Of a DNA stretch of 32,085 nt, positions 1-32,085 are shown piece by piece. A model generated the notes under the pieces. It did no database searches and was not told the origin of the DNA. It saw nothing but the letters and a program-made list of their open reading frames with translations. The stretch is from a virus. The stretch covers positions 1-32,085 of IMG/VR virus record IMGVR_UViG_3300032296_000623; one strand, written 5' to 3'. Positions within the stretch are counted from its first letter, which is position 1, and each line of letters opens with the position of its first letter. The position numbers and the translations under genes are program-made.

Positions 1-1287
1 AATAGTTTTTCCAAAGAAGAGCGTGTTGCGTTCGAGAACCTTCTCGAAGGCTTTCACGATGCCCTGGTGCTCTCGCGCAACGTGAGCATCTACAACACCG
101 ACCAGACGATGATGGCTCGTACCAACGACATCATCTGGCGTCCCCAGCCCTACATCGCGCAGTCGATCTCCTCGACTCCCGGTGTGGCCATCCCTGGCTA
201 CCAGGACATGACGCAGTTGGCTGTTCCGGCCACCATCGGCTTCAGCCGCACGGTGCCCTGGACCATGACTGCGCTTGACCTGCGTGATGCACTGCAGGAA
301 GGCCGTCTGGGCGAGGCTGCCAAGCAGAAGCTGGCATCGGACATCAACCTGGCGATCATGAACGCTGCTGCGAACCTCGGCTCGCTGGTGGTGGACGTTG
401 GCGCTCCTGCTGGCACCTATGATGATGTGGCCCTGTGCGACAGCATCATGAACGAGCAGGGCGTGGCCAACTATGACCGCTACCTGGCGCTGTCCAGCCG
501 CGACTACAACGGCCTGGCTGGCAACATCGCTACCGGCGCGACTGGTACCGCAGCTCGTTCGTTCAACGGCAACAAGTCGAACAGCGCTTTCGAGCGCTCG
601 TTCGTCGGCATGGTCGCTGGCTTCGAGACGTTCAAATTCGACTACGCCAACCGTCTGGTCGGCGCTGCTCCTGCAGCTCCTGTCACCATCGACACCCAGG
701 CCGCGGCGAACAACTACTACGTCCCGCAAGCCACCTCGACCGCCATCTCTGGCGAGACCCAGAACGTGGACAACCGCTTCCAGACCATCACCGTCAACGC
801 GACGGCTGGTGTTGTGGCTGGCGATGCGTTCACCATCGATGGCGTCGAGGCCGTGCATCACATCACCAAGCAAGGTACTGGCCAGCCCAAGACCTTCCGC
901 GTGGTGAGCGTGCCTGCCGGTGGTACCGACCTGGTCATCACCCCGCCGATCATTTCGGCTCAGGGTGGCTCTGATGCTGAACTCCAGTACCAGAACTGCA
1001 TCGTGACCCCGAACGCTGCTGCTGCCATCACCTTCCTGAACGTGAACACTGCTGCAGTGAACGTGTTCTGGCAGCGTGATGCTCTTGAGCTGCTGCCCGG
1101 CCGCTACGCTGTTCCGTCTGACGCTGGTACCGCAGTAATGCGTGCTACCACCGACAACAACATCGAAGTGGTGATGCAGAAGTTCTACGACATCGACAGC
1201 ATGACGATCAAGTATCGTCTGGACACGCTGTTCGGTGTTGTGAACAAGCAACCCGAGATGTCCGGCATCTTGTTGTTCAACCAGTAA
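1..1287 (+). CDS. Major capsid (coat) protein, P22 gp5-like, 5' partial
   Basis: This is the coat protein that builds the icosahedral head. The reading frame is open from base 1, so the start codon lies left of the window; the GTG at 67 is internal. The visible 428 residues resemble P22 gp5: an N-terminal arm with the ARTNDIIWRP stretch (P22 has SSNTIWMP), the DLRD motif near the coat-core start, and the VDNRFQTITVNATAGVVAGD stretch, which matches the region of P22 coat around VDNRFATVTLSATTG. A telokin-like insertion region would lie near the middle. P22 coat is 430 residues, so probably only about 10-25 residues are missing. A strong stem-loop follows the stop codon. Family assignment is confident; details of the missing N-terminus cannot be seen. 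Confidence 0.93.
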   Translation, partial: NSFSKEERVAFENLLEGFHDALVLSRNVSIYNTDQTMMARTNDIIWRPQPYIAQSISSTPGVAIPGYQDMTQLAVPATIGFSRTVPWTMTALDLRDALQEGRLGEAAKQKLASDINLAIMNAAANLGSLVVDVGAPAGTYDDVALCDSIMNEQGVANYDRYLALSSRDYNGLAGNIATGATGTAARSFNGNKSNSAFERSFVGMVAGFETFKFDYANRLVGAAPAAPVTIDTQAAANNYYVPQATSTAISGETQNVDNRFQTITVNATAGVVAGDAFTIDGVEAVHHITKQGTGQPKTFRVVSVPAGGTDLVITPPIISAQGGSDAELQYQNCIVTPNAAAAITFLNVNTAAVNVFWQRDALELLPGRYAVPSDAGTAVMRATTDNNIEVVMQKFYDIDSMTIKYRLDTLFGVVNKQPEMSGILLFNQ

Positions 1288-1301
1288 GCTGACGGCAAGA
1301 G

Positions 1302-1323
1302 TGGGGGGACTTCGGTCCCCCCA
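1302..1323 (+). terminator. UUCG-capped stem-loop after the coat gene
   Basis: A perfect 9-bp stem (TGGGGGGAC / GTCCCCCCA) closes a TTCG tetraloop directly after the coat stop codon. No T-tract follows, so it is probably not a complete intrinsic terminator. A hairpin here could stabilise the abundant coat mRNA at its 3' end or partly reduce transcription of the downstream tail genes. Seen in sequence; function inferred. Confidence 0.7.
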
Positions 1324-1340
1324 TTGCCAAGGAGATCACC

Positions 1341-1511
1341 ATGCCATTGACCAAGGGTTATTCGCAGAAGTCCATCAGCAAGAACATCTCCAAGGAGATG
1401 AAGAAGGGCATGCCCCAGAAGCAGGCTGTCGCTGTGGCGCTGTCCACTGCGCGCATGGCTGCCAAGGCCGCAGGAAAGCCCAGCAAAGCACCGAAGAAGG
1501 CCAAGAAGTGA
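1341..1511 (+). CDS. Small basic phage protein, DUF6496-like
   Basis: This 56-residue Lys/Ala-rich protein starts MPLTKGYSQKSISKNI and has a central PQKQAVAVALSTAR helix followed by a lysine tail ending PKKAKK. Short basic proteins of this form (DUF6496-like) are common next to phage head genes. Their function is not established; the strong positive charge suggests DNA or RNA binding, perhaps with packaged DNA. The start is supported by AAGGAG at 1329-1334, 6 bases before the ATG. The stop overlaps the next gene as GTGA, so translation of the two is probably coupled. Confidence 0.75.
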   Translation: MPLTKGYSQKSISKNISKEMKKGMPQKQAVAVALSTARMAAKAAGKPSKAPKKAKK

Positions 1512-1681
1512 AGGCCGGTCTCTACGCCAACATTCACGCCAAGCGTGAGCGCATCGAGCGCCAGAAGGCCGCAGGCAAAACGCCTGAGCGCATGCGCAAG
1601 CCTGGCACCAAGGGCGCGCCAACTGAGGCCGCATTCAAGGCCGCGGCCAAGACCGCCAAGAAACCGAAGGCCAAGAAATGA
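1508..1681 (+). CDS. Small basic hypothetical protein, GTG start
   Basis: This 57-residue protein begins at a GTG that overlaps the previous stop (GTGA) and ends in an ATGA overlap with the next gene. The sequence KAGLYANIHAKRERIERQKA...MRKPGTKGAP belongs to a small basic phage family usually found near head and portal genes. It is rich in Lys, Arg and Ala, with no hydrophobic segment. Function is unknown. The double overlap and the family resemblance support it as a real gene although it is short. Confidence 0.7.
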   Translation: MKAGLYANIHAKRERIERQKAAGKTPERMRKPGTKGAPTEAAFKAAAKTAKKPKAKK

Positions 1682-2139
1682 CCACGTTCCCCTGCCTCGT
1701 CTATCGCTCGCCTGGCTCAATCCAGCGCGCACGCTATTCCTATGACGCCATGCCGATGCATGGCCAGGCGCAACTGGATGCCAAGCTGGCATCAGGTTGG
1801 CACATGACGCTGGAGGCAGCCATCGAGGCAGCAGGACCGCTGGCAGCGCGCCATCTGATGGGGCGCAAGTCCAAGAACCCCAGGCGCACGCCTGTGAAGC
1901 AAAAACCACCTGTCGAGCGGCGCGCATCGATGGTCAAGGCTGCCAAGAAGCAAAAGCCTGCGCCAGCATTCGCACCCGAGCCTGTTGCGTCTGTCGTTGA
2001 TGACAACGCACCACCGACTCGCGCAGAGCTGGAGGCCAAGGCAACCGAGCTGGCGATACCATTCAATAAGCGCACGTCCGACAAGAAGCTGGCCAGCCTG
2101 ATCGAGACGGCGCTGTCGCAGCAGACATCAGGAGAGTGA
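1678..2139 (+). CDS. Hypothetical head/tail-region protein with HeH/SAP-like C-terminal domain
   Basis: This 153-residue protein has three parts. Residues 1-60 form a small domain (TTFPCLVYRSPGSIQ..., with a GWHMTLEAA segment). Residues 62-115 are a basic, Pro/Ala-rich linker. The C-terminus, from about residue 113, reads PTRAELEAKATELAIPFNKR and continues TSDKKLASLIETAL, which looks like a HeH/LEM- or SAP-type helix-extension-helix module, often linked to nucleic-acid or protein binding. It lies between two small basic proteins and the gp4-like gene, so a role in head completion is plausible but not shown. The start overlaps the previous stop as ATGA. Confidence 0.65.
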   Translation: MTTFPCLVYRSPGSIQRARYSYDAMPMHGQAQLDAKLASGWHMTLEAAIEAAGPLAARHLMGRKSKNPRRTPVKQKPPVERRASMVKAAKKQKPAPAFAPEPVASVVDDNAPPTRAELEAKATELAIPFNKRTSDKKLASLIETALSQQTSGE

Positions 2140-2140
2140 C

Positions 2141-2623
2141 ATGGGATACAGCAAGCGCCAGTTTGTCTATGCAGCCTTCGAGGAGATCGGCCTTGCGTCC
2201 TACGTCTTCGACCTGCAGCCGGAGCAGCTTGAGTCGGCCAGGAGACGCCTGGACGCCATGATGGCCGACTGGAACGGCAAGGGCATCCGACTCGGATACC
2301 CGATCCCGGCCAGCCCCCAGGACGGCAGCATCGACGAGCAGACCAACGTGCCGGACTCGGCCTACGAGACCATCATCTGCAACCTGGGCATCCGGCTGGC
2401 CCCGAGCTACGGCAAGCAGGTCATGAACGAGACCAAGGCCACGGCCAAGCAGGGATACGACACGCTGCTGCAGCGCGCCACGGCTCCGCTGGAGCAACAA
2501 TTCCCGAACACGATGCCATCCGGTGCCGGCAACAAGCCCTGGCGCGTGTACGACAACCCGTTCCTGAGTCAGCCGGTCGACCCGGTCACTGCAGGCCCGG
2601 ACGGCCCCATCGAGTACAACTGA
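2141..2623 (+). CDS. Tail accessory factor / head-completion protein, P22 gp4-like
   Basis: This 160-residue protein matches the P22 gp4 family, which binds below the portal, closes the packaged head and forms the platform for gp10. Visible family features are the N-terminal helix (SKRQFVYAAFEEIGLAS), the RLDAMMADWNGKGIRLGY segment (P22 has DLEAMMAEWYQDGIITGY), the NLGIRLAPSYG stretch (P22: NLACRIAPDYA) and the FPNTMPSGAGNKPW tail (P22: YPSRMPTGSGN). Length is close to the 166 residues of P22 gp4. GGAGAG lies 4 bases upstream of the ATG. Synteny with the downstream gp10-like gene supports the call. Confidence 0.9.
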   Translation: MGYSKRQFVYAAFEEIGLASYVFDLQPEQLESARRRLDAMMADWNGKGIRLGYPIPASPQDGSIDEQTNVPDSAYETIICNLGIRLAPSYGKQVMNETKATAKQGYDTLLQRATAPLEQQFPNTMPSGAGNKPWRVYDNPFLSQPVDPVTAGPDGPIEYN

Positions 2624-2633
2624 GGAACACACC

Positions 2634-3089
2634 ATGCCGCAAATCAACCAACTCCCATTGCTGGCCCAGGTATCTCCTGGTGACCAGGTTCCGATCTACA
2701 GCCCGAACAACGGCGATGCACGGCGTCTGCCGATCAGTGCGCTGTTGGCCTACTTCCAGCAGACCTTTGCCAGCCCAACGCTGGCCACCAACGTCTACAC
2801 GCCTGGCACAGGCTTCAACCTGGCCGTGCCCACGCCTGTGGCGCAGCAGCAGTGGATGCTGATCCAGCCGGCTGGCACGCTGGCCACCGGCACGGTGACG
2901 CTGCCGCTGAATACTCAGACGCCTGATGGCACCGAAGTGCTGATCACCACCACGCAGCAGATCACGGCCTTCACGCTTGGCGCGAACGGTGCAGCGGCGA
3001 CCTATGGCGCACCAAGCACGCTCGGCGCAGAGGACTTCTTCCGCGTGCGCTTTGTGCAGGCCACCAACTCCTGGTACCGGATTGCCTGA
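2634..3089 (+). CDS. Conserved hypothetical virion-region protein
   Basis: This 151-residue protein has no transmembrane or signal segment and looks beta-rich: alternating hydrophobic and Thr/Gln-rich stretches such as GTVTLPLNTQTPDGTEVLITTT, ending in VQATNSWYRIA. Proteins with this N-terminus (PQINQLPLLAQVSPGDQVPI) are common in podovirus tail regions, where they may be structural. It sits between the gp4-like and gp10-like genes in a dense operon with AGGAA 5 bases before the ATG. I do not recognise a characterised homolog. Confidence 0.7.
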   Translation: MPQINQLPLLAQVSPGDQVPIYSPNNGDARRLPISALLAYFQQTFASPTLATNVYTPGTGFNLAVPTPVAQQQWMLIQPAGTLATGTVTLPLNTQTPDGTEVLITTTQQITAFTLGANGAAATYGAPSTLGAEDFFRVRFVQATNSWYRIA

Positions 3090-3091
3090 TC

Positions 3092-3379
3092 ATGGCGGCC
3101 AAGAAAGACCCACGTCTGGAGCGTGTCGGCGTCGAGGGCTTCAACAAGCCCAAGCGCACGCCATCGCACCCGACCAAATCGCATGTCGTGGTGGCCAAGT
3201 CTGGCGACCAGGTCAAGACGATCAGGTTCGGCCAGCAGGGTGTCTCTGGCAGCCCCAAGAAGGAAGGCGAGTCCAAGGCAGACAAGGCCAGGCGCGAGTC
3301 ATTCAAGGCCAGGCATGCCGGCAACATCGCCAAGGGAAAAATGAGTGCTGCCTACTGGGCAGACAAGGTGAAGTGGTGA
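3092..3379 (+). CDS. Small basic conserved phage protein
   Basis: This 95-residue basic protein ends in a motif I recognise from many environmental phages: SFKARHAGNIAKGKMSAAYW followed by ADKVKW. The function of the family is unknown. The N-terminal half is lysine- and proline-rich (AAKKDPRLERVGVEGFNKPK) and includes a Gly/Ser/Lys-rich centre. It starts 2 bases after the preceding stop and ends 4 bases before the gp10-like gene, so it belongs to the tail accessory operon. Confidence 0.75.
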   Translation: MAAKKDPRLERVGVEGFNKPKRTPSHPTKSHVVVAKSGDQVKTIRFGQQGVSGSPKKEGESKADKARRESFKARHAGNIAKGKMSAAYWADKVKW

Positions 3380-3383
3380 GGCC

Positions 3384-4787
3384 ATGCAGATTCCAATCCT
3401 GAACGGCATCTACACCGACAACGGCCCGGACTTTCGCACGTCCTACCCGGTCAACATGGTGCCGGTGCCAAAGAACAGCGGCATCAGCTCCGGCTTCCTG
3501 CGGCCAGGTGATGGCATCGTGGCCAACGGCAGCGGCCCAGGCATCGACCGCGGTGGCATCAACTGGAACGGCACCTGCTACCGCGTCATGGGCACAAGTT
3601 TGGTTTCAGTTGACCAGTTCGGTGCTGTGACAGTTCTTGGCGATGTTGGGCCTGGTGGTCTAGTTTCTTTTGACTACAGCTTCGACCGCCTGGCCATCGC
3701 ATCTGGTGGTCGGCTGTACTACTGGAACAGCACGCTCGGCCTGGTGCAAGTGACCGACCCTGACTTGGGAGTGGTGCTCGATGTGGTATGGGTGGACGGC
3801 TACTTCATGACCACCGATGGAACCAGCCTGGTGGTAACAGAGCTGTCCAACCCGCTGCAGGTCAACCCTCTGAAGTACGGCTCCAGCGAGGTTGATCCTG
3901 ATCCCGTAGTGGCGCTGATCAAGCTGCGCAACGAGATTTATGCACTGAACAGAAACACCATTGAGGTGTTCGACAACGTAGGAGCTGAGTTTTTCCCGTT
4001 TCAGCGCATTGACGGTGCTCAGGTGCAAAAAGGTGTTGTCGGCACTTTTGCTTGTTGCGTTTTCATGGAGCAAGTGGCATTCCTTGGTAGCGGCCGCAAT
4101 GAGGCACCAGGCATCTACATGGGAGCCAATGCGACGACCACCAAAATCAGCACACAGGAGATTGACGAAATACTGCTGCAGTACACAGAAACGCAGCTTG
4201 TAACGGTCAAGCTGGAAGCGCGCAACGACAAGGCGCACCAGCACCTTTACGTTCACCTGCCTGACCGCACGCTGGTCTATGACGCGGCAGCCAGCGAGGC
4301 GCTGGGCGAGCTGGTCTGGTTTACTCTAACGACCACAGTCGTCGGATTCAGCCAGTACCGTGCGCGCAATTTAGTCTGGGCTTATGACAAGTGGCTGATC
4401 GGTGATCCGCAGTCGAGCAACATCGGCTACCTGGTGGACACCATCGGTACGCACTGGGGGCAGAAGGTGCGCTGGGAGTTCGGCACGCTGATTGCCTACA
4501 ACGAAGGCAATGGCGCACTGTTCCACGAACTGGAGCTGGTCAGCCTAACCGGCCGCGTGGCAGTTGGCGTCGATCCGATCATCACCACCAGCTACAGCCT
4601 GGATGGCCAATCATGGAGCCAAGACCGGCCACTGCGTGCCGGCACCATCGGCAACACCAAAAAGCGCCTGGCCTGGTTTCAGCAGGGCAGCATGCGCAAC
4701 TGGCGCATCCAGCGTTTCCGCGGCGACAGCGATGCGCACCTGGCCTTCGCACGGCTGGAAGCGCAGATTGAAGGGTTGCTGTACTGA
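3384..4787 (+). CDS. Tail accessory factor, P22 gp10-like
   Basis: This 467-residue protein resembles P22 gp10 (packaged-DNA stabilisation protein, 472 residues), which attaches beneath gp4 and carries the tail needle and tailspikes. Matching landmarks are the N-terminal PVNMVPVPKN (P22: PVNMLATPKE), SGFLRPGDGI (P22: SGYLRSFPGI), the middle IEVFDNVGAEFFPFQRIDGAQVQKGVVGT-type segment aligned with P22 IEYFSLTG...QPSLMVQKGIAGT, and LYVHLPDRTLVYDAAASE (P22: LIIHLPRHVLVYDASSSQ). It looks like a beta-propeller-like, beta-rich chain throughout. The stop shares one base with the next start (TGATG). Order gp4, gp10, needle is as in P22. Confidence 0.92.
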   Translation: MQIPILNGIYTDNGPDFRTSYPVNMVPVPKNSGISSGFLRPGDGIVANGSGPGIDRGGINWNGTCYRVMGTSLVSVDQFGAVTVLGDVGPGGLVSFDYSFDRLAIASGGRLYYWNSTLGLVQVTDPDLGVVLDVVWVDGYFMTTDGTSLVVTELSNPLQVNPLKYGSSEVDPDPVVALIKLRNEIYALNRNTIEVFDNVGAEFFPFQRIDGAQVQKGVVGTFACCVFMEQVAFLGSGRNEAPGIYMGANATTTKISTQEIDEILLQYTETQLVTVKLEARNDKAHQHLYVHLPDRTLVYDAAASEALGELVWFTLTTTVVGFSQYRARNLVWAYDKWLIGDPQSSNIGYLVDTIGTHWGQKVRWEFGTLIAYNEGNGALFHELELVSLTGRVAVGVDPIITTSYSLDGQSWSQDRPLRAGTIGNTKKRLAWFQQGSMRNWRIQRFRGDSDAHLAFARLEAQIEGLLY

Positions 4788-5653
4788 TGGCAACGAATCC
4801 ACGCATTAAGCTAGGACTGACTCGCGATCAGCTTGCTTTGTTCTTGAAAGATCATGAGCAGATCAAGCAGTTCGAGAACCTGTTCGCAGTAGCAGATGCC
4901 ATTGCACCTGATGTTGTTAATGAGGTCAACATCGCTGCTGGCACTGCGCAGGCCACGGCTATCCAGGCACTAAGTCAGATCGCTGCACTAGCGCAGGAGG
5001 TAGCCATCTGCTGCTCGATCAGCGACATCAAGGGCACGCAGGCTTTGGATCAAATTGCCATGCTGGCTCAGGAAACTGCGGTCAGCATCGCATCAGCAGA
5101 GAACAAGGCCAACCAAGCGATGGCGCTGCTGTCCAGACTGGCTGAGGCTGTCGAAGGGCTGCAAATGCTGCCACCGAAGCGCGAGTTCAAGCGCAGCAGG
5201 TATGGCTCGTTCTATGACACCACCACACAGACAGCCACGGTCGTCAATACGGCCAAAGCCATCACTTTCAACACCACAGACCTGAGTCATGGCGTCTACA
5301 TTGGCACGCCAACTTCTCGTGTCTACGTCGATACTGAAGGCATCTACAACTTCCAGACCAGCATCCAACTGGACTCGACGGTCGCCACAGACGAAGAGTT
5401 TTATTTGTGGTTCAGGCTCAATGGCGTAGATGTCACAAACTCCGCAAGCCAGGTGCGCATTCAGGGAAACAATGCCGAAGTGTTCTTGTCGCTGAATTTC
5501 TTCTTCAACTTGAAAGCCGGAGATTACGTTGAACTCATGTTCAGCGTCACCAATCTTGGCGTGCAGCTTCTGGCCTCTGGTCCTGTGGCACCACATCCAG
5601 GAATCCCATCCATCATTCTCACTGTCGCAAATAACATCGGAGGTATCCAATGA
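4787..5653 (+). CDS. Candidate tail needle: coiled-coil shaft plus C1q/TNF-like knob
   Basis: This 288-residue protein occupies the P22 gene 26 position, just after gp10. Residues 1-35 (PRIKLGLTRDQLALFLKDHE...) resemble an N-terminal module common in phage appendage proteins. Residues about 50-125 are a long Ala/Leu/Gln helix with three copies of one motif at residues 60, 85 and 110 (QALSQIAALAQEVAI, QALDQIAMLAQETAV, QAMALLSRLAEAVEG), exactly 25 residues apart. Residues about 148-288 look like a C1q/TNF-type beta jelly roll (DTEGIYNFQTSIQLDS, EFYLWFRLNGVDV, LKAGDYVELMFSV). Phage Sf6 has a tail needle with a TNF-like knob, and P22 gp26 is a trimeric coiled coil. By order and architecture this is a good needle candidate, but it could also be a short tail fibre. 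Confidence 0.6.
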   Translation: MATNPRIKLGLTRDQLALFLKDHEQIKQFENLFAVADAIAPDVVNEVNIAAGTAQATAIQALSQIAALAQEVAICCSISDIKGTQALDQIAMLAQETAVSIASAENKANQAMALLSRLAEAVEGLQMLPPKREFKRSRYGSFYDTTTQTATVVNTAKAITFNTTDLSHGVYIGTPTSRVYVDTEGIYNFQTSIQLDSTVATDEEFYLWFRLNGVDVTNSASQVRIQGNNAEVFLSLNFFFNLKAGDYVELMFSVTNLGVQLLASGPVAPHPGIPSIILTVANNIGGIQ

Positions 5654-5985
5654 CCGTCACCGTAAAAACCCTTGTGCCTCCCAAGCAAATGGAGGCCGTG
5701 CAGACCACGCAGTACACAGCCACGGCTGCCAAGGCGCTGATCGACAAGGCTACAGTCACAAACACCGACACTGTGAACCGCACGTTCAGCGTCAACCTGG
5801 TGCAGTCTGGTGGTGCAGCCGGCAATGCCAACCTGATCATCGATGACCGGACGGTCGTTCCTGGCGAGACCTATCTGTGCCCAGAGCTTGTCGGTCAAGA
5901 GCTGGACCCTGGTGCCTTCATCAGCACTATCGCCAGCAACGCCACATCGTTGACGCTGCGCATTTCCGGCCGCGAGATCACCTGA
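5650..5985 (+). CDS. Conserved hypothetical virion-region protein
   Basis: This 111-residue protein is probably a single beta-sandwich: strands such as QYTATAAKALIDKATVTNTD, TFSVNLVQSG, NLIIDDRTVVPGETYLCPEL and TSLTLRISGREIT alternate in a pattern typical of small virion decoration or tail proteins. I have seen similar sequences after gp10-type genes, without an assigned role. The start overlaps the preceding stop (ATGA), and the gene ends just before AAGGAG of the next gene. Confidence 0.7.
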   Translation: MTVTVKTLVPPKQMEAVQTTQYTATAAKALIDKATVTNTDTVNRTFSVNLVQSGGAAGNANLIIDDRTVVPGETYLCPELVGQELDPGAFISTIASNATSLTLRISGREIT

Positions 5986-5993
5986 AGGAGTCC

Positions 5994-6404
5994 ATGATGG
6001 AAGACGCAAAAATGCCCAAAATGATGCTGGCCGGCTTTGGCGGCATCCCCTACGAGGAGCCGTTCATCACTGCGGCCGAAAACAAGAAGAACACCCAGGT
6101 GGTGATCGACGACTGGATGCTTGGCCCCGAAAAGCCTAGCAACGAGCGCGGAGCCAACAAGCCCTACTGGATGGCGCTGGCAAAGGCCATGCAGTGCGAC
6201 GAGGCTGAGGCCAGGCGCAGGCGCTGCTCCAACTGCGAGTATTACGACAACTCGGTCATGACCCAGGTGAAGATGGACAAGATTCCATGGAACCAGTGGG
6301 ACGTGGGCGCAGGCTTCCGCGGCTACTGCAACAAGTTCGACTTCATCTGCCACGATTTGCGCTCCTGCCAGGCCTGGGAAGAGCGAGAGTTCGAGGAAGA
6401 TTGA
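5994..6404 (+). CDS. Cys-rich hypothetical protein, probably metal-binding
   Basis: This 136-residue protein (135 if it starts at the second ATG at 5997) carries conserved-looking cysteines: CSNCEYYDN in the middle, then GYCNKFDFICHDLRSCQAWE near the C-terminus. This spacing suggests a structural zinc or iron-sulphur site. Related proteins with the same Cys pattern occur between tail and ejection genes in environmental podoviruses; their function is unknown. AAGGAG at 5985-5990 is 3 bases from the first ATG and 6 from the second, so the second ATG may be preferred. Its position suggests a virion or assembly role, but this is only inferred. Confidence 0.7.
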   Translation: MMEDAKMPKMMLAGFGGIPYEEPFITAAENKKNTQVVIDDWMLGPEKPSNERGANKPYWMALAKAMQCDEAEARRRRCSNCEYYDNSVMTQVKMDKIPWNQWDVGAGFRGYCNKFDFICHDLRSCQAWEEREFEED

Positions 6405-6430
6405 CCAAATGGCAGATTGTGGGAAAATAT
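6401..6430 (+). promoter_or_regulatory. Weak candidate internal promoter
   Basis: TTGACC (6401-6406) is followed after 18 bases by AAATAT (6425-6430), in a locally AT-richer gap between the Cys-rich gene and the cupin gene. The -35 is good and the -10 is poor. It could drive the cupin and ejection-protein genes, or be chance. Confidence 0.25.
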
Positions 6431-6486
6431 GGTCCACTGAGCCGTCCGAGCAGCCAGTAGCTCACAGCCCCCACCAGGAGGATTCG

Positions 6487-6951
6487 ATGAGCGATGTCGC
6501 GGTTCAGGAAGTTGCCAAGCAGGCCGGTGTGCCTGCCGAGCACCTGCCTATCTACCGCCTGGAGGCCGAGCTGCTGAAGCTCCCCCAGGTCGACATGCCT
6601 GTCGATCACGACTTCTGCAACGGCCTCTACGCTCGCACGATGCACATTCCGGCAGGCACAGTCCTGACTGGCGCAGTGCATAAAGACGAGTCCTTCTTCG
6701 TGGTTCGCAAAGGCCATCTGATCGTCACCACTGACGATGGATCGGCCCAGGTTGGCCCTGGCTTCATGAGCGTCACCAAACCCAACACCAAACGTGCTGG
6801 CGTGGCGCTGACGGACGTTGAGGTCACCACATTCCACGCCAACCCGACGAACGAGACAGACCCACAGGCCATCTGGGACATGTACACCGTCCCGGCACCG
6901 GCCCCTGTTCTTGAGGCCGTCCAACATCCGCACCTGGAGGGCAAAAAATGA
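6487..6951 (+). CDS. Cupin-like phage protein
   Basis: This 154-residue protein has a short N-terminal helix region and a cupin-like beta barrel at about residues 50-125: ARTMHIPAGTVLTGAVHKDE, SFFVVRKGHLIVTTDDG, VGPGFMSVTKPNTKRAGVAL. The usual double-histidine cupin metal site is only partly visible (one His in GAVHKDES), so enzymatic activity is doubtful and the fold may be structural. The start at 6487 is chosen because AGGAGG (6476-6481) lies 5 bases upstream; an in-frame ATG at 6409 would add 26 residues but has no such site. It precedes the ejection-protein genes. Related cupin-like proteins occur in many tailed phages without a known role. Confidence 0.72.
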   Translation: MSDVAVQEVAKQAGVPAEHLPIYRLEAELLKLPQVDMPVDHDFCNGLYARTMHIPAGTVLTGAVHKDESFFVVRKGHLIVTTDDGSAQVGPGFMSVTKPNTKRAGVALTDVEVTTFHANPTNETDPQAIWDMYTVPAPAPVLEAVQHPHLEGKK

Positions 6952-7670
6952 GTTTTGGACTATCTGGAGCAGCACTTGCCGGCATTGCTGTCGGCGGCGC
7001 AACGCTCGTCTCCGGCCTGGCGCAGGCCGATGCTGCTCAATCTGCGGCGGCTGCACAGGCTGGCGCATCTGAAGCAGGCATTGCAGAACAGCGTCGCCAG
7101 TTCGATGCAGTGCAGAAACTGCTTGAACCCTACGTCACAGCAGGCACTGGAGCCATCGGTCAACTGCAGCCATTCCAGCAGGCTGGCGCGCAAGCATTTC
7201 AACAGCAGCAGGCTATTGCTGGCCTACTTGGCCCAGAGGCGCAGCGCCAGGCCATCAGTCAGATCGAATCCAGCCCATTCCTGCAAAGCCAGATTCAGCG
7301 AGGCGAGGAGGCGCTCCTGCAGCGTGCGTCAGCCACTGGCGGCTTGCGTGGCGGCAACATGCAGGCTGCTCTGGCGCAGTTCAGGCCGCAGATGCTGCAG
7401 CAGGCCATCGAGCAGCAATACGGGCGGCTCGGAGGCTTTGCAGGCGCTGGCTTGGGAGTAGCAGAGCAGCTCTACCGTGGTGGCCAGGCATCGGCAGCCA
7501 ATCAGGCTTCACAGGCCCAGGCTCTTGGCTCCAACATTTCCAACTTGCTGGCCCAGCAAGGTGCCGCACAAGCCGGCGCAGAGATTGCCCAAGGTCGAGC
7601 CTTTGGTGCAATTCCTGCTGCAATCTCTGGAGGCCTTGGCATCTTCTCCGGCCTCGGAGGTAAATTCTGA
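6948..7670 (+). CDS. Candidate ejection (DNA-transfer) protein 1
   Basis: This 240-residue protein begins with a hydrophobic Gly/Ala helix (LSGAALAGIAVGGATLVSGL) and continues with Ala/Gln-rich helices (AAQSAAAAQAGASEAG, QQAGAQAFQQQQAIAG), ending with another Gly-rich hydrophobic segment (IPAAISGGLGIFSGLGG). In P22 three ejection proteins (gp7 229, gp20 471, gp16 609 residues) lie in this order between the tail accessory genes and the tailspike. Here the order is 240, 504 and 918 residues, so this is a gp7-like candidate by position and size. Ejected proteins assemble a channel across the cell envelope. I see no clear sequence identity with gp7. The start overlaps the previous stop (ATGA). 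Confidence 0.6.
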   Translation: MSFGLSGAALAGIAVGGATLVSGLAQADAAQSAAAAQAGASEAGIAEQRRQFDAVQKLLEPYVTAGTGAIGQLQPFQQAGAQAFQQQQAIAGLLGPEAQRQAISQIESSPFLQSQIQRGEEALLQRASATGGLRGGNMQAALAQFRPQMLQQAIEQQYGRLGGFAGAGLGVAEQLYRGGQASAANQASQAQALGSNISNLLAQQGAAQAGAEIAQGRAFGAIPAAISGGLGIFSGLGGKF

Positions 7671-9184
7671 TGGTCCAACCAATCAACTACGGCGTCGATA
7701 TTCCAGACCCAACGCAGGCATTCCTGCAAGCGTTCAAGACCGGCACGGCCGTCACTGAGGCGCGTTTGGCTCAGGAACAGGCCGCACGTCAGGCCGAGCA
7801 GCAAAGACAAATTCAAGAAGCATTTGCGCGGCTGCGCCAGCCAGGCGCGACGGTCCAGGACTACGCCAACCTGTCCATGTTGCTGCCCGAGACGCAGGCC
7901 AAGGCTGTGCGCGAGAGTTTCAACATGCTGACCACAGACCAGCAGCAATCTGCAAGGTCGCAGGCTGCACAGGTTTTCTCAGCGTTTCGCTCCGGCAAGC
8001 CTGAGATTGCCATCGGCCTGATCCAGCGGCAGATTGACGCCAAGCGCAACACTGGAGATGAGCCTGGCGCAAGGTTCCTTGAGACTTGGCGAGATGTTGC
8101 CAAGGAGAACCCCAACGCCACCGAGGATTACTTCGGCGGCATTTTGGCCGAAATGCCTGGCGGCAAGGATGTGCTTGAAGCAGCGCTGAAGGTTTCTGCC
8201 GAGCGCAGGACTGCAGCCGAGGCACCTGCCAAACTGCTGGAGGCACAGTCGAGGGCACGAGAGGCCGAGGCGAAAGCACGAGTGGCAGTGGAAACCGCCA
8301 CCGATGACATCGCCAGAGCAACGGCTCTGCGTGAATTTGAGCAGGCCAAAGCCAGGAAAGAAAGAGCCGATGCAGATGTGGCTGCTGCCACGGTGAAGTC
8401 GCGCATCGCCAAGGCCGCAGAAGAGGCCAAGCCAGACCCAGGCTTCGCAATCATTCCAGAGGCAGAGAGGGCGCAGCTTGGGCTTGCACCTGGCGTCTAC
8501 CAGCGCAACTTGAAGACGCAGAAGATTGAGCCTGTCAGCAAGGAGCTGGTGAAGATCGACCTCGGCCAGCAACGAGACACGCTGGCGCTGAAGGAGTTGG
8601 ACGTGCCCAGGGCGCAGGAGTTCTCTGCTTCTGCTGCTTCGGCTCGTTCACTGGCGCGCGATTCACGAGTCATCGCAGACTTGCTCAGAGGCAAGGGAGG
8701 GGGCGCAACTGTCAAGCTGACCAGCGACTTCGCAAGGACTCTTGGTTTCGAGACAGACACGGTCAAAGCCAACGACCTGGCCAACTCACTGGCGATCCGT
8801 GGCGCAACGCAACTGCGTGCCCCTGGGTCTGGCTCTACGTCTGACACCGAGTTCAGAGCATTTGTCTCGGCTTTCCCGTCTCTGGCCAACTCTGAAGGCG
8901 GCCGTGAGCTGATGGCCAAGTACGCTGAGGCCTTCGCTGTGCGCTCCGCAAAACTTGCCGATCATGCGCGCAAGTTGATCCGTGAGGACAGATACAGCGA
9001 GGAGGAAATTGCAAGATTCGACTCCAGTCTGGGTTCTATCCTTGGCGAGGACTTCTACTCAGGAGCACGGACCAGAGGAGCTGCTGGCGCACCTGTGACT
9101 ATCACATTGCCCAATGGACAAACTGCAACCTTCCCAAGTCAACAGGCGGCTGACGCCTTCAAAAGAGCAGCGGGGATTCGCTGA
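7670..9184 (+). CDS. Candidate ejection protein 2, helical
   Basis: This 504-residue protein is largely alpha-helical, with a strong coiled-coil stretch around residues 30-60 (EARLAQEQAARQAEQQRQIQ) and another at about 180-250 rich in Ala, Glu, Arg and Lys. The C-terminus (GAPVTITLPNGQTATFPSQQ) is a short beta element typical of phage protein ends. It has no catalytic motif that I can see. Size and position match P22 gp20 (471 residues) between the gp7- and gp16-type proteins. Start and stop are both joined to neighbours by TGATG overlaps, so the three ejection genes form one translational block. The role is inferred from synteny. Confidence 0.6.
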   Translation: MVQPINYGVDIPDPTQAFLQAFKTGTAVTEARLAQEQAARQAEQQRQIQEAFARLRQPGATVQDYANLSMLLPETQAKAVRESFNMLTTDQQQSARSQAAQVFSAFRSGKPEIAIGLIQRQIDAKRNTGDEPGARFLETWRDVAKENPNATEDYFGGILAEMPGGKDVLEAALKVSAERRTAAEAPAKLLEAQSRAREAEAKARVAVETATDDIARATALREFEQAKARKERADADVAAATVKSRIAKAAEEAKPDPGFAIIPEAERAQLGLAPGVYQRNLKTQKIEPVSKELVKIDLGQQRDTLALKELDVPRAQEFSASAASARSLARDSRVIADLLRGKGGGATVKLTSDFARTLGFETDTVKANDLANSLAIRGATQLRAPGSGSTSDTEFRAFVSAFPSLANSEGGRELMAKYAEAFAVRSAKLADHARKLIREDRYSEEEIARFDSSLGSILGEDFYSGARTRGAAGAPVTITLPNGQTATFPSQQAADAFKRAAGIR

Positions 9185-11940
9185 TGGCAACTGATTACGA
9201 AGCACTCGCACGGCAGTTCGGCGGCACGGTAGCAGGACCGGCTGCAGCGCCAGCTCCTGTGCCTGCACCCGCACCTGCGCCTGCTGCAGCACCGGCTGCT
9301 GCAGTTCGTCCTGCACCAGTTCCTGTGCCTGCACCGGCCCCGGCTGCGCGTCCTGCGCCAATGGTGGCTCCTGCTGCAGCGGCTGCGCCAGTGGTCGCAG
9401 CACCTGCAGTCGATCAGTCAGCTTTAGTGGCTCAGTTTGGCGGCCAAGTCGATCTGCCGAAGATGGGGTTCTTCGAGTCCATTGGCGAGATGGTCACAGG
9501 CACCAGGCGCGCAACGCCTGAGACCATGACGCTGCCAGAGTGGACCTCGATGCCGGAACTCAATCAGATGAGCATGGCGTCCTTCAAGTCGGCGCTGGGC
9601 ACGCTGCTGTCCAACCCACAGGAGACGGTGCAGATTCTGCAGGCCAACTTTCCTGGAATTCAGGTCCGACAGGATGCAAGAGGCAACTTCATCATCCGGT
9701 CCTCTGTGGATCAGCGTGAATATGCCATCCCGCCTGGCTTCAGTGCTGGCGACATTCCAAGGGCATTGGGCGGCCTGTTTGCCTTTACGCCAGCCGGCCG
9801 AGCAACCACCATTCCTGGCGCTGCGCTGAAGGCTGGTGCAACGCAGGTCGGAATTGAGACCACACAAGCGGCTACTGGCGGTGATGTCAGCGGCACAGAA
9901 GTTGCCTTGGCCACCGCCACCGGCCCTGCTGGGCAGATCATCCAGCGTGCAGCACCTCCGGTTGCTGCAGCCGTTCGCAGAGGCGTACAGCGAGCCACCG
10001 GCCGAGCTCCTGCGACCCCCCCGGCTCCTGCAGCACCTCGCGTCGAGCCGACTTTTGACATGGGGCCGCCTACTGGCGCACCAGAGGCGCAGCTCCGGGC
10101 GCTTGAGTTCGAGCTGGAGATGCTTTCCCAGCAACCGCTGAGGCAGGGTGAATCCAGAGGAATCCGAGAGGCCAGGCTTGCTGAGGTACAGCAGCAGATT
10201 GCCTCGCTCAGAAGCAGGCCGGCTGCAGCGGCTGCGCCAGCGGCCCCAGAAGCTCCTGCAGCGGCTCCGGCAGCCGCAGCCATACCAGAGGCACCACCTC
10301 CTGCTCCTGGCCCTGCTGGCGCGCCTATGGGCACGGCAATGGCCCCCGAAGTGCCTCCCGCAGCAGCAGCGGCAGAAGGCGCAGATGTTGGTGAGGTTTT
10401 GAACCTGGCACGCAAGGCGGCAGGGTTTGGACCTGGATCATCCGCGGCCAAGGCCAAGCTGGTCGATCTGGCGCAGGTCAACCCGGATGCTCGCGCTGCG
10501 GCCGAGCGTCTTGGCATGGACTTGCCATTCGATGTGTTCAGCGACAACCCGCAGGTGCGCAGTGCTGTTGGATTGACTCGCGCACTGGTTGCAGGCGAGG
10601 CTGAGGCTGCATGGGAAAACACGGTGCGCCAGGCCATTCAGCGTGCTGATGACATCTCGCAGCAGTTCGACGCTGCATTCGTCGCTGGCCGGCCTGCGCC
10701 TGGTGCTACATCGCAGAAGATCGTGGACACGCTGCAGCAGACGCGACAGACGCTGAAGTCTGACGCCAAGGCGATCTACGACCGGATCGACGAGATGGTT
10801 CCGAAGAACTCTCCAGTCGACCTGAACAACCTGAGAGCCTACCTCGACGATCTGCGCGCAAATCTTGGCGAAGCAGGCCGCATGACGCCACAGGAAACCA
10901 ACCTGGCCAAGATGCTGGAGAAGGGCGAACTGACTTATCTTGGACTTCTGCGCGAGAAAAACCTGATCGGCCAGGCTCTTGAGGGCGGCAAGTCACCCTA
11001 CGAGAACATGGCCAAGGGCGACCTGAAGCGCCTGTATGGCGCGCTGGCGCAGGATCAACTGGACAACGTGGCGACATTGGCAGGCGAAGAGGCCCGGCGT
11101 GAGCTGCGCGCGGCCAACCTGCTGACCGCCAAGCAGAAGGCACTGGAGAAGCGCATCATCGGCGCGTTCGGCCAGGAAATCGACGGCAGCGTGGCCCAGC
11201 GCATGCAGACAGCCATCACCACGGCAGCCAAGGGCGATGCCGCAGCCTTCAACAGACTGATGAAGGTGGTGCCAGAAGAGTTGCAGAAAGAGACGCTGGC
11301 CACTGCGCTGGCGTCTGTGACGGCAGGCAAGGCGGCAGGTCGAGCAGCGGCCGGCGCTGTCGAGACCGTGTTCAGCCCTGCTGAGTACACCAAAATCTAC
11401 CGCGGCCTGCGCGCCAACCCGCCTGTCTATGCTCAGATGGTCAAGATCATGGGTCCAGAGTGGGACCGTGCATCGCGTGACCTGTACGAGATTTCCAGGC
11501 GCATCGCTGATGCACAGGCTCGGATTCCAACCACCGGCAAAGCGAACCAGATTCTTGGCGAGGCAGCAGTCGAAGGCCTGATGGGCAAGATCATGTCCAG
11601 CAGCCTGGCACAACGAGCTGTCACTGGCACTGTGGGCACCATCCCTGGTGGCGGCTTGATTGCGCCTGACATCGTGCAGTGGATGTCGGCTGCCAAGGGA
11701 GCTGGCGTGCAGAAGGCGTCCAAGCTTTTTGCATCGCCAGAGTTCCAGGAGCTGGCTGTGCAGGCTGCCACCAAGGGCGGCCAGCCAAGCCAGGCTTCGA
11801 TCCGACGCACAGCCATGAGCAAGGCCTTCGGGGATTTCGCAAAAGAGGCCAACCTGCCACAATCTTTGGACGCGCGCATCCAGTTTTTGCAGAGCGCAAT
11901 CCAAACCGGACGCCAATTTGACCAGGAGAACCAACAATGA
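9184..11940 (+). CDS. Candidate large ejection protein 3 with Pro/Ala linkers
   Basis: This 918-residue protein is the third and largest of the block and sits in the P22 gp16 position. Residues 18-76 are almost only Pro, Ala and Val, and a second Pro/Ala linker runs from about 343 to 400. The first linker is flanked by two copies of a short motif (YEALARQFGGTV at 5-16 and QSALVAQFGGQV at 78-89). Residues about 95-270 form a globular part that includes the hydrophobic FAFTPAGRATTIPGAALKAG. The rest is long helical sequence. No lytic transglycosylase motif is obvious, so peptidoglycan-degrading activity cannot be claimed. Flexible linkers fit a protein that must unfold and pass the portal. The stop overlaps the tailspike start (ATGA). 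Confidence 0.6.
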   Translation: MATDYEALARQFGGTVAGPAAAPAPVPAPAPAPAAAPAAAVRPAPVPVPAPAPAARPAPMVAPAAAAAPVVAAPAVDQSALVAQFGGQVDLPKMGFFESIGEMVTGTRRATPETMTLPEWTSMPELNQMSMASFKSALGTLLSNPQETVQILQANFPGIQVRQDARGNFIIRSSVDQREYAIPPGFSAGDIPRALGGLFAFTPAGRATTIPGAALKAGATQVGIETTQAATGGDVSGTEVALATATGPAGQIIQRAAPPVAAAVRRGVQRATGRAPATPPAPAAPRVEPTFDMGPPTGAPEAQLRALEFELEMLSQQPLRQGESRGIREARLAEVQQQIASLRSRPAAAAAPAAPEAPAAAPAAAAIPEAPPPAPGPAGAPMGTAMAPEVPPAAAAAEGADVGEVLNLARKAAGFGPGSSAAKAKLVDLAQVNPDARAAAERLGMDLPFDVFSDNPQVRSAVGLTRALVAGEAEAAWENTVRQAIQRADDISQQFDAAFVAGRPAPGATSQKIVDTLQQTRQTLKSDAKAIYDRIDEMVPKNSPVDLNNLRAYLDDLRANLGEAGRMTPQETNLAKMLEKGELTYLGLLREKNLIGQALEGGKSPYENMAKGDLKRLYGALAQDQLDNVATLAGEEARRELRAANLLTAKQKALEKRIIGAFGQEIDGSVAQRMQTAITTAAKGDAAAFNRLMKVVPEELQKETLATALASVTAGKAAGRAAAGAVETVFSPAEYTKIYRGLRANPPVYAQMVKIMGPEWDRASRDLYEISRRIADAQARIPTTGKANQILGEAAVEGLMGKIMSSSLAQRAVTGTVGTIPGGGLIAPDIVQWMSAAKGAGVQKASKLFASPEFQELAVQAATKGGQPSQASIRRTAMSKAFGDFAKEANLPQSLDARIQFLQSAIQTGRQFDQENQQ

Positions 11941-14012
11941 GCGCTCTTTCCATTCAACCCACCTATCCGATCTTCACGGACATCGATGGCCAGCCCCTTG
12001 AGGATGGCTACGTCTGGATCGGCCAGGCAAACCTCGACCCGCAGGGCAATCCGATCCAGGTTTACTGGGACGCAGCGCTGACGATTCTGGCTGCACAGCC
12101 GATTCGCACGCTGGCAGGATACCCTGCAAACAGCGGCACGCCTGCGCGCCTGTACGTCAACAGCGACTACAGCATCCGCGTGATGAACAAAAACGGCAGC
12201 ACTGTCTACAGCGCTCCAGAGGCCACAGAGCGCTACAGCGATGTGGTTATTGGTGGCGTCAACGCTCAAGATGTGATCTACGACCCACCCTATCCGAGCG
12301 CTGTTCAAACCAATGCAGAAGCAAAGATGGGGCAGATCGTCAGCGTCATGGACTTTGGCGCAGTTGGTGATGGCGTGACCGATGACACTGCGGCCATTCA
12401 AGCGGCCATGAACTCGATACCGCAGATCATGGACAGCTTCTCTGTGGTCGTGAATGGTGTCAATAGGACATTCAATGTTGGTTGCAATGGAACCATCTAC
12501 TTTCCGCGAGGCAACTACCGAGTTTCTGGTCCAATAACCACGGGCGCTTACCTGCGCATTATTGGCGACCACGCAACCATTCGCAGCACCAACAATGCTG
12601 CCAACATCTTCAATGTGTACGGCTTTGAGACGCACATCGAAGGCATTTCGTTCGCAGGTGGCGCAACTGCTATCAATTACACGCAGGGGAACACCAACAC
12701 CTCAATCAATAGCGTGAGCAACTGCGTGTTCAACGCGCACAACGACTATGCGATCAAGTCCATCGGCACATACTCGACCAAGTTGAACATCAGCGACTGC
12801 AAGTTCATCGTGTTCGCTGGGGCAGTGTTCAACGAGTGCGACGAATGCACACTTGAGACATCTTGGATTGATGCTCTTGCTCCGAACGTGGTGTCCATCA
12901 AGAACCACAGCAACATGACCTGTCGTGACTTGCTGTTGGTGCCTGACACCAATGGCACCGGACCGCAAGCACTGACAACCTATTGGGTTCAGAACGGCAA
13001 CGCTGCGACCTTTGAGGGCGGCTACACCTACATGCTGCGGTGTCGTTTTGGCGGCGAGTCTGGCGGCATTGCATCTGCGATCAACTACGCGACTCCGGCA
13101 AGCCCAGGCGAAATCATGCGTGGTCTGATCTTTGAAGGCTGCGGCATGTGGGGTGGCAACTCCATCATCCGGCTGGCAAAGGTGCCTGACTTCGTGATCG
13201 CGCGTGGCACTGATCTCTCCAATGGAGGCGATCCAAGACTGATCGTTGACGAAAACCTCGCAACCCTTGCTGCGTCCCCGTACATCGATTTGGATTTTGT
13301 TGCTACGCACGGAGCAAACTCTGCAATCGCGCGCCCCATTGCGACGACATACGGAATATCTGAACAAAACATACTGCCAACAAACTCTTACTTTGATGCG
13401 TCAGCAAGTGCTGGCAATGTTGGTGTTGGGGGAGCAGTTGGACTCACTGCAGAGTTGCCTATTTTCGGATTCTTAGAGCAGGTGACGTTTGGTGGAGACA
13501 ACGGATCACAGTTGTACATCACCAAAGCATTTTCTGGTCTGAGCACATCTGTTGGTTGGTACACGATATCTCTTGTCATCAAAGCGACCAAGGATGTCAT
13601 GTTGCAAATGGGTGTGAATGGCCTTGGAGCGAACAAGGCAACACACATTCCTGGCGATGGGCAGTTCCACCATGTCTCGTGGCAATTCTTTAATCCTGGT
13701 GCAATCAGCGGCGTGTTCTTTGCGCTTTACAACGTGCGCACCGATGGTGTGGTGGTCACTTGGGGTGACCCGAAGTTGGTTTCTGGCTATGTGGCGATCC
13801 CGGCACCTGGCTATCACGGCGCTGGCATCAACTCCGAGATCACCAACATTGGTGGCACGCTGTACTCGTCTGTGATTCCAAGCACTGGCTCTTGGTACAA
13901 AGGCGCAATCGTGTTCAACTCAAATCCAAGTGCCGGTGGAAACATTGGCTGGGTTTGCGTGTCGGCTGGCGCACCTGGAACCTGGAAAACCTTTGGCGCG
14001 ATTGCACCTTAA
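11937..14012 (+). CDS. Tailspike with P22-type head-binding domain and beta-helix
   Basis: This 691-residue protein is the receptor-binding tailspike. Residues 5-100 match the P22 tailspike head-binding domain: PTYPIFTDIDGQPLEDGYVW, then IGQANLDPQGNPIQVYWD, and SIRVMNKNGSTVYSAPEA (P22: [43 protein letters not shown]). A linker leads to VSVMDFGAVGDGVTDDTAAI (about 136-155), the entry of a pectate-lyase-3-type right-handed beta-helix covering about 140-440. Residues about 460-640 look like a jelly-roll carbohydrate-binding domain, and the end (GWVCVSAGAPGTWKTFG) is a C-terminal cap motif common in phage tail proteins. Endoglycosidase activity on surface polysaccharide is likely but catalytic residues cannot be named. 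Confidence 0.9.
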   Translation: MSALSIQPTYPIFTDIDGQPLEDGYVWIGQANLDPQGNPIQVYWDAALTILAAQPIRTLAGYPANSGTPARLYVNSDYSIRVMNKNGSTVYSAPEATERYSDVVIGGVNAQDVIYDPPYPSAVQTNAEAKMGQIVSVMDFGAVGDGVTDDTAAIQAAMNSIPQIMDSFSVVVNGVNRTFNVGCNGTIYFPRGNYRVSGPITTGAYLRIIGDHATIRSTNNAANIFNVYGFETHIEGISFAGGATAINYTQGNTNTSINSVSNCVFNAHNDYAIKSIGTYSTKLNISDCKFIVFAGAVFNECDECTLETSWIDALAPNVVSIKNHSNMTCRDLLLVPDTNGTGPQALTTYWVQNGNAATFEGGYTYMLRCRFGGESGGIASAINYATPASPGEIMRGLIFEGCGMWGGNSIIRLAKVPDFVIARGTDLSNGGDPRLIVDENLATLAASPYIDLDFVATHGANSAIARPIATTYGISEQNILPTNSYFDASASAGNVGVGGAVGLTAELPIFGFLEQVTFGGDNGSQLYITKAFSGLSTSVGWYTISLVIKATKDVMLQMGVNGLGANKATHIPGDGQFHHVSWQFFNPGAISGVFFALYNVRTDGVVVTWGDPKLVSGYVAIPAPGYHGAGINSEITNIGGTLYSSVIPSTGSWYKGAIVFNSNPSAGGNIGWVCVSAGAPGTWKTFGAIAP

Positions 14013-14038
14013 CCATCAACTCACAAGGAGATTTGAAA

Positions 14039-14296
14039 ATGGCTCTCAAGAAAACAGTCACCACCTCGCATGGTTTTGAGGCAGTCGATGCCTACCATCG
14101 TGCAGAGCAGCCGACCATCGGCGCAACCAAGTCAAGCATGACGTTCCTGCTGCGCAGCTATCGCAACAAGGACGCACAATGCTTTGATGAAAAGCCAGTT
14201 GGCTGCTCGTATGATCTGAATGGTTTGAATCCGCTGGCTCAGGCTTACGCGCACCTCAAAACCCTGCCTGAGTTTGCAGGCGCACAGGACTGCTGA
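14039..14296 (+). CDS. Hypothetical small protein between tail genes
   Basis: This 85-residue protein starts MALKKTVTTSHGFEAVDAYH and contains a beta-like segment (SSMTFLLRSYRNKDAQCF) and a helical end (GLNPLAQAYAHLKTLPEFAG). Small proteins with this N-terminus are frequent beside tail fibre genes, and may be fibre-attached or chaperone-like; no function is known. The start is fixed by AAGGAG at 14025-14030, 8 bases before the ATG. An upstream in-frame extension lies inside the tailspike gene and is not credible. Confidence 0.7.
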   Translation: MALKKTVTTSHGFEAVDAYHRAEQPTIGATKSSMTFLLRSYRNKDAQCFDEKPVGCSYDLNGLNPLAQAYAHLKTLPEFAGAQDC

Positions 14297-14298
14297 TC

Positions 14299-15186
14299 AT
14301 GCTCAAGACAGTCTCCGCAATTTCCAACGCCATCGGCGCGTTGAACTACAAGGGCACTTGGAATGCCAGCACAAACACGCCAACCCTGGCGTCTGGTGCT
14401 GGCACTAAGGGCGACTATTACCAAGTCAGCGTGGCTGGCTCAACAACGCTGGACGGCATCTCTAACTGGGGTGTTGGTGACGTTGTTGCATTCAACGGCA
14501 CGACCTGGCAACGCATTGAGGGAGGCGCAGACCTCAATGGCGTCAACTTGTCAGTCTCTGGTACCAGCACGCTGTCAGGCCTGACTGCATCGACGGCCTT
14601 GGCACTTGATGCCAGCAAGAACGTGGTCAGCGTCACAAACACTGGCAGCGGCAACAATGTGCTGGCAACCAGGCCAACTTTCGCATCAACCATTGGTGTT
14701 GGCGGTGCTACCGCATCCGCTTCTGGCGCTGGCGTTTCGTTCCCAGCGACCATTTCTGCATCGTCTGACGCGAACACGCTTGATGACTACGAAGAGGGCA
14801 CCTGGACTCCTGTTCTGACGTTTGCAACACCAGGAACTTCCAGCTTCACCTACATCCGCCAATTGGCAACGTATGTGAAGGTCGGCCAGTTAGTTAATGT
14901 TCATTTCGTGATCCAGCTTGGTGGATTTTCAAAGGGAACTGCATCTGGTGATTTGCAGTTGACTGGACTGCCGTTCCAGATCAGCAACGTCAATGACTAC
15001 GCTTTCACAGGGACTGCTGGTTTCTACGACACACCGATGGCTGCAGGTTCTCCGGTCATATTGGGGCCACAAGGACTCACGATTTTGTTGTGGAGATTCT
15101 CCAGCAATAACGCGGCATGGGCTGCCATTCCTGACCCCGATGCAGATTCCCAATACATTGGGACCATCACCTACCGATCCACCTAA
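14299..15186 (+). CDS. Second receptor-binding / tail fibre-like protein
   Basis: This 295-residue protein is modular. Residues about 15-75 hold a motif common in phage fibres (ALNYKGTWNASTNTPTLASG, then GDYYQVSVAGSTTLDGISNW and VGDVVAFNGTTWQRIEGG). Residues 80-160 are a Ser/Thr/Ala-rich repeat-like stem. The C-terminal domain from about 160 begins DDYEEGTWTPVLTF and continues with YVKVGQLVNVHFVIQLGGFS and LQLTGLPF, a beta domain found at the tips of many phage tail proteins. It follows the tailspike and could form a second fibre or decorate it. Whether it is in the virion is not known. Confidence 0.7.
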   Translation: MLKTVSAISNAIGALNYKGTWNASTNTPTLASGAGTKGDYYQVSVAGSTTLDGISNWGVGDVVAFNGTTWQRIEGGADLNGVNLSVSGTSTLSGLTASTALALDASKNVVSVTNTGSGNNVLATRPTFASTIGVGGATASASGAGVSFPATISASSDANTLDDYEEGTWTPVLTFATPGTSSFTYIRQLATYVKVGQLVNVHFVIQLGGFSKGTASGDLQLTGLPFQISNVNDYAFTGTAGFYDTPMAAGSPVILGPQGLTILLWRFSSNNAAWAAIPDPDADSQYIGTITYRST

Positions 15187-15198
15187 GAGGAAAACATC

Positions 15199-15447
15199 AT
15201 GTCACTGGAAAAACAATCGGTCATTGACCAAATCACTGTTTCTGAAAATGGCACCGTGTTCTATCGCACGGCAACTCGCATCGTTGAAGACGGAAACGTC
15301 ATCAGCAGCGCTTATCATCGAGACACAATCACGCCTGGCGCATCTCTTGCCGGTATTCCAGCCAACGTAGCAGCCATCTGCAATGTTGCGTGGACACCCG
15401 AAGTGATCGAGGCATACAAGGCAGCCGTCGCTGCACAAGGAGTCTGA
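15199..15447 (+). CDS. Small tail-fibre-associated hypothetical protein
   Basis: This 82-residue protein (MSLEKQSVIDQITVSENGTV...) has a beta-hairpin-like half (YRTATRIVEDGNVISSAYHR) and a helical end (TPEVIEAYKAAVAAQGV). Similar short proteins follow tail fibre genes in many phages and are often called tail fibre-associated; no mechanism is known. AGAGGAAA at 15185-15192 lies about 6 bases upstream of the ATG and supports the start. It is 1 base from the next gene. Confidence 0.7.
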   Translation: MSLEKQSVIDQITVSENGTVFYRTATRIVEDGNVISSAYHRDTITPGASLAGIPANVAAICNVAWTPEVIEAYKAAVAAQGV

Positions 15448-15448
15448 C

Positions 15449-15802
15449 ATGGCAACCAACAGTCAAATTGCATTCAATCCGCAAGGCGAGACCGTAGTCA
15501 TCGCGGCTGCTGTCGCACCTCCGCTTGGCGTGCAAGTGCCGGTCTACGAAAAGTTTTCGTCCTATGTGGCCGGCCAGATGCGTATCGTCAACGCCAGCAA
15601 CAACACGGTGCATCTCGGCTTCGGCCCCACCGCTGCCATTGCCCAGGCCAACGCTGTGGCGGCTGCGGCTGGCAACCCGGCTCCCAGCATCCCGCTGGTA
15701 GCTGGCGCTGTTGAAATCTTGCGCTTTTCTGCTGGGCTCTTTTTCTCTGGTGCGGCTGCTGGTGCCTCGACGGTCTACATGACCCCTGGCGAAGGCTTGT
15801 GA
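15449..15802 (+). CDS. Conserved hypothetical protein, beta-rich, possibly virion
   Basis: This 117-residue protein is Ala/Val-rich and probably beta-structured (SQIAFNPQGETVVIAAAVAP, QMRIVNASNNTVHLGFGPTA, GAVEILRFSAGLFFSGAAAG). I know similar short proteins from the region between tail fibres and lysis genes in phages of Proteobacteria; their function is unknown. AAGGAGT lies 5 bases before the ATG. The last base is shared with the next ATG (TGATG). Confidence 0.65.
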   Translation: MATNSQIAFNPQGETVVIAAAVAPPLGVQVPVYEKFSSYVAGQMRIVNASNNTVHLGFGPTAAIAQANAVAAAAGNPAPSIPLVAGAVEILRFSAGLFFSGAAAGASTVYMTPGEGL

Positions 15803-16035
15803 TGGAGTCGGACACGATGCTGCAGGAACAACAAGAAGGTATTGACCTGGTCAAGTACGGCGTGCTCTGGCAGAAGGTCCAGGAGATGGACAAGAAAGTC
15901 GATAAGCTAGAGCGCAACATTGAGGAGTTGCTGGCCCTGGCCAACAAGGGCAAGGGCGGCCTGTGGTTCGGCATGAGCATTGTGTCTGGCATTTCGGTCA
16001 TCGTCGGGTACATCATCAGCCTCTGGAAGCACTGA
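15802..16035 (+). CDS. XhlA-like membrane protein of the lysis cassette
   Basis: This 77-residue protein has an N-terminal amphipathic coiled coil (residues about 20-45, VLWQKVQEMDKKVDKLERNI) and one C-terminal membrane segment at about 53-74 (GLWFGMSIVSGISVIVGYII). This layout matches the haemolysin XhlA-type proteins that sit beside holins and endolysins. The probable job is to assist membrane lesion formation or anchor lysis proteins. ATG at 15802 is preferred to the GTG at 15799 because GAAGG at 15791-15795 is 6 bases upstream. The endolysin gene follows after 2 bases. Confidence 0.7.
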   Translation: MESDTMLQEQQEGIDLVKYGVLWQKVQEMDKKVDKLERNIEELLALANKGKGGLWFGMSIVSGISVIVGYIISLWKH

Positions 16036-16037
16036 CC

Positions 16038-16490
16038 ATGTACAAGCTCGGCGCGCGCTCGCTGGCACGCCTAGAAGGCGTCAATCCTGATCTGGTGCGT
16101 GTTGTCAAGCGTGCCATTGAGCTGACCAAGGTTGATTTTGCAGTTACCGAAGGGCTGCGCACGCCAGAGCGCCAGCGAGAGCTGTTTGCCAAGGGTGCCA
16201 GCCAAGTCAAGGAGGGCGGCACCCATGTGGCAGGCCGGGCCGTCGATTTGGTGGCTTTCCTCGGCGGGCGAATCTCGTGGGAGCTGAACCTCTACGATGA
16301 CATTGCCGACGCCATGAAAGCTGCTGCATTGGAGGTCAATGTAGGACTGCGCTGGGGTGCAGCGTGGAACGTGCCTGACATCCGGCACTGGAGCGGCACC
16401 ATGGAATCAGCAATGATGTACTACATCGACGCCCGGCGTAGTATGGGCAAGCGACCCTTCATCGACGGGCCGCATTTTGAACTCACCTGA
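16038..16490 (+). CDS. Endolysin, M15 L-alanyl-D-glutamate peptidase
   Basis: This 150-residue enzyme cleaves the L-Ala-D-Glu bond of peptidoglycan peptides to lyse the cell. It shows the zinc ligands of the M15C/VanY-like family, to which the T5 endolysin belongs: H63 and D70 in GGTHVAGRAVDL, and H146 in DGPHFEL, with D143 in the DxxH position. VTEGLRTPERQRELFAKGAS (about 37-54) is the typical segment before the first histidine. It has no signal peptide or membrane anchor, so export depends on a holin. The start at 16038 is chosen because it begins the conserved domain and avoids a long overlap with the XhlA-like gene. Confidence 0.92.
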   Translation: MYKLGARSLARLEGVNPDLVRVVKRAIELTKVDFAVTEGLRTPERQRELFAKGASQVKEGGTHVAGRAVDLVAFLGGRISWELNLYDDIADAMKAAALEVNVGLRWGAAWNVPDIRHWSGTMESAMMYYIDARRSMGKRPFIDGPHFELT

Positions 16491-16501
16491 AGGAGTCACT
16501 C

Positions 16502-16702
16502 ATGAACGCAACTATCGTCCAAGCAATCGTGCGCCACCTGCTGACCACCGTGGGCGGCGGCTTCCTGGTGTCGTTTGGCATCACAGGCGGGATGCTTGAT
16601 GCCGTCGTGGGCGCACTGTCCACGCTGGCTGGCGTGGCCTGGTCAGTTTATGACAAGCGCGGCCAACAGCCCGCTGTACAGCAGCAGCCCGACAACACCT
16701 AA
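16502..16702 (+). CDS. Holin
   Basis: This 66-residue protein has two short hydrophobic segments (LLTTVGGGFLVSFGITGG and LDAVVGALSTLAGVAWSVYD) followed by a hydrophilic tail (KRGQQPAVQQQPDNT). The sequence resembles the Pam3 gp28-type putative holins (NATIVQAIVRHLLTTVGGG). It follows the endolysin with GAAGGAGT about 5 bases upstream of the ATG. It would form the membrane lesion that releases the endolysin. Its last 60 bases overlap, on the other strand, the 3' end of the Cys-rich membrane protein gene. Confidence 0.8.
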   Translation: MNATIVQAIVRHLLTTVGGGFLVSFGITGGMLDAVVGALSTLAGVAWSVYDKRGQQPAVQQQPDNT

Positions 16703-16855
16703 AAGCATCGCCCGGGCGGCTCGTTTCATTAGGGCCGGAAACACACTGGGCGGCAGGGGTTCAGCGGTCATGTACCGCTGACCTACTCGAGCCACAGGCG
16801 TTGCTCGTGCCGGGCAGTTGCGCCCCTGGTTGCACTTGTAGTCGCAGCAGTTCAA
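16643..16855 (-). CDS. Cys-rich N-terminus, single-membrane-span small protein (TTG start)
   Basis: This 70-residue protein has an N-terminal cysteine cluster (C3, C4, C8, C14 in NCCDYKCNQGRNCPAR) and one C-terminal membrane span at about 49-69 (AMLLGVVGLLLYSGLLAALV). The CNQGRxC motif is familiar from small phage and proteobacterial membrane proteins of unknown function. The start is a TTG, but GAGGAGG lies 7 bases upstream on the minus strand, which strongly supports it. It is the last gene of the leftward operon and overlaps the holin gene tail to tail by 60 bases. A short inverted repeat at 16761-16781 (TCAGCGG / CCGCTGA) lies within it. Confidence 0.75.
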   Translation of the reverse strand: MNCCDYKCNQGRNCPARATPVARVGQRYMTAEPLPPSVFPALMKRAARAMLLGVVGLLLYSGLLAALVIN

Positions 16856-16877
16856 AACGGCGCCTCCTCAACATTGG

Positions 16878-17069
16878 TCAAGTCCGGCTTGGATTGCCGG
16901 GGGACGGTGTTTTGGTAGATTTTGCCGTTTCCTTCGTAGAATTTAAAGGGCCAATTTTCACGACGCTTTCTTGGGTAACGAACCTGTGTAGGTTTGCACA
17001 CTCCCGGCGTCTCTTGGCACCCCGCGTCTCCTTGACCACTGTCCATGTTCCGCAGACTGGGCATTTCAT
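16878..17069 (-). CDS. Small zinc-ribbon protein
   Basis: This 63-residue protein begins MKCPVCGTWTVVKETRGAKR and continues RRECANLHRF. C3, C6, C24 and H28 can bind one zinc ion, similar to the N-terminal zinc ribbon of NrdR-type proteins (CPxCG...RRREC..C/H.RF). The remaining C-terminus is Lys/Ser/Thr-rich and probably disordered. It may bind nucleic acid or another phage protein. The start is chosen for GGAGGTGA immediately upstream (17071-17078 on the plus strand) and for the ATGA overlap with the preceding gene. Such short zinc ribbons are frequent in phage early operons. Confidence 0.75.
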   Translation of the reverse strand: MKCPVCGTWTVVKETRGAKRRRECANLHRFVTQESVVKIGPLNSTKETAKSTKTPSPGNPSRT

Positions 17070-17272
17070 TTCACCTCCGTCGCGCTGTGCAGATAGCTTG
17101 TCAAGCGCTTGATCTTGACCTCGTAGTAGTTGCACATCGAAGTCGCATATTCCCGCGCCGACTGCGTCTCAAGTAGCCTGCGCTTGGAGTCTTCCAACTC
17201 CCTGAGTGCCAGCGCCTCAGCACTGGGCACCTTGTACAGCGACTTCACAAACTCAACAGTGTCTTTCAGCAT
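17066..17272 (-). CDS. Hypothetical coiled-coil early protein
   Basis: This 68-residue protein (MLKDTVEFVKSLYKVPSAEA...) is mostly helical and charged, with a likely coiled coil over ALALRELEDSKRRLLETQSA. It has no recognised domain. The start at 17272 is chosen because it carries the shared initiation leader GGAGTAACTGTAATG (17270-17284); an upstream in-frame start would lie before that leader. It ends in an ATGA overlap with the zinc-ribbon gene. Confidence 0.7.
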   Translation of the reverse strand: MLKDTVEFVKSLYKVPSAEALALRELEDSKRRLLETQSAREYATSMCNYYEVKIKRLTSYLHSATEVK

Positions 17273-17284
17273 TACAGTTACTCC
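17270..17284 (-). promoter_or_regulatory. Shared translation-initiation leader, copy 1
   Basis: GGAGTAACTGTAATG on the minus strand. The same 15 bases precede genes starting at 22247 and 29754; a one- or two-base variant precedes the DNA polymerase (21545), and a near copy precedes the gene starting at 24157. Confidence 0.75.
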
Positions 17285-17314
17285 TTTGGTTGGTGTGACA
17301 CATCGTACCACGGG

Positions 17315-18721
17315 TCATGCACCCTTTGTCAAGCGATATTGTTTGACGGCGTTGCGAAGCCCTGCTTGCGTTGTGGCCTTTTCGTCAAGGGCCAGTGCCT
17401 GCGCTTGATCCAGCGTGTCCTGCATCAGGATGCGGTGGCAGATGACAGGCGCTCCTTGGCCTTGCCTGCGCACCCGGGCGTTGAACTGCTCGTACAAGTC
17501 TAGGCTCCAGTTGAGGCCGTACCAGACGAGGATGTGGCCGTTCTTCTGAAGGCCGTCAATCCCGTGACCCATCGATGCCGGGTGGCCGATCATCAGTTGA
17601 CAGTCGCCGTTCTTCCACCGATACATCGCGTTGTTCAATGCCGCCTCGCTTTTGCACTCGGTCAAGTTGATCGGGTCCAGCGCCTCAAACCGCTCCATGA
17701 TCCGCTGGGCGTCTGACCTGTAGGCGTAGGCGCACAGGATCGGGCTACCCTGAGCCTCGTCAATGATCTCTTCGAGCGCCTCGAGTTTCAGGTCATGCAC
17801 CGGCTCCCACAGCGGCATCCCGGCAATCGGGTACACGGCGCCATTGGCGAACTGGAGGCACTTGTTGGTCAGCGCCGCCTGGTTGAACACCTCAACCTCT
17901 TTGCCGCTGTCGAGTTGCAGAAAGAACTCCCGCTCCATCTTGTCGTACTTGGCCCGCAGATCGTCGGGCATCTCAATCTCAATGTTGTTGACCATGAGAT
18001 CGGGCAGCGGGTTGTAGTCCTCCGCTGACATCTCGAGGGTAATGTCTCCGATGAGCTTTTTGATCGTGTCCTCGGTGTCGTCGTAAGGCACTTCTTTGTA
18101 CGGCCCCACCTTGCGGTAAAACCGGGTGCGAAACGCCGTCTTGCTGGTGCCCAGGCGCTCACCCTTGTCCACCACGAGGAACTGGCCGTGGAGGTCTTTG
18201 TAACCGTTGGACGCCGGGGTGCCGGTGAGGCCCGTGCTCCAGTCGAACTGATCAGCGATCTTGCGAAACGCCTTGACCCGGTTGGTGCTCGAGTTCTTCA
18301 TCTTGCTGATCTCGTCCCAGACAATACCGTTGAACGGCATAGGACGATTCTTCTTGACGAAGTAGGTCTGGAGCGTCTCGGCGAGCCAGCCGAGGTTCTC
18401 GTAGTTGATCAGGTACACGTCAGCAGGCCGCAGCAGCGCCCGGGTGCGCTGATCCTTGGTGCCGGTGACCATGCTGAACTTGAGGTGCTTGGTGTGCTCC
18501 CACTTCACCGCCTCCTGCCGCCAGACCAGCCGGATGACGCGGATCGGGGCCACGATGATCACACCCCGCAGGAAGCCCGTGCGCAGCAGGTGCGCCATAG
18601 TGGTGAGCGTAATGACCGTCTTGCCCAGGCCCATGTCCAGCCACAGCATCGAGGCCGGGTGGGTGCATTGGAAGTTGACGGCCTTTTGCTGGTAGCCGTG
18701 GAGCAGGTCAGGGGTTAGCAT
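17315..18721 (-). CDS. SNF2-type superfamily 2 DNA helicase/translocase
   Basis: This 468-residue ATPase contains the SF2/SNF2 motifs in order: motif I LDMGLGKT (28-35), Ia region IIVAPIRVIRLVWRQE (55-70), motif II WDEISK (135-140), motif III STGLTGTPAS (162-171), motif V GHGIDG (385-390) and motif VI EQFNARVRRQGQ (411-422). Phage proteins of this type are typically encoded with a VRR-NUC nuclease, a DUF2800 nuclease, an SSB and a DNA polymerase, as here, and probably act in replication fork remodelling or recombination. It is somewhat short for the family and has no extra nuclease domain. It overlaps the end of the upstream zinc-binding gene by 14 bases. Confidence 0.92.
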   Translation of the reverse strand: MLTPDLLHGYQQKAVNFQCTHPASMLWLDMGLGKTVITLTTMAHLLRTGFLRGVIIVAPIRVIRLVWRQEAVKWEHTKHLKFSMVTGTKDQRTRALLRPADVYLINYENLGWLAETLQTYFVKKNRPMPFNGIVWDEISKMKNSSTNRVKAFRKIADQFDWSTGLTGTPASNGYKDLHGQFLVVDKGERLGTSKTAFRTRFYRKVGPYKEVPYDDTEDTIKKLIGDITLEMSAEDYNPLPDLMVNNIEIEMPDDLRAKYDKMEREFFLQLDSGKEVEVFNQAALTNKCLQFANGAVYPIAGMPLWEPVHDLKLEALEEIIDEAQGSPILCAYAYRSDAQRIMERFEALDPINLTECKSEAALNNAMYRWKNGDCQLMIGHPASMGHGIDGLQKNGHILVWYGLNWSLDLYEQFNARVRRQGQGAPVICHRILMQDTLDQAQALALDEKATTQAGLRNAVKQYRLTKGA

Positions 18722-18956
18722 TTTTAATCACCGGACGTTCTTGCCCCGGTGTCCATTCAATGTAGCCGCCTTCATCACGCGCAGCTTCTTGCATGGCGTC
18801 GAAGCATTCCGGGTGCATCTTTACCGTACCCGCTTCACCCCAATCAAAAAAGCGGTATCTCTTGTATTGCTCACGAGGCTCGATGAATTGCCAACACCAA
18901 GTGCAACGATGTCGTCTGTGGGCCGTGTGAGTTGTTGGTTCTGTGGCGCTGCTCAT
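18708..18956 (-). CDS. Small zinc-finger-like protein
   Basis: This 82-residue protein has C18, C21 (RCTWCWQFI) and H48, C51 (KMHPECFDAM), a likely CCHC zinc site of a type seen in many small phage proteins. The middle (YKRYRFFDWGEAGTVK) is probably a beta hairpin between the two halves, and the C-terminus is Glu/Pro-rich. It lies between the VRR-NUC and helicase genes with short gaps or overlaps, so it is likely co-translated. Function unknown; it may be an accessory factor for the nuclease or helicase. Confidence 0.75.
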   Translation of the reverse strand: MSSATEPTTHTAHRRHRCTWCWQFIEPREQYKRYRFFDWGEAGTVKMHPECFDAMQEAARDEGGYIEWTPGQERPVIKNANP

Positions 18957-18957
18957 T

Positions 18958-19242
18958 TCACACCCCCATCAGCATGGTGTCCACCATCACCTTGCCCTCG
19001 TCCACGTTGTCAATCACAAACACCGGCACCTTGTACTGGCGCAGCCGGTGATGCTCGCGCTCCTGGGCAGGCGTAGGCTTCAATCCTTCGCGCTTGAACT
19101 CGCAGAACCACATGCGTCCGTCGGGCCGGATGAACAGGCGGTCAGGCACCGCCATCCGGTTGGGGCTGGTGAACTTGTACACCAGCACTCCGCGCTCCTT
19201 GGCGTAGTCGCAAACCTTGGCCTCAATCTGTTTTTCCAGCAT
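18958..19242 (-). CDS. VRR-NUC domain nuclease
   Basis: This 94-residue protein is a stand-alone VRR-NUC nuclease of the PD-(D/E)xK superfamily. The catalytic pattern is visible as VPDRLFI (P33, D34) followed by CEFKR (E48, K50), with an N-terminal helix bearing E3 and E7-type acids (MLEKQIEAKV) and the downstream helix QEREHHRLR. Stand-alone phage members are proposed to be structure-specific, acting for example on Holliday junctions. It sits beside the SNF2-type helicase. The last 20 bases of the preceding gene overlap its start. Confidence 0.92.
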   Translation of the reverse strand: MLEKQIEAKVCDYAKERGVLVYKFTSPNRMAVPDRLFIRPDGRMWFCEFKREGLKPTPAQEREHHRLRQYKVPVFVIDNVDEGKVMVDTMLMGV

Positions 19243-19393
19243 GCTTTACCACCAGTTCTCTGTATGCGTCGATGGCCGTGCGAAGGTCTTCGCGCAGCCC
19301 CTCAATCTCCTGATCCTGCTGCTTGATCCGCTCGTTGCACTCATGGGCAAACTGAGCCAGCGTTGCGTGATCCCAGGTTTCAAACCGAGTCAT
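19223..19393 (-). CDS. Short coiled-coil protein (56 residues)
   Basis: This short gene reads MTRFETWDHATLAQFAHECN and continues ERIKQQDQEIEGLREDLRTA, ending KHAGKTD. It is a probable helical, coiled-coil protein. The ATG overlaps the upstream stop as ATGA and the 3' end overlaps the VRR-NUC start by 20 bases, filling what would otherwise be a 150-base gap in a packed operon. I do not recognise the family. Confidence 0.7.
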   Translation of the reverse strand: MTRFETWDHATLAQFAHECNERIKQQDQEIEGLREDLRTAIDAYRELVVKHAGKTD

Positions 19394-19713
19394 TCCCATC
19401 TCTTTGTCTCAAAGTTGTATCGCCGGTTACGGATGTGCGCGACCATCTCCTCATCGGTCATGCGCTGCGTGACCGGCGGCACATACGGATCAGCCGGGTA
19501 CACAAACGGCTCAGCGCGGCTGTTCCACTCGTCAGCGATCTGCTTGGCATGTACCTCATCGGTCACCACAGCGCCAGGCTTTTCGGCAAACGTCAAGCAG
19601 TTGACGCCGCTCTTGTTCATCACGCCCCACCACGTCGGGCCAACCTGTTCTGCGCGGTACGGGCCGACGGCAAAGTATTTTGCGGGTAATGCGGTCATGC
19701 GAGTCCCAGACAT
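19390..19713 (-). CDS. Hypothetical early protein
   Basis: This 107-residue protein (MSGTRMTALPAKYFAVGPYR...) appears to be a small alpha/beta domain with a GPTWWGVMNKSG hairpin and a helix TDEVHAKQIADEWNSRAEPF, ending in a charged tail (TDEEMVAHIRNRRYNFETKR). The N-terminal half resembles small phage proteins of the type YRVEQVGP.WWGV, whose function is unknown. The start at 19713 has GGAGA 5 bases upstream; the alternative ATG at 19698 makes an ATGA overlap with the polymerase stop and would remove 5 residues. Both are possible. Confidence 0.7.
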   Translation of the reverse strand: MSGTRMTALPAKYFAVGPYRAEQVGPTWWGVMNKSGVNCLTFAEKPGAVVTDEVHAKQIADEWNSRAEPFVYPADPYVPPVTQRMTDEEMVAHIRNRRYNFETKRWE

Positions 19714-21545
19714 AGCTTCTCCACTTCTTGAACGTAATAGTCGAAGTCAACCGGCAGCCTGCCAGCATCCTTGATGTCGTTGCAAGGCTGGACACCCCAG
19801 CCGCTTTCGACGCCAATCTTGCGCCACTCGGCCTTACCCTTGAGGGGCGGCATCCACTTGAACAGTCGGCCACCTCCTACAGCGATGTAGTACCGCGTGA
19901 TGTTCTGCAACTGCGTAGTCACACCGTCGTGCTCCAGGCCGAGGTGGCTGCTCCTAGGCACCTTAGTGCGCAGCATGAAGTCCATGATGTCGGGCCACTG
20001 CTCCACGGTCTGCCGAATCGGGGCGCCCTCGACCAGCACCTTCTCGGCCACCTTGGGGATCACCAGGCCGCCCGCGTTCTGGTGCCACAGGGCGTTCCAC
20101 TCATAGGCGCCCTTGCGCTTGGTGCCGCCGTTGTCGTAGACCGCGATGTAGTTGTTCACGTCGCGGATGAACATGCGCCGGTAGATCGCCTCCTCGAGGT
20201 TCAACCCGGTGCGCGTCTGCCAGGCGGCGCGAGCCAGATCGACCAGCCACTTGCTTTGCCGCGGCACCCGCACGGTCAGGCCGTCGGTGTTCACCTGGAT
20301 CAGGCGCAGCCCGGGGATCGTCATCAGCCCCTCGGCCAGCAGGCACAGCAGCAGTTGCCCGTTGAGCGTGATGCTCATGGTGAACAGCGGGTCATAGAAC
20401 ACGCTGAACTGGTTGTTGCTGTCGCCGTACACCCCGTTGAGCGCGAGCTTGAGCATGGCCGACTCAGCGGACTTCTTGGGGTACTGCTTGCGCTGTTCGA
20501 ACAGGTGCTTGTAGATCGTGACGAACGTCTTGCCCAGGTGCGCCGGGTAGAACCCGTTGGTGATTGCCAGGTTCGGGTAGTACGAGGTGACATCGAGGTC
20601 TACGATGATGTGCTCATCGTCGGACTCGACAACCTCCGACTCGATGGAGCCGTGGATGCCCCCGAGGCCGAAGACAAAGGTAAAGCCTCCGACCACCGCG
20701 GTCAGGTCCGTGAACACCCCTTTGGTCTCGGTGATCGACTGGGCCTTGAGCCAGCCTAGCACCCGGGTGAACTCGGGCTGCTGGAACTCGATCCAAGGCA
20801 GGATGGCCTCGCGCAGGTGGATCACCGGGCGCCGGGTCTGCCGAGGCGTGCGGCCCTTGTCGCTGTAGTCGTAGCAGGCGACCCCGGCCTCCTCGAGCTT
20901 CATCACGAAGTAGTCCTTGCCGATCTTCGTGTCGTTGTGGTTGATGAAGTCGCGGTTGTACTTGTGCGTGAGTTCCTCGCGGAACTTGAGCATGTCGAAC
21001 GTGTGCTTGTAGAACGCCTTGGTCTGCGCCACGTCGTGTCGGTTGTACTTCTTGAGCACCGGCACCTGATCCTGCGTCAGCGTGGTGCCCACCTTGAACG
21101 GCAGGTCTTCGATGTTGTCGCTACGCATGTTGAACTCCAATACCTTCAGACTCGTGGCGCGTGCCTTGTTGTCGAAGTGGTGAATCTTGTACAGGTCGAT
21201 CTGCGGCACAAAGCGGTCAGACGGGTTGACCTGGTGCGCCCACTTGCCGTCATCCTCGTCCTGCGAGTTGATGATGGCCTGGGCCTTCTGATACAGGGTG
21301 TTGGCATCGCTGTGCCCCATGCGGATCAGCGTATGCAAGACGGGGTAGTCGAACCCCAGGTTATTGAACCCGACCATCCGGGCATTCGTATCCTTGAGAT
21401 ACTGGAAAAATGCGACGATCTCGCGGGAGTCGTTGCGCCAGTCGCTGATTTCAAAAGACCAGCATAGCGGCGCTTCTGCATGCTCCACCGCCAGCGTGAA
21501 GACGTTGGGGTAGGTTTCGATGTCGTACACATAGTCGTTACTCAT
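19695..21545 (-). CDS. Family B-type replicative DNA polymerase with 3'-5' exonuclease
   Basis: This 616-residue enzyme copies the phage genome. Exonuclease motifs are intact: ExoI VYDIETYP (D8, E10), ExoII VGFNNLGFDYP (D66), ExoIII YNRHD (D171). Polymerase motif A is DVTSYYPNL (D318, family pattern DxxSLYPS), motif B KLALNGVYGD (K366, N370, Y373, G374) and motif C QVNTDGLTV (D421). In motif C the first Asp of the usual DTD is Asn, which I have seen in other phage enzymes with NTDG; the second Asp is kept. The chain is shorter than cellular family B polymerases and lacks an obvious terminal-protein region TPR1. Its start carries a variant of the shared leader. Confidence 0.92.
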   Translation of the reverse strand: MSNDYVYDIETYPNVFTLAVEHAEAPLCWSFEISDWRNDSREIVAFFQYLKDTNARMVGFNNLGFDYPVLHTLIRMGHSDANTLYQKAQAIINSQDEDDGKWAHQVNPSDRFVPQIDLYKIHHFDNKARATSLKVLEFNMRSDNIEDLPFKVGTTLTQDQVPVLKKYNRHDVAQTKAFYKHTFDMLKFREELTHKYNRDFINHNDTKIGKDYFVMKLEEAGVACYDYSDKGRTPRQTRRPVIHLREAILPWIEFQQPEFTRVLGWLKAQSITETKGVFTDLTAVVGGFTFVFGLGGIHGSIESEVVESDDEHIIVDLDVTSYYPNLAITNGFYPAHLGKTFVTIYKHLFEQRKQYPKKSAESAMLKLALNGVYGDSNNQFSVFYDPLFTMSITLNGQLLLCLLAEGLMTIPGLRLIQVNTDGLTVRVPRQSKWLVDLARAAWQTRTGLNLEEAIYRRMFIRDVNNYIAVYDNGGTKRKGAYEWNALWHQNAGGLVIPKVAEKVLVEGAPIRQTVEQWPDIMDFMLRTKVPRSSHLGLEHDGVTTQLQNITRYYIAVGGGRLFKWMPPLKGKAEWRKIGVESGWGVQPCNDIKDAGRLPVDFDYYVQEVEKLCLGLA

Positions 21546-21557
21546 TACTGTTACTCG
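21543..21557 (-). promoter_or_regulatory. Shared translation-initiation leader, variant before DNA polymerase
   Basis: CGAGTAACAGTAATG on the minus strand, differing from the common GGAGTAACTGTAATG at two bases (one in the Shine-Dalgarno part, one T to A). The weaker GAG may give a lower polymerase yield than for the SSB, inferred only. Confidence 0.65.
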
Positions 21558-21561
21558 AGAG

Positions 21562-21579
21562 CGGGGGCCGAAGCCCCCG
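21562..21579 (-). terminator. UUCG stem-loop between SSB and DNA polymerase genes
   Basis: On the minus strand a 7-bp stem CGGGGGC / GCCCCCG closes a TTCG tetraloop, in the 39-base gap between the SSB stop and the polymerase start. No T-tract follows, so it probably marks an RNA processing or stability point, or reduces read-through, so that SSB mRNA exceeds polymerase mRNA. Confidence 0.65.
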
Positions 21580-21584
21580 GGTCA

Positions 21585-22247
21585 TTACTGGCTCATCATG
21601 AAGGGCGGCAGAGGCATCGCAGGCGCAGGCGCAGCGGTGGCGCCAAACATGCCAGCGGGAGCCTGAGCCACGGCGCCGAACAGGTTCGACGCATCGACCG
21701 CACCCTCACCAAACGGCTTGTCGTCACCGGCAAACTGAACAGCGATCAGGTCGCAGCGGATGCCGCGGCCATGCTTGTTGTCTTGCAACCAGGGCTTGAT
21801 GGCTGCGTTGACCCGGCAGCCGCCGTACATCTTGCGAGCAAGCTGCTGGTAAGCCATGGTGTTGGTCGGATCGATGGGCTGGCCGTCAGCCTGGATCATC
21901 TGGGGCTGGCTGTCGCGGCCTGCGGTGATGAACACATGACCGGCGTAGCCGTCGTAGGGCTGGAAAGTCTTCTTGTTGACCTTCTCCTCGCCACGACCGT
22001 AGCAGCGGGTCTTGCGGTCGCCTTGGATCATCTGCATGACCGTGTTGGCGTGCTCCTTCCACTTCTCCATCGCCATGGCGCCGTACTTCTGCATGAACTG
22101 CTGGAAGCCAGGGTGGTCTTGGGGCATGATGAACTCGCAGTTGTAGCTGACGCGCTCCTTGCCGGTTTGCTCGTTGATCTGACGCTGCGGCTCCGCGAGG
22201 TGCGGGAAGGACAGACGGACGTTGGACAGAAAAATGATGTCGGACAT
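21585..22247 (-). CDS. Single-stranded DNA-binding protein, Enc34/DUF2815 type
   Basis: This 220-residue protein matches the phage SSB family first known as DUF2815 (Enc34 ssDNA-binding protein). Typical landmarks are the N-terminus IIFLSNVRLSFPHLAEPQ, the YNCEFIMPQDHPGF segment, and the DGYAGHVFITAGRDSQPQMI and KMYGGCRVNAAIKPWLQDN stretches; the end is a flexible Ala/Pro/Met tail after about residue 180. It protects ssDNA during replication and recombination. It lies between the DUF2800 nuclease and the DNA polymerase, the usual order of this module, and its start has the full shared leader. Confidence 0.88.
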   Translation of the reverse strand: MSDIIFLSNVRLSFPHLAEPQRQINEQTGKERVSYNCEFIMPQDHPGFQQFMQKYGAMAMEKWKEHANTVMQMIQGDRKTRCYGRGEEKVNKKTFQPYDGYAGHVFITAGRDSQPQMIQADGQPIDPTNTMAYQQLARKMYGGCRVNAAIKPWLQDNKHGRGIRCDLIAVQFAGDDKPFGEGAVDASNLFGAVAQAPAGMFGATAAPAPAMPLPPFMMSQ

Positions 22248-22259
22248 TACAGTTACTCC
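22245..22259 (-). promoter_or_regulatory. Shared translation-initiation leader, copy before SSB
   Basis: GGAGTAACTGTAATG on the minus strand, identical over 15 bases to the copies at 17270-17284 and 29752-29766. Confidence 0.75.
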
Positions 22260-22263
22260 AGGT

Positions 22264-23562
22264 TTAAGTTAGCCACGAGGGCAGGGATTCGGCAGCAGGT
22301 GCTGCCTCGACTGCGCTGAACATCGGCGCAGCGTTTGTGATGACAGCGGGGCGGCTGTCAGACTCAGGGACAACGGTCAGCTTACCGGCCATCTTGACAA
22401 CGTACTCTTGGTCCATCGTCTTGAGTTGCCGGTCGGACAGTTGCATCTTGGTGCCGTCACGCTTTTCCCACGTCAGCTTCTCAGCCTTGGCGGGGGTGAC
22501 AAGTTTGGTCTCATAGATCGCGCCCTTGGGGATGCCCATCTTGATGAGCTTCTCGGCCATCTGCTCCTCGGGCAGCGCCCAGGCACGAGAGCCGCGGCCA
22601 TTGACCAGCTTGAGGCCGGAAATGGACTGGCCTGCCTCCATGCGGCGCAGGGCTTCCTTCTCCACCGCCTCAAGGAGTTGGCGCATCAGGGGAGCGGCTT
22701 CCATGATCTGACGAATCTGCTGATCGTCCATGGTCGCGGGGTCTTTGTCTGCGCTTTGCTGCGCGACATCGAGCGGGCTGCTTACTGCGGGCTGGAACAT
22801 GATTCCCACCTCCTTCATTACGTTACTTGCCAGCGCGGCGCAGGAGCCTTTGGCGCGGCAAAACTTACATTGACTCTCACCCGGGATGAGCGGTGCGTTG
22901 GGGTCATCGCATCGCTGCCCCTCGACCGCCACTTGCCCGATGATATCAAGGATTGCCTGAGTCGGCACCTCATGCGATGTGATCGGATGCATGCCCTTGA
23001 GCGCCAGCTTGGGCTGGACGATGGTCATGCGAATCCGTTTCCACGGGTAGTTGCCGTTGATCGGCAGCTTCAGGCCAGCCAAGCAGCCCAGAGCGTAGAG
23101 TTCGAGTTGGTGGTTACCCTCGGCCTCCACGACGCCCATGCCGTCCTTGTAGTCGATGATCTCGAGCACCTCGGTGCCGCGGATTTGGATGTCCACGGTG
23201 CCGCTCATGTCGTCACGACCGATCAGGTACTGCGGGTCAACCCGGGTCTCGGGCAGCACCTCGCACATGCCGAACTGCTCACCGATGCGCTGCTTGACGT
23301 AGTCCGTGGCTACCTTGACGCGCTTGGCGCGGTCGGCGTCAACCGTGAAGACACCATCGTCGTCGCTCATGGCCTGGCCGATCATGGACTCAGGCTCCAC
23401 GCCCTCGCTCAAGCAGTGCTCGAGAAGCGTGTGGCTGTGGGTGCCGTCGATGGCAGCCTCACTGGTGCGCTCATCGGGGAACTTGGCCTCCTCGCGCACG
23501 CTGCCCGGGCACAGCGCCCAGCGGTGGCGCTTGCTCGGGGACAGGTTGGCGTGGGTGCTCAT
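22264..23562 (-). CDS. DUF2800 protein, Cas4/AddB-like PD-(D/E)xK nuclease
   Basis: This 432-residue protein fits the DUF2800 family. The nuclease core shows GTVD (121-124), EIIDYKDG (134-141, D137 and K139) and Q152 in NHQLELYALG, the RecB-like Dx-(D/E)xK-Q order, preceded by a GTHSHTLLEH helix (40-49). Four cysteines, C18 (LCPGS) and C232, C235 and C241 (SQCKFCRAKGSCAAL), have the one-plus-three spacing of iron-sulphur clusters in Cas4 and AddB. It probably resects DNA ends for recombination together with the adjacent SSB. The C-terminal 170 residues are a helical and small beta region of unknown role. The start overlaps the previous stop (ATGA). Confidence 0.88.
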   Translation of the reverse strand: MSTHANLSPSKRHRWALCPGSVREEAKFPDERTSEAAIDGTHSHTLLEHCLSEGVEPESMIGQAMSDDDGVFTVDADRAKRVKVATDYVKQRIGEQFGMCEVLPETRVDPQYLIGRDDMSGTVDIQIRGTEVLEIIDYKDGMGVVEAEGNHQLELYALGCLAGLKLPINGNYPWKRIRMTIVQPKLALKGMHPITSHEVPTQAILDIIGQVAVEGQRCDDPNAPLIPGESQCKFCRAKGSCAALASNVMKEVGIMFQPAVSSPLDVAQQSADKDPATMDDQQIRQIMEAAPLMRQLLEAVEKEALRRMEAGQSISGLKLVNGRGSRAWALPEEQMAEKLIKMGIPKGAIYETKLVTPAKAEKLTWEKRDGTKMQLSDRQLKTMDQEYVVKMAGKLTVVPESDSRPAVITNAAPMFSAVEAAPAAESLPSWLT

Positions 23563-23750
23563 GGTCCCCTCGCTTTCAGCATTGCGTCGGCCATTCGGTA
23601 GCAGTCTTTTGCAACTTCATCTGTAGTGTCATATGGACGAACAGTAAAACCCTTCGCTTGCATCGCCTTGGCCGCAAAGTAGTCGCGCAGGGTCATACCG
23701 TCATTTTGCAAATTGTGCGCTGGCGTTGGAAACGCTGGCCCGCCAGTCAT
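23559..23750 (-). CDS. Small conserved phage protein
   Basis: This 63-residue protein contains GMTLRDYFAAKAMQA, a motif very common in short phage proteins of Proteobacteria, usually preceded by a GGPAFP segment as here. The rest is a helix with EVAKDCYRMADAMLKAR. Function unknown. Both ends overlap neighbours as ATGA. Confidence 0.78.
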   Translation of the reverse strand: MTGGPAFPTPAHNLQNDGMTLRDYFAAKAMQAKGFTVRPYDTTDEVAKDCYRMADAMLKARGP

Positions 23751-24157
23751 TTCAGTGCCTCAACACCAGCAAACAGGGCGCCGTAGTGCTCGGGCTTGAC
23801 ATCGTTGATGTTGCCGTAGCCCAAGTTAGTAAGCACTTTCTGAATCTCGGCGCCCTTCTGGGGGCCAAGGGCTTTGTAGGACGACATGACGTAGTCAATC
23901 AACCCCTTCGGGTCGCTGAACGGTGCGCCACCAGTGGCCGCAGGTGCAGCTGGAGCGGGCGCCACGAAGCTGGGCGGTGCGGGCATCGCGGGAGCCGGTG
24001 CGGCCACAGGAGCAGGGGCAGGTGCAGGCGCGGCAGAGATTGTGACGGTATTGGGGTTTACCACAGGTGCCGCTGGCGCTACATTCGTGGATTCCAGCTT
24101 CGCGGTCAGGGCAACGACAGCGGCGGTGAGGGCTTCAATCTTGGATTCGAGGGACAT
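23747..24157 (-). CDS. Hypothetical early protein with Ala/Pro linker
   Basis: This 136-residue protein has three parts: an N-terminal coiled coil (SLESKIEALTAAVVALTAKL), an Ala/Pro linker at about 27-75, and a C-terminal helical domain (GLIDYVMSSYKALGPQKGAE, then NLGYGNINDVKPEHYGALFA). The modular look suggests an oligomerising adaptor. I do not know a homolog with a function, although similar C-terminal domains occur in phage early regions. It overlaps the RHH gene by 23 bases and the next gene by ATGA, and its start carries the leader variant AAGGAGTCACTGTATG. Confidence 0.7.
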   Translation of the reverse strand: MSLESKIEALTAAVVALTAKLESTNVAPAAPVVNPNTVTISAAPAPAPAPVAAPAPAMPAPPSFVAPAPAAPAATGGAPFSDPKGLIDYVMSSYKALGPQKGAEIQKVLTNLGYGNINDVKPEHYGALFAGVEALK

Positions 24158-24338
24158 ACAGTGACTCCTTACGGGGGTTGGGTTGGATTACAAGTCGATC
24201 ATCAAGAAAAGCCTCGATGAGTTCACGCAAGACATCGGACGGTTTCCCGTATCGCTCTGCCTTGCGGTTGAACGCGGTGCGGACACGGTGCGTGACTCTC
24301 AAGGTCATGTGCGTGTCAAAGGATTTGGGTGCGGGCAT
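24135..24338 (-). CDS. Ribbon-helix-helix-type regulator
   Basis: This 67-residue protein has the form of a ribbon-helix-helix DNA-binding protein: a beta strand MTLRVTHRVRTAFNRK, then KAERYGKPSDVLRELIEAFL with a turn at KPS between two helices. It is the first gene of the leftward replication operon, about 20 bases downstream of the predicted start of transcription from the bidirectional promoter. This suggests that it may autoregulate that promoter, whose outer arms form an inverted repeat; that is an inference. GGAG lies 10 bases before the ATG, a long spacing. Confidence 0.72.
   Translation of the reverse strand: MPAPKSFDTHMTLRVTHRVRTAFNRKAERYGKPSDVLRELIEAFLDDRLVIQPNPRKESLYVPRIQD
24155..24168 (-). 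promoter_or_regulatory. Shared translation-initiation leader, divergent copy
   Basis: GGAGTCACTGTATG on the minus strand: the same element as before the SSB gene, with one substitution and one base less before the ATG. Confidence 0.55.
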
Positions 24339-24360
24339 TTGAAAAAATCTCCGTTGCGTC

Positions 24361-24389
24361 TTGCAATCGTATCACGGCTGCGGTACGAT
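24361..24389 (+). promoter_or_regulatory. Rightward promoter of the leader ORF and primase
   Basis: On the plus strand -35 TTGCAA (24361-24366), a 17-base spacer and -10 TACGAT (24384-24389). The -35 of this promoter overlaps the -10 of the leftward one by one base, and the -10 of this one lies just inside the other -35. The pair forms an imperfect palindrome, 24361-24395, so one dimeric regulator could control both. Confidence 0.6.
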
Positions 24390-24395
24390 GTGCAA
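24366..24395 (-). promoter_or_regulatory. Leftward promoter of the replication operon
   Basis: On the minus strand -35 TTGCAC (24395-24390), an 18-base spacer and -10 TACGAT (24371-24366) with an extended -10 (TGATACGAT). Transcription would start near 24358, 20 bases before the RHH gene. It overlaps fully with the rightward promoter. Confidence 0.6.
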
Positions 24396-24427
24396 CAGGT
24401 CAAGCGAAAATTTTTGGAGCAGGCAAG

Positions 24428-24529
24428 ATGAGCAGAAAAAGAAACGCCCCGGGGGTTAGCCGGGGCGCTCAAGCGGGTCTACTTAGGAGACTGTTGGCAA
24501 CTGCGATCACCAACGGGCACAGTGTATGA
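24428..24529 (+). CDS. 33-residue basic leader ORF coupled to the primase
   Basis: A short ORF reads MSRKRNAPGVSRGAQAGLLR and ends RLLATAITNGHSV. GGAG (24416-24419) lies 8 bases before its ATG, whereas the primase ATG has no good Shine-Dalgarno of its own. The stop overlaps the primase start as ATGA. The primase therefore probably depends on translation of this leader. A GC hairpin (24445-24467) is inside the ORF. The peptide is basic and may also have its own function. I do not recognise it. Confidence 0.55.
   Translation: MSRKRNAPGVSRGAQAGLLRRLLATAITNGHSV
24433..24467 (-). terminator. Intrinsic terminator for leftward transcripts
   Basis: Stem CGCCCCGG / CCGGGGCG (24445-24452 and 24460-24467) with a 7-base loop. 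Read on the minus strand it is followed by a T-rich tract (TTTCTTTTTCT). It would stop antisense transcripts that enter the primase gene from the minus-strand operon to the right, before they reach the bidirectional promoter. On the plus strand the same hairpin lies in the leader ORF and could attenuate. Confidence 0.6.
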
Positions 24530-27021
24530 CAGCGGTTCAATCAGTGCAACAACATCCCGCATCCGTCGATGCGTACATCCGACACGGCTGGTCCCTCGTG
24601 CCAATCCCCCCAGGCACCAAAGGGCCAACGGGTGCGGCTGCCGTGGGCTGGAACCGGCGTGAACGGTGCCTGAAGGATCAGACCGAACTGCCCCAGGGCT
24701 ACGGAATCGGCCTGGCTCACGCCTACAGCGGCACGATGGCCTTTGACATTGACAACTGGGACGCCACAGTCGCCCAGGGCATCGACCTCCAGGCGCTCTA
24801 CAGCGCACCCGATGCTGTGGTTATCAACAGTGGGCGCCCGGGTCACGGCAAGCTGCTCTACACGATGCCCTTCGGGCTGGCGCTGCCGTCCAAGAAGATC
24901 GTCATCAACGGCCAGACCGCCTACGAGTTACGCTGCGCCACGGCCAACGGCCTGACGGTGCAAGATGTCCTGCCCCCGAGCATTCACCCCGACACCCGGC
25001 AGCCCTACCACTGGGCGGGCCACGGCCACTGGACGCGACTGCCGCTGATCCCCCAGCAACTGCTGGACATCTGGCAAGACCTGCTGGCGCAGGACAAGGA
25101 GCGCACCATCGCCACGGGCGAGCAGGTGGACGCCTCCTGGGAGGAGATTCGCCAGGCACTCGAGGCCATCCCTGCCGACTGCTCACGGGAGGAGTGGATC
25201 AACGTGGGCATGGCCCTGCACTGGGCAGGCACTCAGACCGATCAGGTCGAGCAGGCGCTGCAACTGTGGAACGAGTGGTCTGCCCAGTCGGCCTCCAAGT
25301 ACCCCGGCGAGCGCGGCATCGTGACACAGTGGGTCAGCTTCAAGCCCGACAAAGCCACCGCGGTCAAGCTGGGCACGCTCTTTCACATCGCCAAGCAACA
25401 CGGGTGGCAGCGGCCCATGCCCGATGCGACTCAGTTGTTCAGCAAGGTAGACGTGCCGCCCATGGCCCCCGTGGACGTGCTCCAGGGGCTGCGCCCGCCA
25501 CCGCCTGACATGGACATGAGCGTCTGGCCTACGATCTTACAAACACGGGCGCAGGAGATATCCGATAGCGTAGGGTGCGACCCTTTGGTCCCTTTGTTCG
25601 CTGGGTTGAGTGCTGTCTGCGGGGTCGTTGACGCTCGCATCAGGCTCGAACTCATGCCGGGTTTCCGCGTGCCTCCGGTGCTCTGGCTCATGACCCTGGG
25701 CGATCCAGCGGACAAGAAGTCGCCAGGCTCGAGGCCCATGCTCTCCCCGCTCAAGGACATCGAGGCCGAGGACCGGCCACGGTACAACAAGGAGCTTCTC
25801 GACTGGGAGGGCAAGGAGGCGGCCTACGCCAGCGCCAAGAAGGCGTTTCTGGACTTCTCGGCCAGTCCCGAGGCGTTGCTCGGGGGTCAGCCCCCAGCGG
25901 TACCCGAGATGCCTGCGCAGCCCGTGCCGCTCAAGATCACGGTGTCCGACATCACCAGCCAGAAGCTCGTGCGGTCGGCTGCTGAGCGGCCCCGGGGGCT
26001 GCTGTGCCACCTCGATGAGATGAACTCGTGGATCAGGAAGATCACCGACAAGCAAAGCGGTGAGGATCGCTCTGCATGGGTCGTGTCCTACGAGAGTGAG
26101 CGGTACGAGATGGACCGGGTCGGGGCTGGCTCGATCCACTGCGAGAACCTGGCTGTTTCGATTTACGGGAACATCCAGCCCCAAGTTTTTAAGCAAAACC
26201 TGGCCTCTCTCGCAGCGGATGGCCTGTTGCAGCGATTTATACCAGCGATCCTGCGGGGCAGCAAGACGCGCCTAGGTCACCCGGTGCCTGAGTACATGAC
26301 CAGTGCCCAGGCATGGGAGAACACCCTGCGCCTGATCTACGCCCTGCCGCCGCAGACCTACAAGTTGTCCCCTGCGGCCTATGACGCCTATCGGGACTTC
26401 CAGTCCTGGTACGAGGGTGCCAAGCAGGACGAACGGCTCCTGAACGCCTCGAGTGAGTACATGACCGCTTTCGGCAAGCTCGAGGGCACCGCGGGGCGCC
26501 TGATCCTCCTGATGCACCTGATGGAGTGCCCGTTCAGCCCCACCGTGGACGTGGGCATCGTGGAGCGCGTGGTCAAGCTGATCAGGGGTTACGTGATCCC
26601 CGCGTTTCGCTACGCCCTGGGCGAGCTTGCCGGGGTGCTGGACGACTCGTTTGACCAGTGGATGACCGACTACATCATCCAGGTGAGCAGTGAGGTGCAG
26701 ACAGTGGACCTGCGCAGCCTCAAACGCTCGGCCAGGCGCCAGCTTGAGAACAAGAACGAGTGGCAAAAGGATCAGATGGTGCTCGATGCCATGTACACCC
26801 TCGAAAAGGCTGGCTGGGTCATGCAGATCGAGGAGAAGATGACCAAGCACCATGTGGTCTGGGCCATCAACCCCTCAATCGCTACCATGTTCCGCGAGCA
26901 CCGCGAGAAGGTCATCAAGGCCAAGCAGCGCCACGCGGACTACATCTACCGGTACGCCTACGCCCAGGGGAAAGAGCGTAAGCTGGTCAGGGGCTATGAC
27001 CCTGAGACGATGGATGAGTGA
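24526..27021 (+). CDS. Primase-polymerase with PriCT-2 and DUF3987 helicase-like domain
   Basis: This 831-residue protein is probably the phage primase-helicase. Residues about 10-180 are a bifunctional primase/polymerase (prim-pol) domain: GWSLVPIPPGTKGPTG, the catalytic acids in MAFDIDNWD and the GRPGHGKLLYT segment with its histidine. Residues about 203-290 resemble PriCT-2 (WEEIRQALEAIPADCSREEW, GERGIVTQWVSF). From about 340 the DUF3987 region follows: VLWLMTLGDPADKKSPGSRP in Walker A position and LLCHLDEMNSWI as Walker B-like. The P-loop is unusual: GDPADKKS has Lys where the second Gly of GxxxxGKS normally is. Expression is likely coupled to the upstream leader ORF. Its 3' end overlaps a minus-strand gene by 28 bases. 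Confidence 0.85.
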   Translation: MTAVQSVQQHPASVDAYIRHGWSLVPIPPGTKGPTGAAAVGWNRRERCLKDQTELPQGYGIGLAHAYSGTMAFDIDNWDATVAQGIDLQALYSAPDAVVINSGRPGHGKLLYTMPFGLALPSKKIVINGQTAYELRCATANGLTVQDVLPPSIHPDTRQPYHWAGHGHWTRLPLIPQQLLDIWQDLLAQDKERTIATGEQVDASWEEIRQALEAIPADCSREEWINVGMALHWAGTQTDQVEQALQLWNEWSAQSASKYPGERGIVTQWVSFKPDKATAVKLGTLFHIAKQHGWQRPMPDATQLFSKVDVPPMAPVDVLQGLRPPPPDMDMSVWPTILQTRAQEISDSVGCDPLVPLFAGLSAVCGVVDARIRLELMPGFRVPPVLWLMTLGDPADKKSPGSRPMLSPLKDIEAEDRPRYNKELLDWEGKEAAYASAKKAFLDFSASPEALLGGQPPAVPEMPAQPVPLKITVSDITSQKLVRSAAERPRGLLCHLDEMNSWIRKITDKQSGEDRSAWVVSYESERYEMDRVGAGSIHCENLAVSIYGNIQPQVFKQNLASLAADGLLQRFIPAILRGSKTRLGHPVPEYMTSAQAWENTLRLIYALPPQTYKLSPAAYDAYRDFQSWYEGAKQDERLLNASSEYMTAFGKLEGTAGRLILLMHLMECPFSPTVDVGIVERVVKLIRGYVIPAFRYALGELAGVLDDSFDQWMTDYIIQVSSEVQTVDLRSLKRSARRQLENKNEWQKDQMVLDAMYTLEKAGWVMQIEEKMTKHHVVWAINPSIATMFREHREKVIKAKQRHADYIYRYAYAQGKERKLVRGYDPETMDE

Positions 27022-27362
27022 GAGCAGCAGTGCCCGCAGCGTGGGCACTCGAACTCTGGATATGCTGCGGGTGGGGTGGTGTAGAGTGGCTTAACTTCAG
27101 CGTGATCGCCTTTGTATCCCGCCATCTTCAGAGCCTCGTCGTACTCTTGAGGCAGGTACAGGTCATGCGCGTTCCACCCTTCAAACACGGCCCACGCCAC
27201 AGGCTCCTGCTTCTCAGCCTGCTCGATGGCGGTGCGTATGGATGTGATGGTGTTTGCAATTTCAGCATCCTCCTTATGCAAGTTCCTCCAGTACACACCG
27301 TTATGTGGCGCAAAAGATTCCAGCGCCTCCAGCGCCTGCTTCATTGCTTCAACGTGGTTCAT
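26994..27362 (-). CDS. Hypothetical early protein, C-terminal Cys motif
   Basis: This 122-residue protein has an N-terminal helix (MNHVEAMKQALEALESF) and a segment EQAEKQEPVAWAVFEGWNAH, then VKPLYTTPPAA. This layout is widely seen in short phage proteins of Proteobacteria without known function. The C-terminus ECPRCGHCCSHSS may bind a metal. It is the last gene of the right-hand leftward operon and overlaps the primase 3' end tail to tail by 28 bases. The ATGA overlap with the preceding gene supports the start. Confidence 0.75.
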   Translation of the reverse strand: MNHVEAMKQALEALESFAPHNGVYWRNLHKEDAEIANTITSIRTAIEQAEKQEPVAWAVFEGWNAHDLYLPQEYDEALKMAGYKGDHAEVKPLYTTPPAAYPEFECPRCGHCCSHSSIVSGS

Positions 27363-27580
27363 TGCATCTTCTCCTGCGTAACTTCGTCAACGTGCATCAT
27401 GGCGCCCAGGTACACGGCAAACGATGCCCGGGTGTCGTCGCCCAGTGGCATGGTGCTCAGACGCCGCGTGAACTCGTCCAGCGCCGCGTTCCACCCGGCG
27501 GCAAAGACCCATTTGGCTGCGTCTTTGGGCGACAGGCCATACTCGCCGAACAGGCGGTCATAGTGCTCGGGTGCGTTCAT
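27359..27580 (-). CDS. Hypothetical early protein, possibly once fused to the upstream HTH gene
   Basis: This 73-residue protein (NAPEHYDRLFGEYGLSPKDAAKWVFAAGWN...) is helical, with the AAGWNAALDEF element that is common in phage proteins. The stop of the previous gene overlaps its ATG (ATGA). In this frame the codons directly upstream of the ATG spell PGKIEAHVGEVR, another copy of the repeat found at the C-terminus of the upstream HTH protein. The two genes may therefore be parts of one ancestral ORF separated by a one-base deletion. Function unknown. Confidence 0.72.
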   Translation of the reverse strand: MNAPEHYDRLFGEYGLSPKDAAKWVFAAGWNAALDEFTRRLSTMPLGDDTRASFAVYLGAMMHVDEVTQEKMQ

Positions 27581-27876
27581 ACGGACTTCTCCAACGTGAG
27601 CTTCGATTTTGCCCGGACTTTCCCAACGTGAGCATTGGATTTAGCCGGGACTTCTTCTACGTGAGCATCGGGCTTACCCGGCACAAGGCCCGCATGCAGC
27701 GCAGGTGCCAGTGCTTCGATCATGCCCAGAACCTCGATCAGCCGGACCGCGGATGCCGCGGGCTTGCGCTCCCCCTTGATCCACTTGCGAAGGGTAAACA
27801 CGGGCACGCCCAGATATTCAGCGGCCCGGGGTTCATCAAGCCCCAGGCGGGCCATTAAATCGGTGTAAGGATTCAT
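27577..27876 (-). CDS. HTH DNA-binding protein with frameshifted C-terminal repeats
   Basis: This 99-residue protein has an N-terminal Cro/XRE-like helix-turn-helix (LGLDEPRAAEYLGVPVFTLR, KWIKGERKP) over about residues 10-40. After a helix it carries repeats of 11 residues: PGKPDAHVEEV, AKSNAHVGKVR and then AKSKLTLEKSV, where the last copy is scrambled because the third DNA unit is 32 instead of 33 bases. It is preceded by a terminator-like hairpin (27894-27919) and by GGAG 9 bases before the ATG. It could be a regulator of this operon. The role of the tail is unknown. Confidence 0.78.
   Translation of the reverse strand: MNPYTDLMARLGLDEPRAAEYLGVPVFTLRKWIKGERKPAASAVRLIEVLGMIEALAPALHAGLVPGKPDAHVEEVPAKSNAHVGKVRAKSKLTLEKSV
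27582..27684 (-). repeat. Three tandem 33-bp repeat units, one with a 1-bp deletion
   Basis: The core AACGTGAG recurs (27593, 27625; TACGTGAG at 27658). Spacing is 33 bases between the two units farthest from the stop and 32 between the two nearest, so one base is missing. The units encode the C-terminal AHV repeats of the HTH gene. The third unit is in frame with the downstream gene instead. Confidence 0.75.
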
Positions 27877-27893
27877 TGGTTCAGTCTCCGGAG

Positions 27894-27919
27894 AAAAGCC
27901 CCCGGGGTTGGCCGGGGGC
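27894..27919 (-). terminator. GC hairpin with short T-tract inside the leftward operon
   Basis: Stem GCCCCCGG / CCGGGGGC with a 6-base loop; read leftwards it is followed by TTTTC. It closely resembles the element at 24445-24467 (shared GAAA, CCCCGG, GTT.GCCGGGG). It lies just upstream of the HTH gene and probably acts as a partial terminator or attenuator. Confidence 0.55.
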
Positions 27920-27932
27920 GGGGGTTGCAGGG

Positions 27933-28001
27933 TTACAGATCAAGCAGCAGGACAATCAAGCCCGCAAGACAAACGAGGGTCAGATAAAGGGCGAAGGTCA
28001 A
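27933..28001 (-). CDS. Candidate 22-residue membrane micropeptide (TTG start)
   Basis: Reading on the minus strand from a TTG that overlaps the preceding stop (TTGA) gives MTFALYLTLVCLAGLIVLLL followed by DL and a TAA. It is almost entirely hydrophobic and long enough for one membrane span. A GGGGGG run lies about 9 bases upstream. Translational coupling to the previous gene is possible. It fills the only gap in this part of the operon. The size makes it uncertain. Confidence 0.4.
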   Translation of the reverse strand: MTFALYLTLVCLAGLIVLLLDL

Positions 28002-28210
28002 TCATCGGTCCCCCCATAGGCCCGCTCATATCTCTCGACAAATCGAGCGGCCCGCAGATCCTCTTCAAGGGATTCGATCTGTGCAGTGGCGCGGCCCAAT
28101 GCGGCCTGTAGATCAGCGATCCGGGCAAAAAGGCGGGCAGTGCCCGGGAATCCTTCGGCATAAGCCAGGCGCTCAGCATCCTCAGCGGGCAGTTTTTCAA
28201 GGTCAATCAT
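27998..28210 (-). CDS. Small coiled-coil early protein
   Basis: This 70-residue acidic protein (MIDLEKLPAEDAERLAYAEG...) is probably one long helix with a coiled coil over ARIADLQAALGRATAQIESL. Similar short phage proteins are known without a function. GGATG lies a few bases upstream of the ATG, which is 3 bases from the previous stop. An alternative frame in the same place lacks this helix pattern. Confidence 0.68.
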   Translation of the reverse strand: MIDLEKLPAEDAERLAYAEGFPGTARLFARIADLQAALGRATAQIESLEEDLRAARFVERYERAYGGTDD

Positions 28211-28213
28211 GGT

Positions 28214-28558
28214 TCATCCTTTCGGTTTTTGGGCTTCGTTCAAAACCCGGGTAAATCGGTCCAGCCCGATACGGTCAACAGTAGTGTCCAAATCAGCCAG
28301 AGCAGCGGCCCGGGCTTCGGTAACGGTCAAATCCCGGGTTGCAATCGGCAAACCCTTATAAGTGGCGGTCAACCGGCAAACCCGGTACCCGCTGACCGGG
28401 TCAGACACAATCCAGTCACCCTTGCCCGCATGCACTGGCTCACGGTGCAAGGCAAGGCGCCAAGCATCGGACCCCCGGACGAAAATAATCGGGTAATAGG
28501 GCACATCCTCAAATTGCCCGCCTGCGCGGGCCATTGGAAAAGTTGGTTTCTTTGGCAT
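28214..28558 (-). CDS. Hypothetical early protein
   Basis: This 114-residue protein starts MPKKPTFPMARAGGQFEDVP and seems to be an alpha/beta domain, with strands PIIFVRGSDAWRLALHRE, GDWIVSDPVSGYRVCRLTAT and a helix TVTEARAAALADLDTTVDRI near the end. I do not recognise it. The start is chosen for AGGGGA 4 bases upstream; an in-frame upstream ATG would overlap the preceding gene by 44 bases and lacks a ribosome site. Confidence 0.7.
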   Translation of the reverse strand: MPKKPTFPMARAGGQFEDVPYYPIIFVRGSDAWRLALHREPVHAGKGDWIVSDPVSGYRVCRLTATYKGLPIATRDLTVTEARAAALADLDTTVDRIGLDRFTRVLNEAQKPKG

Positions 28559-28568
28559 GGTTTCCCCT

Positions 28569-29228
28569 TTAAGCGGCAAGGCGCAGATTGATAACACGAT
28601 GACGCGACCCATGAGCGGGAAAGCCTACGATGGTGTCCCGCTGACGCTGGCATAGTTGGCAAGTGGCGCAGGAAATATCATCCCGCTGGGTTGCAGGGCA
28701 AACCACCACCCGGCGCCCCGCGGGGGTTTGAGTGTTTTCCGACTGGGTTGACGGTAGCACCACCACCACCGGCCCGGCCCCGGTATCGGCCAGCGTATCC
28801 GCATCGCGCAGATCATTGGCGCTTAGGTTGACGGTGAAACCCCATTCATTGGCATGCCGGATCCATGCCAGGCTTGCCGCATCGCGGTGATGCGAATAGG
28901 TAAACCCCCGCTTGCCCCGGTTTGCCGCCACCAATTGGCCCAGTTTGACCGGGTCAACAGTGTTGCCTTTCTTCGGCAGATCCCCCGCTTGATTGTGGCG
29001 CCACAGTTGATCATCGGGCAGTGCCGCAATCGAGGTGCAAAACTGACCCCAGTCAGTGCCCCGGGTGCCCGCTGACACCGCGGCCCAGTGCAAGGCTAGC
29101 GGCCCGGATGCTGCATAGCATTCTGACCGCATCGCACAATCGTCGGGGCACGAATCCCGCTCAGTGGTGCTGACGGGAATGGGGCCGGTTTTGACGTTGG
29201 CCGATTTAAGGGAAAGATGGACCCGCAT
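28569..29228 (-). CDS. Conserved Cys-rich phage protein (DUF7227-like)
   Basis: This 219-residue protein belongs to a phage family whose hallmark is NVKTGPIPVSTTERDSCPDD (residues 11-30), continuing CAMRSECYA, then LWRHNQAGDLP, GKRGFTYSHHRD, GFTVNLSANDLRDADTLAD and GPVVVVLPSTQ; I recall the name DUF7227 for it but cannot confirm. Cysteines occur in two groups, SCPDDCAMRSEC near the N-terminus and CPAT...SCATCQLCQRQR near the C-terminus, ending GFPAHGSRHR. They probably bind zinc or an iron-sulphur cluster, and the conserved His, Arg and Asn residues suggest an enzyme. The reaction is not known. It shares one base with its upstream neighbour. Confidence 0.75.
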   Translation of the reverse strand: MRVHLSLKSANVKTGPIPVSTTERDSCPDDCAMRSECYAASGPLALHWAAVSAGTRGTDWGQFCTSIAALPDDQLWRHNQAGDLPKKGNTVDPVKLGQLVAANRGKRGFTYSHHRDAASLAWIRHANEWGFTVNLSANDLRDADTLADTGAGPVVVVLPSTQSENTQTPAGRRVVVCPATQRDDISCATCQLCQRQRDTIVGFPAHGSRHRVINLRLAA

Positions 29229-29449
29229 TATTTGCCCCCTTGCAGTGCTGCCGCGATCCTATCGGCGTCAACAGTGCGGATCCACCCATACCCGTACCAT
29301 GACGGGCCGGATTTTCTGACTTCGCACGAATTCTCACCCCAGCACAATCTAATGTCAGTATGACCCCGGGCAGCGCTTAATTTAGCGGCTTTGATGCACT
29401 GGGCCAGCGAAGGGCGACGGCCCGTAAAGTTAATTTCATCCATGATCAT
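29228..29449 (-). CDS. Hypothetical early protein
   Basis: This 73-residue protein contains a helix (PSLAQCIKAAKLSAARGHTD) and a beta part (IRLCWGENSCEVRKSGPSWY, then GYGWIRTVDADRIAAALQGG). Function unknown; it resembles small phage proteins built as helix-hairpin-helix. The start overlaps the previous stop as ATGA (a second in-frame ATG is at 29443), with a GGGGG run upstream. Confidence 0.68.
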   Translation of the reverse strand: MIMDEINFTGRRPSLAQCIKAAKLSAARGHTDIRLCWGENSCEVRKSGPSWYGYGWIRTVDADRIAAALQGGK

Positions 29450-29754
29450 TTGCCCCCTTTGCGAGCGCTTACGCGGACCACATGGTAAGGATCACCATGC
29501 ACAGTGTGGGCAGTGATCAATTGGTGCGACGGGTCAAACCGGCGGGCTATCGTTTCCCAGTCAACCCGCTCACGCCCCGCCAACAATGACACAGTGGCGC
29601 GGTGCAGTGTGCCCTCGATTGCGGGCATGTTCGAGGAAATCAAAAATTCTTTGATGGTGTCCGCTTCAGCGGTCAGATCAGCGGTCAGGGCTTTGATTTC
29701 GGCCAGGCGGTCAACAAGGCCAGCAAGGATTGAGGGGGTTTCGGATTTGGTCAT
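29446..29754 (-). CDS. Hypothetical early protein, helical N-terminus
   Basis: This 102-residue protein has a long N-terminal helix (LAGLVDRLAEIKALTADLTA, EADTIKEFLISSN) and a segment AIEGTLHRATVSLLAGRERV followed by DWETIARRFDP, then a short beta end (HVVRVSARKGGK). I know this layout (helix, then E.TLFRATVS...DW..A) from phage early proteins of unknown function. The full shared leader GGAGTAACTGTAATG fixes the start. Confidence 0.75.
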   Translation of the reverse strand: MTKSETPSILAGLVDRLAEIKALTADLTAEADTIKEFLISSNMPAIEGTLHRATVSLLAGRERVDWETIARRFDPSHQLITAHTVHGDPYHVVRVSARKGGK

Positions 29755-29766
29755 TACAGTTACTCC
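29752..29766 (-). promoter_or_regulatory. Shared translation-initiation leader, right-hand copy
   Basis: GGAGTAACTGTAATG on the minus strand, in a different operon from the other copies, about 7.5 kb from the SSB copy. Confidence 0.75.
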
Positions 29767-29793
29767 AAGGTTACGGGTTACAGGGGATGAGGC

Positions 29794-29811
29794 GCGGGGC
29801 TTGCGCCCCGC
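29794..29811 (-). terminator. GNRA-type stem-loop between two early genes
   Basis: Stem GCGGGGC / GCCCCGC (7 bp) with a GCAA tetraloop on the minus strand. It lies between the small membrane protein gene and the next gene, with no T-tract. The same bases overlap a copy of the ACCCGCTGGGT-type palindrome (29806-29816). Confidence 0.6.
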
Positions 29812-29819
29812 TGGGTTAA

Positions 29820-29978
29820 TCAGCCCCGCAGAATCGCGGGTAGCTGTATGAGAACGATCAGGGCGAAGGTGCCCAGCACGCCGGAGACAATCGCGCCCAG
29901 GGCGATCAGCCAGTCGGGCGGGCTTGCGGGTTTTTCGGAATTCAATTCAAGGTAGGTTTGACGGTGACGGGATGACAT
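29820..29978 (-). CDS. Small membrane protein, first gene of the right-hand leftward operon
   Basis: This 52-residue protein has a hydrophilic N-terminus (SSRHRQTYLELNSEKPASPP) and one membrane segment at about 24-48 (LIALGAIVSGVLGTFALIVL, then IQLP). No family recognised. AAAGGA lies 8 bases upstream of the ATG at 29978; an upstream in-frame start would fall on the promoter. It is the first gene after the leftward promoter at 30018-30046, so it may be expressed early, perhaps as a host-membrane or superinfection factor, which is a guess. Confidence 0.7.
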   Translation of the reverse strand: MSSRHRQTYLELNSEKPASPPDWLIALGAIVSGVLGTFALIVLIQLPAILRG

Positions 29979-30017
29979 GATTACGGTCCTTTCAGGGTTA
30001 CGGGTTACGGTGAATAG

Positions 30018-30046
30018 ACTGTAACCCGCTGGGTTTGTCTTGTCAA
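30018..30046 (-). promoter_or_regulatory. Leftward early promoter with palindrome in the spacer
   Basis: On the minus strand a consensus -35 TTGACA (30046-30041), a 17-base spacer and -10 TACAGT (30023-30018). The start would be near 30011, about 33 bases before the first gene. The palindrome ACCCGCTGGGT (30024-30034) occupies the spacer and touches the -10, as an operator would. Confidence 0.7.
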
Positions 30047-30558
30047 GCCCCATGGGCAAAAATGTGTCTAGGTGCTTTCCCTTACCCGCTGGGTTGCCTT
30101 TTGGCACTGTGACAATTGTGCCTTTTGGTTCAGGGGGTCAGTTTTGAGGAAAACGCGCATCGAATAGAAAAAAGGTCAAAATTCGATGTCTTGCGCGAAA
30201 GGGCACCTTGTCACACTTTCCCGTTTTTCCCGCATTGTGAAATCCTGCACCCGCTGGGTCTGACCCACTGGGAATCCCTAGACCCGCTGGGTTCAGGGTT
30301 CCGCGGCCCCTCGAGCGGCCCCAGGCGCCCAGTGGGCACACTGACCCAGCGGGTTCCGGGTGCATTGCATGGCACTGGATCCGCTGGGTTCCGGGTGCCC
30401 CGGGGGTCCGCGGGCTTGCGGGATCCGGGCGCCCGCGGGTGAATCGGAAACCGGGAATCCGGCCGAGGGGGCGGGGGAGGGCCGACGGCAAACTGGTTCT
30501 GTAACTAAGGTGCCGCGAACAATTTTTTATTTTTTCTGAACCACGGAACCCGCTGGGT
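30024..30558. repeat. Array of 11-bp imperfect palindrome ACCCGCTGGGT
   Basis: Exact copies on the plus strand start at 30024, 30084, 30249, 30282 and 30548, and on the minus strand at 30344-30354. Near copies are at 30263 (ACCCACTGGGA), 30327 (GCCCAGTGGGC), 30379 (ATCCGCTGGGT), 29806 (CCCCGCTGGGT) and 28681 (TCCCGCTGGGT). The arms ACCC/GGGT form a dyad around GCT. Most copies are in non-coding DNA. They could be operators for a phage regulator or iterons of a replication origin. Confidence 0.75.
30158..30188. other. Inverted repeat CATCGAAT / ATTCGATG
   Basis: Two perfect 8-base arms flank a purine-rich 15-base centre (AGAAAAAAGGTCAAA). It lies in the non-coding region between palindrome copies at 30084 and 30249 and could be a protein-binding dyad or a hairpin. 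Confidence 0.55.
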
Positions 30559-30560
30559 CA

Positions 30561-30589
30561 TTGCACCTCGTTGAATTCGCTGATACACT
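30561..30589 (+). promoter_or_regulatory. Rightward promoter before the methyltransferase and terminase genes
   Basis: -35 TTGCAC (30561-30566), a 17-base spacer and an extended -10 TGATACACT (TACACT 30584-30589). A palindrome copy ends 2 bases upstream of the -35, and an AT tract (30521-30535) lies in UP-element position. The start would be near 30596, only a few bases before the ATG at 30600. Confidence 0.5.
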
Positions 30590-30599
30590 CCCATCCACT

Positions 30600-31502
30600 A
30601 TGGAACAAGGCAACCCTCAATCCGTAGGCACGGCTGTCGCCAGTGAACAATCTCTTCCAAGCTGGCTGTCGTGCCCTGACCCCAAGCCACCGAAGCTCCC
30701 AGCAGAGTCGCGGGAGCTTCTGCACGCCCAGTACCAACAGATCTTCGAACGGGTCATTGAAGACATCTATCGTGGGCGCTCACTTCAGTCCTTGATCGAG
30801 GATGACTACAGGCTCATCAGCTACGAGGACTTCCTGCGCAGCGTCTACGCCAGCTACTACGCAGTCATGAGAACAGGCGCTGTGATCTACGTTGCACACG
30901 GCGAGTCTGAACGCGCAGCATTCACAGACTGCATGGTGGAGGCCGGACTGAAACTGTCACAGGTGCTGATCTGGGTGAAGCAAAGCGCCACGCTTTCACG
31001 CCAAGACTTCAACTGGCAGCACGAGCCAATCCTCTACGGGTGGAAGGAAGGCTCTGGCCATTACTTCTGCGGCAACTTCACGCTGACAACGGTGATCGAC
31101 GATGACGTCGACCTGAAGTCAATGAAGAAGGAGCAGCTCATCGAGATGATCAACGAAATCCGCAACAAGGCCAGCGGAACAATCATCAGGCACAACCGGC
31201 CAACCAAAAGCGATCTGCACCCGACCATGAAACCAGTGGCGCTGGTAGAACGCATGATCGAATGGAGCAGCCACCCAGGAGATATCGTGCTCGATCTGTT
31301 CGGTGGAAGTGGAAGCACGCTGATCGCTGCACAGAAAGCAAACCGGCAAGCGCGTCTGATGGAACTCGATCCGAAGTTTGTTGACGTCATCATCAAGCGC
31401 TGGCAGGAGTTCACCGGCAAGCAGGCAACACACGCAGAAACTGGAAAACCTTTCGCGGAGGTTAAAAATGGCAACGAAAAAGCAATTGCAGAAGCAGCAT
31501 GA
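30600..31502 (+). CDS. N6/N4 DNA methyltransferase-like chimera with HTH-like N-terminus, no DPPY motif
   Basis: This 300-residue protein has a clear methyltransferase C-terminus: FLRSVYASYYAVMRTGAVIY (79-98), LIWVKQSATLSRQDFNWQHE (123-142), DLHPTMKPVALVERM (205-219), motif I LDLFGGSGST (231-240) and ELDPKFVDVIIKRW (255-268). The catalytic motif IV (DPPY) that should lie N-terminal to residue 65 is missing; the equivalent stretch reads ERVIEDIYRGRSLQ. Residues about 40-85 (HAQYQQIFERVIEDIYRGRS, LQSLIEDDYRLISYEDFLRS) instead resemble the HTH of phage small terminase-like proteins. It may bind DNA and S-adenosylmethionine without methylating. No Shine-Dalgarno precedes the ATG, so the start is tentative (TTG 30561 is an alternative). 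Confidence 0.72.
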   Translation: MEQGNPQSVGTAVASEQSLPSWLSCPDPKPPKLPAESRELLHAQYQQIFERVIEDIYRGRSLQSLIEDDYRLISYEDFLRSVYASYYAVMRTGAVIYVAHGESERAAFTDCMVEAGLKLSQVLIWVKQSATLSRQDFNWQHEPILYGWKEGSGHYFCGNFTLTTVIDDDVDLKSMKKEQLIEMINEIRNKASGTIIRHNRPTKSDLHPTMKPVALVERMIEWSSHPGDIVLDLFGGSGSTLIAAQKANRQARLMELDPKFVDVIIKRWQEFTGKQATHAETGKPFAEVKNGNEKAIAEAA

Positions 31503-31920
31503 AGCTGCTGAAAAATCGGTCATAAAAAAGCAAGGCGGCCCCAGACCGAACAGCGGAGGGGCTCGTGAAGGGGCTGGCCGACCGGCATTCCAGCCCACGG
31601 ACGCCGAGCGCAAGCAGGTCGAGGCACTGTCCGGCTACGGCCTGCCCATCGAGCAGATTGCAGTCCTGGTGCGCGACGGCATCGATACCGACACCCTGCG
31701 CAAGCACTTTGCCCAGGAACTGATCTCGGGCAAGGCCAAGGCCAACGGGCAGGTAGGGAAAACCCTATTCCAGAAGGTCATGGCAGGCGACACGGCCGCG
31801 GCCATCTGGTGGTCCAAGACCCAGATGCGCTGGAAGGAAGTGCAGCAGCACGAGATCACTGGCGCTGATGGCGCTCCCATCGAGTTCCGCAAGATCGAGC
31901 GCGTGGTGGTCGGAAAGTGA
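31468..31920 (+). CDS. Terminase small subunit
   Basis: This 150-residue protein is the DNA-recognition subunit of the packaging motor. After a lysine-rich N-terminus ([20 protein letters not shown]) and a [15 protein letters not shown] linker, an HTH-like domain follows ([40 protein letters not shown]) and then [20 protein letters not shown], typical of small terminases of this type. The start has GGAGG 6 bases upstream and overlaps the methyltransferase-like gene by 35 bases. The stop overlaps the large terminase start (GTGA), which supports the pairing. Confidence 0.88.
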
Positions 31921-32085
31921 CGACCCTGCGCATTGAGACCCCACAATGGGCGCTGCCACTGCTCCAGCCGGCGCGCTACAAAGGAGCCTTCGGCGGCCGC
32001 GGCTCCGGCAAGTCGCACACCTTTGCCGAGCTGCTGATCGAGGCGCACATCATGGACCAGACCAGCCGGTCGGTCTGCGTGCGCG
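31917..32085 (+). CDS. Terminase large subunit, 3' partial
   Basis: Only the first 56 residues are in the window. They start at a GTG overlapping the small terminase stop (GTGA) and include the ATPase Walker A motif [16 protein letters not shown] (about residues 23-38), preceded by [15 protein letters not shown]. This is the N-terminal ATPase of the packaging motor; the nuclease domain lies beyond the right edge. Confidence 0.92.

Follow-up and report, generated by a model that had tools for sequence, protein, structure and literature searches.

What does an uncultured freshwater phage do with many copies of one short palindrome gathered in a single intergenic region, and which protein would bind them? 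The question is raised by a 32,085-nucleotide stretch of an IMG/VR contig (IMGVR_UViG_3300032296_000623), which was analysed as a whole and is called the window below. It codes for a P22-type coat and stabilisation protein, as well as a Prim-Pol/DUF3987 replication protein, a DUF2800 protein, and an Enc34-type single-strand binding protein. The closest named relative is phage DSL-LC05, a metagenome-assembled genome of the proposed family 'Luchaoviridae'; the words promoter, repeat, palindrome, and repressor are absent from the main text of the paper concerned (PMC10611076).

The repeated unit, ACCCGCTGGGT, is an imperfect palindrome with 4-bp arms (ACCC/GGGT) and a 3-bp centre. As an earlier note on this DNA had stated, there are six exact copies, five on the plus strand and one on the minus strand, together with several variants (Table 1); all of the exact copies lie inside 30024-30558 and none elsewhere in the window. 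Copies with one mismatch start at 28681, 29806, and 30379, and two further imperfect sites were read from the sequence. The nine matches with at most one mismatch are far beyond chance (0.73 expected, sd 0.83; largest value 4 in 100 shuffles), and a reversed-pattern control gave 0 copies in the window. The earlier note had proposed such a count and had regarded its idea as lost if the 11-mer were spread everywhere or were not conserved in position among related phages. The idea survives, as the 11-mer is rare, and related phages have it mostly in one cluster at a conserved place. The two promoters described there, with their adjoining copies, are likewise borne out by the sequence. The main array (30024-30558) is non-coding; its flank from 29806 includes a small ORF.

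Table 1. Sites, promoters, and genes of the proposed switch, in window coordinates
Feature	Position	Strand	Basis or remark
HTH protein (proposed binder; 99 aa) with an MqsA-like XRE/HTH domain, in the leftward operon predicted to be read from PL	27577-27876	-	
Variant CCCCGCTGGGT, upstream of ORF 29446-29754, function uncertain	29806-29816	+	one-mismatch copy
Promoter PL: TTGACA (30046-30041), 17 bp, TACAGT (30023-30018)	30018-30046	-	conserved in relatives
Site 1, predicted PL spacer operator, abuts the -10	30024-30034	+	exact copy; register in relatives
Site 2, 60 bp upstream of the PL site	30084-30094	+	exact copy
Middle site	30249-30259	+	exact copy
Imperfect middle site ACCCACTGGGA	30263-30273	+	sequence
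Middle site	30282-30292	+	exact copy
Imperfect middle site GCCCAGTGGGC	30327-30337	+	sequence
Middle site, centre in opposite orientation	30344-30354	-	exact copy
Middle site with one mismatch, ATCCGCTGGGT	30379-30389	+	mismatch search
Last site, upstream of PR; centre about -44 from the inferred transcription start	30548-30558	+	helical phasing, 93 distinct relatives
Promoter PR: TTGCAC (30561-30566), 17 bp, TACACT (30584-30589)	30561-30589	+	sequence; conserved -10
Start of the terminase small subunit (TerS) gene, first gene of the late operon	30600-30839	+	methyltransferase tail joined at 30828-30839

In about 100 related phages, the corresponding intergenic region holds 3-11 sites of the type ACCC-RNY-GGGT. 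The commonest form among them is ACCCANTGGGT, and the phage of the window mainly uses a GCT centre. In 227 sites from non-redundant relatives, selected by the pattern ACCC-N3-GGGT, the centre is mostly A-N-T, the outer two bases being A and T in 80%. As 80 viral contigs were picked via their primase gene, this selection was blind to the sites, and most of those contigs that reach TerS have the array at this same intergenic place. Further independent scans, one with the DNA pattern and one with the HTH profile, both returned the same phage group. In 26 related records of 35-39 kb there are 1-10 sites each, mostly in one stretch, compared with 0-2 occurrences of the reversed pattern. The only other dense arrays that the viral scan matched, in two unrelated phages (L216 and L238), were rejected, both being coding repeats; the former, a 171-kb viral contig, contains ACCCACTGGGT eleven times within a 21-bp tandem repeat that is coding (L216:88-392) and unrelated to the operators.

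The earlier note had named two genes as candidates for the binder, HTH (27577) and RHH (24135), of which the first is favoured by the relatives. The HTH gene is present at 97 loci with three or more sites, at eight with one or two, and at one with none, and it is absent from five loci, all of which have 0 sites. One of these (L075) has the genes on either side of the HTH gene and lacks precisely that gene. The HTH-less loci form one group, and the co-loss is therefore probably one event. Four HTH proteins with Lys31 (L058, L301, L313, and L333) are accompanied by few sites.

Profile comparison with the PDB places the antitoxin MqsA closest to the HTH protein (3fmy, E 4.6e-4), and the Pfam MqsA_antitoxin model matches 15 of 18 HTH members at E up to 1 (best 1.5e-4), the window protein falling below the curated cut-off. 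A structure model (mean pLDDT 84) resembles HigA2, MqsA, and other XRE folds with weak Foldseek E-values (best 0.25), so that the match to MqsA rests on profile score and fold class. MqsA recognizes ACCT-N3-AGGT, for which Asn97 and Arg101 are needed, whatever the bases of the spacer (PMC5422877). The profile alignment places Phe27 and Lys31 of the window protein opposite these two residues. A clade with His at the place of Lys31 has GGAT in 36% of its second half-sites, compared with 1%; it lacks the last site near PR, and the Lys-to-His change was probably a single evolutionary event. The co-loss and the half-site change support, rather than prove, the assignment, and we consider the HTH protein very probably to be the binder of the ACCC-N3-GGGT sites.

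At the leftward promoter PL, the register TTGACA-N5/6-site-TANNNT recurs in 63 of 115 distinct upstream regions of relatives under a strict definition, compared with 1.3% of random positions. The other 52 miss the exact register by this strict test, and some of them have other overlaps of promoter and site. Sites 1 and 2 are 60 bp apart in the window, and a spacing of 57-61 bp is the most frequent among relatives. A protein on the spacer site must compete with RNA polymerase, and thus repression is the natural reading. All genes from PL to the HTH gene are leftward, as expected if they form one operon; with the HTH gene in this predicted operon behind PL, repression of PL would be autoregulatory.

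At the rightward promoter PR, the last site ends 2 bp before TTGCAC, and the ATG of TerS follows 10 nt beyond the -10. In relatives, the TerS start is preceded by an invariant ACT (CACT in 92%) and by an extended -10, TG-N-TAnnnT, at -18 to -11, so that distances to the ATG can stand for promoter distances. On this scale, the last sites of 92 of the 93 distinct relatives are within 2 bp of -53, -63.5, or -74, three classes one helical turn apart whose windows together hold 47% of positions. Likewise, 94 regions have a site within 80 bp, and in all but one of them (93) it starts at -52 to -56, -62 to -65, or -72 to -75. The phasing to the ATG is strong (Rayleigh R 0.85 at 10.25 bp). On the TerS tree, at least 39 changes among the three distance classes are required, compared with 38.8 for shuffled labels, and even TerS pairs more than 98% identical may differ by one turn, for example the window (-52) and L287, which is the same contig as L009 (-64). 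The three classes being scattered over the tree, the last site moves often, yet stays on one helix face. As judged from these comparisons, its position relative to the promoter matters. The phasing shows that the face of the helix is important, and is mute on activation versus repression. Activators in contact with the polymerase typically have such a phase-locked site around -44, -55, or -65. The earlier operator reading is thus strongly supported for two copies, the one in the PL spacer by its fixed register and the one upstream of PR by helical phasing.

Several smaller features accompany PR. In most relatives, an A/T tract precedes the last site and stops about 12 bp short of it (about 30522-30536 in the window). 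It shifts with the last site, so that tract and site behave as one module, and it is present also where the last site is absent. The CACT-ATG comes directly after the -10 (window 30596-30602), and the TerS mRNA is probably leaderless. OR003940.1 has the TerS start annotated at 33277, 39 codons after the conserved one (L007 33394).

With a probability of about 0.7, we read the sites as operators of the phage's own 99-residue HTH protein, by which PL would be repressed and PR activated in an early-to-late switch with presumed dual control. The HTH gene would be expressed early, in the leftward operon from PL, and its product would bind ACCC-N3-GGGT as a dimer. On accumulating, the protein would cover the spacer site of PL and shut off its own operon, and on the last site, bound to the correct face of the helix, it would help RNA polymerase to start at PR, whose operon begins with TerS and continues to the packaging and structural genes. 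The further sites in the middle would probably form a cooperative complex that couples PL and PR. We infer binding, repression of PL, activation rather than repression of PR, and the role of the middle sites from sequence comparison. A tyrosine integrase (PF00589) was found in none of 11 records (the window and ten relatives; controls positive in 14 of 14), so an early/late switch fits better than lysogeny. A search of a genome collection with the HTH profile found no relative, and therefore neither a host nor a prophage was assigned.

The middle sites vary in number and place across relatives. However variable their places, 356 spacings between neighbouring middle sites have a period of 5.3 bp, half a helical turn, with a Z of 32.6 compared with at most 9.8 for jittered spacings, the kinship of the loci being ignored in this calculation. 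Half-turn spacing would agree with a regular complex whose dimers sit on one face of the DNA or on opposite faces. These sites may serve to couple the promoters, to store protein, or to aid replication; promoter control alone falls short of explaining them.

The same spacing bears on the main rival account of the HTH protein, in which it represses both promoters, PR by means of a DNA loop that joins the last site to the middle or PL sites, and the phasing reflects the geometry of the loop. Many sites per region with half-turn spacing suit loops, and the last site shows some phasing with its closest upstream neighbour (R 0.43 at 10.5 bp). However, the phasing to the promoter is far stronger than this or than that to the PL operator (R 0.29), and the centres at about -44, -55, and -65 are places for an activator, at which the core site of the polymerase is left uncovered, unlike at the PL operator. 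We therefore regard repression by looping as unlikely.

Between the PL-side and middle sites lies an inverted repeat, GTGACA...TGTCAC (window 30108-30214), with arms about 100 bp apart, which is conserved, also in relatives without the HTH gene. When treated as RNA, the element folds better than shuffled sequences (z -3.3), and an Rfam search with it gave no match. We rejected a structured RNA at this place, as an alignment of 44 relatives had only the six invariant outer pairs and no covariation, the arms being part of the selection pattern. With invariant arms and no covariation, a DNA element for another protein is more likely than an RNA.

The neighbourhood of this conserved element, the many copies in a non-coding stretch, and the half-turn spacing of the middle copies would agree with a replication origin whose iterons are bound by a phage initiator, as one of the possibilities raised in the earlier note (origin iterons or a nucleation array) would have it. 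However, the five HTH-less relatives keep the primase gene and the inverted repeat and have 0 sites, and thus replication does not need the sites. Furthermore, two copies are locked to promoters, and the copies are not arranged head-to-tail, as they occur in both orientations with gaps that are irregular apart from the 5.3-bp period. An iteron origin is therefore quite improbable. The iteron or nucleation idea is unneeded for the promoter-locked copies, and may apply to the middle copies only, where the half-turn period is not something that operators require.

Even less probable is a packaging (pac) signal bound by TerS. TerS proteins have a DNA-binding domain, and in related phages the sites are always just upstream of the TerS gene. 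However, TerS is kept at all five HTH-less loci; five phages whose TerS N-termini are 70-72% identical to that of the window have no site, whereas phages with a TerS just 54-61% identical do have sites, and one copy is inside the spacer of a promoter facing the other way. The weakest candidate is the RHH protein (24135-24338), a small DNA-binding protein found in nearly all relatives, since it is present in four of the five site-less relatives (L069, L073, L075, and L076), the contig of the fifth (L074) ending before the gene. Relatives that have these genes and no sites thus led us to reject both TerS and RHH as binders.

The dual control of early and late promoters proposed here for the HTH protein resembles that of Bacillus phage phi29 (p4 and p6; promoters A2b, A2c, and A3). 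In phi29, one early protein of the phage occupies inverted repeats that separate early from late promoters; it represses the former and activates the latter simultaneously (PMC3100819). Here, too, there are sites linked to an early as well as to a late promoter. However, p4 is apparently unrelated to the HTH protein, whose best matches are XRE/MqsA-like, and the present array has 3-11 short sites spread over about 550 bp, with presumed activation. In addition, phi29 uses p6, of which no counterpart was identified here. The system would therefore work like p4, with no claim that it belongs to the p4 family.

The likeness to MqsA lies in the C-terminal HTH of the 99-aa protein, for which MqsA is the closest solved structure by profile, with Lys31 at the place of Arg101, and in the target, as ACCT-N3-AGGT (PMC5422877, PMC4894380) and ACCC-N3-GGGT have the same geometry. 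However, MqsA antitoxins have defining cysteines, whereas the HTH protein has none and thus no zinc-binding N-terminal domain. MqsA also has the toxin MqsR as a partner; none was identified here, the immediately neighbouring ORFs having no Pfam match. Moreover, the MqsA-like domain here would serve early and late phage promoters.

In phage lambda, several operators between divergent promoters at OR allow one HTH protein, CI or Cro, to repress one promoter and activate the other. The present system differs in that no tyrosine integrase was found, the protein has a single domain of 99 aa, and the sites are 11 bp; on present evidence it is not a lysogeny switch. The C proteins of restriction-modification systems are also small XRE/HTH proteins and are among the fold matches of the HTH model. 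Those of the C.Esp1396I type are reported to repress and activate in a cooperative switch (PMC3115060). In contrast to them, the protein discussed here is phage-encoded and would act on two separate divergent promoters with many more sites.

We put at somewhat short of even the chance that these phages represent an undescribed family of switches, in which a very small MqsA-like regulator builds an ordered nucleoprotein array with half-turn spacing across both promoters, and for which natural relatives have repeated the helix-phasing experiment at the late promoter dozens of times. The proposal gives a concrete circuit, with a named protein, sites, and promoters, for a phage group known almost only from metagenomes, with DSL-LC05 as its one named member. 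The repeated whole-turn hops of the late-promoter site provide a clear test, made by nature, of whether a protein bound upstream exerts stereospecific control, and the pairs of sites and HTH proteins with Lys or His in the recognition helix make specificity directly testable. The proposal also suggests that MqsA-type DNA-binding domains serve as regulators of phage development.

Two other observations concern the flanks of the array. On the right, an ORF at 30600-31502 begins with the N-terminus of one phage's terminase small subunit (as in L009) and, from the junction at 30828-30839, runs on into a DNA methyltransferase of another type (as in L089), of which it has the C-terminal part and lacks the conserved start. 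The window is alone among 58 loci in having this join, which is either a recombinant or an assembly chimera. On the left, GTTACGGGTTAC repeats are found at 29770 and 29997 of the window, just upstream of the leftward genes, and the same repeats occur in L007, L011, and L075, whether the HTH gene is present or not.
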